From NCBI GenBank assembly GCA_021740915.1, contig JAIOYW010000010.1, forward strand, positions 1 to 64,000: a stretch of 64,000 bases of DNA, written 5' to 3'. This stretch comes from Ignavibacteriales bacterium. GTDB lineage: Bacteria; Bacteroidota; Ignavibacteria; Ignavibacteriales; Melioribacteraceae. A program made the position numbers and the translations under genes. The notes beneath the pieces were generated by a model. It ran no database searches and had not been told where the DNA came from. It saw nothing but the letters and a program-made list of their open reading frames with translations. Positions 1-64,000 of the stretch are shown here, piece after piece. Numbering within the stretch: the stretch's first letter is position 1; each line of letters begins with the position of its first letter.

Positions 1-1
1 T

Positions 2-496
2 TTCAAAGACGAGATAATGAATAAGTTTGATATATCTTTGAATGTAAGTAATCTTCAGCAGTCGATAATTGATTTAGCCTTAAACAACAATATGGAACGA
101 TGGATAGGAGAGATAGAAAAAGTTCTTGATTTACTGAGCAATCGAGATTACCAGAATTTTGATGAGAAGTACGTAAAAATGCTGTTTATTACTCTTGCCT
201 CATTATCCCAGCTCTATATAATTAAGAGCGAAGCAGAGGTAGAAGGAGAATATCCTGATCTGATGTATTTATTCAGAAAGCCGTATAAACCCAATTACCA
301 GTTCCTGATAGAATTAAAGTATCTGAAGAAAGGTGAATCTAAAAAACTTGGCAAAACAATGGAAGCCGCAAAAGAGCAAGTTAACAGGTATCTGCAAAAA
401 CCCGAAATAAGGGAATTGGATAATCTGAAAATATATACCGTTGTATTTGTCGGCAAAAAAGGTCACTTTTCTGAATTGCAAACTGACAATAAATAA
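2..496 (+). CDS. PD-(D/E)XK nuclease-like protein, C-terminal part (DUF1703/AAA-ATPase-like family), 5' truncated by window edge
   Basis: The reading frame is open to the first base of the window, so the gene starts outside; the ATG at 17 is probably internal. About 165 codons are visible. They match the C-terminal nuclease-fold region of the family that joins an AAA-ATPase-like N-terminus to a DUF1703 PD-(D/E)XK domain, whole proteins of which are about 500 residues. Seen directly: an acidic motif YPDLMY, followed after a short spacer by a beta strand with IELKYLK (the E-x-K part), then a helix with AKEQVNRYLQ and a hydrophobic strand (TVVFVGKKG). Role in the cell is unknown; these genes occur in many copies in Bacteroidota-like genomes. 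An isolated nuclease domain is the less likely alternative because the frame continues upstream. Confidence 0.75.
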   Translation, partial: FKDEIMNKFDISLNVSNLQQSIIDLALNNNMERWIGEIEKVLDLLSNRDYQNFDEKYVKMLFITLASLSQLYIIKSEAEVEGEYPDLMYLFRKPYKPNYQFLIELKYLKKGESKKLGKTMEAAKEQVNRYLQKPEIRELDNLKIYTVVFVGKKGHFSELQTDNK

Positions 497-498
497 GA

Positions 499-522
499 GA
501 GGCTGCCTTCCGGGACAACCTC
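499..522 (-). terminator. Possible terminator of the DUF4097 operon
   Basis: Read on the minus strand, a 9-bp stem (GAGG paired with CCTC, continued with two G-U pairs) closes a 6-base loop CCGGAA and is followed by a T-rich run. It lies about 30 bases beyond the stop of the DUF4097 gene. The plus-strand version has mismatches, so the leftward direction is preferred. Confidence 0.4.
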
Positions 523-554
523 CCAAAAAATATTTCTAAATAAATTTTAGCGGG

Positions 555-1775
555 TTATTTTTTCTTGATATAAATATTGTCAAATTTGGTTTTAAGTATT
601 AGTTTTTCTCCCCCGCCATTTATTTCATACGTGCCGGAAACCGTTCCATTTGTGGCTGTTTTATCAGAATCTGAAACAGGAAAATCAGAAACAATTCTGA
701 ATTCATCATCATCGCTTTTCCAGCGGGCTGGTACATTTATTTCGGCAATTACAGTAACTCTTGCATCAGAAGGCAGTGTAAGAATGATTTCACCATTCTC
801 ATTAATTACCTTTCCACCTTTAAGATTATCACCTGTCAGTTCAATTTCAATTCTCCCGGCCTGAGTTCTGATATCTATTGCTGAGGCAGCATTTTTAACT
901 TTGATATTTCCGCCTTTTGTTTCGGCATTAACACTTCCTGCCGATGATCCTACAATGATATTACCCCCGAAAGTACTGAGTTCCAGATCTTTCTTCCCCT
1001 CTTTTACTGAGATTGTGCCGCCAAAAGTTTCCACGCGGGATTCGCCGTCCAAAACTCCTATCTCAATATCGCCGCCGAATGTCTGTATATCAGCTTTACC
1101 GCCGGCCTTTTGGATAACTATATCACCACCCATCGTTTTGACGTTTGCTGAATTCCCGTCAAGTGAGCCTGCTGTAATATCGCCCCCATGTGTTTTGATT
1201 GTGATCTCACCCTTGATATCTTTAACCTCGATATCTCCACCCATAGTATTCAGATAAGTTTCCCCGCTGATATTTCCGGTAGAAATTTCGCCCCCATTAG
1301 TTGAAAGTTTAACTTCTCCTTTAATCTCACCCTCAAGTTTAATATCTCCGCCGGTAGTTCTTACATCAAGATTAAATTCCGAAGGGAAACTAACTTCGAA
1401 CTTAACATCCGCGGACCAATTCCATTCAGAATTGTACCGCACAATGATTTTATTTCCTTGTTTTTCCATCTCTAAATTTTCAAGATCATCTTTATCAATT
1501 CCTTTTACGATAATCCGGACTTCGTTTTTATCCCAGGCGAATAATGATACATCTCCGGGACTCACGCGCATTTCCAGATCATCGCCTTTCGCTGCAGGGA
1601 AACTTTTAATTTCTTCCTGCTGATTTTGCATCCTTTCATTAAGGCTGTATTTTTGATGTTCTACTCTGCTTTTGATCAATTTACGGCCTTCGGTTTTTAT
1701 AAACGCATAATTTCCTGAGTATGCAATAAAAAGCAATAAGAGAACAGTCCTAAATATTGTTTTTGACCTTTTCAT
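555..1775 (-). CDS. DUF4097-family beta-repeat protein (putative secreted/surface protein)
   Basis: A 406-residue protein with an N-terminal hydrophobic segment (residues about 8-24) after KRSK, reading as a signal peptide or anchor. The middle (about 120-320) is a ladder of short repeats of the form T-x-GG-D/E/N-I followed by a small turn, a right-handed beta-helix-like pattern typical of DUF4097/DUF2807 'putative adhesin' proteins. The start codon overlaps the anti-sigma stop codon (ATGA), so the two are translationally coupled, and the gene is the last of a sigma, anti-sigma, DUF4097 operon. Family knowledge: such proteins often sit in envelope-stress operons, but no biochemical function is established. 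I infer an extracytoplasmic location. Confidence 0.82.
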   Translation of the reverse strand: MKRSKTIFRTVLLLLFIAYSGNYAFIKTEGRKLIKSRVEHQKYSLNERMQNQQEEIKSFPAAKGDDLEMRVSPGDVSLFAWDKNEVRIIVKGIDKDDLENLEMEKQGNKIIVRYNSEWNWSADVKFEVSFPSEFNLDVRTTGGDIKLEGEIKGEVKLSTNGGEISTGNISGETYLNTMGGDIEVKDIKGEITIKTHGGDITAGSLDGNSANVKTMGGDIVIQKAGGKADIQTFGGDIEIGVLDGESRVETFGGTISVKEGKKDLELSTFGGNIIVGSSAGSVNAETKGGNIKVKNAASAIDIRTQAGRIEIELTGDNLKGGKVINENGEIILTLPSDARVTVIAEINVPARWKSDDDEFRIVSDFPVSDSDKTATNGTVSGTYEINGGGEKLILKTKFDNIYIKKK

Positions 1776-2737
1776 TTTGAAGCCTCCTGCAGAAGCATTT
1801 CTGCTCTAAGTTTTATAAAATCGTTATTGTCATTTTTTGCAGAATTTCTAAGTGTCTCAATCATAAGTCCTTCGAATCCCGCCCCGTCATATTGTAGAGA
1901 AGAAAGAATATTAATGGAAAATATTCTGTTGCCGGCATTATTATCATTGGCGAGAGCAAAAAGAATAACATCCCTTATTTCTTCGTCATAAGGATAAGCT
2001 GCCAGTAAATTGAGCGCCTGACGTCTCACGCCTGGATTATCGTCATTTTTAACTGCGAGTATCAGCACCTTTTTGATAGATTCGTCGAGGATGAATTTCG
2101 AAGGATTCTTCTGGTCTGCGATATTGGTAAACGTTTTGAGTTTTGCACCTGCGTTTCCACTTGCTGTAAGTGATTCCGATATAAGCCTGAATTTTAGATC
2201 ATCCTCTGTTAGTCCGGCATATTTTAATGAACCCGTTTTATTTTCCGGAGATTCGATTATGATATCCGTATTGGATTTAGCAGGAATCAAATCCTCGCTG
2301 GTCTCTATCTGCTTTTCAGTGATCATAGACTCCTGTAAACCTTTCTCTATTCCTTTATCAAATCCCTCAAAAAGCCAGAATCTTCCTATTAAAAAGCCGG
2401 CAAGAATCAATGCAAATCCATAACCAAAATATTTTATTCTATGAATGTTCAAATAGTCACTGAGAGATTCAATCAAAGATAATTTTTCATTTTGTTTATT
2501 TCCGTTTCCGATATTATTTAGTAATCTGAACCGTTCTGTATCAAAATCAATATTTTGCACAGAATTGATTTTAATTTGTTTAAATACCTCAATAAAGGAA
2601 GTGTACTTTATAAATTCTTTGAGACATGAGGGGCAGACTTCTGTATGCCGCTTCAATTGCTCAAGCTCCTCTGTTTCTATTTCGAGGATTCTGTACTTTT
2701 CTAAAAGATTAGTATAATATTCTTCGTTCATATTCAT
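1772..2737 (-). CDS. Membrane anti-sigma factor with zf-HC2-like motif and HEAT-like repeats
   Basis: A 321-residue protein. Near the N-terminus is H31-x3-C35-x2-C38, the zinc-binding signature of ZAS anti-sigma domains (zf-HC2). One membrane helix lies at about 103-123. The C-terminal third (about 205-320), which would be outside the cytoplasm, has helical repeats with conserved RRQALNLLAAYP-type segments, like HEAT repeats. It follows the ECF sigma gene by 10 bases and overlaps the DUF4097 start by 4. Inference: it holds the sigma factor at the membrane and senses an envelope signal through the HEAT part. A second ATG two codons in (2731) has better spacing from the upstream AGGG and may be the true start. 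Confidence 0.78.
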   Translation of the reverse strand: MNMNEEYYTNLLEKYRILEIETEELEQLKRHTEVCPSCLKEFIKYTSFIEVFKQIKINSVQNIDFDTERFRLLNNIGNGNKQNEKLSLIESLSDYLNIHRIKYFGYGFALILAGFLIGRFWLFEGFDKGIEKGLQESMITEKQIETSEDLIPAKSNTDIIIESPENKTGSLKYAGLTEDDLKFRLISESLTASGNAGAKLKTFTNIADQKNPSKFILDESIKKVLILAVKNDDNPGVRRQALNLLAAYPYDEEIRDVILFALANDNNAGNRIFSINILSSLQYDGAGFEGLMIETLRNSAKNDNNDFIKLRAEMLLQEASK

Positions 2738-2747
2738 TCCCTATAAA

Positions 2748-3317
2748 TTAAATATAAGGTTCCAAATTTTTTCTCAATACTCCGGATGCATTAAATATAT
2801 ATCTTTTAATTGTCCCTTCGCCGCATCTCATTATTTTCGCAATTTCCCGAATTTTAAGTCCCTCAAGATATTTAAGAGTGATTGCCATCCGCTGTCTTTC
2901 CGGAAGAGCTTCCATCATGTTTTTAACTTTTACTATTAATTCATCCCGAATATATTTTTCATGAACATCGTTTTTGTGATCAACTGGTTCATGAGCAATT
3001 ATGGCAACACCGTCCTCATCATGTGAATAATCATTCAGCGATTCCATTTTTCGCTTTTTACTGATCCTGTAAAATGAATTGCATACATTTACCGAAATCC
3101 TGTATAACCAGGTTGAAAATTCACTTTCCTGATTAAACTTTTTAATGGCTTTATAAACCCTCATAAACACTTCCTGATAGATATCTTTCATATCTTCAGA
3201 ACTGTTTCGGTAGGAGTATGCAATACTCATAACAAAATGCTCATACCTTTTTACGAGTTCGCTAAATGCGTCCATGTCTCCTTCTTTGATTTTCGATATC
3301 AGTTCTTTATCAGTCAA
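2748..3317 (-). CDS. ECF RNA polymerase sigma factor
   Basis: A 189-residue sigma-70 family protein. Region 2 is at about 10-80 with the core-binding helix (YQEVFMRVYKAI) and the -10 recognition part (FSTWLYRISVNVC). Region 4 is at about 125-180 with LPERQRMAITLKYLEGL and a helix-turn-helix EIAKIMRCGEGTIKRYIF, where the usual GTVKSRL is replaced by GTIKRYI. The start is TTG; no in-frame ATG exists before an upstream stop. It is the first gene of the leftward operon with its membrane anti-sigma factor. Autoregulation is likely from family habit but no promoter was identified. Confidence 0.88.
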   Translation of the reverse strand: MTDKELISKIKEGDMDAFSELVKRYEHFVMSIAYSYRNSSEDMKDIYQEVFMRVYKAIKKFNQESEFSTWLYRISVNVCNSFYRISKKRKMESLNDYSHDEDGVAIIAHEPVDHKNDVHEKYIRDELIVKVKNMMEALPERQRMAITLKYLEGLKIREIAKIMRCGEGTIKRYIFNASGVLRKNLEPYI

Positions 3318-3553
3318 ATTACCAGTCTTTCTTTATTAATTAGACTCAGGTTTGTAAAATTTGTTGTAATAGTGTGCACCCAAATTTTGTATGCATATTT
3401 TACTATGATAAATTTAGGCTGATCAGCTTTACGATCAAAATTTTCATCAATCCAGTTAAAATTACCAAAAATAGGGGTTAGTTGTTCTCCAGGACACAAT
3501 GAAATTGATTATATTACGTTATATTAACGAACCAGTAATAATTTCCGGTTTTA

Positions 3554-4903
3554 ATGAAAAAAGAAGCAAAAATACTCATTGCAGATGATGATGCAGTTCT
3601 TTGCGAACTTCTTCAGGACGAATTAACTCATGAAGGTTATACAACTGAATTTGTTCTTGATGGAAAATACGCACTCGAAAAAATTGAACAAAAAAAATAT
3701 GATATACTTCTGCTTGATCTTGAAATGAAGGAAGTTCATGGCGAAACTGTACTGCAGAAAGTCAGTGAAAGCTATGAAAATTTAATGGTAATTGTCCTGA
3801 CTGCAAAATCGGATGTAAGAACAGCCATTAGCTGTATCAGGGATGGCGCATACGATTTTATCACCAAACCCTACGATCTCGATGTTCTGTTACTTACAAT
3901 AGACCGTGCACTCCGCCAGAAAGATCTCATTGAAAAAAATCGAATACTTGCGAACAGGGTTGAACAGGCAAGACCAGGAAAAATAGTCGGAGAAAGCATA
4001 GTAATGCGGGACCTAATCAATCTTGCTGAGAAAGCCGCTAAATCCGATTCGAATATTCTGCTTCAGGGTGATACAGGCACAGGGAAAGAATTGTTTGCAG
4101 AGTTTATCCACCAGAATTCAAAAAGAAACAACAAGCCGCTCGTAGTAATAAATTGCGCCTCACTACCAGATCAGTTGATCGAGAGTGAACTCTTCGGATA
4201 TGAAAAAGGTGCTTTCACTGATGCAAAAACATCCAAGCAGGGACTTGTTGAAATTGCAGATGAAGGAACACTCTTTCTCGATGAAATCGGTGAATTGAGC
4301 CTTGCTCTTCAGCCGAAACTCCTTCGATTCCTTGAAAACGGAGAATTCAGAAGAATCGGAGGTGTCAGCAGTCAAAAATCCAATGTCAGGGTTATCGGGG
4401 CTACCAATAAAGACCTCATGAAGGAAGCTGAAAACCATAATTTCCGAAGGGATCTATTATTTAGATTAAATGTCATAACTCTTACTATTCCGCAGTTGAA
4501 TAAACGCGGCAGGGATATTATTCTGCTCGCTGAATATTTCCTAAAGAAAAAATCTCCCTACCGTTCTCTGAAAAAACTTTCAAAAGAAGCTGAACTCTAT
4601 CTGATGGCTTACGATTTCCCGGGAAATGTTAGAGAACTCGAACATATTATTGAAAGAGCAATCATTTTTTCTGACGGAGAATATATTCGTATCGAGGATC
4701 TTAATCTTACAAACAAAGTCGAACAAGAAACAAAAAACAGGGTGCATTTAGGCGAAGAGATTTTTTCCCTGGAAGAATGGGAAAAAATTCATATTAAAAA
4801 TGCACTTGTTTATAACAATTACAACCGTGAGGAGACCGCAAGGGCTCTCGGTGTCAGTCAGAAAACTCTTTATACAAAGATTAGAAAATACAATTTGATA
4901 TAG
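3554..4903 (+). CDS. Sigma-54-dependent response regulator (NtrC family)
   Basis: A 449-residue three-domain regulator. The receiver domain (1-120) has the acidic pair D11-D12, phosphoacceptor D55 in LLLDLEM, and K105. The AAA+ domain (about 143-375) has Walker A GDTGTGKE at 172-179, the sigma-54 contact loop GAFTDA at 219-224 and Walker B LFLDEIGEL. The C-terminal Fis-type helix-turn-helix is EETARALGVSQKTLYTKIRKY. The contact loop reads GAFTDA rather than GAFTGA, a known natural variant. The stop codon TAG overlaps the GTG start of the hybrid kinase downstream (TAGTG), so the pair is coupled and probably works together. RpoN is not in this window. Confidence 0.92.
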   Translation: MKKEAKILIADDDAVLCELLQDELTHEGYTTEFVLDGKYALEKIEQKKYDILLLDLEMKEVHGETVLQKVSESYENLMVIVLTAKSDVRTAISCIRDGAYDFITKPYDLDVLLLTIDRALRQKDLIEKNRILANRVEQARPGKIVGESIVMRDLINLAEKAAKSDSNILLQGDTGTGKELFAEFIHQNSKRNNKPLVVINCASLPDQLIESELFGYEKGAFTDAKTSKQGLVEIADEGTLFLDEIGELSLALQPKLLRFLENGEFRRIGGVSSQKSNVRVIGATNKDLMKEAENHNFRRDLLFRLNVITLTIPQLNKRGRDIILLAEYFLKKKSPYRSLKKLSKEAELYLMAYDFPGNVRELEHIIERAIIFSDGEYIRIEDLNLTNKVEQETKNRVHLGEEIFSLEEWEKIHIKNALVYNNYNREETARALGVSQKTLYTKIRKYNLI

Positions 4904-6306
4904 TGGCTAAAAAAGAAATCGAAAATGCAATAACACTGATCAATGCGATCACCGATCTCACTTCCTCGAATGGGACTGGTATTGCTTTCATCGATTTAAA
5001 TGGAATTTTGATCCGCTCGAATTTAATCTTCGATTCTCTGATGGCCGAAAACAATTTTTCAGTTTTCTGGAACGAATTGGTTGAATTCACTCTTAAGGGG
5101 AAAAAAGCTGATTTCGAAGAACATATGATCACGGAAAGAAAATTTTTCTCTTCAAAAATTTCTTTTAATGAAAATTCAGAATTTTACATTTTTATTTTCC
5201 CTGAAGCCGTAAATTCAACTGATATAAAAACAAAACATGATAGAACTGAAATCCGGGCTTTTTCTCACGACTTGAATAACATTTTTAATTCTATTCTTAA
5301 TATTTCCGAAATGTTATTAGCTGATGAATTGGTGATTAAGGAAAAACTCCGGTTTGTAGGTTTGATAAAAGATGCTTCACTACGAGGTGTTGAGATTAAT
5401 AACTTAATACTCCGCCAGAAAAAAGATGAAAGTCAGGATATAGGAAGCATCCATTTCAGGCATATTATAGAAAAAATAATCAGCCATATTGAGTTCAATC
5501 TAAATAAGGGAATAAATATCAATTTCACCTGCCCGGGAAACCAGTTCAAAATACTTGGAAGAGAAATCGATTTTTACCGGATTATTTACAATCTGATAAT
5601 AAATGCTATTGAATCAATAGATAAAACAGGTAATATTTTTATAAGTATCGAGAATAATATTGGGATCTCGACTCTTGATAACGCAGAATTGAAGAACAGC
5701 CATGTCAAACTTACTGTGAAAGATGATGGCTGCGGTATTCCCAAAGAAATCAAGGCGGGAATCATTAACGGAGGTATCAGCACTAAGATTAAGAATTATG
5801 AGGGCGGACTTGGATTGAAGATTGTCCGTGAACTTGTTGAAAAATACAATGGAACTATAAGACTAAAAAGCGAACTGAATGAAGGAACAACTTTCAGCAT
5901 CTACTTCCCCACCAGTGATCTAATTTCCGGAACCACCACTGCTGGTAAAAGATCAAAAATTCTTATTGCTGAGGATGAATTAACTGTTAGAGAATTGCTT
6001 ACCGAATTATTTCAGTTTCATCAGTTTGAGGTTATCACTGTCAGTTCTGCAAACAGCATCCTAAAAGAATTTGAAAAATCTCCGGATATTGCTATAATGT
6101 TGATTGATAAAAAACTTCGGGGAGGCGACGGTCTTGAGGCTGCTCTGAAACTCCGCGAGAAAAATTATTCAAAACCTATTATCCTTGCTTCGGGATCCGC
6201 AGTTGAGGAGAGTATGTCCCCAAAAGAAAAAGCAACCGTCGATCTTATCATTAAAAAACCTTATAATTTTGAGCATTTGCTCTTTACAATCAACAGGCTA
6301 CTCTGA
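4903..6306 (+). CDS. Hybrid histidine kinase with C-terminal receiver domain
   Basis: A 467-residue cytoplasmic protein with no membrane helix. A short PAS-like N-terminus (about 10-105) is followed by the phosphoacceptor helix with H122 in FSHDLNNIFN, an HATPase domain with N box (YNLIINAIESI, about 229-239), G1 box (DDGCGIP, 274-280) and G2 box (GGLGLKIV, 301-308), and a receiver domain (352-467) with E357/D358, phosphoacceptor D402 and K451/K452. The GTG start overlaps the stop of the NtrC-type regulator, so the kinase is its probable partner. The H-box HDLNN is typical of kinases paired with NtrC regulators. Its 3' end overlaps the convergent REC-HisKA gene by 9 bases. Confidence 0.88.
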   Translation: MAKKEIENAITLINAITDLTSSNGTGIAFIDLNGILIRSNLIFDSLMAENNFSVFWNELVEFTLKGKKADFEEHMITERKFFSSKISFNENSEFYIFIFPEAVNSTDIKTKHDRTEIRAFSHDLNNIFNSILNISEMLLADELVIKEKLRFVGLIKDASLRGVEINNLILRQKKDESQDIGSIHFRHIIEKIISHIEFNLNKGININFTCPGNQFKILGREIDFYRIIYNLIINAIESIDKTGNIFISIENNIGISTLDNAELKNSHVKLTVKDDGCGIPKEIKAGIINGGISTKIKNYEGGLGLKIVRELVEKYNGTIRLKSELNEGTTFSIYFPTSDLISGTTTAGKRSKILIAEDELTVRELLTELFQFHQFEVITVSSANSILKEFEKSPDIAIMLIDKKLRGGDGLEAALKLREKNYSKPIILASGSAVEESMSPKEKATVDLIIKKPYNFEHLLFTINRLL

Positions 6307-6984
6307 AATATTTTCTTTCTCGCTATTAAGTACAATCATCTTAAGATTATTTACATAATCCATAAACACCGGATTCTTGATTGACCGAAGTTTTTCAAGA
6401 ATTGTATTAATACTCCTGGCTGCATTTTCTATAATCACAACCTTCTTATTTATCATGTCCTTATCAGGCTCTTCCTGACTCAGGTGCCGTTTTATCGCGG
6501 CAATCGAAAGATTTATCAGCGTGAGCGGTTGCTTTATCTCATGGTCAGCCGTTATTACGGTTGCAGCAAAAGTATTAATCTTTTCAAGTTCAAGAAGCCG
6601 CTTATTCGCTGCACTGAATCTTAATGCAGAACTTATCCTGGCAATTAACTCAGTATTATTAAATGGTTTTTTAATATAGTCAAAGGCTCCTGATTGCAAT
6701 CCTTTTTTTATATCTTCGGGACCCGAGAGCGCAGTTACCAGAATCACAGGAATGTTCTTTGTTCTCTCATTTGCGATAAGAGTAGAACACGTTTCGAATC
6801 CTGATATTCCCGGCATCATAATATCGAGAAGGATAAGATCGGGCTGCTCGTTAATTGCTTTTTCAACAGCCTGATAACCGTCACCGGCGGTTATCACATC
6901 AAAACCTACTTTTCCGAGCCTTTCATTTAGAATATAAAGATTATCCGGCTGGTCGTCAACAATCAGTATTTTATTTTTTTTCAT
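6298..6984 (-). CDS. Response regulator with HisKA-like dimerisation domain but no ATPase domain
   Basis: A 228-residue protein when started at the ATG at 6984, which has a good ribosome site (GCAGGA six bases ahead); a 23-codon upstream extension to 7053 is open but lacks this. The receiver domain fills about 1-120, with phosphoacceptor D54 in LILLDIMMP. It is followed by a long helix and an H-box-like segment TADHEIKQPLTLI (H148). A kinase would continue with an HATPase domain, but the protein ends after another 80 residues of helix. Inference: it may be a phosphotransfer or dimerisation partner, or an adaptor phosphorylated by another kinase, such as the convergent hybrid kinase. Confidence 0.78.
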   Translation of the reverse strand: MKKNKILIVDDQPDNLYILNERLGKVGFDVITAGDGYQAVEKAINEQPDLILLDIMMPGISGFETCSTLIANERTKNIPVILVTALSGPEDIKKGLQSGAFDYIKKPFNNTELIARISSALRFSAANKRLLELEKINTFAATVITADHEIKQPLTLINLSIAAIKRHLSQEEPDKDMINKKVVIIENAARSINTILEKLRSIKNPVFMDYVNNLKMIVLNSEKENISE

Positions 6985-7062
6985 TTTTTCCTGCAAACGG
7001 AAATATATTTTCTTTAAGAAATTTTGGGAATAATCCGGATTCAAAAGCAGCATCCATACAAT

Positions 7063-8544
7063 TTACTTTCCGGCAGCTACAATTTTTCTGATCGAAAATA
7101 TTTCAGTTGTTGTTAAATATAAAAAATCCTCATAATTCAGAAGCGAATACTGAGAACAAGGTTCGAATGCCATTACAAGAAAACCCGGATTAAGATATTC
7201 CGGCTCACGGATCACAACATATTCGATGGGTAATAAATCAGTTCTTTTGGCTGCTATCCATTCACCTTTGAAATTATTGACATTTATTTCTTCAATAACC
7301 ACACTGCTGTCCCTGAGCATCTTGTATTCCTGAACTAAATAATCAGGAGGCAGATTGTCTATACTCTCGATAATCAGCGAATTTCGGGATGCCCAGTTGA
7401 GAAGATTTGTATCAGTCCTGCTTATCATGTAGCCAAAACAGCTACTAACCTTGAGCTTTGGTTGAATAACTGAATGAAAATTTTCAACTGAAAGCACAGT
7501 ATCTCTGCCGGATGAAAGAGATAACATATTCAGTTTAACAGGCTCGCCAGAATAAATATGCTCTGCTCTGATCACCGCTGAATCATTTTCCTGATATTTA
7601 ATAGCGGCATTCTTAAGCAGTTCTTGTATTTTAAGAGAATTTTCTGCACAGAAATTAATAAATGCAGCCATACCATTCATCTGCGAATTCGCACGTCTCT
7701 CAAGGTTATCAACAGAATCCCGCCCGTTCTTCCCCTCCTGAATGAATGAAAATATATTTTTCATTCCCGAAGACTGTCTTCCATCATCAATATCAGTTGT
7801 GCTGAACCGCATTCTTTTCTCATCTGGCGGACCCCCGACACAGTATTCTCCGAAAATATAACCTCTCTCTGCCATAAATTCCGCAATATATGGTATCACT
7901 TTACTCTTGGAAAAATCGATAACTGAATTAGCAATATTCGGATTTGTAAGACAACCTGTTTCAACATCATCATTTTTTATGTATCCGAATTTCTTCCAGG
8001 ATTCAGAATATGGATAATATTCATGCACATCAAGCGCAGCAAATGGTTTGATTCTGTCTATTACTTTGTGAAGAGCAATGACTTCGGGCTGCATTTTGAT
8101 AAGATGATCTCTGTTAAGATCTTTGCCATTTCCGTTTCTTCGCATATTTTTTTCATTGCCATCAGGATTTATCTGCGGTATAATATAGATGTCAATTTCT
8201 TTTAGGGCATCTTCAAAATCACCTGATGCAATTTGCTTAATGAGTAATAGCGCTGCTTCTTTGCCCCCATGCTCATTACCATGCTGCTGGGCAAAGATGA
8301 TCAAGGCGGGCTTAACAGAACCGCTTGAAGCCCTTACCAGAAATATTTTCCTGCCAGACTGAAGTTCTAATATTTTTTCAACATTTATTTTTTCTGAATT
8401 CGTGTCTGCTCTGAGCAGGAATTCTTCGAGTTCCACATAAGATGTTAAGTCCCGGTAATTCTTCGATTCGGCAGGAGTAACAAAAATTTGCTGACTAAAA
8501 ACTACTTCCGAAAATGTCAGCAGAATAATAAAAAATATTTTCAT
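7063..8544 (-). CDS. Secreted M14-family zinc carboxypeptidase-like protein
   Basis: A 493-residue protein with a signal peptide (hydrophobic residues 3-16, cleavage near FSQQ). The M14 domain shows the zinc site H88-x2-E91 in QQHGNEHGG, the substrate motif around NPDGNEKNMRRNG and DLNRDH, and the third zinc ligand H174 in LDVHEY. The C-terminal half (about 330-493) is beta-rich and unassigned. The start overlaps the stop of the upstream cyanophycinase-like gene by 4 bases (ATGA), so both are made from one transcript. Inference: an exported peptidase that trims peptides released outside the cell. The general-base glutamate could not be placed with certainty. Confidence 0.82.
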   Translation of the reverse strand: MKIFFIILLTFSEVVFSQQIFVTPAESKNYRDLTSYVELEEFLLRADTNSEKINVEKILELQSGRKIFLVRASSGSVKPALIIFAQQHGNEHGGKEAALLLIKQIASGDFEDALKEIDIYIIPQINPDGNEKNMRRNGNGKDLNRDHLIKMQPEVIALHKVIDRIKPFAALDVHEYYPYSESWKKFGYIKNDDVETGCLTNPNIANSVIDFSKSKVIPYIAEFMAERGYIFGEYCVGGPPDEKRMRFSTTDIDDGRQSSGMKNIFSFIQEGKNGRDSVDNLERRANSQMNGMAAFINFCAENSLKIQELLKNAAIKYQENDSAVIRAEHIYSGEPVKLNMLSLSSGRDTVLSVENFHSVIQPKLKVSSCFGYMISRTDTNLLNWASRNSLIIESIDNLPPDYLVQEYKMLRDSSVVIEEINVNNFKGEWIAAKRTDLLPIEYVVIREPEYLNPGFLVMAFEPCSQYSLLNYEDFLYLTTTEIFSIRKIVAAGK

Positions 8545-10610
8545 TTTAGAACCACTATTTTGTGCGATTTTACTTTTGAACCATTTTGCAACATAATAAA
8601 ATATACTCCGGAACTTAGATTCCGCTCAACAGAATTGATCGGTAACTTTAAAGACCTGTTACAATACCCCTCAAAGATTACCCCTTGCTCCTCACCTAAA
8701 ATATTCCATAGAGATATTCTCAAATGGCTCCGGTCTTTAGTTTGAATGTATAAAGTAGCGTTCGGATTGAAAGGATTTGGATAAACACTGACCGTAAAAT
8801 CGTCTGGCAGAATGGATGCCGGTTGCACACTATTGACATTATTAAAACTCCTGCTCAGGAGGGAATATGAATTCACGAAATTTGTAACTGAATACCGGAG
8901 ATTATCTGCTGCTACAGATTGCCGTGGAGAGTTCGCTCCTGACATTATATATTTTGACTTGTCAGTTTTTCTTGATTCTGAGGCGCTGATATAAATCACA
9001 GCACTATTGCCAAAATTCTCGATTGTCTTTGTAGTCGATTCAAAAAAAAGGTTTAAACCGTCCTGAGCAAATACGCCAAAATCGCGATTGCATTCAACAA
9101 TTCCCAAAGGCACTGATGCAGACCGGTTCTCATAATAATCGCTGTGTCTGAAAACTCCTGACTGAAAGATCAAATCGGTGAAATGATTAAGTCCTGAATT
9201 TATAGTCAGTAAACCCCGATATGCGGCGTAAGGATTGCTGTCAGTATTCCCGACATAAAATTCTCCGGCAAGTTTGCCGGTGTTTCCTGCAAAAAGGGTT
9301 GGCAGACCGGCTGCCACTCTTTCACGAAATTTATTACCCAGTGAATGGCTGCCATTCAGCCCTGATAGCAGTGTTAAATCCTCCCCGCCAATGATCAGTG
9401 CACTTGCCTGCTGGATTAACTGCACACTTGCCGGATCATTATTGATTGCTTCAGAATAGAGAAGCAGATCGGAAAAAATTGACCGGGCTAAAAGAGAATC
9501 TGTCATTTGTATTGCGGTATTCGGCTCGTTATAAGGAAAAATCACAAGCAGCTTACTCATATCAGCTTTATTTGAGAATAAATTCAGAGAATTCGATAAT
9601 TCATTCCCAAAAATATTTTTACCGGAGGATATGTAGATATCACCTTCAGGGTAATTCTCGTTCCCGGAGTGTATAAAATCGAGAGCCGAAGGAGGATAAA
9701 AGCTGACCTCTCCTGCATTGAGATCATATTTCCAGCCTTCAACTAACATATCACACTTCAGTCGGTCAATGTAATACTGCCCGGCATCAATACTGAACTG
9801 AGTTTTCTCATCGAAATTAAAAACTGAAACACTTCCGCTTCCAAAAACTTCGCACACACCATCAGAATCAATATATAATGCAGTCCTGTCATCAATGCCA
9901 ATTCCTGTAATTTTATTGTTATATGACTGATACGCACGAAGTTGGAAAGGAATAAGTCTGCCCCAGCGTCCCCGTTCAATAAAATGAGTATCGAAAATTA
10001 CTCCTGGGATAATATTCAGAAAAGTCGTGTCTATTCTAATATAATTCAACTCCGGATTAAGAATGCACTCGCCGGGGTAAACGCTCCCAGCCTGGGCAGA
10101 AAAGTCATATTCCCCTAAAGTCATTGCTCCGGCACTGGTTCCGGCAATAATTCCTCCGGAATCGTAAATTTCTTTGATCGCCTGTTCAGTTTTTGTATTT
10201 CTCCAGGTACCGATATAACTCCACTGATCCCCTCCTTTAATGAATATGGCATTTGCGGTTTTTAATGTATCATACATACTCTGGCTATCAGCTAAATTTT
10301 TAGAATTGATTTTTAAATTCTTTGCTGATGCAGCCCCCAAAGAAAGAAAATAATTTGGGAGCCAACTTGTTTCGTCATTGACTGATAAGATAAGGATTTT
10401 GGCTGATCCTTCTGCAACCTTTGAATACGCCCCGTCACTCCAGGAATTATAATCTTCTGATCCGCCGCCCACAGCAAGAATCCTTCCTTGTGCATTCAAC
10501 TGGATTGATAGAACAAATATAAAGATAGAAAGTAAAAGTGTTTTTCCTTTCCTGGACAGACAATTTATTTGAATAGCTGTTTGACGATGCATTTTATCCA
10601 AAATTCTCAT
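8541..10610 (-). CDS. Cyanophycinase-like S51 peptidase with T9SS sorting domain
   Basis: A 689-residue secreted protein. A signal peptide lies at about 24-41, ending in LNAQ. The S51-type domain (about 43-290) has AVGGGSED, FIKGGDQW and the nucleophile elbow GTSAGAM with S159, followed by DTHFIERGRWGRL, all typical of cyanophycinase. A second, weaker class-I-glutamine-amidotransferase-like region (about 350-470) follows. The last 80 residues are a T9SS type A sorting domain with YPNPFNPNATL and a final KIVVLK. Upstream residues 1-23 may be an over-long start; a second ATG sits at residue 7. It is coupled to the M14 peptidase. Inference: extracellular degradation of cyanophycin or other beta-linked aspartyl peptides. 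Confidence 0.85.
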   Translation of the reverse strand: MRILDKMHRQTAIQINCLSRKGKTLLLSIFIFVLSIQLNAQGRILAVGGGSEDYNSWSDGAYSKVAEGSAKILILSVNDETSWLPNYFLSLGAASAKNLKINSKNLADSQSMYDTLKTANAIFIKGGDQWSYIGTWRNTKTEQAIKEIYDSGGIIAGTSAGAMTLGEYDFSAQAGSVYPGECILNPELNYIRIDTTFLNIIPGVIFDTHFIERGRWGRLIPFQLRAYQSYNNKITGIGIDDRTALYIDSDGVCEVFGSGSVSVFNFDEKTQFSIDAGQYYIDRLKCDMLVEGWKYDLNAGEVSFYPPSALDFIHSGNENYPEGDIYISSGKNIFGNELSNSLNLFSNKADMSKLLVIFPYNEPNTAIQMTDSLLARSIFSDLLLYSEAINNDPASVQLIQQASALIIGGEDLTLLSGLNGSHSLGNKFRERVAAGLPTLFAGNTGKLAGEFYVGNTDSNPYAAYRGLLTINSGLNHFTDLIFQSGVFRHSDYYENRSASVPLGIVECNRDFGVFAQDGLNLFFESTTKTIENFGNSAVIYISASESRKTDKSKYIMSGANSPRQSVAADNLRYSVTNFVNSYSLLSRSFNNVNSVQPASILPDDFTVSVYPNPFNPNATLYIQTKDRSHLRISLWNILGEEQGVIFEGYCNRSLKLPINSVERNLSSGVYFIMLQNGSKVKSHKIVVLK

Positions 10611-10975
10611 TGGTTAAACCTTGAAAACAATTTCTAATACAATAAAATATGTAAACTGCTTTCTGATTCTCTCATAAATTTAGTTTATAGTTCGAGGTAC
10701 AATGCTGCTGCAGACAGAGTTTCAAATTACTAATCAGCTATAACCTATTTGAAGGAAGAAAGCAATTTCCCCAGGGGATAATGCCAGATTTTTTCTAAAC
10801 CCTGTCAGTTAACAAAGTATTTTCGATGAACTATAAAATAAGGATTATGCCGAAGTTGTGAAAATGGCTGATCTTCATTCATCTTCTGTTTGATCATACG
10901 CTGCGATAAATATTTTGAGTTCAAAATGAACTTTTCAATCAAAAAATATATTTACAGTATAAACCGGAGGAAAAA
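10611..10975. other. Divergent intergenic region, no gene seen
   Basis: This stretch separates two divergent operons (cyanophycinase-like to the left, ECF sigma factor to the right) and must hold both promoters. I see no tRNA, repeat or convincing short reading frame, and no strong hairpin. The only clear signal is the ribosome site GGAGG just before the sigma factor ATG. Confidence 0.5.
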
Positions 10976-11596
10976 ATGACGGCTGCAATTAGTTTTGAAA
11001 TGACGGATTCGAAAGATAAATACAAAAAATTTGAAGAACACATTGTACCTCTCACTTCTGCACTTTACAACTTTGCCCTGAAAATGACTAACGATCAGGA
11101 CGATGCAGATGATCTGGTGCAGGAGACTATGCTTAAGGCATTCAGGTTTCTGGATAAATTCCAGGAAGGCACAAATCTTAAAGCATGGTTATTCAGTATT
11201 ATGAGGAATTCATTTATTAATGAATTCAGAAGAGTAAGCAGACAACCCGCAAAAGTTGATTATGATGATATTCAAAACTTTTACGAAAATGTTAAATCTT
11301 CGGAAGTTCAATATCAGCATGTGATCGGTGATGCCTTCAGTAATGTTCTTGACGATGAGATCACCGAAGCAATTGGCACTTTACCTGTTGATTTTCAGAC
11401 AATAATAATTTTAAGTGATATTGAGGGATATAACTACGAGGAGATTTCCGAGTTTATGGCTTGTCCCGTAGGAACTGTGCGCTCAAGACTTCACAGAGCG
11501 AGAAAGATGTTATACTCTAAACTGCATGGGTACGCCAGATCTAAAGGTTATATCGAGCGTGAATTGAGCGTCGGGAATGAAGCCGTACTTTCATAA
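10976..11596 (+). CDS. ECF RNA polymerase sigma factor (SigR/RpoE-like)
   Basis: A 206-residue sigma-70 family protein. Region 2 (about 25-95) has NDQDDADDLVQETMLKAFRFL and GTNLKAWLFSIMRNSFINEFR; region 4 (about 125-190) has LPVDFQTIIILSDIEGYNYEEISE and the helix-turn-helix tail CPVGTVRSRLHRARKML. The layout with a separate GTNLKAW motif resembles the SigR/SigH group, which answers thiol-oxidative stress in Actinobacteria. The ATG has a strong ribosome site (CCGGAGG, six bases ahead). Its end overlaps the next small gene by 20 bases, and DsbD-like and peroxiredoxin-like genes follow, which supports a redox or envelope-disulfide role. Confidence 0.9.
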   Translation: MTAAISFEMTDSKDKYKKFEEHIVPLTSALYNFALKMTNDQDDADDLVQETMLKAFRFLDKFQEGTNLKAWLFSIMRNSFINEFRRVSRQPAKVDYDDIQNFYENVKSSEVQYQHVIGDAFSNVLDDEITEAIGTLPVDFQTIIILSDIEGYNYEEISEFMACPVGTVRSRLHRARKMLYSKLHGYARSKGYIERELSVGNEAVLS

Positions 11597-11804
11597 CTCT
11601 CACTATGAAAAGATAATAGATTATGTTGACCGAATTTCCAAGGGAGAAAATGAATTACTCGATATTATTGACAATAAATTGATAAAAGATGAGATAATAA
11701 TTCAGATTGCTGTCAGGAATCTTCTTGGATGCAAACAAAGGAACACCTGCACACCCGAATATCTCCGGAAGTCACTGATAAATAGACTTCATTATGATTA
11801 CTGA
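11577..11804 (+). CDS. Small protein, putative degenerate anti-sigma factor
   Basis: A 75-residue protein that overlaps the sigma gene by 20 bases and the DsbD-like gene by 11, a tight arrangement expected of an anti-sigma factor. The C-terminus LLGCKQRNTCTPEYLRKSLINRL resembles in pattern the tail of RsrA-like ZAS proteins, where a short cysteine-containing stretch precedes P-x-x-LR-x-x-hydrophobic. The usual H-x3-C-x2-C zinc site is absent; only two cysteines (C52 and C58) remain. Position and tail are seen; the anti-sigma role, and a possible cysteine-pair switch, are inference. It could also be a structural remnant. Confidence 0.6.
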   Translation: MKPYFHNSHYEKIIDYVDRISKGENELLDIIDNKLIKDEIIIQIAVRNLLGCKQRNTCTPEYLRKSLINRLHYDY

Positions 11805-13932
11805 TACGCCTTTTTTCCGGGATAAAAACAGGAGTATTGATAAAATTAAAATTTTAATACTCTGTATATTTATTGCATTTTATTATTCATCTGCTCAATC
11901 AGTTAGAGTCGGCAAAGTCGAAGCGGAACTGATCAGTGAAAATCTTACCGTTAAGCCTGGAAGTAAATTTCTCGTTGGTGTTGTTCTTAAAATAGATACT
12001 GATTGGCATACATACTGGTTAAATCCCGGCGATGCAGGTTTAGAAACCAAAATTACATGGCAACTGCCTGAGGGTGTTTCTCACTCGGATATCCTATGGC
12101 CTGCCCCAAAAAAAATCTATCTTGGTGACCTCGCAAATTATGGCTACGAAGGAAAAGTACTTCTTCCTGTTGAAATTAGTGTTCCTGATTCCTTTTCAGC
12201 AGAAACTCTGAAACTCAATGCAGTTGTTGACTGGCTTGTATGTAAAGTCGAATGTCTCCCCGGCAGGGCTTCTCTGACACTCGACCGCGAAGTCCGGAAC
12301 ATTGAGCCTCAATCAGATTTACGCCATCTCGAAATTTTTCAGAAAACAAGATTTGATCAGCCGCTGAGGATTCCCGACTGGCAATTCAGCCTCACAGCAA
12401 ATGACAATCAATATCTTCTCACAGCAAAAGCGCATGATGAGTTGCTAAGAAACCTCACAGGGGCAGAATTTTTTCCTTTTGAAAACGGGGTTTTCCATAA
12501 TGCCGCCGATCAGAATTTCACCCGGATGGAAAGCGGATTCAGTCTTAATCTCCGCCTCGATCCCTTTGCTGTAAGTAAGCCTGATACTCTCCGTGGAATT
12601 CTTATTTCATCTGATGGCTGGCGCGGTGCTGGTTCTGAGAAGGCTCTTTTAATCGAAGTTCCGCTCACCACAGAAACCGGTGATTCAGATCCATCGTTAT
12701 TACTTGTTATTCTTTTTTCATTTATCGGTGGAATCCTCCTAAATATTATGCCATGTGTATTACCGGTTCTTTCAATAAAAATTCTGGGAATTATTGAGCA
12801 TTCCGGAAAAAATTCAAACGATCTGCTCAGACATGGCCTAAGTTATACTATAGGAGTTGTTTTTGCCTTTTTAGCGCTTGCGGCTATTATGCTGATCTTA
12901 AAGGCAGGCGGGTCAGAACTGGGCTGGGGATTCCAACTGCAATCACCTGAATTCGTGATATCCTTGACAATATTTCTTCTGATTTTCAGCCTTAATTTAT
13001 TCGGTCTCTTCGATTTAGGTTCCTCTTTCTCTGCCGCGGGAGCAAGAATGGAGAAACCCGGTGGAAAAAACCTATCCGGATTTTTGAGCGGAATTGCAGC
13101 AACACTTCTCGCAACACCATGTACTGCACCATTCATGGGCACAGCAGTAGGTTTTTCGATTTCGCAGCCGCCTTTGATTACGCTCGTTGTATTCTTGTTT
13201 CTTGGATTAGGTATGGCCTTTCCTTACTTACTGATAATAAATTTTCCGGCTGCCGTTAAAGTTTTACCAAAGCCGGGTTCATGGATATTAAGATTTAAAG
13301 AATTTATGGGTTTCCTGCTTCTTGGCACAATTCTCTGGCTATTATGGGTGCTGTCTTTTCAAGTTGATTCATCATTACTCATAATTTTATTTTCCGCTTT
13401 CCTTATCGCTTCATTCGGGACATGGATTTATGGGTTTTTGCAAAAACCTTATAATTCACGAATTATTCGTTTTTCCGGTTTGTTTTTGTTCTTATTAATC
13501 CTGCTTTTTGCACTTTACTTACCTCTGTCTTCAATCAAGGCAAATGAAAATAGTCTTGCAATAAGCGGCAGCAGGAATGATAATATACAATGGCAGAAAT
13601 ATTCTCCTGAAATAATCCAAAAATTCGAATCCGATGGTGAAAGATATTTCCTTGATTTCACTGCAGCATGGTGTCTTACTTGTCAGGTAAATGAGAAAGT
13701 AGCGCTTGAGAACGCGGAGATTGCGGAATTGTTCAGGGAATATGGTATTACTCCGGTAAAGGCTGACTGGACAAACAGAGATGAGGCGATTACGAGAGAA
13801 CTCGGACGCTTCAAAAGGAACAGTGTGCCTTTGTATGTCTTGTTTACCGGCACTGAACATATTTTACTTCCGGAGATAATTACATCTTCTGTTGTCAGCG
13901 AGAATATTAAAAATTTAATAATCAAACAATAA
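11794..13932 (+). CDS. DsbD-like protein-disulfide reductase (transmembrane thiol-electron carrier)
   Basis: A 712-residue protein. After an N-terminal signal segment (about 18-33) comes a periplasmic DsbD-alpha-like domain (about 40-290) with two cysteines in WLVCKVECLPG. The membrane part (about 300-590) has eight or so helices with the paired redox cysteines in NIMPCVLPVLS and LATPCTAPFMG. A C-terminal thioredoxin domain (about 595-712) has WCLTC, C627 and C630. It carries electrons from cytosolic thioredoxin across the inner membrane to periplasmic partners. It lies inside the ECF sigma operon and is followed 13 bases later by a peroxiredoxin-like gene, a likely client. Confidence 0.9.
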   Translation: MITDTPFFRDKNRSIDKIKILILCIFIAFYYSSAQSVRVGKVEAELISENLTVKPGSKFLVGVVLKIDTDWHTYWLNPGDAGLETKITWQLPEGVSHSDILWPAPKKIYLGDLANYGYEGKVLLPVEISVPDSFSAETLKLNAVVDWLVCKVECLPGRASLTLDREVRNIEPQSDLRHLEIFQKTRFDQPLRIPDWQFSLTANDNQYLLTAKAHDELLRNLTGAEFFPFENGVFHNAADQNFTRMESGFSLNLRLDPFAVSKPDTLRGILISSDGWRGAGSEKALLIEVPLTTETGDSDPSLLLVILFSFIGGILLNIMPCVLPVLSIKILGIIEHSGKNSNDLLRHGLSYTIGVVFAFLALAAIMLILKAGGSELGWGFQLQSPEFVISLTIFLLIFSLNLFGLFDLGSSFSAAGARMEKPGGKNLSGFLSGIAATLLATPCTAPFMGTAVGFSISQPPLITLVVFLFLGLGMAFPYLLIINFPAAVKVLPKPGSWILRFKEFMGFLLLGTILWLLWVLSFQVDSSLLIILFSAFLIASFGTWIYGFLQKPYNSRIIRFSGLFLFLLILLFALYLPLSSIKANENSLAISGSRNDNIQWQKYSPEIIQKFESDGERYFLDFTAAWCLTCQVNEKVALENAEIAELFREYGITPVKADWTNRDEAITRELGRFKRNSVPLYVLFTGTEHILLPEIITSSVVSENIKNLIIKQ

Positions 13933-13945
13933 AGGAGATCCACAG

Positions 13946-14548
13946 ATGCGCAAAATAAATTCTTTTTTCCTGTTATTAATTGCACTGGCTTTAGTTATTC
14001 AGGCACAGGATGCAAAAATAGATGAGGCTGCCCCGGCATTTAAACTAAAAGACAGTAAGGGGAAGGAACATTCACTTTCCGATTTTAAAGGCAAATTTGT
14101 TGTGCTCGAATGGATAAATTATGATTGCCCGTTTGTAAAAAAACATTACGATAGCGGCAATATGCAGAAATTACAGAAAGAATTCACTGAGAAAGGAGTT
14201 GTCTGGCTTGCGATCTGCTCATCTGCACCAGGTAAACAGGGCAATTTCTCAAACGAAGAGATTACCAAAAGATCTGCAGATCATAACGCTGCTTTCAGCG
14301 CATATCTGATAGACGAAAACGGTGAAACCGGCAAAAAATATGGTGCAAAAACTACACCGCATATGTATGTTATTAATCCGGAAGGAATTCTGATCTATGC
14401 CGGGGGAATTGATGATAAACCATCAACAGATAAAAGTGATATCGACGGAGCAAAAAATTATGTAGCCGCGGCTCTCAACAGCGGATTAAATGGAAAACAA
14501 GTGGAAGTTAAACTCAGCAAACCTTACGGCTGTTCAGTAAAGTATTGA
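13946..14548 (+). CDS. Exported peroxiredoxin-like / thioredoxin-fold protein
   Basis: A 200-residue protein with a signal peptide (about 8-20, ending VIQAQ). The thioredoxin fold of the AhpC/TSA-Redoxin type has EAAPAFKLKDSKGKEHSLSDFKGK, then VLEWINYDCPFVKKHY with a single peroxidatic-type cysteine in place of CxxC, and the cis-proline strand KTTPHMYVINP. Another cysteine lies near the end (GCSVKY) and could be the resolving residue. It has a strong ribosome site (AAAGGAG) and follows the DsbD-like gene closely. Inference: a periplasmic thiol peroxidase or oxidoreductase kept reduced by that protein. A terminator hairpin follows. Confidence 0.82.
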   Translation: MRKINSFFLLLIALALVIQAQDAKIDEAAPAFKLKDSKGKEHSLSDFKGKFVVLEWINYDCPFVKKHYDSGNMQKLQKEFTEKGVVWLAICSSAPGKQGNFSNEEITKRSADHNAAFSAYLIDENGETGKKYGAKTTPHMYVINPEGILIYAGGIDDKPSTDKSDIDGAKNYVAAALNSGLNGKQVEVKLSKPYGCSVKY

Positions 14549-14567
14549 TTCAGAATTCATTTTGAAT

Positions 14568-14598
14568 TTACTGCTCCGCTGCATCAGCGGAGCAGTAA
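14568..14598. terminator. Bidirectional terminator hairpin
   Basis: A perfect 14-bp inverted repeat, TTACTGCTCCGCTG and its complement, separated by the three bases CAT. It lies between the ends of the convergent peroxiredoxin-like and PBP1A genes. A/T-rich bases flank both sides, so it could stop transcription from either direction. Confidence 0.8.
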
Positions 14599-14632
14599 TA
14601 TTTATTGCTTCAATGCCGTTCTTGAATATTTC

Positions 14633-16927
14633 CTATCTTATCTCAGCAGCTTCATTTGCAAGACTGTCAACATAATCAAATTTATGATCGATTTTTACCC
14701 TTGCATCACGGGAAGCGTTAAAAGGCAGTGGAATATCTTTCAGATTAATAAGATCGGTTAATGTTCCGGTCCTGCAATCTCCGGAAGAAAGACGCGGATC
14801 GCCATATTCATAAATTGATTCCCTGCAAAAATTAACTGAAACTACATTTCCGCTTTCAGGAGCAGTAAAGTACTCGAGAGGAAAATCAATTGTATCATAT
14901 AATTCTTTCATGAAGTAACCCCATACCGGCAGAGCTGCTTTAGCGCCTTGTCCATAACTGCCAGTAAAAGTCACCCGTCTGTCATCGAAACCGACCCAGA
15001 CACCGCCAGCGAATTGTGGTGTAAAACCTACAAACCATGCATCCGCATAATCCTGAGTTGTTCCTGTCTTTCCGGCGGCTGGTCTCGAAAACTGATGCGA
15101 GGTTCTGACCCTTAAAGCGGTTCCTTCATTTACAACCGAAGTCATCATATCAGTCATTATATATGCGGTTTCTTCTGAAATTGCCTCTTTGGTCGAGGAA
15201 GAAAATGATTCTATAAGAATTCCATTTTTATCCTCTATCCTCAGAATAGAAATCGGCTCATTATAAACGCCCTTATTGGCTATCGTTGCGTAAACATTGG
15301 TGAGTTCAAGCGGAGAAACTTCAGCAACTCCAAGCGCAATTGCAGGTACGAGGTCGATTTTACTTTTAATACCCATACTATGAGCGAATAATCCGATTTT
15401 CCATAATGGTGCATGGTCTTCAATTATCAATCGTGCGCTGATAATGTTCAGCGATTCTTTTAAAGCATCCCTGAGTGCAATAAAACCCCCGGTAGTCCTA
15501 TCAAAATTCTGCGGGCTCCAAATCTTCCCATCTCCGGCAGGGTACGAAAATCTCTGGTTAAGCATTGGATATGCTGGATAAAGTCCGTTATCAATTGCGG
15601 CAGAATATATTATTGGCTTGAATGCGGAACCAGGCTGCCTTTTTATCTGCGTAACATGATTCAGCCCCCTTCCGAGTGAATGTTCCCTTCCTCCAACCAT
15701 AGCACGTATTTCACCGGTTTTTACATCCAGCACAACAAAACCAACCTCAATTTTCTGGGCATTATTTTTTACAGAATCGATAAATTTTTCATTGGTTGAG
15801 AGTTTCTGAAATACCGATTTTTTTTCTGTTTTTGTTTTTGCTCTGATATATTCGAATCTGTTTTTTATCGCCGTTTCAACAAGTTCATCTAATAGCTTTT
15901 TATTCCTGGTCCACTTCCAGTACTGGTCAAACTGTTTCTGAAATTCAGAGAGGTGTCTGGCGGCGGCGGCGGCGGCAATATCCTGCATTCTTTTATCGAG
16001 TGTTGTATAAATTGAAAGCCCATCCTCATAAAGATTATAACCGTATTTTTCTGACATTTTTTCGAGCTGTCGTCTTATATACTCAATAAAATGCGGAGCA
16101 GTGTCACCGCTGAATCCCTTTGTTACTTTTTCGAAAGATAATTTTATTGGTTCAATTTTTAATTTATCATATTCTTCCCTTGAAAGGTAACCGGCATCAA
16201 CCATATTATACATAACCAGATTCCTTCTCCGCAATGCATCATTATATCGTTTGTATGGATTATAATAGACCCACGATTTTAATATTCCTACAAGCAGTGC
16301 TGATTCAGGTACAGTAAGATACCGGGCTTCCTTATCAAAATACACTCTTGCTGCCATCTCAATTCCATATGCCGAATTGCCAAAAAATGATTCATTAAAG
16401 TACATTTCCAGGATTTCGGTTTTTGTATAATTCTGTTCGATCTGAACAGAAGTTATCCATTCCCTTATTTTTCTTACTCCGGTGTCGAAAAGAGATTCTT
16501 CCTGAATTTTGAGTTCATAAAGGTTTTTGGCAAGCTGCTGGGTTATAGTGCTGGCGCCTTCCCTTTTCAGGAGGAATATGTTCTTCAGCATAGCTTTGAC
16601 AAACCGCTCGAGATCAACTCCCCAATGATCATAATATTTACGGTCTTCAGTAGCCACAAGAGCATCAATCAATGTATGCGGAAGACTGTCCAGATTAGTT
16701 TCAATCCTGTTTTCAATAAAGAACTGTCCGATCAATTCACCATCTGTACTGAAAACATTGCTTGCAAGGCTCTGCTTTGGGTTTTCAAGCTGATCAAGCG
16801 AAGGCAGTCCGGAAAAAACATAAGAGAAAAAGAAATACCCTGCAACAATTATTACTACCGATGAAAAACTTACGATTAAAAGTCGAATATTTTTTTTATT
16901 AATTGAATTGTTCTTTTTATTAGCCAT
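14633..16927 (-). CDS. Penicillin-binding protein 1A family (bifunctional transglycosylase/transpeptidase)
   Basis: A 764-residue class A PBP. One membrane anchor lies at about 13-34. The GT51 transglycosylase domain (about 60-240) has ATEDRKYYDHWGVD and the STITQQLAKNLY motif. The transpeptidase domain (about 390-700) has the active-site S-x-x-K in PGSAFKPIIYSAA, the ESLN motif and KTGTTQDYADAWFVG. It builds and cross-links peptidoglycan at the inner membrane. The start overlaps the LpxH stop by one base (TAATG). A run of six GCC codons (plus strand 15959-15976) encodes a poly-alanine in IAAAAAAR, a simple repeat within an otherwise ordinary sequence. Confidence 0.92.
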   Translation of the reverse strand: MANKKNNSINKKNIRLLIVSFSSVVIIVAGYFFFSYVFSGLPSLDQLENPKQSLASNVFSTDGELIGQFFIENRIETNLDSLPHTLIDALVATEDRKYYDHWGVDLERFVKAMLKNIFLLKREGASTITQQLAKNLYELKIQEESLFDTGVRKIREWITSVQIEQNYTKTEILEMYFNESFFGNSAYGIEMAARVYFDKEARYLTVPESALLVGILKSWVYYNPYKRYNDALRRRNLVMYNMVDAGYLSREEYDKLKIEPIKLSFEKVTKGFSGDTAPHFIEYIRRQLEKMSEKYGYNLYEDGLSIYTTLDKRMQDIAAAAAARHLSEFQKQFDQYWKWTRNKKLLDELVETAIKNRFEYIRAKTKTEKKSVFQKLSTNEKFIDSVKNNAQKIEVGFVVLDVKTGEIRAMVGGREHSLGRGLNHVTQIKRQPGSAFKPIIYSAAIDNGLYPAYPMLNQRFSYPAGDGKIWSPQNFDRTTGGFIALRDALKESLNIISARLIIEDHAPLWKIGLFAHSMGIKSKIDLVPAIALGVAEVSPLELTNVYATIANKGVYNEPISILRIEDKNGILIESFSSSTKEAISEETAYIMTDMMTSVVNEGTALRVRTSHQFSRPAAGKTGTTQDYADAWFVGFTPQFAGGVWVGFDDRRVTFTGSYGQGAKAALPVWGYFMKELYDTIDFPLEYFTAPESGNVVSVNFCRESIYEYGDPRLSSGDCRTGTLTDLINLKDIPLPFNASRDARVKIDHKFDYVDSLANEAAEIR

Positions 16928-17658
16928 TATTTGTCAATCTCAACTATTTCAAATTTATTTTTGCTGAAGATACCATAGCATGGTTTAGTAATCCAACTTC
17001 CAAGATTAATATAATATTTTTCGCCAAAATTGAGGTTATTCCGAATATGCGAATGTCCAAAAATAACATAATCGAACCCTGAATCAAGCTTATCTTTTGC
17101 AACAGTAATAAGGCGGTCTCCGTTATGCCTTACATCCCGCTTTGTTGTATAAACCCGGCTCTTTTTACTCGTCGATCCGGCAAGCCACAATCCAATATCG
17201 GGGTGAATAAGTGTAAACAATTTTTGGGTAATATTGTTTCTAAGAAAATATTTCAAAATTTTATAACCGGTATCATTTGCCATCAAACCATCACCATGAG
17301 CCATAAAAAACTTTTTACTCCCAAGTGTAAATTCGGCAGAATCATGGATCAGTCTTACTCCGATTTCCTCTCTGAAAAAATCATAGTGCAGAAAATCGTG
17401 ATTGCCGATAAAGTAAATCACTTCTGTACCGCTTTCGACAAGTTCATTAAGGGCGCTGAAAGTTTTAAAATAGCCTTTAGGTATTACTTTCTTGTATTCA
17501 AACCAATGATCGAAAAGATCGCCGAGAATAAATAAAGTATCGGCTTTACCTCTGATTTCATAGAGAAATTTCTCAAGCTTTTTTTCTTTCTCAGTCTCTA
17601 TCGATTTTTCTGAAAAACCTAAATGAATATCTGAAATGAAATAATAATCTGATGACAA
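16927..17658 (-). CDS. lpxH: UDP-2,3-diacylglucosamine pyrophosphatase LpxH-like
   Basis: A 243-residue metallophosphoesterase. All metal motifs are visible: SDIHLGF (D10, H12), GDLFDHW, GNHD, MAHGDG and FGHSHIR. The HGD region is followed by a helical lid of the length found in LpxH. It removes UMP from UDP-2,3-diacylglucosamine to give lipid X in lipid A synthesis at the inner membrane. The start is TTG with AAAGG six bases ahead. It is followed directly by PBP1A, so two envelope-building genes share a transcript, and preceded 11 bases upstream by the M1 aminopeptidase stop codon. Confidence 0.88.
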   Translation of the reverse strand: MSSDYYFISDIHLGFSEKSIETEKEKKLEKFLYEIRGKADTLFILGDLFDHWFEYKKVIPKGYFKTFSALNELVESGTEVIYFIGNHDFLHYDFFREEIGVRLIHDSAEFTLGSKKFFMAHGDGLMANDTGYKILKYFLRNNITQKLFTLIHPDIGLWLAGSTSKKSRVYTTKRDVRHNGDRLITVAKDKLDSGFDYVIFGHSHIRNNLNFGEKYYINLGSWITKPCYGIFSKNKFEIVEIDK

Positions 17659-17669
17659 AATAAAACCTT

Positions 17670-19361
17670 TTATTTCTTGGTAACTGAGGCGAGAAGCCAG
17701 TTTTCTTTATCAAAATCAATTTTTTCTGGTTTTTCCCCGCCCGGAATAAAAAACCTGAATGATTTGTTACTGATCCTTAGCGTTGTATCTGTAACAATCC
17801 CATTTGTTGAAGTCAGACTTAAATCCAACAGAAAGTTATAAACTGGATAACCTTTCTGACACTGATCCAGTTGAATATATAGTTCATTTCCTGAACTGCG
17901 ATTAAAAGAGTATTTCAGTTCAATTTTTCCTTTTCCTGATATTACCCACTGATCAAAAAAACTGTCCAGATTTTTACCCGAGATATTTGATGCGAGTTCC
18001 TTAAAATTTTCAGTGGTGGCATTAGAGTATGAGTATTTCTTATAGTACTCCCTTAAAAGGGAGAAAAACTTTTCATCCCCCATCTCCCGCCTGAGCATAT
18101 GCAAAACGTATGCGCCTTTTGAATATACAGTATTGACAAACAGTGACCTCCCGGGATTATAAAGCGTGACATCATCGTAATCCGGGCTTTCCAGAGGAAG
18201 CGATGAAAATAGTGCTTCTCTTCCGCCAACGTATTCATAGTATAACGCCTCACAATATGTTGCAAATCCTTCATTCAGCCATATTTCTTTCCAGTTTGCC
18301 GGACTGACAGAATTTCCAAACCAGTGGTGGGAAAGTTCGTGTACGAGCATACTCTCGAAAAGTCCAAGTCCCCCAACCAGTTCCGTCCCGATCCCGGTGA
18401 TGGTTTGGTTTTCCATTGCCCCATGATTCCATAGAAATTCTGCAACTGCATATTTTTCCTTAATAAATGGATATGGACCAAAAAGCTTCTCGAATACATT
18501 TAGAGCCTTTGGATGAAAAGCAAAATCTTTTTTCGCATTTTCCAGATTCCCTGGCAAGGAGTAATACTGTAAATCCAGTGTATCGCCTGTCATGGATACG
18601 TACTGATCACTAAATGAAGAGTATGGCCCTGAGTAAACCGCAATAAGATAGGTGGCAATTGGGTAAACTGATTCCCAAAAGTATGTTTTTGTATCACCAT
18701 TATTCGAAACATCAGTTAATCGGCCGTTTGAAATTGATACCGATGAACTGTCATTTGTTATTGCGATTTTTAATAATGCTTTATCGGCAGGGATATCATT
18801 GCAGGGAAACCAGGTGGAAGCATAAACAGGTTCATTAATTGTGTAAAGAATGAAATTACCTTCCTTTTCAACAATTTCGAACGAACCTAAACCCCTGCTG
18901 CTTGGTTTACCACTATATTTTACCAGTATTTCAAAATCAGTACCGGCATTGCCACGGAATGGTATTGATATTTTATCGTTATTTTGTTCAAATTCACTTG
19001 GAGAACCATTTAATTTAAGATACTCGATTTCCAAATTATCATAAAAATTAAGAAAAATCTCACTCTCAATTTTTGCAAGTGTAGTCCCCTTCAGAATTAC
19101 TTCAGCGTCAATAGTTCTCTTTTGAGGAAAAATCCTCAACGATATATCATAAACTTTAATATCTATCTTATCTGAAGTTTTTGTTCCATTCCAGGAAATT
19201 TCATCTTTTGAAAAGATGAACGGAGATGCAATTTTTCTGAAAGAACTTGAAAATAGCGCCGCTTTTTCAAGATTTACATTCAGTATAAGAATGAAACCGG
19301 CAAAAAGCACGATCAGAAAAAAAATAAAAATAAGATAAATATGATTTTTCTTGACTTTCAT
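17670..19361 (-). CDS. M1-family aminopeptidase, membrane-anchored
   Basis: A 563-residue protein. I prefer the ATG at 19361 over the TTG directly before it. An N-terminal membrane helix (about 7-28) suggests an anchored periplasmic enzyme. The M1 hallmarks are present: exopeptidase motif GAMEN, the zinc site HELSHH with a third ligand in WLNEGFATY 18 residues later, and a downstream tyrosine region. At about 565 residues it is shorter than aminopeptidase N (about 870), lacking the long C-terminal helical domain, as in other short bacterial M1 members. It removes N-terminal residues from peptides. It heads the leftward group with lpxH and PBP1A. Confidence 0.88.
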   Translation of the reverse strand: MKVKKNHIYLIFIFFLIVLFAGFILILNVNLEKAALFSSSFRKIASPFIFSKDEISWNGTKTSDKIDIKVYDISLRIFPQKRTIDAEVILKGTTLAKIESEIFLNFYDNLEIEYLKLNGSPSEFEQNNDKISIPFRGNAGTDFEILVKYSGKPSSRGLGSFEIVEKEGNFILYTINEPVYASTWFPCNDIPADKALLKIAITNDSSSVSISNGRLTDVSNNGDTKTYFWESVYPIATYLIAVYSGPYSSFSDQYVSMTGDTLDLQYYSLPGNLENAKKDFAFHPKALNVFEKLFGPYPFIKEKYAVAEFLWNHGAMENQTITGIGTELVGGLGLFESMLVHELSHHWFGNSVSPANWKEIWLNEGFATYCEALYYEYVGGREALFSSLPLESPDYDDVTLYNPGRSLFVNTVYSKGAYVLHMLRREMGDEKFFSLLREYYKKYSYSNATTENFKELASNISGKNLDSFFDQWVISGKGKIELKYSFNRSSGNELYIQLDQCQKGYPVYNFLLDLSLTSTNGIVTDTTLRISNKSFRFFIPGGEKPEKIDFDKENWLLASVTKK

Positions 19362-19461
19362 CAAATGAATCTTTAAATATTGGTTTTACAAGATTATTGA
19401 ATTAGACGCACAACAAATTTAATATTATTAAAATTACTATACTTAAACAAAGAGAAATTAT

Positions 19462-20709
19462 ATGGCTCAAACCGGTTCTTCTTTATTAAGAGAAACTTTA
19501 ACAATGATCCTTGCAGGCGGCCAAGGCGAAAGGCTCTTTCCTCTTACGAAGGATAGAACAAAACCATCGGTGCCTTTTGGTGGAAAATACAGGATCATCG
19601 ATTTTACTCTCTCAAACTGTCTCAATTCGGGAATGCGGAAAATTTATGTACTCACGCAGTACAAATCTGATTCACTCAACAGACATATCTATGAAGCATG
19701 GAATATCTTTAATCCCGAATTAGGAGAGTTTATTTATTCGGTGCCTCCGCAGCAAAAAATAAGTAATAACTGGTATATGGGCACCTCTAATGCAATCTTT
19801 CAGAATTACAATCTTATTGACGATGGTAATTATAAGTGGGTTGTAATTCTATCGGGCGATCACATCTACAAGATGGATTATCTTAAAATGCTGCAATACC
19901 ATACTGATAAAAAATCTGATCTTACTATATCATGCAATGATGTCCCCAAAGATATTGCCTCGCGGTTTGGTGTTATCGAAATTGACAGCGAATACCGTGT
20001 GCTTTCTTTCATTGAAAAACCTGATGCCCCTCCGGTTATTCCGGACAGAACTGATCGTTCGTTCGTTAATATGGGTATTTATATTTTCAATGCCGATGTG
20101 CTGAAATATGTCCTGATCCAGATGCAGAAGCAGGGTATTTCGAGCAATGATTTTGGCAAGGATGTTATCCCTTACATGATTAAGAATGGTTATAATATCT
20201 TTTCATATCAGTTCGTTGATGAAAACAAGAAGTCAGAACCGTATTGGGTTGATGTTGGAACAATAGATAGTTATTATGCGGCAAGTATGGACCTGATTGG
20301 AGTCAATCCACACTTCAACCTCTACGATTTCCAATGGCCGCTGCGTACAAAACAACTTCAGTATCCGCCCGCAAAAACTCTTTCACATGAAGGAGAACGG
20401 GTCGGAAGAGTTTTTAACTCTCTCGTAACAGACGGTACAATTGTTTCGGGCGGGCTTGTGGAAAGATCACTTGTTGGTTTTAATGTCAGGATCAACAGTT
20501 ACTGTTATATCACAGATTCGATCATTATGGATAACTGTAATATCGGAAGACATTCGCGGATAAGAAGAGCCATTATCGATAAAAATGTGAAAGTCCCCGA
20601 AGGAACGGAAATCGGATTTGATCCCGATGCTGATAAAAAAAGATTTTTTGTTTCGGATACAGGTATTGTCGTTATTCCGAAAAATTATAAATTCCCGGAA
20701 AAAGATTAG
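19462..20709 (+). CDS. glgC: Glucose-1-phosphate adenylyltransferase
   Basis: A 415-residue ADP-glucose pyrophosphorylase. The nucleotidyltransferase domain (about 12-275) begins with the nucleotide-binding loop LAGGQGERLFPLTKDR and continues with KPSVPFGGKYRIIDF, SGDHIYKMDY and FIEKPDAP. A left-handed beta-helix (about 300-410) has hexapeptide-like repeats (SLVGFNVRINSYC, IMDNCNIGRHSRI). It makes ADP-glucose for glycogen synthesis, the regulated first step. The stop overlaps the stop of the convergent moxR gene by four bases, and its probable terminator lies inside moxR. Confidence 0.95.
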   Translation: MAQTGSSLLRETLTMILAGGQGERLFPLTKDRTKPSVPFGGKYRIIDFTLSNCLNSGMRKIYVLTQYKSDSLNRHIYEAWNIFNPELGEFIYSVPPQQKISNNWYMGTSNAIFQNYNLIDDGNYKWVVILSGDHIYKMDYLKMLQYHTDKKSDLTISCNDVPKDIASRFGVIEIDSEYRVLSFIEKPDAPPVIPDRTDRSFVNMGIYIFNADVLKYVLIQMQKQGISSNDFGKDVIPYMIKNGYNIFSYQFVDENKKSEPYWVDVGTIDSYYAASMDLIGVNPHFNLYDFQWPLRTKQLQYPPAKTLSHEGERVGRVFNSLVTDGTIVSGGLVERSLVGFNVRINSYCYITDSIIMDNCNIGRHSRIRRAIIDKNVKVPEGTEIGFDPDADKKRFFVSDTGIVVIPKNYKFPEKD

Positions 20710-21698
20710 TGAATCTTTCGAATTCTCCCGATAATCTCGGGAGAATTTATTCCCTCAGCTTCAGCATTAAAATTAGGAATAATCCTGTGTCTTAAAACAG
20801 GCAGCAGAGATTCACGCACATCTTCGATATCGGGAGTGAACCTTCCATCCAATATCGCACGGGTTTTTGCGGCAAGAATCAGGTATTGTGATGCTCTTGG
20901 ACCCGCACCCCAGTTAATAAGGCTTTTTATATCATCCGGCGCATTCCCTGCAGGTCTTGTATATCCTACAAACTTTACTGCGTATTCTATTACATTGTCA
21001 CTCACCGGCACCCGCCTTACAAGCTCCTGAATCCTGATAATATCTTCGGCACTGATAATTTTATTAAGGACGGCTTTGTATGAACTTGTGGTAGATTTGA
21101 TGATTTTTATTTCTTCTTCGAATGAAGGATAATCGAGCCATAAGTTAAACATAAAACGATCGAGTTGTGCTTCGGGCAAGGGATAGGTGCCCTCCTGCTC
21201 AATAGGATTTTGAGTGGCGAGAACAAAAAACGGCTCTTCAATAGTATATACCTGTCCTGCTGCCGTAACCCTGTATTCCTGCATAGCCTCAAGCAAAGCA
21301 GACTGGGTTTTTGGCGGGGTACGGTTGATCTCATCAGCCAGAATAATATTGGCGAAAACAGGACCCTTTATAAATCTGAAAAATCGCTTTCTTGATATTG
21401 GGTCTTCTTCAATTATTTCAGTCCCGGTAATGTCTCCCGGCATAAGATCGGGTGTAAACTGTATCCTGCTGAAATCAAGATCGAGTACTTCTGCAAGAGT
21501 TTTTATCAGAAGGGTTTTTGCCAACCCGGGCACACCAACTAGAAGACAATGCCCTTTGGAAAAAATACTGATCATCAGATCATGGATAATTTTATCCTGA
21601 CCGATGATTACTTTTGCAATCTCCTGCTTGATTGCAGCAACACTCTCTTTTAATTTTTCTACCTGTTCGACGTCGCCGCCTGCATTTATTTTAGTCAA
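20706..21698 (-). CDS. MoxR-family AAA+ ATPase
   Basis: A 330-residue AAA+ protein. Walker A is GVPGLAKT (about 58-65), Walker B is ILADEINRTPPKTQSALLEAMQE (about 118-140), and the sensor region is FFVLATQNPIEQEGTYPLPEAQLDRF, all diagnostic of MoxR. The C-terminal lid (about 220-325) has the GAGPRASQYLILAAK motif. MoxR proteins act as chaperone-like ATPases, commonly with DUF58 and VWA proteins, but neither partner is in this window. It starts with TTG and lies 9 bases after the SurA-like gene, so it is probably the last gene of the three-chaperone operon. Confidence 0.9.
   Translation of the reverse strand: MTKINAGGDVEQVEKLKESVAAIKQEIAKVIIGQDKIIHDLMISIFSKGHCLLVGVPGLAKTLLIKTLAEVLDLDFSRIQFTPDLMPGDITGTEIIEEDPISRKRFFRFIKGPVFANIILADEINRTPPKTQSALLEAMQEYRVTAAGQVYTIEEPFFVLATQNPIEQEGTYPLPEAQLDRFMFNLWLDYPSFEEEIKIIKSTTSSYKAVLNKIISAEDIIRIQELVRRVPVSDNVIEYAVKFVGYTRPAGNAPDDIKSLINWGAGPRASQYLILAAKTRAILDGRFTPDIEDVRESLLPVLRHRIIPNFNAEAEGINSPEIIGRIRKIH
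20721..20747 (+). terminator. glgC terminator embedded in the moxR coding region
   Basis: A perfect 11-bp stem AATTCTCCCGA with a five-base loop TAATC starts 12 bases after the glgC stop. It is followed by the A/T-rich TATTCCC. A second short inverted repeat AAAGATT/AATCTTT spans the glgC stop codon. Both fall inside the 3' end of the convergent moxR gene. Confidence 0.6.
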
Positions 21699-21707
21699 TT
21701 TTCTTAC

Positions 21708-22985
21708 CTAAAGTCTGATTTCCCAAAAGATTTTTTCCTTTAACTCAGTAATCCACTTTTTGTAAAGTCTTTCCCTCTTCTCGTATTCTGCCAGCTTTTT
21801 AATCTCATTATAGTCGCCATCTATTGTTGGCAGATGTTCGGGTATCTTTTGCAGCAATTTGACTATATGGAATCCATAAGAATTTCTATCAATATCCAGG
21901 CGTTTAGGTGCGCTTATTTCTCCCTCTTTAAGTTTATAAACTGTATTCAAAAGGGTTTTATCCAACTGGCTGACTTCAAACTCACCAAGCAGTCCTCCGT
22001 TTTTCGCCGACTCCTTATCGGAACTGTATTTCTCAGCAAAATACTCGAAGGAATTCAATCCTCTTGTTAAACTGTCTTTTATCTCCGATAGTAATTCAAT
22101 AGTACGAAGATCGGCTGCATCATCTGATTTTATCTTGATCAGGATATGTCGGGCATGTATTGATTCGCCCCTTCTTTCAATAAGCTGAATTATATGAAAA
22201 CCAACCGGCGATTCAACAACGTTTGATAATTCTCCTTCTGAAAGAGCAAAAGCAGCCGCCTCAAACTCGGGATAAAAAATACCACGTTTTACAAATCCAA
22301 GATCACCCCCATTTTCAGCACTCCCGGGGTCGCCTGAATATTTTTTTGCAAATTCCTCGAATGGTGCCCCGCCTTTTAAAGAATCGAGCAGGGATTTTGC
22401 CAATTCAAGTGATTCCAGTTTAACCCTGTCACCAGCTTTCGGATTTATAAAAATGTGTGCAATCTTAAGTTTTTCGGAGATAACTCCGAGCGAATCTTTG
22501 TATTTATTGAAAAAATTTTCTACTTCGGGTCTCGTAATCTCGATAAGACCGAATTTTTTCTGGCGCATTGTCTGTGCCATGAGGTTTTTGCGTGTCTCTT
22601 CGCGAAATTCCCGTTTTATCCTGTCGATGGACATACCGTAGAGTTCTTCAATTTTCTCAACAGATCCGTATTGCTTGATGAAGTAATTTAACTGGCTTTC
22701 TATCTGACGGTTAACGTCATCATCGGAAACATTGACTGAGTCCAAAGCGGCCTGGGCGTAAAGCAGTTTTTCTTCGATCTTCAGATTTAGTATCTGTTTG
22801 AGAACTTCAGGATCTTTTGGGTTCAGATTTCTTTGGATTGCGTAGTAAGCCGCCTCGTTCTCGAGTTCACTCTTTAAAATAATCTCGTTATCAACCACAG
22901 CAACAACTTTATCCAAAACTTCCTGGGCGTTTAAGAATCCTGTCAGAAACAGAAACATCACATATTTACCGATACTTTTAATCAT
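21708..22985 (-). CDS. SurA-like periplasmic chaperone / parvulin peptidyl-prolyl isomerase
   Basis: A 425-residue protein with a signal peptide (about 8-20, ending LNAQ). A SurA_N-like helical domain with DNEIILKSELENE is at about 30-165. Two parvulin rotamase domains follow, at about 170-270 (IAHIFINPKAGD, FAKKYSGDPGSAENGGDLGFV, GFHIIQL) and 275-385 (ARHILIKIK, YSSDKESAKNGGLLGEF, GFHIVKL). It helps outer-membrane proteins fold. The start overlaps the stop of the lipoprotein gene upstream by eight bases, in an operon with another multi-rotamase lipoprotein and MoxR. Confidence 0.9.
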   Translation of the reverse strand: MIKSIGKYVMFLFLTGFLNAQEVLDKVVAVVDNEIILKSELENEAAYYAIQRNLNPKDPEVLKQILNLKIEEKLLYAQAALDSVNVSDDDVNRQIESQLNYFIKQYGSVEKIEELYGMSIDRIKREFREETRKNLMAQTMRQKKFGLIEITRPEVENFFNKYKDSLGVISEKLKIAHIFINPKAGDRVKLESLELAKSLLDSLKGGAPFEEFAKKYSGDPGSAENGGDLGFVKRGIFYPEFEAAAFALSEGELSNVVESPVGFHIIQLIERRGESIHARHILIKIKSDDAADLRTIELLSEIKDSLTRGLNSFEYFAEKYSSDKESAKNGGLLGEFEVSQLDKTLLNTVYKLKEGEISAPKRLDIDRNSYGFHIVKLLQKIPEHLPTIDGDYNEIKKLAEYEKRERLYKKWITELKEKIFWEIRL

Positions 22986-23811
22986 TTGGAAATTCCACGT
23001 TATATTTTGAATACAACTCTTTAATAAGCGAATTATATGCAGCTTTTTTCATGTAATACTTGTAATGAGCAGTTATATCTTTCCTTATATGCTTAAGTTC
23101 AGGCAGGTCTCCGGCTGAATACTTCCACAAAAGCTGATACACTCTGTAATCTTTGTAGCCAAATTCAAGAATTATACTGATCTCACCGATATTAAGATTT
23201 CGCATAATTTTCATCAATCTGTCATCACCAATCTGCAGCTCACGGCGGAAAATATCTGCCGCAATAAAATTAACATCCTGATCATTTGTAAAAGCTGTAA
23301 CCGACCTGCTCCAGTCGGTTTCTATAAGACTATTTCTGAAAAGAATGGCTTTGGTTTCATCCCGGAATGATATCTCATTAAAAACGAATGCTGCATCTTC
23401 AACGAGAAAATCGTTTGAATACTCTTTATAATAATTAGCAAGACCTTCTTCAGAAACATATATCTCATTATTGCTAAAATAATGTTCAAGAAAAAATGCA
23501 GCCGCAAGTTTCTTATTCGACTCTTTTGTGATCTCGATATAATCCGGATTATTCTCTATACCTATTGAATGAGCTTCCAGGTATAAGAGCTCTGTTTCAA
23601 TAAAATCATTCAGCGCCTCACTCTCATACCTGTTTTTATTAGCGTCTTTCGACATATGCTCCGAAAATTTCTCTTCGGTAAGCTCATTGCCATTTATTCT
23701 GACTTTAAATTCGTCCTCTTTCTTTGGGTCAGTACATGCAATGACCAAAAGAAAAATCAGCACCAACAAAAAATCATTTCTTTTCTTTAAATGCTTTTTC
23801 AAGTGATTCAT
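22978..23811 (-). CDS. Lipoprotein related to parvulin chaperones but without a clear rotamase domain
   Basis: A 277-residue protein with a lipoprotein signal: a basic N-terminus, a hydrophobic run and the lipobox VIAC near residue 26. The rest looks like the helical N-domain of SurA/PrsA chaperones (LNDFIETELLYLEAHSIG) and a diverged C-terminal part ending IRKDITAHYKYYMKKAAYNSLIKELYSKYNV, as found at the end of such proteins. No HILI or GGDLG rotamase motif is present, so enzymatic activity is doubtful. It overlaps the upstream parvulin gene by 38 bases, and a later non-ATG start is possible. Inference: a chaperone-only partner in the same pathway. Confidence 0.75.
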   Translation of the reverse strand: MNHLKKHLKKRNDFLLVLIFLLVIACTDPKKEDEFKVRINGNELTEEKFSEHMSKDANKNRYESEALNDFIETELLYLEAHSIGIENNPDYIEITKESNKKLAAAFFLEHYFSNNEIYVSEEGLANYYKEYSNDFLVEDAAFVFNEISFRDETKAILFRNSLIETDWSRSVTAFTNDQDVNFIAADIFRRELQIGDDRLMKIMRNLNIGEISIILEFGYKDYRVYQLLWKYSAGDLPELKHIRKDITAHYKYYMKKAAYNSLIKELYSKYNVEFPND

Positions 23812-25756
23812 ATTTGATCACCGGTTTATATCTCTCTTTTAGCATTCCGGTATATTCTCTTTCAAGTCTTTTACTTTCGCTATCCTGTAAAATTCCTGAT
23901 ATTTCTGCACGGGCTTCTTCAAAAGTTTTTAGTCCGGCAGGTACTTTCTTATTAAGTTTTACAATTGACCACCCGCTTCCGCTTCCGAAAGGTTTGGAAT
24001 AATCGCCTTCAGATTCTAAAGCCCATGCCTGCTGGTCGAGTACATCATCGCCAACTTCCTGTAACCCGAACCTTCCTGCTTTTTCCTTGAAACCATTACG
24101 TTCTGTATAGTTTTTTGCAAGCGAATCAAAATCTGCCCCGTTTTGTAAAGCCTGATAGAATGAATTTGCAACAGAATCTTTTCGGCAGTAGATTTCACTA
24201 TAATCAACCCTATCTGGTGAGGTGAATTTTTCCTTATTTTTTTCATGATAATTCACCATCATTGTGCTATCTACTTTAATTTTATTCCATACTTCGTCTT
24301 CCTGCAATTTAAAGATATAGATACCATTTTTATAATCATCCATCAGATTTCTGAATTCAGGATTAGTTTTGTCGAGAGTCTCAGATTTCCTTGCAAGCAG
24401 CATATCTCCAATGAAGTCTTTTTCAATTGCAGCTACTGTAGCACTGTCAATAGTTTTGTTTCTGTAGCGAGTATCGGCTTTTCCCCTGGATACGAGACTA
24501 TCAAACAAGTAATTCTCATCCGCAATAGCGAATAAAACTACATCTTTCAATTTTTCATGCAGAGAACTTTTACCGTATTCATAGAATTTAACGCCTGATG
24601 TATCAGCTTCTATAATATCGTAAGCTGTTTTTTCAGCTTTAAAATTGTATTTAGTCTTTAGATCACTTATTACCTGATCATAAGCTGTTTTGTAATACAG
24701 CCTGTCGTATAAAGCGCGTAATCCTTTTCTTTCATCTTCAAAAGAGGGGAAATCAATCACTTCCGTAAGTTTAATTATATGGTAACCAAACCTTGTCTGA
24801 ATAATATCTGAAACCTCTCCGACATTAAGATTGAATGCGGCTTCATCAAACTCTTTAACCATCATTCTTCTTTCGAACTGACCGAGATCACCGCCTTTTT
24901 CAGCAGTTCCTTTATCCTTTGAATATTGTTGTGCCAGAACTGCAAAGTCTTCACCCTGTTTTATTTTTGATGCAACTTCCTGGACTTTCTGAAGAGCAAA
25001 TGCTGTATCAGCCTTTCCTTCATCGTTCATAAAATCGATCAGGATATGACTTGCTCTGATTTTATATTTCCTGTCCTTTTTTTCAGTTACCTTGATGATA
25101 TGATAACCATAATTTGTTTTGACCGGCGTTGGATATATTTGACCTGCTTCAGTCGCAAACACAGCTTTTTCAAATTCCGGAATTATCTGTCCTGCAGTGA
25201 TATAATAAATGTCCCCGCCGCTTGCTTTAGAAAACTGGTCCTGAGAATATTCCATTGCAAGTTTATCGAAACTGGCTCCGTTATTGATCCTTCCGATTAG
25301 AGTATCGGCAAAATCTTTCCAGAATGTTGATCCGGCAGTATCAGCTTTAAGCATTATATGGCTGACCCTGAATTCCAGTTTTTTCTTATCGTATAATTCT
25401 TTTAATGCCGGTTCAACCAATTCTTTTTCAATAATGAATGAGGCACCAACTTTTCTTTTATATTCATTCAGTTCAGAATTAAGACCCGGATCCGATTCAA
25501 ATCCTCTTGAATGAGCATCAGCAAGTTTCATTCTGAAATTCACATAAAGATCGAGAAAGTTTTTGTATTTGGATAAAGAGTCATCCTTGGCTTCATCATA
25601 ACCACCGGCATTCTTTGCATAGGCGTTCTCAAACTCATTCAAAGTAACCTGCTCATCGCCAAATTCAGCCACTAATATTTTGGAAGCTTCGGGTGAACAA
25701 CCGTAAAGCATTGCAAAAAAAGCTAAAATCAGAAGAAATTTTCTTCCTGATTTCAT
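23774..25756 (-). CDS. Peptidyl-prolyl isomerase lipoprotein with multiple parvulin domains (PpiD/SurA-like)
   Basis: A 660-residue protein with a lipobox (MLYGC, near residue 20). Rotamase domains are visible at about 128-230 (VSHIMLKADT, ASGGDIYYI, GYHIIKV) and 235-340 (ASHILIDF, YSKDKGTAEKGGDLGQF, GYHIIKLTE), and a third, diverged one at about 515-615 (YSEIYCRKDS, KEKAGRFGLQ, GWSIVKLNKKVP). It has a strong ribosome site (AGGAGG). It is the first gene of the leftward folding operon. Inference: outer- or inner-membrane lipoprotein foldase acting on exported proteins. Confidence 0.88.
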   Translation of the reverse strand: MKSGRKFLLILAFFAMLYGCSPEASKILVAEFGDEQVTLNEFENAYAKNAGGYDEAKDDSLSKYKNFLDLYVNFRMKLADAHSRGFESDPGLNSELNEYKRKVGASFIIEKELVEPALKELYDKKKLEFRVSHIMLKADTAGSTFWKDFADTLIGRINNGASFDKLAMEYSQDQFSKASGGDIYYITAGQIIPEFEKAVFATEAGQIYPTPVKTNYGYHIIKVTEKKDRKYKIRASHILIDFMNDEGKADTAFALQKVQEVASKIKQGEDFAVLAQQYSKDKGTAEKGGDLGQFERRMMVKEFDEAAFNLNVGEVSDIIQTRFGYHIIKLTEVIDFPSFEDERKGLRALYDRLYYKTAYDQVISDLKTKYNFKAEKTAYDIIEADTSGVKFYEYGKSSLHEKLKDVVLFAIADENYLFDSLVSRGKADTRYRNKTIDSATVAAIEKDFIGDMLLARKSETLDKTNPEFRNLMDDYKNGIYIFKLQEDEVWNKIKVDSTMMVNYHEKNKEKFTSPDRVDYSEIYCRKDSVANSFYQALQNGADFDSLAKNYTERNGFKEKAGRFGLQEVGDDVLDQQAWALESEGDYSKPFGSGSGWSIVKLNKKVPAGLKTFEEARAEISGILQDSESKRLEREYTGMLKERYKPVIKYESLEKAFKEKK

Positions 25757-25836
25757 ATGTATCCTCCTAATTTGTTCATCAACATTATATAACAGTACTC
25801 TTATAAAAAATTAAAGTTAAAAGGTTTCATTCAAAA

Positions 25837-27870
25837 TTATTTTACGCGTGCCGAAGTTTCAGTATCGGGGGATAATTCAACGAGTTGCAGTTTCCCCTGG
25901 CTGTCTTCAGCAGCGAGAACCATACCTTGCGATTCGAGTCCGAAAAGTTTTGCGGGTTTAAGATTAGCAACAATAATGATCTTTTTGCCGACAAGAGTTT
26001 CCGGATCATAAAATTTTGCAATTCCGGCAACAACCTGTCGTTTCTCTTTTCCAATTCTTACCTGGAGTTTTAATAATTTTTCACTCTTCTTGATCCTTTC
26101 GGCGCTGTAAATTTCAGCTACTCTGAGATCGATCTTAGCAAAATCATCATATTCAATCAACTTAACGTTTTCAGCGGCAGGTTCTTCAGTAAACCTTGCT
26201 ATTTCTTCATCTATCACTTTATCCTCAATCTTACCAAAAAGAATTTCTGCTTTGCCAAGCTTATGCCCTGCTGCAAGATTGAGTTTCGAAGCCTCATCCC
26301 AGCCCTTTTTTTCTGCATTAAGAATTTTGAGTAAACGTTCTGAAGAAAACGGCAGAACTGGTTCAAACAGAATTGCAAGACTATATATTGCCTGAATGCA
26401 AAGATTAATTGTGGTGGCACATCGTTCCTTATCAGTCCTCACAGATTTCCACGGTTCGGAGTCGTTGAAATATTTATTGCCAGCCCTCGCAAGATTCATA
26501 AGCTCGGTGAGTGCGTCTTTTACTTTATACTGCTCAAAAAGATTTCCCGCAATTTCAGGGGTCTTTGAAATTATCTCAATGAATTCTCTATCTATTTCTT
26601 CAAGTTTACCGGCTTCCGGAACCGCGCCTTCAAAATTTTTCGAAGTAAAAGTGAGAGTACGATTAATAAAATTGCCTAATATATCAGCAAGTTCAGAATT
26701 ATTCCTCATCTGGAATTCTTTCCAGTAAAATGATGCGTCTTTTGTTTCGGGACTATTAGCAGCCAGACAATACCTTAGAGGGTCGGCAGGGAATTTTTCA
26801 AGAAATTCGCCAACGTAAACGCCCCATCCTCTTGATTTCGAAAATTTTCTTCCTTCAAAGATCAGGTATTCATTCGCAGGAACATTTTCAGGCAATATGT
26901 ATTGATCCGGTCTGTTGTCATTCCATGCCATGAGCATGGCAGGAAATATTATTGTATGGAAAACAATGTTATCTTTACCGATAAATGCTAAATACCGGGT
27001 ATCAGGATTCTGCCAGTATTCTTTCCATTTTTCGGGTTCACCTCTGCTTTCAAAAAGTTCTTTTGTTGCAGAAATGTACCCCAAAACAGCCTCAAACCAA
27101 ACATAAAGCACTTTACCTTTCGCCTCTTCAAGCGGCAGCGAAACTCCCCAGTCAAGGTCCCGCGTAACACTTCTTTCCTTAAGTCCATCCTTAAACCAGC
27201 TTTTAACCTGATTCAAAACATTTTCTTTCCAGTGATATTTTTTACTCGCTGTTTCGACGTATTCTTCAAGCCGCTTCTGAAACTCATCCAGGGGGAAAAA
27301 CCAATGATAGGATTCTCTCAGAACAGGAGTCTCTCCGGTAAGTTTACTTTTCGGATTGATAAGTGCTGTCTGTTCGTAATTTGCGCTGCAATTTTCACAT
27401 TCATCGCCTCTTGCTCCCTCGAATCCGCAATTTGGACAAATGCCTTCAACATAACGATCCGGAAGAAATTTATTAGCTTTTTCATCAAAAAGCTGTAACG
27501 TATTTTTTTCCCGGAAAAGCCCGGCTTCATAAAATGCGGTAAAAAATTCTCTTGCGGTTTTATGATGCACCTGAGTGCTTGTCCGCGAATAAATATCGAA
27601 ACTCATACCGAATTTTCTGAAGGAATCCAGATTCTGATTATGAAATCTGTCAATGATCTCTTTTGGCTTTTTATTTTCCTTGTCTGCTGTTATGGTGATT
27701 GCAACACCATGCTCATCAGAGCCGCATACATAAACAATGTCCTTTCCTTTCAGCCTCTGGTATCTTACATAAATATCGGCAGGCAAATAAGCTCCGGCAA
27801 GATGACCGAGATGAATTGGACCGTTTGCATACGGAAGCGCTGATGTAACTAATATTTTTTCGGTATTCAA
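25837..27870 (-). CDS. metG: Methionyl-tRNA synthetase
   Basis: A 677-residue enzyme starting at a TTG at 27870; AAGGA lies four bases ahead and the protein then begins MNTEKILVTSALPYANG, as in homologues. An open extension of ten codons to 27900, also TTG, is unlikely. The class I Rossmann domain has the HIGH motif as HLGH, a zinc-binding insert with CPNCGFEGARGDECENC, and the KMSKS loop as KFSKS. The last 110 residues are an EMAP/OB-fold tRNA-binding domain (FAKIDLRVAEI). It charges tRNA-Met. Context is unrelated: it lies upstream of the chaperone operon, separated by 80 bases. Confidence 0.95.
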   Translation of the reverse strand: MNTEKILVTSALPYANGPIHLGHLAGAYLPADIYVRYQRLKGKDIVYVCGSDEHGVAITITADKENKKPKEIIDRFHNQNLDSFRKFGMSFDIYSRTSTQVHHKTAREFFTAFYEAGLFREKNTLQLFDEKANKFLPDRYVEGICPNCGFEGARGDECENCSANYEQTALINPKSKLTGETPVLRESYHWFFPLDEFQKRLEEYVETASKKYHWKENVLNQVKSWFKDGLKERSVTRDLDWGVSLPLEEAKGKVLYVWFEAVLGYISATKELFESRGEPEKWKEYWQNPDTRYLAFIGKDNIVFHTIIFPAMLMAWNDNRPDQYILPENVPANEYLIFEGRKFSKSRGWGVYVGEFLEKFPADPLRYCLAANSPETKDASFYWKEFQMRNNSELADILGNFINRTLTFTSKNFEGAVPEAGKLEEIDREFIEIISKTPEIAGNLFEQYKVKDALTELMNLARAGNKYFNDSEPWKSVRTDKERCATTINLCIQAIYSLAILFEPVLPFSSERLLKILNAEKKGWDEASKLNLAAGHKLGKAEILFGKIEDKVIDEEIARFTEEPAAENVKLIEYDDFAKIDLRVAEIYSAERIKKSEKLLKLQVRIGKEKRQVVAGIAKFYDPETLVGKKIIIVANLKPAKLFGLESQGMVLAAEDSQGKLQLVELSPDTETSARVK

Positions 27871-28070
27871 TTTTCCTTGACCTGAAAAATTTTTAAACAA
27901 TAAATATAAATATTTTTAAGGAATGAATTTTGATATTATGTTTTATCTGCTGGCTTATTCTCGTTAATATTGGGTGTGGCTGCTTTGTTATCGTTATATT
28001 TAAAGAGAATAGGAATTTCAACTAATTGTGCGAAAGAGATTCCGTCAAATATTACTTTTTGATCTGAGAT

Positions 28071-28111
28071 AAAAAAAAGGGATCAGCCTTAAAAGTGTAA
28101 TGACTGATCCC
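28071..28111 (-). terminator. Rho-independent terminator of the acyl-CoA ligase gene
   Basis: On the minus strand an 8-bp stem GGGATCAG/CTGATCCC with a loop of about 17 bases is followed directly by eight T residues. It lies just beyond the ligase stop codon. Confidence 0.85.
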
Positions 28112-28133
28112 CGGGAAATAAACTAAGGTTAAA

Positions 28134-29957
28134 TTAATTCTCCATATCCCTGTACATATCTTCTATAAGATCTCTGTACCTTTCTTCGATAACTTTCCTT
28201 TTAACGCTCATCTTGGGAGTGAGTTCGCCGGTTTCCACTGAGAATGGTCTATCCAGCAACGTGAATTTGCGGACGCGCTCATAGTTTGCTATGTTTTTCT
28301 GTATCTGCCCAAGTTCTTTTTCAAGCATCTCATAAATCTGCTTCATATTTACAAGCTCTTCAACATTGTTATATTGAATACGGTTAGCATCAGCATATTC
28401 TTTGATAGATTCAAAGTCCGGAACGATCAAAGCGCTGAGAAACATCCGTTTATCACCGATAAGAACAAATTGCTCAATGAATTTGCTCGAAAGGAAGAGA
28501 TTTTCAAGAGGAGCGGGAGCTATATACTTTCCACCGGAAGTTTTGAAAAGATGTTTTTTCCGGTCTGTGATGATTAGAAAACCTTCAGCATCGAAAACAC
28601 CGATATCCCCTGTATGAAGCCAACCGTCTTTAAGAACCTCATCGGTTTCCTTTTTATTTCTATAATATCCCTTCATAATATTGGGACCGGCAGCGAGAAT
28701 CTCTCCGTCTTTTGCGATTTTTATTTCAACACCCGGGAAAATTTTGCCAACCGAGCCGAATTTGTAATCATTTAACCGGTTGCATGCAAGAACAGGCGAT
28801 GATTCGGTAAGACCGTATCCTTCGATAATAAGAATTCCTACTGTATCGAAAAACTCTCCTAATTCCCTTGATAGCGCAGCGCCGCCTGAGATAAAAAATC
28901 GAAGGTTCCCGCCGGTTTTTTCTTTCAATTTCTGGAAAACAAGTTTATCTGCAAGTTTGTGCTTAATATTAAGTCCGATTGGAGGCTGACCACCAGATTT
29001 TTTTGCCTTTCTGTACTCCTTACCAACTTCAAGCGCCCAATTGATTATTTTCTGCTTTTTAGCCGGCTGAGCTTCAAAATTCTTTTTAATACGGCTGTAC
29101 ATTCTCTCAAAAAGCCTTGGCACAGCGGTCATAAGTGTTGGTTTGATCTCGACCATATTCTGTGCAATTTTCTCAATGCTTTCAGCATATGCAATCGTTG
29201 CGCCGGCAGAGAGTGCGGTATAATATCCTGCCATTCTCTCAAAAATGTGACAGAGCGGGAGGAACGAAAGGAATACATCAGTCACTTTCATATCGAATAC
29301 TTCATGGGCCCCGCGAACATTGGAAACAATATTTTTGTGTGTAAGGATTACACCTTTGGGTTCGCCGGTTGTCCCGGAGGTATATATTATCGTACAGAGA
29401 TCATCTTCATTGCAGAGGTCGCAGCTCTCCAAAAAGTAGTTTCGGTCTCCCTTACCGAACTCAATTCCCTTTTTCTGAATATCAGTAAAATTACTTACTC
29501 CTTCATATTCTGCGGTATTTATTTCATTCATTACTATTATGAATTTCAGATGCGGTGTGTTTTGCCTTACTTTTAATACTTTATTCAGTTGAAACTTGTT
29601 GGATACAATTATGCCAACTGATTCTGAGTTGTTAAGAATGAATTCAATTGTGTCGCTTGTGAGAATAGGATAAAGAGGGACATCGACTGCTCCGAGTCCA
29701 AGAATTGCAAAATCCGAGTATTTCCATTCCGGGCGGTTTTCGGAGATGATTGCTACTTTATCACCTCTTTTAACTCCGAGTGAAGCAAGGCCTAAAGCAA
29801 AGTTCTCAGTGTTTGTTGCAAAATCCTGATACGAAATATCTTCATATTTATCCTGGTACTTATATTTCAGCAAGGGTTTAGTCTGTGCTTTTCCAAAATC
29901 CCCGGCCAAAAATTTATAAAGATCGGGAATCGTTTTCATTTCAAAAAGAAGCGGCAT
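28134..29957 (-). CDS. Long-chain acyl-CoA ligase (AMP-binding, FadD/FAA1-like)
   Basis: A 607-residue ANL-superfamily enzyme. The P-loop motif is YTSGTTGEPKGV (about 192-203), followed by FLSFLPLCHIFERM, the adenine-binding GYGLTESSPV, the hinge DGWLHTGDIG and ITDRKKHLFKTSGGKYIAP. The long form with the insertion and the FERM motif fits the eukaryote-like long-chain synthetases common in Bacteroidota. It activates fatty acids with ATP and CoA for breakdown or lipid synthesis. It is a single-gene transcript ending in a strong terminator. The exact chain-length preference cannot be read from the sequence. Confidence 0.9.
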   Translation of the reverse strand: MPLLFEMKTIPDLYKFLAGDFGKAQTKPLLKYKYQDKYEDISYQDFATNTENFALGLASLGVKRGDKVAIISENRPEWKYSDFAILGLGAVDVPLYPILTSDTIEFILNNSESVGIIVSNKFQLNKVLKVRQNTPHLKFIIVMNEINTAEYEGVSNFTDIQKKGIEFGKGDRNYFLESCDLCNEDDLCTIIYTSGTTGEPKGVILTHKNIVSNVRGAHEVFDMKVTDVFLSFLPLCHIFERMAGYYTALSAGATIAYAESIEKIAQNMVEIKPTLMTAVPRLFERMYSRIKKNFEAQPAKKQKIINWALEVGKEYRKAKKSGGQPPIGLNIKHKLADKLVFQKLKEKTGGNLRFFISGGAALSRELGEFFDTVGILIIEGYGLTESSPVLACNRLNDYKFGSVGKIFPGVEIKIAKDGEILAAGPNIMKGYYRNKKETDEVLKDGWLHTGDIGVFDAEGFLIITDRKKHLFKTSGGKYIAPAPLENLFLSSKFIEQFVLIGDKRMFLSALIVPDFESIKEYADANRIQYNNVEELVNMKQIYEMLEKELGQIQKNIANYERVRKFTLLDRPFSVETGELTPKMSVKRKVIEERYRDLIEDMYRDMEN

Positions 29958-30348
29958 TTTTTTCTCCTAAATTTTTTTAGCAATTTACGAGGCAATTCTG
30001 AAACTTCCAAATATTATTACAACTATTTTAAGATATACTATCTAATTAAGTAAATAATTATAAATTAATATCTTATGATGTTTATTAAGCGCTTCACATT
30101 GCCGTTTATGCTGAATTTGGCTAAGTAAATTATAGAGCGGAACCATGCTGACAGGCAAATTCAGGCTTTCAGTTTCGGTTTTAGCGGCAAGTAACCGGGC
30201 ACAGAGGAATTGTAATTTGAAATAAAATCTTGCAGGATTGATCAATTGGAGTAATGAGAGGAAAACTTAAAATCATTAAAAACGGGTTCCGGGAAATTTT
30301 CTCCGGAACCCGAAATGAATAAAAACAGAACTTGAATTCTTTGTCCTG
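29958..30348. other. Intergenic region, promoter area of the acyl-CoA ligase gene
   Basis: Contains the upstream region of the leftward ligase gene and the terminator of the DUF5009 gene. A 67-codon open frame on the minus strand (30042-30245) has no ribosome site and no recognisable composition; I do not call it. Nothing else seen. Confidence 0.5.
30275..30312 (-). terminator. Terminator of the DUF5009 acyltransferase gene
   Basis: A perfect 10-bp stem CGGGTTCCGG/CCGGAACCCG with a ten-base loop, followed on the minus strand by TTTTTAATGATTTTA. It starts about 36 bases after the gene's stop codon. Confidence 0.8.
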
Positions 30349-31470
30349 CTAAACTTTAATGAATATCTTTCTGGCGTAAAGTATCCACATGAGTCCCAGC
30401 CAGATAAATATATAGCTGAGCGCCCAGGCGAGCGATGCATTAATAGGATCGAGCCAGGATAAGTACAGATTGGAAAACAGATAATCTTTGAGAGTAATTT
30501 CCTGCCCGTCTGCGCTAGTCATTGTTATCAGGTACATTATTCTCCCGACAATACCGGAAAGAAAAAAAACTGTGATGGCATTGAGTCCATAAACTTCAAA
30601 GGGTTTTGCCCAGAAATTAATCTTTTTAATATCAAGCAGATAATAGCATATACCAAGAAATATAATCGCCAATCCGCCTGTGTAAAGCACGTAACTGCTT
30701 GTCCAGATACTTTTATTCATCGGGAAAAATCCGTCCCAGATGTATCCGCCAAGCATTAGAAGATTTCCTGCTACAAAAAATACGGTCAGTTTCTCAAATA
30801 CATCGATCTTTCTCCTCAGCCATATACCGGAAAGAATACCAAGAATTGCGGTGGAAATAGCTGGTACCGTGCTTAAAATCCCTTCGGGATCCCACACCCT
30901 TGTGGCTTTCCACATGTGACCGTGAAGAATCATATTATCGATCCAGGCAGCCATATTTGTCTCTTTACCCAGATTCGGATAACCAACCCCGGGAACAGGG
31001 ATGAATGACATCAGAATCCAGTAAAGTATAAGAAAGCCTGATCCGAAAATCACCAGATTTCTTGTGCTTAGTTTCAGAAACATAACCGAAGCAATAAAGT
31101 AAACTACTCCGATTCTTTGAAGAACTCCCGGAATCCTGATCTCACTTAAATTAAAATATGGGAAACCGGCAAGAATAAGTCCCAATCCAAAAAGAACGGC
31201 TGATCTTCTCAATATATGAAGTATCAGTTTATTCTGGTCTGTACCCTGTTCTTTTCTTTTTGTGAGCGAAAAAGTTATTGCTACACCGACGATATAAAGG
31301 AAAAAAGGAAAAATCAGGTCGGTGGGTGTACATCCATGCCATTCAGCATGTTTTAGCGGGGGATAAATAGCGCTCCATGTTCCGGGATTGTTCACAAGTA
31401 TCATTCCCGCTATTGTTATTCCCCTGAATACATCAAGTGAACGGAGCCTCTCGGCTTTTTGTTCTGTCAT
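30349..31470 (-). CDS. DUF5009 / HGSNAT-like membrane acyltransferase
   Basis: A 373-residue membrane protein with about ten hydrophobic helices. The N-terminus RLRSLDVFRGITIAGMILVNNPG and the nearby WHGCTPTDLIFPFFLYIVG are the signature of the DUF5009/DUF1624 family, related to heparan-alpha-glucosaminide N-acetyltransferase and NagX. The conserved H in EWHGC is the expected catalytic or acetyl-accepting histidine. It is thought to move acetyl groups across the membrane onto amino sugars; the substrate here is unknown. It has a good ribosome site (TTGGAGATGAT). It stands alone, divergent from the YqaA-family gene. Confidence 0.85.
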   Translation of the reverse strand: MTEQKAERLRSLDVFRGITIAGMILVNNPGTWSAIYPPLKHAEWHGCTPTDLIFPFFLYIVGVAITFSLTKRKEQGTDQNKLILHILRRSAVLFGLGLILAGFPYFNLSEIRIPGVLQRIGVVYFIASVMFLKLSTRNLVIFGSGFLILYWILMSFIPVPGVGYPNLGKETNMAAWIDNMILHGHMWKATRVWDPEGILSTVPAISTAILGILSGIWLRRKIDVFEKLTVFFVAGNLLMLGGYIWDGFFPMNKSIWTSSYVLYTGGLAIIFLGICYYLLDIKKINFWAKPFEVYGLNAITVFFLSGIVGRIMYLITMTSADGQEITLKDYLFSNLYLSWLDPINASLAWALSYIFIWLGLMWILYARKIFIKV

Positions 31471-31582
31471 ATCATCTCCAAATTAGATAAACTGCTCTAT
31501 TTTGATCAGCAAAATATAAACACAAATTTTTTCAGGTTAAAAAAATTCATATTATTGCGCTTTACATTTTAAGAGAGTTTTG

Positions 31583-32197
31583 ATGAAGTTTGTCAGAAGA
31601 TTATATGACTGGATGCTGCATTGGGCAGATACCCCTTACGGAGCTTTGGCTTTGTTCACTATTGCATTTGCTGAAGCCTCGTTTTTTCCAATTCCACCTG
31701 ATGCACTACTGATTGCGCTCGTTCTCGGTGCTCAGTCCAAGGCTTTTAAACTTGCACTTAATTGTTCCGTGGGATCAATTCTCGGCGCGGTTCTGGGTTA
31801 TCTTATCGGACACTACCTCTGGTGGAATTCCGATGCTCAGTATTCTTCTCTGGCAATGTTTTTCTTTAATAATATTCCCGGATTTACCGATGAACTCTTC
31901 AGAAATGTCGGAGCTCTTTATGAAGAGTGGAATTTCTGGATTGTATTCACCGCCGGCTTCACTCCAATTCCCTACAAAGTATTTACAGTCTCAGGCGGAG
32001 CATTCCAGATAAATTTCACAATGTTCATAATCGCAAGCATTATAAGCAGATCAGCGAGGTTTTTCCTCGTAGCCTTTCTTATATGGAAATATGGTGCAAC
32101 AATAAAAGCATTTATAGACAAATACTTCGATCTGCTTGCAATACTTTTTACGGTTTTACTTGTCGGCGGTTTTGTATTGATTAAGTTTGCTTTTTAA
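31583..32197 (+). CDS. YqaA-family membrane protein (VTT/DedA-like superfamily)
   Basis: A 204-residue protein starting at the ATG at 31583, with AAGAGAG ahead; a TTG directly before it is also in frame. Four to five hydrophobic helices are visible. The motifs FAEASFFPIPPDALLIALVLG and GAVLGYLIGHYLWW, and FTPIPYKVFTVSGGAF with its paired prolines, are the re-entrant loop pattern of VTT-domain proteins. Relatives are implicated in lipid scrambling or membrane homeostasis. The gene is a single unit convergent with transketolase. Confidence 0.85.
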   Translation: MKFVRRLYDWMLHWADTPYGALALFTIAFAEASFFPIPPDALLIALVLGAQSKAFKLALNCSVGSILGAVLGYLIGHYLWWNSDAQYSSLAMFFFNNIPGFTDELFRNVGALYEEWNFWIVFTAGFTPIPYKVFTVSGGAFQINFTMFIIASIISRSARFFLVAFLIWKYGATIKAFIDKYFDLLAILFTVLLVGGFVLIKFAF

Positions 32198-32203
32198 CCC
32201 GGC

Positions 32204-34210
32204 TTATTTACTCAGCATTCTTTTTGTATTTAAAATAATACTTCCGCTGGTAATCCCGTACTGCTGATAAAGCACATCGGAGGGTGCGGATGCGCCGAAC
32301 TTATCAACTGTAACGTATCCGCCTTCAATTCCGCAGTATTTGTACCAGGGTTGCGACACCCCTGCTTCAACGGCAATACGTTTGTTAATATTTGAAGGCA
32401 GTACAGTTTCTTTGTAAGCTTTATCCTGAAGATCAAATAATTCCATGCTGGGGAAACTGACAACCCGTGAGTTTATTCCTTCATTCAAAAGCGCTTCAGC
32501 AGCTTCAATAGCAATCTCAACCTCACTTCCTGAAGCCATAAGAATAATTTCGGGCTCTCCGCCAAAATCCTTTAATATATACGCCCCTTTTTCCAGATTG
32601 CCGGCTGAAGCATATTTGTCCCTGTCAAGGATAGTGACATCCTGACGCGTAAGTGAAAGCATCACGGGACCTGAATGATGTTTAATTGCAAATTTCCATG
32701 CTTCTGCTGTTTCATTTGCATCGCAGGGTCTCAGGACAACGCAGCCGGGAATTGCTCTTAATGCAGCAAGGTGTTCAACAGGCTGATGTGTAGGACCGTC
32801 TTCTCCAAGTCCGATACTATCGTGCGTAAAAACGAGAATAGTTCTCACATGAGATAATGCTGCAATTCTTATTGCGGGACGGAGATAATCCGAGAAAACA
32901 AGAAATGTGGCGCCATAAGGAATTACTCCGCCATACATTGCCATTCCGTTCATAATAGAAGCCATAGCATGTTCCCGGATTCCGAACCTGATATTTCTGC
33001 CGCTCCTCGATAAGGCGGAAAAATTTTCGAATCCTTTAAGCTCCGTATTATTCGAAGGCGCAAGATCCGCAGCCCCTCCAATAAGATTCTGAAGCGCTGG
33101 TGCAATTGCATTCAAAACTTTCCCGCTTGAGCTTCTTGTCGCCATTTTTTCACCGTAATTACTGAAATGGGGAATTGAATTTTCCCAATCAGAATCGGTG
33201 CTATTAAAAAATTTATCCCACAATTCAGCTTCTTCAACATATTTCTCACGGTAGGAACTCAGCAATTCATTCCATTCCTCCTCCTCTCTTTCGCCTTCAA
33301 TTTTTATTTGTGCGAAGAATTCCGCTGTTTCAGTGGGTATATGGAAGTCCTGCTCAAATTCCCAGCCAAGATTTTTTTTCGCTAACGTGATCTCCTCAAC
33401 TCCCAGCGGTGAGCCGTGTGAAGATGATTTGCCCTGTTTATTCGGACTCCCGAAACCGATCACGGTATTCGTTACAATCAGCGAGGGTAAACCACTTGCC
33501 TGTGCCTCAGTTACAGCCTGAGCAAGCCGGATTGTATCATTAACATCATCAACATAAGTTACATGCCATCCATAGGCTTCAAATCTTTTTCCTACATCTT
33601 CACTCATTGCTAAGGATAGACTGCCGTCGATCGTTATTTTATTATTATCGTAAAACAGAATTATACTGCCCAGTTTATTATGTCCTGCAAAAGAAGCAGC
33701 CTCATGAGTTATGCCTTCCATCAGATCGCCATCACTAACAATACCATAAATATGATGATCTATCAAATGAAAATCGTCCTTATTAAAAACCGAAGCAAGG
33801 TATTCTTTCGCTAACGCCATACCGACTGCATTAGCAAAACCCTGTCCCAGCGGACCGGTAGTAGTTTCTACTCCGGGAGTCAATCCATACTCAGGATGAC
33901 CCGGAGTTATACTTCCCCATTGCCTGAAATTTTTAATATCGTTCAAAGTGACATTATATCCCGAAAGATGAAGTGCGGCATACAGCAACATACTTCCATG
34001 TCCTGCAGAAAGCACAAATCGGTCTCTGTTTATCCATTTAGGATTGGCTGGATTATGACGCATAACTTTTCCAAACAGCAGATATGCAATCGGCGCGCAG
34101 CCCATGGGCATACCGGGGTGTCCTGAATTTGCTTTCTGAACGGCATCCACCGCTAAAAAACGTATTGTATTTATATGCTGGTTAATCATTTTATTTTCTT
34201 CGCTGCTCAT
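32204..34210 (-). CDS. tkt: Transketolase
   Basis: A 668-residue enzyme. I choose the ATG at 34210 because AGGAG lies six bases ahead; an 11-codon extension to 34243 is open. N-terminal TPP domain with [25 protein letters not shown] and the diphosphate motif [13 protein letters not shown]; central pyrimidine domain with [14 protein letters not shown] and [15 protein letters not shown]-terminal domain with SLTRQDV and [11 protein letters not shown]. It moves two-carbon units in the non-oxidative pentose phosphate path. It is a single-gene unit with a long (about 0.8 kb) upstream region. Confidence 0.95.
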
Positions 34211-35047
34211 TTCAACTCCTAAAAATTTTGCATTTTCAGCCATTTATTTTTATCCTTAAGGGGTATCTTATATTTCTGCTAACCGTAAAACCTGTTTTAA
34301 AAAATCGTTGTTACTGGTCTGATTGCTGAATCTGAATCCTGATCTGGAATATTGTCAATTCCCTGATACGATAATTGTTAATATAATCAAAAATTGTTTT
34401 CCTTTAATCTGTTTCGGCTGGTAAAGGGCGGGACTTTTTTCTGCTCCATAGATCTGCCATAATAAATACAGATCGGATCTGTATTCAAAATCTCTTTTTA
34501 TGCCATTTTATAAGTAATCGGGGTTTCGCCTGTCATTTATCGGTCGCAGAAAAAATGTTTATGATCACGGTTGCTGAAAGTCCTATTCCTTTTTATGTTT
34601 CTATGAGTATTCCGTAAGGGAATATTTACTTATAATATTAGTAAATTTCTGTTAAACTAAATCACAAGCTGACATTATTCCCTATTTACCGGTCAGATTA
34701 ATAGGAGAATTACAGTGTTGACTTACATTGGTAAAACGTTTGACTTTCTATCATTCAATGCTCCATAAAATTCGCTCAGCTCTGCTATAATTTTAATATT
34801 AAAAAAAAATAAAAAAACTGAAAAAAAAAGTTGTATTGGTAAGAATTACTTGTTATTTTTATATCGAATAATCTGTGAACTGTAATTTTTTTATTGAAAA
34901 AAAGTTAATCTGACTTAGGAGATTCCGCATAACCAATTGAAATAAAACAGATTCTGTCTCCTGCTTAAAGTTTCCCAGTGTGCCGGTTATTCCTATATAT
35001 ATCTTAGCACGATTATTGCAATACATCTTAAAACTAATTTGAGACCA
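34211..35047. other. Long AT-rich intergenic region with palindromes
   Basis: More than 800 bases between divergent transketolase and M23 peptidase genes without a credible reading frame or tRNA. Structures seen: a 21-base palindrome at 34465-34485, an inverted repeat ATTTACT/AGTAAAT at 34624-34646, and adenine-rich stretches at 34800-34830. No known riboswitch fold was recognised. A small RNA or a control region could lie here. Confidence 0.5.
34465..34485. promoter_or_regulatory. Perfect 10-bp inverted repeat, possible operator
   Basis: AATACAGATC and its exact complement flank a single central G. The size and near-contiguous symmetry fit a dimeric repressor or activator site. It lies 255 bases upstream of the transketolase start. 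No regulator is encoded nearby, so the target is unknown. Confidence 0.45.
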
Positions 35048-35941
35048 ATGGCAAAATTTTACTTTTTTTCACCGGAAAAACTAAAATATATAGAGATCAA
35101 GTATTTTAAGTTCAAAACACTTGCTACAGCAATGCTGATATCTTTCTTCATTGCTGCCATCTTCCTGACAGTTTTCTTCATACATACCTCAAATCGTGGA
35201 ATTGATTACCTGTCATATAAAAATCGGATACTTCAGCAAAAAATTGACAATCTGAAAATGGATTTTCTGGAACTTGAAAAGGGCTTGTCTGAAATTTCTG
35301 CACAAACCGGCTATTTGCGGGTTTCTGTTGATCTTCCTTCAACCAGGTTCGATATTGAAAACCTTGGTACAGGAGGTAAACAAGACAATGCTATCGGGGT
35401 AAATCCAATAATCACACAGGCAGAAAGATTAGCTGCATTCATGAATTTTGAGAAAACGAATATTTTTCAGATCGAAAATAAACTCAAAAAAAGGGACAGT
35501 CTGTTTGCACATATTCCTGCTGTTAAACCGATGGATGTTGGGTATGGCGATAGTTTCGGTATGAGGTTGCACCCTATTCTTAAGGTCCGGCGGATGCATG
35601 AAGGGATCGATTTCAAATCCGATGTCGGCGGCCGTATCTGCACACCCGGAGACGGAGTAGTTGAATTTGTTGGTCTTAAAGGCGGATATGGATTAACTCT
35701 CGAAATTAATCACGGTTTTGGATATAAAACGCTTTACGGACATTTGTACCGGGCGAAAGTAAAAATCGGACAGGAAGTTAAACGAGGTGAGCTTGTTGCT
35801 CTCTCCGGTAATTCCGGGCGTCTAAGCACGGGACCCCATTTGCACTATGAAGTAAAGAAAAATGGAATTGCGATGAATCCGTTAAATTATTTCTTTGACG
35901 ATATAGACATGGCAGACCTGCACGAACCCGGGCTAAAATAA
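35048..35941 (+). CDS. M23-family (LytM-like) cell-wall metallopeptidase
   Basis: A 297-residue protein starting at the ATG at 35048; a TTG three codons earlier is also in frame. One membrane helix (about 25-47) follows a basic N-terminus, then a coiled coil (about 55-95). The C-terminal LytM domain (about 175-285) has the zinc ligands in HEGIDF (H-x3-D) and HLHYEV (H-x-H), with TPGDGVVEFVG and YGHL between. It either cuts peptidoglycan cross-links or activates amidases in the periplasm. The next gene, aat, begins two bases after its stop, so they are cotranscribed, though their functions are unrelated. Confidence 0.9.
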   Translation: MAKFYFFSPEKLKYIEIKYFKFKTLATAMLISFFIAAIFLTVFFIHTSNRGIDYLSYKNRILQQKIDNLKMDFLELEKGLSEISAQTGYLRVSVDLPSTRFDIENLGTGGKQDNAIGVNPIITQAERLAAFMNFEKTNIFQIENKLKKRDSLFAHIPAVKPMDVGYGDSFGMRLHPILKVRRMHEGIDFKSDVGGRICTPGDGVVEFVGLKGGYGLTLEINHGFGYKTLYGHLYRAKVKIGQEVKRGELVALSGNSGRLSTGPHLHYEVKKNGIAMNPLNYFFDDIDMADLHEPGLK

Positions 35942-35943
35942 AA

Positions 35944-36522
35944 TTGGATAAATTCCTCACCCCGGAAGTGATGCTTTATCTTTACTCTTCCGGAGCTTTC
36001 CCCATGGCTGATGAATCCGGGGTGATAAATTGGTATCAGCCAAAAATCAGAACAATTCTCCCGCTCGATTCATTTAATATCCCCCGCTCACTGCGAAAGT
36101 TTTTAAAGACTTCAGAATTTTCATTCAGATTCGATTATGATCCAATCACGATTATCAAAAAATGTGCTGACCGCAAAGAAACCTGGATAAACGATCAACT
36201 CATTTCAGCATACCAAAAACTGCATAATCTTGGCTTTTTGCACAGCGTTGAAACTTATCTACATGGTGAGCTTGCAGGTGGTTTATATGGTATTGCAGTT
36301 GGCGGAGCATTTTTTGGTGAATCAATGTTCTCGGCTAAATCCCAGGCTTCAAAATGTGCACTTGTTAAACTTGTGGAAAGATTGAACGAAAAAAACTTTC
36401 AATTACTGGATGTTCAATTCAGCAATCCCCATCTCGAAATGTTTGGTCTTAAAAGTCTGAACCTTGATGAATTCCTCGATATCCTGGGAAATGCACTCAG
36501 GATAAAGACTGAATTTACCTGA
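35944..36522 (+). CDS. aat: Leucyl/phenylalanyl-tRNA--protein transferase
   Basis: A 192-residue enzyme with the family landmarks LYSSGAFPMADESG, INWYQPKIRTILPL, CADRKETWINDQLISAYQKLH, GELAGGLYGIAVGGAFFGESMFS and LLDVQFSNPHLEMFG. It adds Leu or Phe to N-terminal basic residues, marking proteins for ClpS/ClpAP. It is shorter than the E. coli enzyme (234) at both ends. The start is TTG, two bases after the M23 stop, with no good ribosome site, so translation is probably coupled. No better start codon is in frame. Confidence 0.92.
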   Translation: MDKFLTPEVMLYLYSSGAFPMADESGVINWYQPKIRTILPLDSFNIPRSLRKFLKTSEFSFRFDYDPITIIKKCADRKETWINDQLISAYQKLHNLGFLHSVETYLHGELAGGLYGIAVGGAFFGESMFSAKSQASKCALVKLVERLNEKNFQLLDVQFSNPHLEMFGLKSLNLDEFLDILGNALRIKTEFT

Positions 36523-36529
36523 AAACTAC

Positions 36530-37735
36530 TTACCTGAAACGAGTCAGATCCGGCACGTATTCTTTCTGTCTGCGGTATTCATAGTCATATATGAGTTTAG
36601 ATAATTCACTCAGGAAAGGAAGCCCCGTCTTATCGTATTCATAAGTATCATCATTAAAAATCCCATTGCCATTTACGTGAATAACAGCGCTCAAAAGAAA
36701 TTCAACATTTTTATCAGTATCAATTATGTATGCATTGTCTATCAGATATCCATAAGCTAAGCCTGATTTGCTGAAGATTTTAAGATTTGCCGGAAATGGT
36801 ATTGAATCATATCCGCAGTTAAAGAACTTAACATACTGATCTCCGGTTTCTCTATAGTTGTATTTCGAAGTATCACTTTCACGGGGAAGCATACACATAT
36901 ATTCGTAAAGAAAATTATAATCATCCGGTGTGAGATTAAATCTTTGATTCTCGGGAACCGCACCGGGGAACACAACTGATTTCATCACTTCATGTAGTGT
37001 TTCGAGCCTTAGGAAATTCTTCGAACTAAAATCCATCGGAGATTCAACAAGTTTATCCCCGCTCATGAAACCCTTTCCCTTTAATTGCCCCGAGGGAGAG
37101 ATACTGTTTTCGAAAAATGAAAACCGAAACGGTAATTCGTAAAGTAACTTATCCCCGTCAAAAAATTTCACAGGATTAACTCGTTTATTTTCTTCGAACG
37201 AGAATGGCACAGAAAGACGATGGATTATTCTTGTATCTTTAAAGCCTTTTGAAGCGAGCTGCTTATTTATGTAGTCCTGTCCAAGAATTTCATAAAGACG
37301 GTTAAACGCATCATTATCGCTGACAAGCAGAATCTTTTCGATAAATAAGGAAACAGAATTATCCGGATCATCAGAAACAGACTGAGAATATCCTGCACTG
37401 TCAATGAGAACCCGTGAATTTCTGTCTAACCCGGCAATATTCAGATTATTAAGATATTCAAGAGCGAGTATGGCAGCAGGAAATTTTACTGAACTGGCAG
37501 GGTAGAAATATCTTTGCGGATCCACATTAAAATCGAATCTGCTGAACATGGGTTCTTGTTCTGCATTTCTGTCAATCCGGGTATAAATTATCTGAATTTC
37601 ATATTTTTCCATGTTGCTTAAAACATGATGAAAATTTTCAGAGGAACCTGGAAATATTTCTTTTTCGAAAACTGATTGTGCGTTTAGACTCATAACAAAT
37701 AATAATGGGATTAATACTCTAAAAGACGGTTTCAT
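36530..37735 (-). CDS. Secreted class A beta-lactamase-like serine hydrolase
   Basis: A 401-residue protein with a signal peptide ending SLNAQ. Active-site motifs in class A order: S81-S-V-K84 (SxxK), S139-D-N141 (SDN) and KSG in FSKSGLAYG (in place of KTG). The protein is longer than beta-lactamases (about 270) and the omega-loop glutamate was not located. It may be a peptidase or esterase of the penicillin-recognising fold, and not a resistance enzyme. It converges on aat with seven bases between them. Confidence 0.8.
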   Translation of the reverse strand: MKPSFRVLIPLLFVMSLNAQSVFEKEIFPGSSENFHHVLSNMEKYEIQIIYTRIDRNAEQEPMFSRFDFNVDPQRYFYPASSVKFPAAILALEYLNNLNIAGLDRNSRVLIDSAGYSQSVSDDPDNSVSLFIEKILLVSDNDAFNRLYEILGQDYINKQLASKGFKDTRIIHRLSVPFSFEENKRVNPVKFFDGDKLLYELPFRFSFFENSISPSGQLKGKGFMSGDKLVESPMDFSSKNFLRLETLHEVMKSVVFPGAVPENQRFNLTPDDYNFLYEYMCMLPRESDTSKYNYRETGDQYVKFFNCGYDSIPFPANLKIFSKSGLAYGYLIDNAYIIDTDKNVEFLLSAVIHVNGNGIFNDDTYEYDKTGLPFLSELSKLIYDYEYRRQKEYVPDLTRFR

Positions 37736-37812
37736 TGTCAGGCTTTGTTTATTAAGAACATTGTATTACGCAAATCTAATGATTGCAGCCTATCCTTCAA
37801 AGGCAAAACAGA

Positions 37813-38313
37813 TTAACGGGTCAAACAATTCAGAATTTGTTTATGCAATGGAAATTTCTTGATCAGTTCTTTGCGGATTCCAAGTTCAAAATCAGTAAAT
37901 TCGAAACCGGGAGCAACATCGCATCCGACTAATGCGAATTCCGAACCATCAGCTATCTCAGCTGCAAACCAGCATCCTGCGCTAATAACTGCCTGTGGGA
38001 ATGTATCATCTGAAAGTTTTCCTAATTTTATCAACTCGTATTTTCCATCAGGGGAAATTATATGAATAGATACAACTCCTCCTTCATAATGATGCCAGAT
38101 TTCATCACATTTTAGTCTGTGAAAAGCCGAAAAATTGTTTAGGGTGAGCAAATAATATATTGATGTGACTGCGTTGTGGTCAGCCGGGAACACTGCGGAC
38201 AAAGCATCTGCATTAATCATGATCCCTGAGCGGAAAGTTTCTCTGAACCAGCCGCCCTCGGGATGCGGATTCAGTTTTAATAATTTAATTATTGCATCTG
38301 CCCGGGTGCTCAT
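37813..38313 (-). CDS. DUF985 cupin-family protein
   Basis: A 166-residue single-domain cupin. Family signature at the N-terminus LKLNPHPEGGWFRETFRS, then TSIYYLLT, FHRLKCDEIWHHYEGG, and GCWFAAEIADGSEFALVGCDVAPGFEFTDFE. Histidines in the HRLKCDEIWHHYEG stretch are the likely metal ligands. Function of the family is unknown; an epimerase-like or sugar-binding role has been suggested from fold. It lies two bases downstream of the esterase gene and is cotranscribed with it. Confidence 0.88.
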   Translation of the reverse strand: MSTRADAIIKLLKLNPHPEGGWFRETFRSGIMINADALSAVFPADHNAVTSIYYLLTLNNFSAFHRLKCDEIWHHYEGGVVSIHIISPDGKYELIKLGKLSDDTFPQAVISAGCWFAAEIADGSEFALVGCDVAPGFEFTDFELGIRKELIKKFPLHKQILNCLTR

Positions 38314-38315
38314 AA

Positions 38316-39128
38316 TTATCTTCCGAAGAGAAATTTCAGGGGCAGGTGAAGTCTTCTTGCCCAGTCATATTCCGTGTGTTTCCCGCCTTCCTCAACGTGC
38401 CAGCAAAGATTTTCACCAGTAGTGTAACCGATTTTTTTTAGATATCTGTACATTTTAGTATTATCATTTATCAACTGTCTTTCCTCAGTGCCGCAATCAA
38501 GGTAGAGCCTAATATCTTTGAGCTTCACCGGATCGTATTTAATCATTCGGAAAACTTCACCCTCATCAACCCAGAAGGAATTGGAAAGGCAGCCTGCTTT
38601 GCCGAATGTTCCGGGATAATTCCATGCAAGCTGAAAAGATATAAGTCCGCCTAAGGATGAACCCATTATTGCCGTATTTTTACTATCCGGATAAGTATGG
38701 TAATGATCATCTATAAATGGCTTTAATTCCCGGATGATAAATGAGGCATAACTTTTTCCTTTGGCGGAAAACCAATTGTACTCATCCATCCTGTCCCTGC
38801 TGTTATAAATTCCGACAACAATAACTTCCTGGATTTTTTTTAGTTCAATCAGAGCCGCCATTGTTTCATCTACTTTCCAGTCGTAACCGAGAAAGGCAGT
38901 CCGCGGATTGAATAAATTTTGCCCGTCCTGCATATAGAGCACGGGATATTTCCGCGAATCGTTTTTATAGGAATACGGCAGCCAGACGATAATATCCCTT
39001 TCATTCTTCAGAAAACGGCTGTAGAATTCGTAGTGATACCGGACCGTCCCTCTGATTTCATCATCATGATGGATGCCCTTTGAATGACTATTGCCAGGCC
39101 TCATTTTTGCTTTTTTTACTAATGACAT
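38316..39128 (-). CDS. Alpha/beta-hydrolase esterase (IroE/Fes-like, putative esterase family)
   Basis: A 270-residue protein without a signal peptide. N-terminal strands ERDIIVWLPYSYKND and YPVLYMQDGQNLF give the alpha/beta-hydrolase core; the nucleophile elbow is GSSLGGLIS. The acid is probably D in YLDCGTEE and the histidine in the EEGGKHTEYDWARRL region near the C-terminus. This family includes enterochelin and S-formylglutathione esterases, and the substrate cannot be told. It precedes the DUF985 cupin gene in the same unit. Confidence 0.82.
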   Translation of the reverse strand: MSLVKKAKMRPGNSHSKGIHHDDEIRGTVRYHYEFYSRFLKNERDIIVWLPYSYKNDSRKYPVLYMQDGQNLFNPRTAFLGYDWKVDETMAALIELKKIQEVIVVGIYNSRDRMDEYNWFSAKGKSYASFIIRELKPFIDDHYHTYPDSKNTAIMGSSLGGLISFQLAWNYPGTFGKAGCLSNSFWVDEGEVFRMIKYDPVKLKDIRLYLDCGTEERQLINDNTKMYRYLKKIGYTTGENLCWHVEEGGKHTEYDWARRLHLPLKFLFGR

Positions 39129-39264
39129 AAAATTGGATTTTTCAAATATCTTGAACGCAGAAAACCCGGATTGAGTTCTCTGTTGAGTATTTTACAAATT
39201 AATATTCTCCTGGGAAGTAAGCAGAAGAAAAAATAAAATCCGATTTCAGGTAACTGAAATCAGT

Positions 39265-39693
39265 TCAAACAATGCTTTCATCAGTATTAATAATAAATCC
39301 GCCATTTCTATCACCGCTTAATGCTCTGGATTTCCAATCTTCAGTTACATTCTCGAACCAGTCTTTTTCAAGACTGTTATTCAGCGCAACATTTTGAAGA
39401 AAAAGGATCTCCCGCGGATCAATATCGTTATCGGAAGCGGCGACTCTGAAACCATCTTCAATAAAATAACGGGCAATTTCAGGGTCTGAAAATTTTGGCG
39501 GATCATCGGATATGTATTCGTTTTCGAGCAGCGACTCCACTGCATTCCTGCAAAAGGTCACATCAAAACCCAATTGCTTACAGAAACCGTTTATCATTTC
39601 TTTCTCCTGGGGCGCAACACGGTTATCTTTTTTAATCACAATGAGCAGACCCCGCAGGTAGTTGCTTTTATCGAGCAACGTTAATTCATTCAT
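39265..39693 (-). CDS. TerB-like helical protein, function unknown
   Basis: A 142-residue soluble protein. The spacing of acidic residues in helices (IVIKKDNRVAPQEKEMINGFCKQLG and RVAASDNDIDPREILFLQNVA) resembles the TerB/DjlA-N fold, where two such D-rich turns face a metal site. I infer this fold by pattern only. It is a single-gene unit; the divergent gene at 39813 encodes a membrane-anchored charged protein. Confidence 0.6.
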   Translation of the reverse strand: MNELTLLDKSNYLRGLLIVIKKDNRVAPQEKEMINGFCKQLGFDVTFCRNAVESLLENEYISDDPPKFSDPEIARYFIEDGFRVAASDNDIDPREILFLQNVALNNSLEKDWFENVTEDWKSRALSGDRNGGFIINTDESIV

Positions 39694-39812
39694 TCTGAGC
39701 CTTCATTTTCATTTAGTAAATTATCATTAAACGGGAGTGATAAAATAAAAAAATTATTTATATTGCTTCGAAAATACTATTTTCCTAACCAATTTTTCAG
39801 AATTTATCATTT

Positions 39813-40370
39813 ATGGAATTAATCCCGATAATCGCGCAGACGCTGGTTTATCTGGCGGCATTTTTATTTCTAATTATTGCTGGAACAGTACTAAGAAGAA
39901 AATTTTTTCCTACTGCCGAGGAAAAGGCTTTGGACCAGGAAACGCCTGATGTCCATGTTTCCGATATAAAAGTGGACTTACCCGAAGAAAAAAAGCCCGC
40001 AAACACTTCTCCGGAAGTTTCCCCCACGGATAAAAAACCGTCCCTTTTCCTTGCTGCTGCTCTTGCGGAAGATAAAAAGGAGAAGGAAAAATTATCTGAA
40101 GCCGGAAAGGAAAATGCTTCAAATGGTAAAGAAAAGGTGAATCTGCCGGTTAAGCCAAAAATTGAAGCTCAGAAAATTCCTGATAAGCCGGCATCAAAAT
40201 TTTTTACGCCACTCAACGATCTTACAAATGAATCTGCTGCAAAAGCCCCTTCCCGCAAGGAAAGGGAGATAAAAATTGTTCCACGGAAAAAAAGTAAAAA
40301 ACCTGAAAGACCAAGATTTCAGGTTCTCAATACTTTTGATGATGAGACAGAAAAGCCTGATGAGGAATAA
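39813..40370 (+). CDS. Membrane-anchored, lysine/proline-rich protein of unknown function
   Basis: A 185-residue protein. One membrane helix near the N-terminus (about 8-28: AQTLVYLAAFLFLIIAGTVL) is followed by a low-complexity tail rich in K, E, P and A, such as LPEEKKPANTSPEVSPTDKKP and RKKSKKPERPRFQV. This is the plan of a membrane tether with a disordered cytoplasmic arm. No enzyme motif was found. It precedes the LOG-family gene by about 100 bases and may share a promoter. Confidence 0.65.
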   Translation: MELIPIIAQTLVYLAAFLFLIIAGTVLRRKFFPTAEEKALDQETPDVHVSDIKVDLPEEKKPANTSPEVSPTDKKPSLFLAAALAEDKKEKEKLSEAGKENASNGKEKVNLPVKPKIEAQKIPDKPASKFFTPLNDLTNESAAKAPSRKEREIKIVPRKKSKKPERPRFQVLNTFDDETEKPDEE

Positions 40371-40467
40371 TCCTTCTTTATTTTCAGTCATACATCCAGA
40401 TCATTTTTTGTTTCCAAAAACGAAAGGATAACTTCCACTACTTAGAAAATTAAAAACAAGGATATTT

Positions 40468-41166
40468 ATGCAATTCGATCCGGAAAACCTTACTCAAAAT
40501 GAAGCTAAACTTGTGAGTTCACAGGAAGATCTTTGGCGGATATTCAGGATTATGACTGAATTTGTTGAAGGTTTTGAAACGATGTCTCACATCAAACCAA
40601 GCGTCGTTATTTTCGGATCAGCAAGGACAAAACCGGAAGACCGCTACTATAAGCTGGCATCTTCGGTTGCTGCGGAGCTCGTTGCGAGAAATCTGGGAGT
40701 TATAACCGGCGGCGGTCCGGGCATTATGGAGGCTGCCAATAAAGGAGCTAAAGATGCAGGCGGCAGCTCAACCGGAATTAATATTGAACTCCCATTCGAA
40801 CAATCGCATAATCAGTATATCGATCCCGATAAACTTCTCAGCTTCAGGTATTTTTTCGTCAGAAAAGTTATGTTTTTTAAATATGCCCAGGGCTATATCC
40901 TTCTGCCCGGCGGATTCGGTACAATAGATGAATGTTTCGAACTGCTTACCCTCGTTCAGACAGGAAAAACAACAAAGTTCCCCATCGTTTTGCTTGGCTC
41001 TGATTACTGGGGGGCAATAGTAGAATGGATTGAGCAGAAACTGCTCGGTTTCGGTTATATAAATCAGGAAGATATGGATCTGTTTTCAGTAACCGATGAT
41101 CCCGCTGAAGCGGCAGAAATAATTGCCAGATTCCATAAAGGAAAACAGTTTACAACAAACTTCTGA
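40468..41166 (+). CDS. LOG-family (TIGR00730) nucleotide-binding protein
   Basis: A 232-residue Rossmann-fold protein. Motifs: VVIFGSARTKPEDRYY, TGGGPGIMEAANKGA, and the diagnostic PGGFGTIDECFE. These match the LOG (lysine-decarboxylase-like) family, whose plant members release active cytokinins by phosphoribohydrolase action; bacterial members may hydrolyse AMP or related nucleotides. The catalytic R and E in the PGGxGTxxE motif are present. It has a ribosome site AAGGA seven bases ahead of the ATG. Confidence 0.88.
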   Translation: MQFDPENLTQNEAKLVSSQEDLWRIFRIMTEFVEGFETMSHIKPSVVIFGSARTKPEDRYYKLASSVAAELVARNLGVITGGGPGIMEAANKGAKDAGGSSTGINIELPFEQSHNQYIDPDKLLSFRYFFVRKVMFFKYAQGYILLPGGFGTIDECFELLTLVQTGKTTKFPIVLLGSDYWGAIVEWIEQKLLGFGYINQEDMDLFSVTDDPAEAAEIIARFHKGKQFTTNF

Positions 41167-41260
41167 TTTTTGTAAAAATTCCTTTGTTTCGTTACGAAAT
41201 TCTATAAACCCGCAGATAGCTGACGGTTTATTTTAGATTTCGTTCCATAAATCCTTCAGC

Positions 41261-43390
41261 CTATTTCAGGTGTAATATTTTCCGGTTTAGTCTTCTGCCC
41301 TTTTCATCAACAAGGCTGAGCACGAAAGCGCCTGAATTCAGCTCCCCTGCATCAAGCAATAAGGACGATTCACCGTCTTGCAGATTTCCCTTATAAACTT
41401 CTTTCACAATCCTGCCAAGCATATCGTATAGTGTAAGTAAATATTCTCCGCTCTCAGGTACATTGATTAGGATTCTGGTCATAGAATTGAAAGGATTGGG
41501 ATAATTACTCATTAGTGTGTATGAGGCTGGAATATTTTCCTGCTCCGCTGAAAGCCCGCTCTGTTTCCGGAGAAGCGCTGAAAATAATTCGGCAGTCACA
41601 AATTCAACATAAGGACCGGCAGCCGGATCAGCTTTTATTTTATCCATCAGCAGTTTAAGCCTTGGCAGTGATATATCAGCATCTGAAGGATCGCTTCTGT
41701 TCTGGAAATCATCTTGCCGAAGCCTTTGATAGCCGGCTAAAAGAAAGCCGGGTTTATTCTGTTTTTTAATATTGGTAATTATTCTTGAAGCGGCTGCGTC
41801 CAGATCAGAAACATCCCCATAAAAACTGTTATCTCCTGTATGATTAAAAAACAATGCTCCGCTTCTTATCACAGCCCGCTGCGATATTAGTTGCGGGTCG
41901 AAAACAAAAGTCAGATCACAATCCGCAGCAGTCTGAAATTCACCGTACCTGACAAAATTGTAAGAATTGCTGATACCTTTGCCCCTGTATGTGATATACC
42001 CGTTTGGGGCATAATGTTTATATCCATACATATTCCTCATACTAAATTTATCCATCAATCTTCTGGTCTCCTCCTGCGCCGGTATTATTTTATCCGCAGG
42101 AAGCAGATCGGGATAAAAATATCCGAGCGGGGAAGTTACCGCCAGAAATCCATCCTTCCCGGTTGCAGTTTCGTAATAGTATTTTGCAAGGAAAGGCATC
42201 TCATCAAAAAGGTGCAGATTCCAGCCCCAGTTTATGGGAATATCACCCCTTTCGGCAGAAAGCCAGGCTCCGGATTGAAGCCCGATTACCCAGTTCGAGG
42301 CATCACCTTCCGTTCCGACAAATGTAACGTAATACTTAGATTCAATATTGATTGAATTCGGATTTAGTACTACAGGCGGAGAATAGATATAATCGTCAGA
42401 AGGAAAAGCTGAATGCCAGGAAAGATTTCCCAAAAGTGTTTCATGGAATGAGGCACCAAAAAAGGCAAACCACTGAATAAGCGGCTCGGGATGCATCCAG
42501 CCGTAAATGTGAAATATGCTGCCTGGATTTTTATCTGAATAATACGTAAGAATCTGTTCAAGCAAATCTGCTTTCTGAGTCGAAAGGCTGTTGAAATCCA
42601 AACTGCCTGTGCCGGCAAAATTTACCTGAAACATTTTTTTAGCTGCCGTAAAATCTGTTATTTCTCTTATATAAAATTTTTCCGGATTACATCTTGGAAG
42701 GAGATTGGCAATACCCCATTCAACAATTTTCAGATAACGAGCTTCTTCGGTCATTCCCGAAATATTCCACGGAAGACCGGAGTTTTCGAGTCTTGCCGGA
42801 AGCATAACCGGGGCATCGCCGTCAAATTCATCCTCCACGAGCACGCTATCGCTTAAGGCAAGTCCATAATACTGAGCTTTTGCAGCAGAGAATGCGATTC
42901 TCCCGGTAAGAGATGCCAGTATAACGGCATATTCACCCTGCCAAAGGAAGGATTGTCCGCTGAAATTACTATAGTACCTGTTCGGATCGTAAGTTACTGC
43001 CCCTGCGATTGAAGAACCGAATCGCGAAAAAAGCCCCGCGAGTGTGCTTATTGTATCAAACTGGACATTCCCCCGCTCCATATATATTGAAGCCCAGGTC
43101 TCGTCAGTTCTGTTATAGCTCCAGGTTTCATATACGTTCATCAGGTAGAGCCGGGAAGAATCCTGGTTCACAATTCCTGCGAGGTTCATAACTGCGAGCC
43201 GCTCCTCCGGACCAATTCCGGTGTTATTAAACAATACCGCCCGGGACTGAGAATAATTATCGGATGTGTTCAGATAAATCAAAAGAAATGAAAGAATAAG
43301 AATTGTTCGGTATTTCGCTGAATTATGCAGACTTGTCATTGTAAACATCAATTTTTTTGATAATACAAAAGTAACAATTCTTCTGACCAT
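41261..43390 (-). CDS. GxGYxYP-type putative glycoside hydrolase with T9SS sorting domain
   Basis: A 709-residue secreted protein. A signal segment lies at about 28-48; starts at 43390, 43348 or 43339 are all possible, as ATGs are near and the ribosome site is weak. The N-terminal region (IGPEERLAVMNLAGIVNQDSSRLYL) and the central SPLGYFYPDLLP resemble the GxGYxYP family, a group of uncharacterised enzymes thought to act on carbohydrates. The last 75 residues are a T9SS type A domain (YPNPFNSMTRI, final KILHLK). The first proline-rich motif reads YPNPFN-S rather than YPNPFNP. Confidence 0.78.
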   Translation of the reverse strand: MVRRIVTFVLSKKLMFTMTSLHNSAKYRTILILSFLLIYLNTSDNYSQSRAVLFNNTGIGPEERLAVMNLAGIVNQDSSRLYLMNVYETWSYNRTDETWASIYMERGNVQFDTISTLAGLFSRFGSSIAGAVTYDPNRYYSNFSGQSFLWQGEYAVILASLTGRIAFSAAKAQYYGLALSDSVLVEDEFDGDAPVMLPARLENSGLPWNISGMTEEARYLKIVEWGIANLLPRCNPEKFYIREITDFTAAKKMFQVNFAGTGSLDFNSLSTQKADLLEQILTYYSDKNPGSIFHIYGWMHPEPLIQWFAFFGASFHETLLGNLSWHSAFPSDDYIYSPPVVLNPNSINIESKYYVTFVGTEGDASNWVIGLQSGAWLSAERGDIPINWGWNLHLFDEMPFLAKYYYETATGKDGFLAVTSPLGYFYPDLLPADKIIPAQEETRRLMDKFSMRNMYGYKHYAPNGYITYRGKGISNSYNFVRYGEFQTAADCDLTFVFDPQLISQRAVIRSGALFFNHTGDNSFYGDVSDLDAAASRIITNIKKQNKPGFLLAGYQRLRQDDFQNRSDPSDADISLPRLKLLMDKIKADPAAGPYVEFVTAELFSALLRKQSGLSAEQENIPASYTLMSNYPNPFNSMTRILINVPESGEYLLTLYDMLGRIVKEVYKGNLQDGESSLLLDAGELNSGAFVLSLVDEKGRRLNRKILHLK

Positions 43391-43768
43391 AAACCTTTAG
43401 AAAATTAATTGACTGTATGTTTCTTTAAGATATGCAGGTGTCAATAAACACGACTGGGACGTATTCGGACTTAACAACATCGTCCCGAATTCGGCTGATC
43501 ACTCAAATAGTTTTGTGAATGAACCTTAAAAATTTTTCTCAGAATCTCATATTGGATGCAATAAATTAACTGAAAAGGATGTGGTAATAATCAGTTACAA
43601 GTATAAAATAAAATCTCTGTGGAGGAAAATTATAAGTATTGCAGCAGTCATTAATAAGTTTGATTATCCACGGGATCAATTAATAATTCGGTTTTCTGGT
43701 AAAATAATATGGTTTTTAAAGTCTTCCTTAATTTTGTGGAATCTATTATAAAAATGTATTAGATTTAA
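43391..43768. other. Divergent intergenic region, no gene seen
   Basis: Holds the promoters of the GxGYxYP and CheB-CheR genes. Only a short inverted repeat GGGACG/CGTCCC (near 43459-43487) stands out. No reading frame or RNA recognised. Confidence 0.45.
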
Positions 43769-46420
43769 TTGTCGAAAACACAATACAAAAAATTGAGTTG
43801 CGTGAAAAAATCAATTAAAACTGAAAATCAGACTTCTGTACCTAAAAATCGAAATATTGCCGATTCGAATGGATTCCCTATAATCGGAATTGGAGCTTCG
43901 GCAGGCGGACTCGAAGCCTTAGAACTATTTTTCAAAAATACTCCGCAAAAAAGCGGAATTGCTTTTGTAGTCATCCAGCATCTGGATCCCATGCATGTCG
44001 GTATTATGCCCGAATTACTTCAGCGAATTACAAATATGAAAGTTATGCAGGCATCAGACCACCTTTTGATTAAACAAAATCACGTTTATGTTATTCCCCC
44101 AAATAAAAACATGTCAATTCTGAACGGCTATTTATATCTGTTTGATTACGTAGAATTGCGTGGTTTGCGCCTTCCTATTGATTTCTTTTTCCGTTCATTA
44201 GCCGAAGACCAGAAAGAAAAAAGTATTGGTGTTATTCTTTCCGGAATGGGATCTGACGGCAGTTTTGGTCTGAAAGCAATAAAAGAACACGGCGGTATTG
44301 CCGCAGTTCAGGAACCCGCAACAGCCAAATTTGACGGGATGCCGAAAAGCGCAATCGATTCAGTTAATATTGATATTCTTGCCCCTGCCGGTGATCTTCC
44401 ACTAAAATTGATCGAATTCCTTCGAAACAGTCAGTTGCAAAAACAAAATTTCGAGATCGATTTCGAGAATAAAAGTAATCTGGGGAAAATACTGATCCTG
44501 CTCAGAGCACAGACGGGACACGATTTTTCATTATACAAAAAAAATACGTTGTTCCGTCGGATCGAAAGAAGAATGAATGTTCACCAAATTAAAAAATTAG
44601 CTCATTATATCCGTTTTCTTCAGGAAAATCCGAACGAGTTAGATTTGCTTTTTCAGGAATTATTAATTGGAGTTACAAATTTTTTCCGCAATCCGGAGGT
44701 ATGGGAAAAATTACTAAATAGCGTTTTTCCAAAGCTGTTTAGCGAATTTCCCAACGGCTACATATTCCGTGCCTGGATTGCAGGAGGGTCCACCGGAGAG
44801 GAGGCTTTTTCACTTGCAATGATTTTTCTTGAAGCCTGCGAAAAAGTAAAAAACGAAAAAACTTTTAATCTTCAGATTTTTGCAACTGATATTGATAATG
44901 ATGCTATTGAAAAAGCCCGCAGAGGGGTTTTCAGTTCTAATATAGTAAACGATGTTTCACTGAAACGTATCAGCCAGTTCTTCTCTAAGGAGGAGAATGT
45001 TTACAAAGTTAAACCGTTAGTCCGTGAGATGGTAATATTTGCAAATCACGATCTGATCAAAGATCCTCCTTTTACCAAATTAGACCTGCTTCTCTGCCGC
45101 AATGTTTTAATTTATATGGAACCTGAACTACAGAAAAAACTAATGAACCTGTTCCATTACAGCCTTAACAAAAACGGAATTATGGTTTTGGGAAGCGCTG
45201 AAAACGACAATTCTCAGAACAACAAGTTCGTACCGCTTGATAACAAATTAAAAATCTATAAACGATCTGACGCAACAATTAAACTTGAATTTTTAACTTT
45301 TCCTGACACTTTCTCAACTACTGCCCTACCGCAGCAAGCCGAGACTAAAACTATGAAAATCTCCGAAAATATCCAGATACTCGCTGATCAGCTTTTAATT
45401 CAGCATTATTCACCTGCAAGTGTTCTTGTTAATCAGGAAGGTGACATCCTATACATCACCGGACGCACCGGCAAATATTTAGAACCTGCGGCGGGAAAAG
45501 CGAATTGGAACATATATGCGATGGCTCGAGAAGGTTTAAGAAACGAACTTCCCGGAGCTATGCGCAAAGCGAAACAAAATTTTGATGCTGTTAAGTTGGA
45601 TCAGATAAAAATCGGAATTAATGGCGGCACGCAGTTTGTCAATATTATTTTTCAACAGATCGAAAAACCGGATGCTATTAAGGGAACGATCATGATTGTT
45701 TTTAATGATGTTTCCGGAGATCTCCAGGTTGTCTCCCGCAAAACCAGAAAAAATCCGGATAATTCGTCGGAACGTGAAAAGGAATTGGAAATTGAATTGC
45801 TCCGCGCCCGTGAAGAACTTCAAAATACACGTGAAGAGATGCAGACAACACAGGAGGAATTAAAATCGACGAACGAAGAAATTCAGTCAACAAATGAAGA
45901 ACTCCAGTCAACAAATGAGGAACTGACAACTTCCAAAGAGGAAATGCAAAGCCTGAACGAAGAGCTGCAGACCGTGAATATTGAATTGCAGAGCAAAGTC
46001 AACGATTTATTGCTGGTAAATAACGATATGAAAAATCTTTTGAACAGCACAGATATCGGCACTTTGTTCCTTGATAAAGATTTAAACATCCGGCGTTTTA
46101 CCGATAAGTTGACGAATATTTTCAAATTGCGCCCGACTGATATCGGCAGACCCTTCACTGATATAGTTAACGATCTAATTTACCCTACAATGAAAAACGA
46201 TGCATTTGAAGTGCTCAAAACTTTGGTTTATAAGGAAACTGCTGTTCCGGCAGGAGGTCAAAAGTGGTTTAATGTCCGGATTATGCCCTACCGTACTTTT
46301 GACGATCATATCGATGGACTTGTCATAACATTTATTGATATTTCGAATTCGAAAAAAATGGAAGCAGAACTAAATAAAACTATCGCAATTCTTCGCAAAC
46401 ATAATATCAGCGAGATATGA
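43769..46420 (+). CDS. CheB-CheR fusion protein with coiled coil and PAS domains
   Basis: An 883-residue signalling protein. CheB methylesterase domain at about 36-225 with the nucleophile in GASAGG (S44), HLDP and GMGSDGSFG. CheR methyltransferase at about 245-505 with the SAM-binding IAGGSTGEEAFSLAM and LLCRNVLIYM. A PAS domain is at about 545-650. A heptad coiled coil of NEELQ/STNEE repeats is at 665-775. A second PAS domain is at 775-875. No N-terminal receiver domain and no chemoreceptor gene are nearby. The start is TTG at 43769 with no clear ribosome site; a GTG at residue 12 is an alternative. It is coupled (ATGA overlap) to a hybrid kinase. Such modules act in stress or light signalling; the role here is inference. 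Confidence 0.88.
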   Translation: MSKTQYKKLSCVKKSIKTENQTSVPKNRNIADSNGFPIIGIGASAGGLEALELFFKNTPQKSGIAFVVIQHLDPMHVGIMPELLQRITNMKVMQASDHLLIKQNHVYVIPPNKNMSILNGYLYLFDYVELRGLRLPIDFFFRSLAEDQKEKSIGVILSGMGSDGSFGLKAIKEHGGIAAVQEPATAKFDGMPKSAIDSVNIDILAPAGDLPLKLIEFLRNSQLQKQNFEIDFENKSNLGKILILLRAQTGHDFSLYKKNTLFRRIERRMNVHQIKKLAHYIRFLQENPNELDLLFQELLIGVTNFFRNPEVWEKLLNSVFPKLFSEFPNGYIFRAWIAGGSTGEEAFSLAMIFLEACEKVKNEKTFNLQIFATDIDNDAIEKARRGVFSSNIVNDVSLKRISQFFSKEENVYKVKPLVREMVIFANHDLIKDPPFTKLDLLLCRNVLIYMEPELQKKLMNLFHYSLNKNGIMVLGSAENDNSQNNKFVPLDNKLKIYKRSDATIKLEFLTFPDTFSTTALPQQAETKTMKISENIQILADQLLIQHYSPASVLVNQEGDILYITGRTGKYLEPAAGKANWNIYAMAREGLRNELPGAMRKAKQNFDAVKLDQIKIGINGGTQFVNIIFQQIEKPDAIKGTIMIVFNDVSGDLQVVSRKTRKNPDNSSEREKELEIELLRAREELQNTREEMQTTQEELKSTNEEIQSTNEELQSTNEELTTSKEEMQSLNEELQTVNIELQSKVNDLLLVNNDMKNLLNSTDIGTLFLDKDLNIRRFTDKLTNIFKLRPTDIGRPFTDIVNDLIYPTMKNDAFEVLKTLVYKETAVPAGGQKWFNVRIMPYRTFDDHIDGLVITFIDISNSKKMEAELNKTIAILRKHNISEI

Positions 46421-48522
46421 AAAATAAAAACGATTATTCGGATGAATCTCAAAATTTACGCCAAAAGGCAGAACAGCGGCTAAAAATTAAGTCGGCGAAA
46501 ATAAAAACTCCTAATAACGAAGCCGAGACCTTAAAGCTGCTGCATGAATTACAGGTTCACCAGATCGAATTGGAAATGCAGAATGAAGAACTGCGGATAG
46601 CGAAGGAAAAAGCTGTTCTGGCAGAAGAAAAATATATTGAATTATATGATTTCGCACCCTGCGGTTACATTTCGCTTTCTCCACAATGCGAAATCACCGG
46701 AATTAATTTTTCAGCCTCTGCTATGCTTGGGAAAGAACGTTCTAAACTGCTGAAAAATCGTTTTAACCAGCTTATCGCTTCCGAATCAAAATATGTTTTT
46801 GAGCTTTTTTTCAATAAAGTATTTTCTGGTAATGAGAAACAATCCTGCGAAATAATTATCACAGACGACCAAAACAAGCAGGTATTTGTATTCATAGAAG
46901 GGGTTATCAGCCCTGATGGCGAAAGCTGTTTTTTGACTCTAACCGATATAACAGAACGAAAAAAGGCTGAATTACAATTACAGGCTTCAAATCTATTAAT
47001 TGAAGAGAGCGAAAATAAATTTCAGCAGCTTGTTCAAAATATTGATGAGTGTTTTTGGCTTCGGAATGATCACAGTATGATCTACGTTAGTCCCGGTTTT
47101 GAAAAAATTTGGGGTCTGCCATGCCAGGCGTTATATGAGAGCCCCAATATCTTCACCGAAAAAATACATCCGGAGGACAAACAATCGGTTCTTGAGATAC
47201 TTCACTCCGATAAGTTTAAGCATTCCGGTGTTTTTGATTATAATTACAGGATTATCAGGGATGACGGCGAAACTCGCTGGATAAATGCACGATCTTTCCC
47301 GATAAAAGATAATAACGGCGAAATTTTCCGGCGGGCTGGCATTGCTATTGATATTACTGATAAATTTCAAAAGCATATGGAATTAATAAAAGCTAAAGAA
47401 CATGCTGAGGAAAGTGACCGGCTGAAATCAGCTTTTCTTGCTAATATGAGCCATGAAATCCGAACACCTATGAATGGAATTCTTGGTTTTGCTGACCTCT
47501 TAAAAAACCCGGAACTCAACGGCGAAGAACAGCAGGAATATATTGAGATTATTCAGAAGAGCGGTATTCGGATGCTTAATATTATCAACGACATTGTGGA
47601 CATCTCAAAAATTGAAGCAGGATTGATGAAAGTTAATCTTGGCGAATCGAACATAAACAAACAGATCGAATATATTTATAATTTTTTCAGAAATGAAGCG
47701 GAAGCCAAAGGCATGATGCTCACTTTCCACAATTCGCTTCCAACGGAAGAATCGATTATTTTTACAGACCGTGAGAAAGTTTTTGCAATATTGACAAACC
47801 TTATCAAAAACGCCATTAAATTCAGCAATAAAGGGACTATTGAATTTGGCTATCACAAAAATGCCGATTTCCTGAAATTTTATGTAACCGATGAGGGAAT
47901 TGGGATACCAAAAGACCGGCAGGAGGCAATCTTTGAGCGTTTTATCCAGGGAGACATAGCAAACACACGTGCTGTGGAGGGCGTCGGTCTTGGACTTGCC
48001 ATTACTAAATCTTATGTTGAGATGCTGGGCGGTCAAATCTGGGTTGAGAGTGAGGAAAAGATTGGTTCAACTTTCTATTTCACTCTGCCATGCAAATCAA
48101 AAGAGGAAAATAAAAACACTTCCTCAGATTTTACGCAAAATGAATCATCGAGGGCTAAAAAATTAAAAATTTTGATAGTGGAAGATGATGTGACTTCTGC
48201 TCAGCTAAACAGCATTTATGTTAATTCATTTGCACAAAAAATTATTTGTGTCAGGTCCGGACAAGACGCAGTTGAAGCTTGTTTAAATAATCCTGATATC
48301 GATCTGATATTGATGGATATTGAGATGCCTGTTATGGATGGTTATCAGGCTGCAAGTAAAATACGTGAATTTAATAAGCATGTAATAATTATTGCTGCAA
48401 CAGCGTTTGCTATTGCAGGCGCAAAAGATACCGCTATTGGGGCAGGATGCAATGACTACATCGCAAAACCGATAAACAGAAAATCGTTATCAGCATTAAT
48501 AGAAAAATATTTCACAAAATAA
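46417..48522 (+). CDS. PAS-containing hybrid histidine kinase
   Basis: A 701-residue cytoplasmic kinase. Coiled N-terminus with LLHELQVHQIELEMQNEEL, two PAS domains at about 70-190 and 205-325, HisKA with H346 in MSHEIRTPMNG, HATPase with TNLIKNAIKFS, VTDEGIGIP and GVGLGLAITKS, and a receiver domain (about 590-700) with D634 in LILMDIEMPVMDG. ATG overlaps the stop of the CheB-CheR gene, so the two work as a module: the methylation and esterase arm may tune the kinase input. No output regulator is attached downstream. Confidence 0.9.
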   Translation: MKNKNDYSDESQNLRQKAEQRLKIKSAKIKTPNNEAETLKLLHELQVHQIELEMQNEELRIAKEKAVLAEEKYIELYDFAPCGYISLSPQCEITGINFSASAMLGKERSKLLKNRFNQLIASESKYVFELFFNKVFSGNEKQSCEIIITDDQNKQVFVFIEGVISPDGESCFLTLTDITERKKAELQLQASNLLIEESENKFQQLVQNIDECFWLRNDHSMIYVSPGFEKIWGLPCQALYESPNIFTEKIHPEDKQSVLEILHSDKFKHSGVFDYNYRIIRDDGETRWINARSFPIKDNNGEIFRRAGIAIDITDKFQKHMELIKAKEHAEESDRLKSAFLANMSHEIRTPMNGILGFADLLKNPELNGEEQQEYIEIIQKSGIRMLNIINDIVDISKIEAGLMKVNLGESNINKQIEYIYNFFRNEAEAKGMMLTFHNSLPTEESIIFTDREKVFAILTNLIKNAIKFSNKGTIEFGYHKNADFLKFYVTDEGIGIPKDRQEAIFERFIQGDIANTRAVEGVGLGLAITKSYVEMLGGQIWVESEEKIGSTFYFTLPCKSKEENKNTSSDFTQNESSRAKKLKILIVEDDVTSAQLNSIYVNSFAQKIICVRSGQDAVEACLNNPDIDLILMDIEMPVMDGYQAASKIREFNKHVIIIAATAFAIAGAKDTAIGAGCNDYIAKPINRKSLSALIEKYFTK

Positions 48523-48664
48523 TACTGGCGCGGCAGAACCTATAACTATTCCATATACCTTAGCCGGCTGCTATACCCGGTTTCTGACAGGGAGATTCTA
48601 AACACTTATTCATTTGTATCAGGTGATATTCGGAAAACAAGGCGATTAATTCCCTTTAGTATGA

Positions 48665-48702
48665 GGCAATCCGGAAAATCTGAACTTATTTTCCGGATTG
48701 CC
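48665..48702. terminator. Bidirectional terminator hairpin
   Basis: A perfect 15-bp stem GGCAATCCGGAAAAT with an eight-base loop CTGAACTT, between convergent genes (hybrid kinase, membrane protein). The plus strand continues with T-rich CCTTACTTTATTC. Confidence 0.75.
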
Positions 48703-48730
48703 CCTTACTTTATTCTTCCTTCAGGTCATT

Positions 48731-49150
48731 CTATTCAAACAGTTCTGATTTTTTGATTCCCCTGATAGCGTATTTTCGGGTATATAAATAAAATGCCAGA
48801 TGAATAAGCAACACGATCCCCCAGATTATTGTAGTAAGATGTACTGTGCTTATAGGTTCATAAACAGAGTTATATCCTGAAAGATGCCAGAATTCTGCTA
48901 TGAGGTTACATATCAAATATGTGGATGCATGAAAACGAAAACCGATATCATAGAGCGGTAAATGCTCATTGTCCCTGTTCCCGAATACCCATCCGACAAT
49001 AAATACGAGTACCGCATAAACTATAACAGTGATCCAGCTACTTTCGAAATTACGGTCCTGGAGTAATGAACTAAGAAAATATCTGAAAATAAAAGTAAAA
49101 ATGAAAAGAAAAATTGAAAAAAGCAGCAGATTTTTTGTCATAAATTTCAT
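48731..49150 (-). CDS. Small membrane protein paired with a PadR-like regulator
   Basis: A 139-residue protein with three to four hydrophobic helices (about 5-28, 40-58, 75-88 and 100-122) and histidines in FRFHAS, FWHLSGY and VHLTT. I do not recognise the family. It begins two bases after the PadR gene ends, so it is cotranscribed, and PadR-type regulators often control a membrane protein or transporter encoded beside them. A transporter or sensor role is guesswork. Confidence 0.72.
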   Translation of the reverse strand: MKFMTKNLLLFSIFLFIFTFIFRYFLSSLLQDRNFESSWITVIVYAVLVFIVGWVFGNRDNEHLPLYDIGFRFHASTYLICNLIAEFWHLSGYNSVYEPISTVHLTTIIWGIVLLIHLAFYLYTRKYAIRGIKKSELFE

Positions 49151-49152
49151 AA

Positions 49153-49524
49153 TTATTCCTCCGAAGCGATTAAATTCTTAATCTTTTTATTAAAAAACAG
49201 ATTGATATTCCGCTCAATAAATCTACTGAGCAGTTCCTGCCCCAATGCTGTAAGAAAATAATATTTCCTTTCGGGACCTTTATTCCCCTCACCGGGCTCA
49301 AAATCGACCACCCCTACATGCTGATACTTTCTCAGGTTTCGGTAAAGACTTTGGCTCTCGCAGCTCATTGTGGAATTTGATTGTTCTTCAACGAAAGATT
49401 TAATTTCATCAACATATTTTTTCCCATCTTTCAGAGAAAGAAAAATCCAAAGGGTTAACTGACCTTTTTTGTAGGTCTCTTCCCATGCCGATAACAATTC
49501 AGATACTTCAACTTTTTTTTTCAT
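49153..49524 (-). CDS. PadR-family transcriptional regulator
   Basis: A 123-residue winged-helix protein. LTLWIFLSLKDGKKYVDEIKSF and ESQSLYRNLRKYQHVGVVDFE, with the wing KGPERKYYFLTALGQELL, follow the PadR domain order. It lacks the long C-terminal dimerisation helix of PadR and belongs to the short type. It is the first gene of a two-gene unit with a membrane protein and probably represses its own promoter. Confidence 0.82.
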   Translation of the reverse strand: MKKKVEVSELLSAWEETYKKGQLTLWIFLSLKDGKKYVDEIKSFVEEQSNSTMSCESQSLYRNLRKYQHVGVVDFEPGEGNKGPERKYYFLTALGQELLSRFIERNINLFFNKKIKNLIASEE

Positions 49525-49967
49525 GTCTTAATCATTTAGTATTATTCAACTTGTATAAAACAAATATACTAACAGATAAGATCAAAAACAAATAAAATGA
49601 AGAAAAATCGAAAAAAAATTGGATAATTGATGGATCGGGAATAAGCGATTGAATTGTTCAGGGAATCAGTCAAATATACTTACTTTCATTAGAATGAAAC
49701 TCCTTTGCGCTGCACATTTTAATTATTTTGTTACAAATGTAAAACATCATATATTTGGTGATCGAAATCTCAGGATGGCATCCGAAGTGCACCCAAATTC
49801 GCTACGTTGATCAATATCTTTTTGCATTCGGATAGTGTCCGGATTTCATCATCAATAACAGCCATTATCATTCTCGAAGAACCACCTTCAGCTCTTTCCG
49901 GCTGTTTATTTTATAAGATTTGAATTATTCTTTACCATTCAATTAATTAAAATATCGAGGAGGATTT
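49525..49967. other. Intergenic region between PadR-like and aquaporin genes
   Basis: Holds divergent promoters for the PadR unit and aqpZ. No hairpin, tRNA or reading frame of note was recognised. A strong ribosome site (GAGGAGG) precedes the aquaporin start. Confidence 0.45.
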
Positions 49968-50654
49968 GTGAAAAAACTAACCGCTGAATTTATTGGAACG
50001 TTCTGGCTTGTACTGGGAGGCTGCGGCAGCGCTGTACTTGCGGCGGCATACCCTGAACTGGGAATCGGCTTTACAGGTGTGGCTATCGCCTTCGGGTTAA
50101 CTGTTCTTACAATGGCTTATGCCATCGGACATATTTCCGGCTGTCATCTTAATCCGGCGGTTTCCATCGGACTATGGGCTGGCGGACGCTTCGACAAAAA
50201 AGAATTGCTTCCGTATATTGCCGCTCAGGTATTGGGCGGAATTGCGGGCGCCGCTGTTTTATATATTATTGCCACCGGAAAACCGGGATTTGAAATCGGA
50301 GGATTCGCTTCAAACGGATATGGTGAGCATTCACCCGGCGGCTATAATATGCTTTCCGCTTTAGTTACTGAAATTGTAATGACATTTATGTTTTTAATCG
50401 TGATCCTGGGCGCAACGCACCCAAAAGCTCCTAAAGGATTTGCCGGAATGGCAATAGGACTGGCGCTGACACTCATCCATCTGATCAGCATCCCTGTTAC
50501 GAACACTTCTGTGAATCCTGCAAGAAGCACAAGTCAGGCATTGTTCGCCGGTGACTGGGCGTTGGGTCAGCTCTGGCTTTTCTGGGCTGCTCCTGTCATA
50601 GGTGCAATCTTAGCCGGCTTCGTTTATAAATTTATGTCCCCTGAAAAGGAATAA
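49968..50654 (+). CDS. aqpZ: Aquaporin Z-like water channel
   Basis: A 228-residue membrane protein with six helices and both half-helix motifs: HLNPAVSIG in the first half and VNPARSTSQ in the second. The aromatic/arginine filter pattern (R in NPARS) and short loops fit water-specific aquaporins of the AqpZ type. It starts with GTG after a very strong ribosome site. It is a single-gene unit ended by a classic terminator. Osmotic balance is the expected role, which fits the mechanosensitive channels 11 kb away, though no link between them is seen. Confidence 0.94.
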
Positions 50655-51014
50655 TAATGCACTCCGTTTTTATTTGCTGATACTAACGGAGTACCCGTAC
50701 CGAATAAAAATTCCACCTCCGGGGAGGACACCAAATGATCCTCCCCGGTTTTTAATCAACTCTGACTTGCCTTCAACCTCCATACAGTGAATATCAAATA
50801 TATATCGGCTATTTTTTTTGATCTAAAAATATATATAATTATGTTTGAATTAAAACACAGAGGAATTATTTATTGCAGGTATTTTCTTCAGTCAAATCAG
50901 TTCACTTCATGTTATGGATGAATAACCCGGGCGCTTTCGCTTTGCCCTGTGGAAATATTTCCTGACTATTTTATTATTTAAGGCTATAAAAAAAATGATA
51001 CATCACCTAAAGCC
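50655..51014. other. Intergenic region with aqpZ terminator hairpins
   Basis: Starts with a 7-bp hairpin ACTCCGT/ACGGAGT at 50661-50692 and the strong terminator at 50719-50753. The remainder is AT-rich and holds the promoter region of the lipoprotein gene; nothing else recognised. Confidence 0.5.
50719..50753 (+). terminator. Rho-independent terminator of aqpZ
   Basis: A perfect 10-bp GC-rich stem CCGGGGAGGA/TCCTCCCCGG, ten-base loop, then TTTTT. Confidence 0.9.
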
Positions 51015-51944
51015 ATGACAGAAATTTGGAAAAATATTATTAAAATCCGGGATGGCTTCCCATTTACCTGCTTTTTCTTACTTAGGACAAAATTCTTCAG
51101 AGTTATACTATCGGAAAGTAAGCACCTCAAAAAATTAGTATTACTACCCCTGATAGTTTTGATGATTCTGTTCTGCTGCGGTTGTCGTGAAAATTCAAGT
51201 GAACCGGATAATCAGAATTTCGGACAGGAAATCAGAGTTTCCGGGCAGATTGTCTCTGATGATTCTACTTATTTGATGCATCCTTTACAGATCTTGCTGG
51301 TTGGAGAAAGCACATATACCGACTCATCGGACGATATGGGTTATTTTGAATTTTTAATCTCAGAACAAGGAACGTTCCATCTGATTATAAAAGACGAAGA
51401 TTATAAAAACCTGGACTCTGTTTTTGTTATCAGTAGCGATACTTTAATTTCGGTAAGTCTGCAGCCTGTCCTTGATGATTATTTCCCGTTAAATATTGGT
51501 GACCGACTGACATATATTTACAGCTTGAAGGAACTTTGCAGCGGAGATAACATATATATTGACGGAATTGAAGATTGGGTAATAGCTGACTTAAGGACAT
51601 CAAAGGATTCAATATTTTATAAATGCAGGAGAAATTTCAATGGGATAAAAATTGATGCCCGGGGACCTGATACACCTGATACGAGCGTAGTAAACATATC
51701 TGATGAGTTTTCTATTTTAGAAGATAAAAAGCATAATATATATATTGATCATCCGGATTTTATTTCCGGAATTACATTTCCAAGATATTACAACAGGAAT
51801 TTTCCGGATGAAATTGTATATGAAGCAACCAGTGGATTCGTCTTTATCTACCGGCTAAAGAAACAGACAGGCTTAACCTTTTGGCAGCAAACTACTGGCA
51901 GTGGTCACTGCAGCACGACCAAATCATGGAGTCTCACAGAGTAA
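51015..51944 (+). CDS. Putative lipoprotein of unknown function
   Basis: A 309-residue protein. A hydrophobic run LVLLPLIVLMILFCCGC near residues 42-58 is a lipobox-like lipoprotein signal, but the called ATG lies 40 residues upstream of it, so the true start may be later and non-standard. After the cysteine come EEPDN-like acidic residues, then a beta-sandwich stretch (about 75-150; IRVSGQIVSDDS, DDMGYFEF) like carboxypeptidase regulatory-like domains, and an unassigned C-terminal part with YFPLNIGDRLTYIY, a segment common in uncharacterised Bacteroidota lipoproteins. Likely outer-membrane-anchored. Confidence 0.62.
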   Translation: MTEIWKNIIKIRDGFPFTCFFLLRTKFFRVILSESKHLKKLVLLPLIVLMILFCCGCRENSSEPDNQNFGQEIRVSGQIVSDDSTYLMHPLQILLVGESTYTDSSDDMGYFEFLISEQGTFHLIIKDEDYKNLDSVFVISSDTLISVSLQPVLDDYFPLNIGDRLTYIYSLKELCSGDNIYIDGIEDWVIADLRTSKDSIFYKCRRNFNGIKIDARGPDTPDTSVVNISDEFSILEDKKHNIYIDHPDFISGITFPRYYNRNFPDEIVYEATSGFVFIYRLKKQTGLTFWQQTTGSGHCSTTKSWSLTE

Positions 51945-52196
51945 TTTTAATCCGTATCTGACAAACCACATTACAAGACCGCTTTTATGCCGGGCGGCTG
52001 CCAATTTTTGCATTTTAGAAAATTAATGTTAGTTGTTCCGTTTCGGCTTTGCTGTTTATAATATTTTGTAAATATTAAGTCGGTGTCAGGCTTCGGCAAG
52101 TTGATGAGCCATGCTCTTGCACCTTCTCCGTAATTATTATAATCAGCAAAGGTTATATTTGAAGATGAGTTTGAAACGAAGAAAGGAATTCAAATA

Positions 52197-53246
52197 ATGA
52201 TAAAATATCTGGTAGTATTGCTTCTTTTTTATGGTATTTCACTCAAAGCACAATTTGGCGCTCTGATATGGTCCGACGAATTTGAAAATGACATTATTAA
52301 TACAGATAACTGGACCTATGATCTTGGTGGACACGGCTGGGGGAATCAGGAACTTCAGTATTATACAAATCGCAATGAAAATGCAACTGTAAAAGATGGA
52401 AACCTTCTGATAATTGGAAGAGAAGAATCCTTTGGAGGCAGAAATTATACATCCGCGCGGCTGAAGACTCTGGGACTGCATAGTTTTCTGTATGGAAGGA
52501 TTGAAGCAAGGATAAAAATTCCTCTTGGACAGGGTTATTGGGGTGCATTTTGGCTGCTTGGTGATGATTTCAACGGAACCAACTGGCCGCAATGCGGCGA
52601 GATAGATATCATGGAACACATCAGTAATTCATCTGTTATCCGAGGGACAGCGCATTGGGATAATAACGGATATATGGGATGGGGACAGGATACACCCTGT
52701 GATGTATCACAATATCATGTGTTCAGTGTGGAATGGAATGAGAAAGCAATTAAATGGTTCCTGGATGGAAATAAATATTATGAAATAAATATTTTGAATG
52801 GAATAAACGGGACTTCCGAACTGCATTTACCTTTTCATATAATTTTAAATTTGGCGATTGGCGGTTCCTGGCCAGGTAATCCTGACGAAACGACACAATT
52901 TCCCGATACTATGTTTGTGGACTACGTCAGAGTTTATAAGTCCGTTACCGATTTTGAAGCAGAAGATAAAGAAAATACTCCTTCTATAGTGACCCTTGGT
53001 CAAAACTATCCAAATCCCTTTAATCCAAAAACCAATATTGAATTTGAGATTGAAACACCCGGTGTTGTAAAAGTTACCATTTATAATTCACTCGGGAAAT
53101 TAGTTGGAAGTATGGATGATGGCTTTAAAAGCAAAGGTAAGCACTCTATCGCTTTTGATGGATCAAACTTAGCTTCCGGGCTTTATTATTACAGACTTCA
53201 AGTTAATGATGTAATCCTTACAAGAAAAATGGTTCTTATAAAATAG
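52197..53246 (+). CDS. GH16-family beta-glucanase (laminarinase-like) with T9SS sorting domain
   Basis: A 349-residue secreted enzyme. A signal peptide (about 4-18, ending LKAQ) leads to a GH16 jelly-roll domain (about 20-260). Motifs: LIWSDEF, DNWTYDLGGHGWGN, the catalytic E135-I-D-I-M-E140, and WSVEWNEKAIKWFLDG-like strands with LAIGGSWPG. Catalytic nucleophile E135 and acid/base E140 are intact. The ELQYYTNR region indicates a beta-1,3- or mixed-linked glucanase. The C-terminus (about 275-349) is a T9SS type A domain (YPNPFNPKTN, final RKMVLIK). It cleaves polysaccharide outside the cell or on its surface. Ribosome site AAAGGA is present. Confidence 0.92.
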   Translation: MIKYLVVLLLFYGISLKAQFGALIWSDEFENDIINTDNWTYDLGGHGWGNQELQYYTNRNENATVKDGNLLIIGREESFGGRNYTSARLKTLGLHSFLYGRIEARIKIPLGQGYWGAFWLLGDDFNGTNWPQCGEIDIMEHISNSSVIRGTAHWDNNGYMGWGQDTPCDVSQYHVFSVEWNEKAIKWFLDGNKYYEINILNGINGTSELHLPFHIILNLAIGGSWPGNPDETTQFPDTMFVDYVRVYKSVTDFEAEDKENTPSIVTLGQNYPNPFNPKTNIEFEIETPGVVKVTIYNSLGKLVGSMDDGFKSKGKHSIAFDGSNLASGLYYYRLQVNDVILTRKMVLIK

Positions 53247-53385
53247 AACCACGGACAAATAAATGCAACTGAAATAACAGGCTGGGTGTTTTCGTGCAGT
53301 GCATGATTCCGATCAGGTTTATTAATAAATCTAAGTTACTGACTGTTTTCTTTTGTAAGGTAAATTCTGAGGTTAGGAGTTAATA

Positions 53386-53844
53386 ATGAAAAATATTTAT
53401 TCAAAAAATTCAATTACTATTTCATCTCCTGCTAAAAATATATGGCTGGTAATTTATGATGTGAATTCGTATTCAAAATGGTGGCCCTCATCGATAAAAA
53501 TTAAAGTTATTCAAAAGAATGATAAATTATCTGGCTCAGAAATAGAAATACGTCCGTATGGCGGCGTCCCTTTTTTTTGTACATTCATGGAAAAAGAACT
53601 TGAAAATAAATTGCTGATGAAATATAAGGGCATATATTCTGGCAACGGAGAATGGAGTTTATCTGAATCAAATAATCACACAGAAGTTACATATGAAATT
53701 AATTTAAATATTAATAATGAATTTATAAAAGTCCTGTCAATATTTTTCCCGATTGATAGAATTCATCACAGATTAATGAACAAGGTACTAATAAATTTAA
53801 AGAAAAGAGTTTACGATATAAAAACAGCAATACCTGACTTGTGA
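53386..53844 (+). CDS. SRPBCC-fold protein (polyketide cyclase / START-like)
   Basis: A 152-residue protein with ITISSPAKNIWLVIYDVNSYSKWWPS at the start, which is the usual first strand and helix pair of SRPBCC lipid- or hydrophobe-binding proteins, then alternating strands (GGVPFFCTFMEKEL, GEWSLSESNNHTEVTYEINLN) and the long closing helix. It has a ribosome site (TTAGGAG). Ligand unknown. It stands alone after the GH16 gene. Confidence 0.78.
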   Translation: MKNIYSKNSITISSPAKNIWLVIYDVNSYSKWWPSSIKIKVIQKNDKLSGSEIEIRPYGGVPFFCTFMEKELENKLLMKYKGIYSGNGEWSLSESNNHTEVTYEINLNINNEFIKVLSIFFPIDRIHHRLMNKVLINLKKRVYDIKTAIPDL

Positions 53845-54227
53845 TCGATCAGCGAAAGATGAAAAAAGCAATGGAATAAATTTGATACACATTGAGTCAG
53901 AATCCGACTATTTGACCTCTTGAGATAAGCCAGCTCAAGTTTTCTCTTGCGATCGAGCAAACGCGGAGATCTACGAAAAAATAAACATCTTCAGGAGTAA
54001 GATAGTAAATAGTTGACCCTCAAAAAGTCCTTTTTAGTAAAAAGTCACCGTTCTATTGGGTAGTGCAAAAAGTTTTGTGCGAATGGTCAAAGAAATAATG
54101 CACGGGGTGTTCAAACAGTAATTGGATTTTGATAATTAATAACATTATTTTTTGAGCATTTACTGACCTGTTGCAGTTTTATTGGCAGATAAAATTTTTC
54201 GGAATCAGACGGACTGAGGACAACTCC
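53845..54227. other. Intergenic region with possible IS remnant
   Basis: Contains the decayed transposase-like frame at 53897-54019 (minus). The rest shows short A/T-rich repeats and a small palindrome GTGCA...TGTGC near 54064, without other recognisable content. Confidence 0.4.
53897..54019 (-). pseudogene. Possible remnant of an IS3-type transposase C-terminus
   Basis: Forty codons on the minus strand read YYLTPEDVYF, which resembles the (L/T)TPADVYFGR segment near the end of IS3-family transposases. At a run of six T the similarity moves to another frame: RLLDRKRKLELAYLKRSN, which resembles the basic tail of the same proteins. Both segments are short, and the assignment rests on pattern resemblance only. 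A single-base indel in the homopolymer would explain the shift. No terminal repeats were found. Confidence 0.35.
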
Positions 54228-54638
54228 ATGCAAAATCATTCACATAAGCTCAGACAGCTCGACATCGCCTACATAAGCTTCCTGATCCCTGGTGTCTCTG
54301 CGTTCCTGGGTACTATTGGCGGCGTGATCGTATCGTTGCTTGATATAGAACCAGCATATTTTGGTTTCTTTATACTTATCCCTCTGATGTTTATAAGTGC
54401 TGTGGCTATTCCTGTTGGCATAATTATTACACTCACCGATAGTCGCCGCGATCCTGCACTGATTCTCTTGTGTATCTCTTCAATAGTAGTTGTTGTCGCA
54501 GGACTTACTGAGTCCGGTGGTGACTTTATCGCGTTGAATGTCGTTCCTATGCTTTATAGTCTGCTTGTTGTAATACTCGAAGTCAGTTGGTTTTTTGTTA
54601 GACGTAAAACATATAATGAAGCTAATACAGCCGCCTGA
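54228..54638 (+). CDS. Small integral membrane protein, unknown function
   Basis: A 136-residue protein if started at the ATG at 54228, which has GAGGA eight bases ahead; an upstream TTG extension of 19 codons is less likely. Four hydrophobic helices (about 12-37, 42-66, 74-90 and 98-118) with little in the loops. No family was recognised. It stands alone in the accessory region. Confidence 0.6.
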   Translation: MQNHSHKLRQLDIAYISFLIPGVSAFLGTIGGVIVSLLDIEPAYFGFFILIPLMFISAVAIPVGIIITLTDSRRDPALILLCISSIVVVVAGLTESGGDFIALNVVPMLYSLLVVILEVSWFFVRRKTYNEANTAA

Positions 54639-54999
54639 CCTGTGCTTCAATTTATTCATAATGCTAATTTTGTAATTGTGCAATTGAAAAAACAACTGAA
54701 GTCAAAATATCAGCTAATCGAAATTGCTAAAAAGTATAACGTTTCTAAAATATAGCTTTTGGCTCAAATTTGGATTCCGGAAGAGAAGAGAATGACATTG
54801 ATCCTGGAATTGAAGGATTTCCAGATTGTTCCCGACTACTTGGTTAGTTCCGGGTGGCATTCTATTAGTATTATTATTAAATTGTTTTTCCATCCTGACT
54901 TTATTGAATCTCCCAGCCGGGGAATCAATTTATTTATGATGGCAAACCGGGAAACATGCCTCAGCAGTAATAAATTTTCCCTCAATAAAAGGTGAAAAC
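54639..54999. other. Intergenic region with weak reading frames
   Basis: A plus-strand frame around 54675-54755 encodes KYQLIEIAKKYNVSKI before a stop and continues after it; this looks like a helix-turn-helix scrap. An open frame at 54759-54995 has no ribosome site and an odd composition. I call neither as a gene. Ribosome site AAAGG precedes the next gene. Confidence 0.4.
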
Positions 55000-56013
55000 A
55001 TGAAACCCAAATATTTTTTTATTCTATTTTTCTCGCTAATCTTAGCTGATAACACGTCAGTTTATTCACAAAACACAAAGACCGATAAGATTTCCTATGA
55101 TCAATCCACATACTATTTATATCCAGCGACAATCGATACATTGCCTGAATTGCCTTCACCACTGAAAATGGATGATGGCATGGAAATATTACTGACAGCG
55201 CTAAAAGATAATAAATATGCACTGATTCCGGTCACGGTTGAAAATGGGACCCCTTTGCATTACAGTCTGAGGGTAAAAGACGTATTTGGCAAAGATCTGC
55301 AGCTTCATATTAATTCAGGCGATTTCCCGGCACTCGCAAAAACAGGACTCCATTCCGTTCAGGAACTTAGCAGAAAGGAAATGATAACAGGCTTTCCTGT
55401 ATCTCTGATAAATTATATAGGCCGTCCAGGCAGGTTTTCAGGGGCGGGTTTCCTTGCTGAAGACGAGGATATCATAACTGTCCTGCAGAGCGATAATAAT
55501 ATTGTTGCGAAACTGGGGCTTACACATCCCGGGATGGCAAAACCGCTTTTTCACGTATGGAATATTATTTTATATGAAATTGAACTTGGGAAATGGGCAA
55601 GATACTGGGATAATATAAAGTATTTTTATTATAACGGAAATAAAGTAGCCCTTAAAGCCAAAGGAACAAAAGGATGGCAGATTTCAATATTTCAGGATGA
55701 AATTCAGGGAAGATTTGACCTGGAGGTTTCCAGATCGCTTTCGGATACAGAAAAATTGTTTTTAAAAGAAAAATATCCTTCGCTCTCCGCAAGTCAATTG
55801 GAAGTATTCGAAAACAAACTCTCTACTATTAATTTTAGTGAAATGCTGCCTTATTACATAATGCGTTATGGCTTCTATGAAGGACATACCGATTACAGGA
55901 GCGATCCTGTTGCTATTGCTTTTATTTTCGGGCTGAAATCTTTGGAAGTGATCGAAAAATCATTTCCCGGCAGTTTGTATCTGACACTTACGAATCATTT
56001 TTTGTCGGATTAA
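55000..56013 (+). CDS. Secreted protein of unknown function
   Basis: A 337-residue protein with a signal peptide (about 5-24, ending VYSQ). No repeat, lipobox or T9SS domain is present. The middle has strands around YALIPVTVENGTPLHYSLRVKDV and the C-terminus is helical (TEKLFLKEKYPSLSASQLEVFENKL). No enzyme motif was recognised. AAAGG precedes the ATG. It precedes a VanZ-like gene by 70 bases; any link is unknown. Confidence 0.7.
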   Translation: MKPKYFFILFFSLILADNTSVYSQNTKTDKISYDQSTYYLYPATIDTLPELPSPLKMDDGMEILLTALKDNKYALIPVTVENGTPLHYSLRVKDVFGKDLQLHINSGDFPALAKTGLHSVQELSRKEMITGFPVSLINYIGRPGRFSGAGFLAEDEDIITVLQSDNNIVAKLGLTHPGMAKPLFHVWNIILYEIELGKWARYWDNIKYFYYNGNKVALKAKGTKGWQISIFQDEIQGRFDLEVSRSLSDTEKLFLKEKYPSLSASQLEVFENKLSTINFSEMLPYYIMRYGFYEGHTDYRSDPVAIAFIFGLKSLEVIEKSFPGSLYLTLTNHFLSD

Positions 56014-56085
56014 ATTAATTAAAAGCTTAACTGTATTTATTAATTTTACTGACTTATTTCACATATTATCAACTACAGAGTTATA

Positions 56086-56502
56086 ATGGATCGAGAAGAA
56101 AGAGCCGTTAGCAGCGGAAAGAGCAGCCTTAGTGACAGGCACGACAAATATGCTCCATACTGGGCAGCGGCATTATTAATTCTATGTTTAACCGGAATTT
56201 CCACCATCTGGATTGATCTCGGAATATTCTGGAAAGGCTATGTTCTGGATATGACAGGTCCAGCCTGGAATTACATTCTGTTCAGAGGGCTTAATACCGG
56301 ATATGCTGATAACGTATGGACGCGCTTCTTTAAGCCTAAAAGCACCGTGATTATTTTTACTTCGGTCTGCATTCTGATCGAAACCCTGCAGTATTTCAAA
56401 GTATATGATTCCACTTTCGATCCCTGGGATTTCCTCGCTTATGCATCGCTCCTTTTTCCGGTTTACATTATAGATTCTTTCTCAAGTTTTAAACAGTATT
56501 AA
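56086..56502 (+). CDS. VanZ-like small membrane protein (intact paralogue)
   Basis: A 138-residue protein with three to four hydrophobic helices. The C-terminal segment CILIETLQYFKVYDSTFDPWDFLAYASLLFP has the E-x2-Q and D-x2-D spacing of VanZ/DUF2809-type membrane proteins, whose function is mostly unknown outside teicoplanin resistance. The name is by resemblance only. A second copy lies at 60565-60978 and shares most bases over its last 250, but carries a nonsense codon. The intact copy here has TGG at W42 where the other has TAG. Confidence 0.7.
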   Translation: MDREERAVSSGKSSLSDRHDKYAPYWAAALLILCLTGISTIWIDLGIFWKGYVLDMTGPAWNYILFRGLNTGYADNVWTRFFKPKSTVIIFTSVCILIETLQYFKVYDSTFDPWDFLAYASLLFPVYIIDSFSSFKQY

Positions 56503-56820
56503 ATTTTTACTTTTCACTTTATATTGATGATCGTTTAATAAAATTTTTTGACCATTTTTGCCATGACAACAGATTATTTTAATGACTTGCTTTTGATTTA
56601 AGCGTCGTCACGTAAAGCATTAGTCTAATCATTAAAAATCTTTTCCCATTTTCCCCTGGCTATTTGGATTTATTTGTGATATAAAATCTTATTATTTATA
56701 AAAGGCTATTAATAAATTTGCTGTTTTATCGTTTGATGCGGCAGATCAATCATTCTGTTCGAAATATGAGTAAGACTTTAACGAAAACAAATGTTTTATG
56801 AAATAATAATAGGAAAGAAT
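56503..56820. other. Intergenic region, no gene seen
   Basis: AT-rich, without hairpins, tRNA or reading frames that I would support. The ribosome site AGGAAAG for the serine hydrolase lies at its end. Confidence 0.45.
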
Positions 56821-58656
56821 ATGTTAATAATTCCGAGAAAGATTTCATTGGTAGCGTTGTTTTTTTTGTTTAATGGTTTTTTTTATCCCATTGGTCTGAG
56901 TCAGGGGAAAGATTCACTGGTAGTAGAAGTAGAAAATGGTTTATTACCTAATGTTTTAGTTGAAGGAGAACCATCATTAAATCTTTGGGACAGAATGACA
57001 TATTACAAAGTGCCCGGAGTTAGTATTACTGTTATCAAAGATTTCAAAATTGACTGGACTAGAACATATGGCGTTATGGATTACGATCTCCAAAACCCGG
57101 TTTCAGATGAGACATTGTTTGGAGTCGGCTCACTTAGTAAGGCTGTTGCTTCCCTTGCTGTATTGCGTTTAGTGGAAGAAGGGAAAGTTGATCTGCGGGC
57201 TGATATAAACGATCAATTGATTTCATGGAAGATACCTGAAAATGAATTTACAAGGCAACATAGAGTGACTCCCTTGCTTTTAATGAACCATAGTGGTGGA
57301 GCGATGTTCAGTCCCGGTATTGGATATCTGGGGGAGAATTTTCCCACTAATCTTCAGGTATTAAACGGTGAGAAACCTGCTCAATATAAACCCGTTGTTT
57401 TTGACAGAATTCCCGGGACGGAATTTCAATATTCTAATGCTGGTTACTCTATTTTACAACAGCTGATTGAAGACGTTGCGGGAAAGTCTTATCCGGAATA
57501 TGTTCAGGAAGCAATTTTCACACCGCTTGACATGCGCCAGGCAACATTATTCCAGCCTCTATCCGAAAATTTGGAAAAAATTGCTGCTGCCGGGCACATG
57601 CAAAATGGCTTGCCTTTCATCGGAAAGAGGTTCTATATACAACCAGCGGCAGCAGGCGGGTTATGGACAAATTCATCTGACTATGCAAAATTTATCATAG
57701 AACTGCAGAAGGCATATGCAGGTTTATCAGATAAAATTATCTCTCCTCCCCTTGCAAAAGAAATGCTCTCACCTCACGCTTCAAAACAATATGGTCTCGG
57801 TGTATTTATGAGAGAAATGTACGGAGAAATAAACTACTTTGGCCATTTGGGTGACAGCAAAGGATTTTTTGCGGGTTTTGCTTCACATTTAACGGATGGA
57901 TACGGGGCAGTCGTGCTTACCAATTCACAAAACGGAGCTCAATTAATCCGTGAAATCACAAATGGGATTGCAAAAGTTTACAACTGGAAGAAATACCTGC
58001 CTGAAGCATACAAACTTGTTCCGGTCGAAAAAAAACTGCTGGATCAGTTAAGTGGACGTTATTTAATGGGTTCAGATGATTACTTCGAGATAACAAAAGA
58101 ACAGGATAAATTTTACATCGACAAATTTGATAATGCACAACTATTTTATGTGGGTGATGGGAAATTCGTAACAAAATTTCGGCCTGGATACCTTGAGTTT
58201 AAGTTTGGCAGCGATCAAAAAATAATTTCTGCTGTCTATTATTTTGCGGACGAACTGGGAAGATTTCTGAATGAATCCAGTAATTGTCGGAAAATGGAGG
58301 AAGATGAAAAAGTGCCTGTTGAATTTTTACGAGAGGGCAAAATTGATAAAGCTCTCCTTCTTTACCGCAAAATAAAGAGTGAAAATTCTTCAGATGATTC
58401 TATAAACGAGAACCGGCTAAATGAATTGGGCTACATTTTTCTTAACCAGGATCTTTTAAATGAGGCTGTTTCTATTTTTAATTTAAATGTGGAGTTTTAT
58501 CCCGAATCCGCAAATTGCTACGATAGTCTGGCGGAAGCATATTTGAAAGCTGGCAACAAAAATATGGCGAAAATAAATTATAAGAGATCGCTCGAATTAA
58601 ATCCCCAAAACCAGAATGCAGTACTTATGTTAAAAAAAATTGAATCCGGACAATAA
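56821..58656 (+). CDS. Secreted class C beta-lactamase-like serine hydrolase with TPR tail
   Basis: A 611-residue protein starting at the ATG at 56821, which has the better ribosome site; a ten-codon extension to 56791 is open. A signal peptide ends near LSQG. The beta-lactamase/D-peptidase fold (about 50-390) has S104-L-S-K107, YSNAGYS (YxN) and HLGDSKGFF (HxG). After a beta-rich linker (about 400-480), the C-terminus (about 500-610) has tetratricopeptide-like helices (LNELGYIFLNQDLLNEAVSIF, YDSLAEAYLKAGN, YKRSLELNPQNQNA). This layout is known in CubicO-type hydrolases of Bacteroidota. Substrate unknown. Confidence 0.88.
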   Translation: MLIIPRKISLVALFFLFNGFFYPIGLSQGKDSLVVEVENGLLPNVLVEGEPSLNLWDRMTYYKVPGVSITVIKDFKIDWTRTYGVMDYDLQNPVSDETLFGVGSLSKAVASLAVLRLVEEGKVDLRADINDQLISWKIPENEFTRQHRVTPLLLMNHSGGAMFSPGIGYLGENFPTNLQVLNGEKPAQYKPVVFDRIPGTEFQYSNAGYSILQQLIEDVAGKSYPEYVQEAIFTPLDMRQATLFQPLSENLEKIAAAGHMQNGLPFIGKRFYIQPAAAGGLWTNSSDYAKFIIELQKAYAGLSDKIISPPLAKEMLSPHASKQYGLGVFMREMYGEINYFGHLGDSKGFFAGFASHLTDGYGAVVLTNSQNGAQLIREITNGIAKVYNWKKYLPEAYKLVPVEKKLLDQLSGRYLMGSDDYFEITKEQDKFYIDKFDNAQLFYVGDGKFVTKFRPGYLEFKFGSDQKIISAVYYFADELGRFLNESSNCRKMEEDEKVPVEFLREGKIDKALLLYRKIKSENSSDDSINENRLNELGYIFLNQDLLNEAVSIFNLNVEFYPESANCYDSLAEAYLKAGNKNMAKINYKRSLELNPQNQNAVLMLKKIESGQ

Positions 58657-58879
58657 CTATTTTCGAATATTATGCTTACCGGGTGTTTTGGGAGAAAATA
58701 ATGCTTTTGTGTGTTTACCCATTCATTCAAATCTTTGTGCTGTTCACTCCATATGATTTCATAATGGAGCATTGATGGTTTTGGGAGTGGATACTACCTG
58801 AACTGTAATTTTATATGCGCTGGTCTTTGTCAAAAATAATACTCAGTTCAATTATTTTTCAGTAAATCTGAGGAGAGAA

Positions 58880-59755
58880 ATGTCTGACATTGTTTATAAA
58901 CAACTCGTCAATTATCCGATCGAACTCATCCATAAATCCTGGATTAATGCATTTTCAGATTATGCAGTTCCTCTTTCCACATCGGTAAAAGAGCTCAAAT
59001 ATATGCTGGAAAGGCGCGGATATACGGATAATCTTTCATTCGGGGCTTTTGATAAGGATACTCTCATAGGCTTTACTTTAAATGGAATTCGAGACTGGGA
59101 TGGTAAACTAACTGCCTACGATACCGGGACGGGACTCACGAAAGAATATCGCAGACAAGGAATTGCGACAAAACTTTTTGACGAATCGTTGCCGGTTTTA
59201 AGAAGCAATAATATTAAACAATATTTGCTTGAAGTCTTACAGCCAAACAAAGCAGCTTTTGATCTTTACTCGAAAAAAGGCTTTGAAGTACAGCGAGAAT
59301 TTGATTGTTATATTTCTCCAATTTCTGAGGTTAAATTCAAACATCGAACTTTAAGCAGCGAATTTGAAATTGTTGAAGTAAAAGAATTAGACCGGGAACT
59401 TTTACAGACATTTTGGGATTTTAAACCATCCTGGCAAAACTCAATAGCCTCCCTTGAAAAAAAGTTGAAATATCTGACAATAATCGGGATCAATGCGAAT
59501 CATAAATTAATTGCATATGGTGTAATCGAAAATCACACAGGAGATGTCCCGCAAATCGCTGTAAAAGGACCATATCGAAGACTTGGACTTGGAACAGCGA
59601 TTCTCAGTAAACTTTCAGATTTCTCAAAAAGCAATCAAATTCGAATCATCAATGTTGATGCTAATTGCAATTCATTCAGATATTTTATGAATAGTGTAGG
59701 TTTATCACTAGTGATAAGTCAATTTGAGATGCTCTTGAAATTAAAGATTATCTGA
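58880..59755 (+). CDS. Tandem GNAT acetyltransferase
   Basis: A 291-residue protein with two GNAT-type regions. The first (about 20-150) has GFTLNGIRDWDGKLTAYDTGTGLTKEYRRQGIATKLFDESL, the acetyl-CoA-binding Q/R-x2-G-x-G/A loop, and the second (about 165-285) has IAVKGPYRRLGLGTAILSKLSDF. Both loops look intact. Acyl acceptor unknown. Strong ribosome site (GAGGAGAG). Stands alone. Confidence 0.88.
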   Translation: MSDIVYKQLVNYPIELIHKSWINAFSDYAVPLSTSVKELKYMLERRGYTDNLSFGAFDKDTLIGFTLNGIRDWDGKLTAYDTGTGLTKEYRRQGIATKLFDESLPVLRSNNIKQYLLEVLQPNKAAFDLYSKKGFEVQREFDCYISPISEVKFKHRTLSSEFEIVEVKELDRELLQTFWDFKPSWQNSIASLEKKLKYLTIIGINANHKLIAYGVIENHTGDVPQIAVKGPYRRLGLGTAILSKLSDFSKSNQIRIINVDANCNSFRYFMNSVGLSLVISQFEMLLKLKII

Positions 59756-60301
59756 ATTATTTAAGACCCGGTTACGGGGTGTGAAAATCACCGAATCTGG
59801 AAGCGTAATAAAGCCACATAACATTTTGTTTTAAACTCATTCGGACACATTCTGCACCATTGATTTGATCAAACTTTCTAGGAATGCAGGTGACCGGCAA
59901 AGAAATATTTGCAATTAACATTAAAGTCGGCCGAACAAGCAACTGTCAAATTCAGAATGATAGATAAAATTTGACTGATGAATAAATCGACTGAGTTAAT
60001 ATTTCGGGATAACAAGACAATTAATTCACATAATGGAACATTTTATAAGAAGGGAGACTTTATCAGCCGGATAAACCTGATCACGTATTTTGATCAGCAT
60101 ACTATTTGAAATTTCTAAAATCAAAATGCCGGTTTCAGGAAATCTAAAAAAGCTTATGCGAAAAGGGGAGTTTTTAGAGTTGCATTTGGGCTAATCTTTT
60201 CGTAGTTTTTTGCCATTCTTACCTGTTTACACACAACCGGGCACCTGTTTTGACGCTGCCTGACGAATTTATAATAACCGCAAATAACGGAAGGAGCCAA
60301 A
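59756..60301. other. Long intergenic region, no gene seen
   Basis: About 545 bases without a supportable gene. A short inverted repeat CTGATCA/TGATCAG lies at 60077-60097. A minus-strand frame at 60154-60363 overlaps the next gene and is not called. Content is otherwise unremarkable; a degraded gene is possible. Confidence 0.45.
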
Positions 60302-60565
60302 ATGTCAGCGCTTATATTAATCGGTATTATCTCGGTTATAGTTTTTATTTGGTCAACCGTCATGATCTATTCTTTCCTCGAAAAAAGGGACAAAGATATT
60401 GAAAGTTTTATTTTTATCAATTTTCATATTTTCAGGTATGTTTCCAATTACAGACAGATAACACGAACTGAGAGCGGTAAAACAGGTTACCTTTTCTATT
60501 TGTGGGTATCATCAATTAATTGTGCCCTTGTCTGTTCGGTGTTAATCATTTTGCTCACGATTTAA
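60302..60565 (+). CDS. Small two-helix membrane protein, unknown function
   Basis: An 87-residue protein with hydrophobic helices at both ends (about 3-24 and 65-86) and a charged middle (LEKRDKDIESF, NYRQITRTESGK). Excellent ribosome site (GGAAGGAGCC). Its stop overlaps the start of the broken VanZ-like gene (TAATG), so the two were once translated together. No relative of this gene lies next to the intact VanZ-like copy. Confidence 0.7.
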   Translation: MSALILIGIISVIVFIWSTVMIYSFLEKRDKDIESFIFINFHIFRYVSNYRQITRTESGKTGYLFYLWVSSINCALVCSVLIILLTI

Positions 60566-60978
60566 TGACATCTTCAGAAAATTTGCAGAAGACCCGCGAA
60601 AAGATCAAAGCCTCACACGATAAATATGCACCCTACTGGGCGGCTTTATTGATTATATTATGTTTAACCGGATTATCGACTATATAGTTTGAGGCTGGTT
60701 CATTCTGGAATGGTTATGTACTTGATATGACCGGTCCGGCCTGGAGTTACATACTTTTCAGAGGATTGTTCACCGAATATGCTGAAAACGCATGGACGCG
60801 TTTCTTTAAGCCTAAAACCACTGTGATTATTTTTGCGGCAGTCTGCATTCTTATCGAAACACTGCAGTATTTCAAAGTATATGATTCCACTTTCGATCTC
60901 TGGGATTTGCTTGCTTATGCATCTCTCCTTTTTCCGGTTTACGTTATAGATTCTTTGCTTTTAAGTCAAAACAGATAA
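60565..60978 (+). pseudogene. VanZ-like membrane protein paralogue interrupted by one nonsense codon
   Basis: The frame from the ATG at 60565 (in TAATG with the previous stop) runs 137 codons to the same end as the intact copy at 56086-56502, with an in-frame TAG at 60685-60687 (codon 41). The intact copy has TGG (W42) at the aligned place. All else is conserved, including the ETLQYFKVYDSTF segment. A recent duplicate broken by one base change, a recoded stop or a sequencing error are the options. A restart at ATG 60727 would lack the first helix. Confidence 0.85.
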
Positions 60979-61143
60979 CACCTGCCTGGGATATTAAAGT
61001 CATGTACTAAGATGGCAAATACGATTTTTATTAAATGTTTTGCATTCAAACTGCTATTTTATAGATGTTAAAAATTAATATTTAATATTATTTAAAAATT
61101 CAAGATTTGGCGCCTGATTTCAGAAAAGAACTCTTTAAAGCGG

Positions 61144-61944
61144 ATGAGAAATAAACAAAAACTTTACCAGATCATTTTCGAAAGCGATACAAAAGCGGGG
61201 AAAAATTTCGACGTTCTTCTTCTATGGTGTATCCTCTTCAGCATTCTGGTCGCAGTTCTCGACAGCGTACCTCAATTAAATCTGTATTTCAAAAATGAAT
61301 TCTATATAGTCGAATGGTTTTTCACAATCATTTTCAGTATTGAATACTTTCTGCGGATCTTTATTAGTCCAAAACCTTTTCGTTACATTTTCAGTTTTTG
61401 GGGATTTATTGATCTTCTGGCAATTCTCCCCACATATTTAAGTCTGGTAATATACGGTTATCACTATTTACTTGTTGTTAGAATCTTCAGATTGCTCAGG
61501 GTTTTCAGAATACTTAAACTGGTCCGTTTTAACAAAGAAGCAATTGTTTTGATCAGTGCGCTTAAAGAAAGTTCTTATAAGATTGGCATATTTTTCTCGG
61601 CAGTTCTCACAATAGTTGTATTATTAGGTACAATTATGTATGTTGTCGAAAACGGTGAAAACGGATTTACAAGTATTCCGCAAAGTATTTACTGGGCAAT
61701 AATAACTGTTACAACAGTGGGTTATGGTGATATCGTACCGCACACCGTTTTGGGAAAATTCATCTCCTCATTCGCCATGATAATCGGTTACGCGATTATT
61801 GCCGTTCCTACTGGTATTATCAGTGTTGAATTATCTAAAAAGTCCGAAATAAAAGTTATCTGCCCGGCCTGTGACTTCAGAAATACTGAAACTTCAAACT
61901 ATTGTTCCCATTGCGGTGCAATCCTAAAAAAGAAAGAATTATGA
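61144..61944 (+). CDS. Kv-type potassium channel with C-terminal zinc ribbon
   Basis: A 266-residue ion channel with six helices: S1-S3 at about 20-100, the S4 voltage sensor RIFRLLRVFRILKLVRF with five regularly spaced arginines or lysines, and the pore with selectivity filter TTVGYGD at 190-196. The C-terminus is C240-x2-C243-x10-C254-x2-C257, a zinc ribbon (PACDFRNTETSNYCSHCG), not the usual cytoplasmic tail. The stop overlaps the next gene's start by ATGA. Likely K+ selective. A redox or metal link through the ribbon is inference. Confidence 0.9.
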   Translation: MRNKQKLYQIIFESDTKAGKNFDVLLLWCILFSILVAVLDSVPQLNLYFKNEFYIVEWFFTIIFSIEYFLRIFISPKPFRYIFSFWGFIDLLAILPTYLSLVIYGYHYLLVVRIFRLLRVFRILKLVRFNKEAIVLISALKESSYKIGIFFSAVLTIVVLLGTIMYVVENGENGFTSIPQSIYWAIITVTTVGYGDIVPHTVLGKFISSFAMIIGYAIIAVPTGIISVELSKKSEIKVICPACDFRNTETSNYCSHCGAILKKKEL

Positions 61945-62753
61945 AAGAATTTCTTGAGACCAATCTTTTTGAAATAGGCAATTATACTCTGAAGATTTAC
62001 AACACACTGAGTTTTGCAATATTTGTCAGCATAATAATCCTTCTTTTATTTATTATTAAGAAAATTATTTATAGTTCGAGATCACTGGATTCTGCATCCA
62101 AATTCTCAATAAATAAACTCACCAAATATATAATTATTATCTTTTCGTTCGTTACAAGCCTGCACTTGCTGGGATTCAATATTTCAGTGTTGCTCGCCGG
62201 ATCTGCGGCCATTCTGGTTGGTATGGGTTTTGGGTTGCAAAATCTTTTCAGCGATTTTATCTCTGGCATTGTTCTTCTCCTCGATAAAACACTTAAAGTG
62301 GATGACATTATTGAAGTGAACTCTATGATCTATAAAGTCAAAGAAATTAATTTCCGGTCAACAAAAGTGCTTGGCAGGGATGAAAACTACATTATACTTC
62401 CCAATTCCGAACTAACAAGCAATAGAGTGATAAACTGGACTCACAGCGAAATCTCATCAAGATTTAAAGTCACAGTGGGAGTTGATTATTCGACTGATAT
62501 TATCATTTTGATTAAAACTCTAAAAGAAGTTGCCCAAATACATCCTAAGGTATTAAAGCAGCCTGAACCTTTTGTAAGATTTGAAGACTTTGGTGATTCA
62601 GCGCTTGTTTTCTCAGTGTTTTTCTATACCGATGAAGTTTTCAGAGTGGAAAACATCAAGAGTGAAATCAGAGTTGAAATTTTTAAGGCATTACACAACC
62701 ATAAAATAACAATACCGTTCCCGCAACGCGTATTGCACATAAAAAACGAGTGA
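61941..62753 (+). CDS. MscS-family mechanosensitive channel
   Basis: A 270-residue protein starting at the ATG at 61941, which overlaps the channel gene's stop (ATGA); an upstream TTG extension inside the channel gene is unlikely. Three hydrophobic helices lead into the MscS pore helix (about 80-115; LLAGSAAILVGMGFGLQNLFSDFISG), then the beta domain (LDKTLKVDDIIEVNSMIYKVKEINFRSTKV) and the C-terminal alpha/beta domain. Short MscS type. It opens under membrane tension and releases osmolytes. Cotranscribed with the K+ channel. Confidence 0.92.
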   Translation: MKEFLETNLFEIGNYTLKIYNTLSFAIFVSIIILLLFIIKKIIYSSRSLDSASKFSINKLTKYIIIIFSFVTSLHLLGFNISVLLAGSAAILVGMGFGLQNLFSDFISGIVLLLDKTLKVDDIIEVNSMIYKVKEINFRSTKVLGRDENYIILPNSELTSNRVINWTHSEISSRFKVTVGVDYSTDIIILIKTLKEVAQIHPKVLKQPEPFVRFEDFGDSALVFSVFFYTDEVFRVENIKSEIRVEIFKALHNHKITIPFPQRVLHIKNE

Positions 62754-62756
62754 ACT

Positions 62757-63655
62757 TTGGAAGAATTCATTAAATCTTATTTATTCAACCCGACTGTTGG
62801 CAAGATAATTTCAGTTCTTATGGTATTAGCGTTATATGGGCCCTGATAAAATCAGTTCAAAGAAATTTCTTATCGAAGATAAAAGAAAATGATAACCGTT
62901 ATCGGGCAAAGAAATTTAGCGGATTTATTGGATTTATACTTTCGCTGGTTCTTATTTCAGTGGTTTACAGCGATAAACTTGGAGGACTGACTGTCGCTCT
63001 CGGTGTTGCAGGTGCTGGTATTGCATTTGCCCTGCAGGAAGTTATTGTATCATTTGCCGGCTGGCTGACTATTATGTTTGGGGGTTTCTATAAATCCGGT
63101 GACAGAGTTCAGCTTGGTGGTATCAAAGGCGATGTAATGGATATTGGAGTTCTTCGCACAACAATTATGGAGACCGGACAATGGGTTGACGGTGATCTCT
63201 ATAATGGCAGGATAGTCCTTGTTGCAAATAGTTTTGTATTTAAGGAACCTGTTTATAATTATTCCGGGGAATTCCCCTTTCTCTGGGATGAAATAAAAAT
63301 ACCCGTTCAATATGGCAGCAATTACGAAAAAGCAAATGAAATTTTTCTTGAAATTGCCGGGGAAGTAACAAGTAATTTATCAGGGAAATCAAAAGAAAAC
63401 TGGGAATCTCTGAAAAATAAATACAGACTGGAAAATGCACAGACAGATCCAATGATCTCATTGGTGGCCAATGATAACTGGGTTGAATATACTATCCGCT
63501 ATGTCGTTGACTATAAACAACGGAGAAAAACAAAGACCCTGCTATTTACAAAAATCCTTGAAAAAATTGAAGCAACGAATGGCGAGATCAGGTTTGCATC
63601 GGCTACTTTCCATCTGGTCGAAGCGCCTGAAATTAAAGTGAAAATCAATTCGTGA
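62757..63655 (+). pseudogene. Second MscS-family channel, broken by a frameshift
   Basis: Starts at TTG 62757, four bases after the first MscS stop: MEEFIKSYLFNPTVGKIIS continues to LMVLALYGP and a stop at 62844. The expected continuation (WALIKSVQRNFLSKIKENDNRYRAKK) is in another frame from about 62837, one base short, and runs through helices, IAFALQEVIVSFAGW, GDRVQLGGIKGDVMDIG to 63655. The join restores an MscS protein with little or no loss. Either a recent 1-base deletion near 62830-62842 or a read error. A start at GTG 62960 would lack the first membrane helix. Confidence 0.8.
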
Positions 63656-63706
63656 TCTGATTGCGGAATAAATTCTAAGTAAATTCCCTTATTTTTCCGG
63701 GTAATG

Positions 63707-63736
63707 AAAGTAAGAATTCCCGACTTCTTACTTTTT
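63707..63736 (+). terminator. Terminator after the MscS pair
   Basis: A 10-bp stem AAAGTAAGAA/TTCTTACTTT with loop TTCCCGAC, followed by TT. It lies 50 bases past the frameshifted gene's stop codon. Confidence 0.6.
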
Positions 63737-63850
63737 CAGTGATGTCGGCAGCGGGAGCAGTGTGTTTCCATATCCCCTCATTCTCCATTGCCCCTAATTT
63801 TTTGTAAATTTGGAAGTTAAAAACCAAATATTCCACAGAAAGGGAAATCA

Positions 63851-64000
63851 TTGAAGAAAAGAGCTGTTGTACTTTTCAATCTGGGGGGACCAGATTCACT
63901 AAAAACAATTGAACCATTTTTATTTAATTTATTCTCAGACCCTGACATTTTTAAGATACCCTTTTTCCAGGGTCAGTTTGCAAAACTGATCTCGCGTCTG
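63851..64000 (+). CDS. hemH: Ferrochelatase, N-terminal part (runs off the window)
   Basis: Fifty codons are visible from a TTG start with AAAGGG ahead: [19 protein letters not shown], then [15 protein letters not shown], the characteristic ferrochelatase N-terminus that ends in the iron-insertion domain further on. It inserts Fe2+ into protoporphyrin IX or coproporphyrin III. The rest is outside the window. Its context (after a terminator) suggests a separate transcript. Confidence 0.9.

Follow-up and report, generated by a model that had tools for sequence, protein, structure and literature searches.

Potassium channel and MscS genes at the locus

The window, i.e. the whole 64,000-nucleotide stretch of DNA that was analysed, contains a potassium channel gene followed by two genes of the MscS family (Table 1). 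Throughout, L numbers denote loci and G numbers denote genomes.

Table 1. Features of the channel and MscS genes, with positions given in window coordinates
Feature	Position	Strand	Evidence
Kv-type potassium channel, 266 aa, S1–S6 plus C-terminal ribbon	61144..61944	+	Ion_trans; Kv4/Kv2.1/KvAP matches; AlphaFold
S4 voltage-sensor charges, residues 113–128	61480..61527	+	Translation; invariant columns in 13-row and 77-row alignments
K+ selectivity filter TTVGYGD, residues 190–196	61711..61731	+	Translation; alignment
Zinc-ribbon-like tail, residues 240–260	61861..61923	+	CX2C-X10-CX2C; family motif; pLDDT; sub-cut-off Pfam match
ATGA stop/start overlap, channel/first MscS	61941..61944	+	Sequence
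MscS_A, MscS-family channel, 270 aa	61941..62753	+	Pfam domains; orthologues L206 and L235
MscS_B, second MscS-family gene, frame-shifted in first helix region	62757..63655	+	TTG start at 62757 inferred

The channel ORF matched the Pfam models Ion_trans (E = 1.1e-33) and Ion_trans_2 (E = 6.4e-17). The Ion_trans match, the alignment and the AlphaFold model all point to six helices with an arginine-bearing S4, whose charges in the translation are R113, R116, R119, R122 and K125. The four arginines are invariant in both the 13-row alignment (the window and 12 relatives) and the 77-row alignment. The TVGYGD filter is present in the translation and the alignment; in the 77-row alignment its columns T190 to G193, G195 and D196 are invariant and Y194 is nearly so. 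The model (mean pLDDT 89.5, pTM 0.69) matched Kv4 and Kv1 best when compared with known structures, and the solved relatives found by sequence were Kv4, Kv2.1, Kv1 and KvAP. The Ion_trans match, the S4 arginines and the TTVGYGD filter thus confirm the initial annotation of a six-helix, voltage-gated-type potassium channel.

The overlap between this gene and the next was also as annotated, with the channel stop codon TGA (61942–61944) overlapping the MscS_A start codon ATG (61941–61943). MscS_A has all three regions expected of the MscS family: TM2/3 (PF21088, 1.9e-6), the beta-domain (PF00924, 1e-19) and the C-terminal domain (PF21082, 3.7e-17). Its best NCBIfam match was the MscK pore region, far below the model cut-off, and its orthologues are at 48% in L206 and 56% in L235.

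Only three bases separate the MscS_A stop from the inferred start of MscS_B. The MscS_B start region (TTG 62757) reaches a stop codon at 62844–62846, with the remainder of the gene in another frame. The 231-aa ORF that begins with GTG at 62960 is therefore a fragment without the first membrane helices. Of the MscS domains, the beta-domain (PF00924) alone scored above its Pfam cut-off, and no single open frame from the start codon carries both this and the C-terminal domain. Intact orthologues occur at L039:5058-5954 and L205:5915-6769. The break may reflect either a true pseudogene or an assembly error. MscS_B is also broken in genome G012 (L207). The initial annotation of a channel followed by two MscS genes is borne out for the first MscS gene; an intact third gene of the set was rejected.

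The overlap and the subsequent 3-base gap suggest that the channel, MscS_A and MscS_B are probably transcribed together in the window. Across both strands there were 20 promoter-like sites, against 10.8 expected, and no terminator-like sites, against 1.9 expected.

A gene for a small membrane protein is present in two copies, at 56086–56502 and at about 60616–60956, which match each other in 289 of 344 aligned columns (84%). The second copy has an in-frame TAG at 60685–60687, and the stretch upstream of the channel therefore holds a decayed duplicate.

A ribbon-like tail follows the S6 gate

The cysteines of the channel tail are Cys240, Cys243, Cys254 and Cys257, giving the CX2C-X10-CX2C spacing. 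In the AlphaFold monomer, the S6 helix spans residues 202–234 and is followed by ribbon strands at 237–239 and 246–248; the pLDDT is 88 over residues 241–250 and 93 over 251–260. The two CX2C knuckles are conserved at ribbon spacing, but the scores against the Pfam ribbon models were all below the curated cut-offs: 20.6 bits against 25 for Zn_Ribbon_1 (E = 0.00039), 16.7 against 27 for Zn_Ribbon_3 and 17 against 27.3 for DZR. The ribbon label therefore rests on the conservation of the cysteines together with the model, and we use ‘ribbon-like’ as the more careful term.

The first tail cysteine lies 18–25 residues past the S6 proline in 140 of the 151 matched relative loci, and 18 residues past it in the window channel, so the knuckle directly follows the activation gate. 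The linker between the knuckles is X10 in the window; 15 of 151 relatives share this length, and the usual X11 is found in 135 of them.

The tail is a regular part of a widespread channel family

All four tail cysteines are invariant in 13 of the 13 aligned rows. The invariance seen in the 77-row alignment is by construction, as those rows were filtered for the motif. We searched the relative loci for CX2C-X(6-16)-CX2C and found it in 152 of 162. Of the first 96 loci, 16 are stretches of close relatives and 80 come from named genomes, the latter being the best 80 matches of a profile scan. Among these 96 there were 91 with the motif; of the five without, L047, L053 and L126 leave contig ends, L116 has lost one cysteine and L128 has CX1C. 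A further 66 loci from the phylum of the window gave 61 with the motif, the exceptions being L274, where a CX2H is found, and L280, L287, L294 and L296, where adjacent cysteines (CC) precede the second CX2C. Loci are not equivalent to genomes in these counts: one gene appears twice, as L083 and L042, another is split between L053 and L054, which cover its two ends, and the named and other loci may overlap in species. Judged by the last 120 residues there are 161 distinct loci, 151 of them with the motif. The relatives were picked by similarity to a ribbon-bearing query, a sampling that favours ribbon-bearing matches.

Altered tail ligands were seen in seven relatives (L116, L128, L274, L280, L287, L294 and L296). 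In L274 it is the first CX2C that reads CX2H, and some of the CC variants have a histidine nearby. The changes in L274, L280, L287, L294 and L296 would be naturally occurring substitutions at the presumed metal ligands.

Strong channel matches (E below 1e-98) were present in 72 of 198 sampled genomes of the phylum, and all 73 strong phylum matches extend to position 270–272 of the 272-position profile. Weaker phylum matches (about 1e-36 to 1e-84) often end before the tail, and therefore related channels without the tail exist. An ORF was recovered at 10 of 14 loci of weak homologues; none of the 10 has the motif and only four have a GYGD-type filter, in a comparison set that is small and in which some ORFs may be wrong frames.

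Among the matches listed, named carriers of the channel belong to the Bacteroidota, Pseudomonadota, Thermodesulfobacteriota, Myxococcota, Acidobacteriota, Planctomycetota, Verrucomicrobiota (L116, with one cysteine lost), Nitrospirota and Calditrichota, and to the archaeon Methanolobus. Where a feature is named among the 30 plasmid records listed, the relatives are labelled ‘ion transporter’. As judged from these sequences, the tail is a regular part of a large channel family that crosses bacterial and archaeal phyla. That the ribbon is a private oddity of the window genome was rejected on the 13/13 alignment, the 91/96 loci and the 73/73 strong matches. The initial annotation had itself named poorly conserved ribbon cysteines as grounds for abandoning its proposal, and the recurrence of the motif in relatives upholds it on this point. 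Its description of the tail as unusual for Kv channels is borne out only in part: the tail is real and lies beyond the listed solved structures, but it is the usual state within its own family.

The channels nearest to that of the window (62–69% identity) come from genomes of another class (G067, G072, G129 and G170). In a tree of 94 rows, which omits these four, the window channel groups with that of G008 and that of Pedobacter puniceum, with weak support (85), near Bacteroidia channels and apart from most Ignavibacteria channels. Such a placement would fit horizontal acquisition.

Possible structural or sensory roles for the tail

The initial annotation suggested that the ribbon could bind metal or sense redox. 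Metal binding by the tail is supported indirectly, by the single Cys-to-His variant, the short and mostly uniform linker and the confident fold; redox sensing finds no support in these data. One reading is that the ribbon is a regulatory sensor, with labile zinc or oxidation of the cysteines opening or closing the channel. The model places the four cysteines just past the S6 gate, where a sensor could act, and the tail cysteines recur across phyla. However, the Cys-to-His change in L274 could leave metal ligation intact but would not allow disulfide chemistry, and near-invariance of the cysteines fits a structural site. Taken together, near-invariant cysteines with a rare Cys-to-His change are more in keeping with a metal site of structural function than with a switch based on disulfides, and we consider a sensory role unlikely.

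MscS genes are rarely found beside the channel in relatives

The initial annotation had taken the three-gene order to indicate a joint turgor system. The corresponding reading is of an electro-osmotic valve in which the channel is produced jointly with the MscS pair: the membrane potential would be set by K+ efflux and turgor released through the MscS channels. The ATGA overlap and the 3-base gap in the window favour such a valve; the frame shift in MscS_B does not.

Across the relatives, an MscS gene was found within two ORFs of the channel at only 4 of 162 loci, with differing MscS types and in one case on the opposite strand. At L039 (genome G008) a 647-aa MscS and an MscS_B orthologue precede the channel, with about 44 bp to the channel. 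This close spacing again favours a joint valve, and of the four loci only L039 has, near the channel, an orthologue of either MscS gene of the window, but the gene order differs from that of the window. At L079 (Roseivirga) a 542-aa MscS overlaps the channel by a few bases, at L104 the nearby MscS is on the opposite strand and at L311 an MscS lies at +2. None was found near the nearest channels (G067, G072, G129 and G170) within the 5 kb examined on each side (1.5 kb on one side in G072).

With ORFs and neighbour slots called mechanically, MscS genes occupied three of the 315 slots at ±1 and two of the 307 slots at ±2, against none of 931 farther away. This confinement to the nearest slots is the kind of pattern that a joint valve would give, although the enrichment over farther slots is modest, with p = 0.010 when ±1 and ±2 are pooled and p = 0.06 for ±1 by itself. 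A conserved channel–MscS neighbourhood, whose absence the initial annotation had named as counting against its proposal, is thus largely lacking in relatives. A conserved K+ channel–MscS operon as the rule was rejected on these 4 of 162 loci and on 2 of 23 MscS_B loci.

The MscS tandem usually occurs without the channel

Of 391 genomes of the class, 22 have an MscS_B orthologue, that of the window included. We examined 23 MscS_B loci (the window, L039, L205, L207 and L232–L250), some of which end at contig ends (e.g. L247), so that neighbours may be missed. A second MscS gene adjoins MscS_B at 10 of these (the window, L039, L205, L233, L235, L236, L237, L238, L241 and L244) and does not at the other 13. 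In 8 of the 10 the partner is a long MscS of 621–682 aa (divergent in L238). L235 has MscS_A followed by MscS_B, in the same order as the window, and there is no K+ channel in that stretch. A K+ channel adjoins the MscS pair only in the window and at L039.

Other ion-transport genes are found in these surroundings. Na+/H+ exchangers lie near MscS_B at L239, L240 and L243, and as the third gene downstream at L235; an amino-acid-permease/Usp fusion is near MscS_B at L205 and L236 and beside the MscS_A orthologue at L206; and a cation-chloride cotransporter is within 4 kb at L232. From the MscS_B locus counts, therefore, the recurring elements are the MscS tandem and the ion-transport genes around it; a K+ channel joins them at 2 of 23 loci. 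It is possible that a tandem of two different MscS-family genes encodes heteromeric or paired tension channels.

The genome of the window also encodes a 486-aa MscS-family protein (L008, C31:144459) whose tail, by eye, resembles a cyclic-nucleotide-binding domain.

The channel and MscS_B co-occur across genomes

The channel is present in 30 of the 391 class genomes, and 11 genomes have both it and MscS_B where 1.7 would be expected (p = 3e-8); these counts assume that the same 391 genomes were drawn for the channel, MscS_B and kdpA. The excess persisted when counted by genus (8 against 2.3 expected, p = 0.0005) and with the two adjacent genera left out (p = 0.005). The control gene kdpA, present in 117 of 391 genomes, showed no such co-occurrence: it was found with the channel in 1 of 30 genomes, against 9.0 expected, and with MscS_B in 3 of 22, against 6.6 expected (p = 0.06). 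A joint valve would be consistent with both the excess and its absence for kdpA. Among 58 close relatives, however, only two of the four genomes with MscS_B carry the channel, and the co-occurrence could stem from shared habitat or ancestry.

The data do not support the idea that genomes generally rich in K+ genes account for the co-occurrence, as kdpA avoids the channel. Across the 391 class genomes, the genes for the ribbon-tailed Kv channel and the Kdp potassium pump are largely mutually exclusive.

Because MscS genes are enriched near the channel and the two co-occur across genomes, some functional coupling of channel and MscS is possible. The proposed joint turgor system keeps this residual proximity and co-occurrence in its favour and loses its conserved neighbourhood, and we regard a dedicated valve as conceivable in this small subclade but distinctly improbable.

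Proposed organization of the channel

The explanation that we favour, and hold to be probable, is of a K+ channel that carries a structural zinc ribbon beneath its gate, lying beside osmotic-release channels by chance or through mild selection and forming no conserved machine. The S4, the filter and the fold, taken from sequence and model, would make the channel a tetrameric, voltage-dependent, K+-selective protein of the Kv type, which is expected to open upon depolarization and to let K+ flow down its gradient. Each subunit would end in a ribbon-like knuckle 18 residues past the S6 proline, the four cysteines of which most likely hold one zinc ion. Extrapolating from the monomer model, four such knuckles may ring the cytoplasmic opening of the S6 gate like a collar. 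Their role is most likely structural: they could steady either the S6 end or the tetramer as a whole, or provide a docking surface. The two downstream genes, by family, would encode ordinary tension-gated release channels. The MscS pair appears to be a tandem unit usually found without a K+ channel, which suggests that the three-gene order is an occasional clustering of ion-homeostasis genes.

A more far-reaching proposal, and the most doubtful of those considered, is that a family-wide ring of four zinc ribbons under the S6 gate takes part in gating and that, in a small subclade, the channel and the tandem MscS genes make up an electro-osmotic release unit. If true, this would be an undescribed gate element found across Bacteroidota, other bacterial phyla and methanogenic archaea. 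The significance lies in a gate-proximal element, absent from the listed solved relatives, in a very common bacterial Kv channel (about a third of the sampled phylum genomes, from the 72/198 above); this element may act in assembly, gating or docking. The window itself adds little to this: one more family member and an occasional MscS neighbour.

Comparison with known systems

A literature search, covering titles and the openings of abstracts, yielded no description, among the matches listed, of a prokaryotic Kv channel that bears a zinc ribbon or lies next to MscS genes. PMC3581485 names the zinc ribbon together with SHOCT proteins. The tail was not covered by any of the 60 solved structures listed from 293 family-profile matches: none of these extends past position 252 of 273, and the tail begins at about 251.

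The closest known counterparts of the downstream genes are the MscS-family mechanosensitive channels (MscS and the MscK pore domain), of which MscS_A has all three MscS domains. MscS_B departs from this family in having the beta-domain alone above the Pfam cut-off and in being frame-shifted in the window.

The window channel has S1–S6, the S4 arginines, the TVGYGD filter and the overall fold in common with Kv4.2/4.3, Kv2.1 and the prokaryotic KvAP. Unlike these solved relatives, it is too short ahead of S1 to hold a T1 domain and adds a C-terminal ribbon after S6. It also resembles the prokaryotic ‘ion transporter’ family with its CX2C-X10/11-CX2C tail, to which it is 47–69% identical over the whole length with the same tail, differing in its X10 spacing where X11 is usual. 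In sum, the gene codes for a Kv-type channel whose ribbon-like tail is conserved, a variant that is common though little described, and its clustering with an MscS tandem, the second gene of which is broken in this assembly, is occasional.
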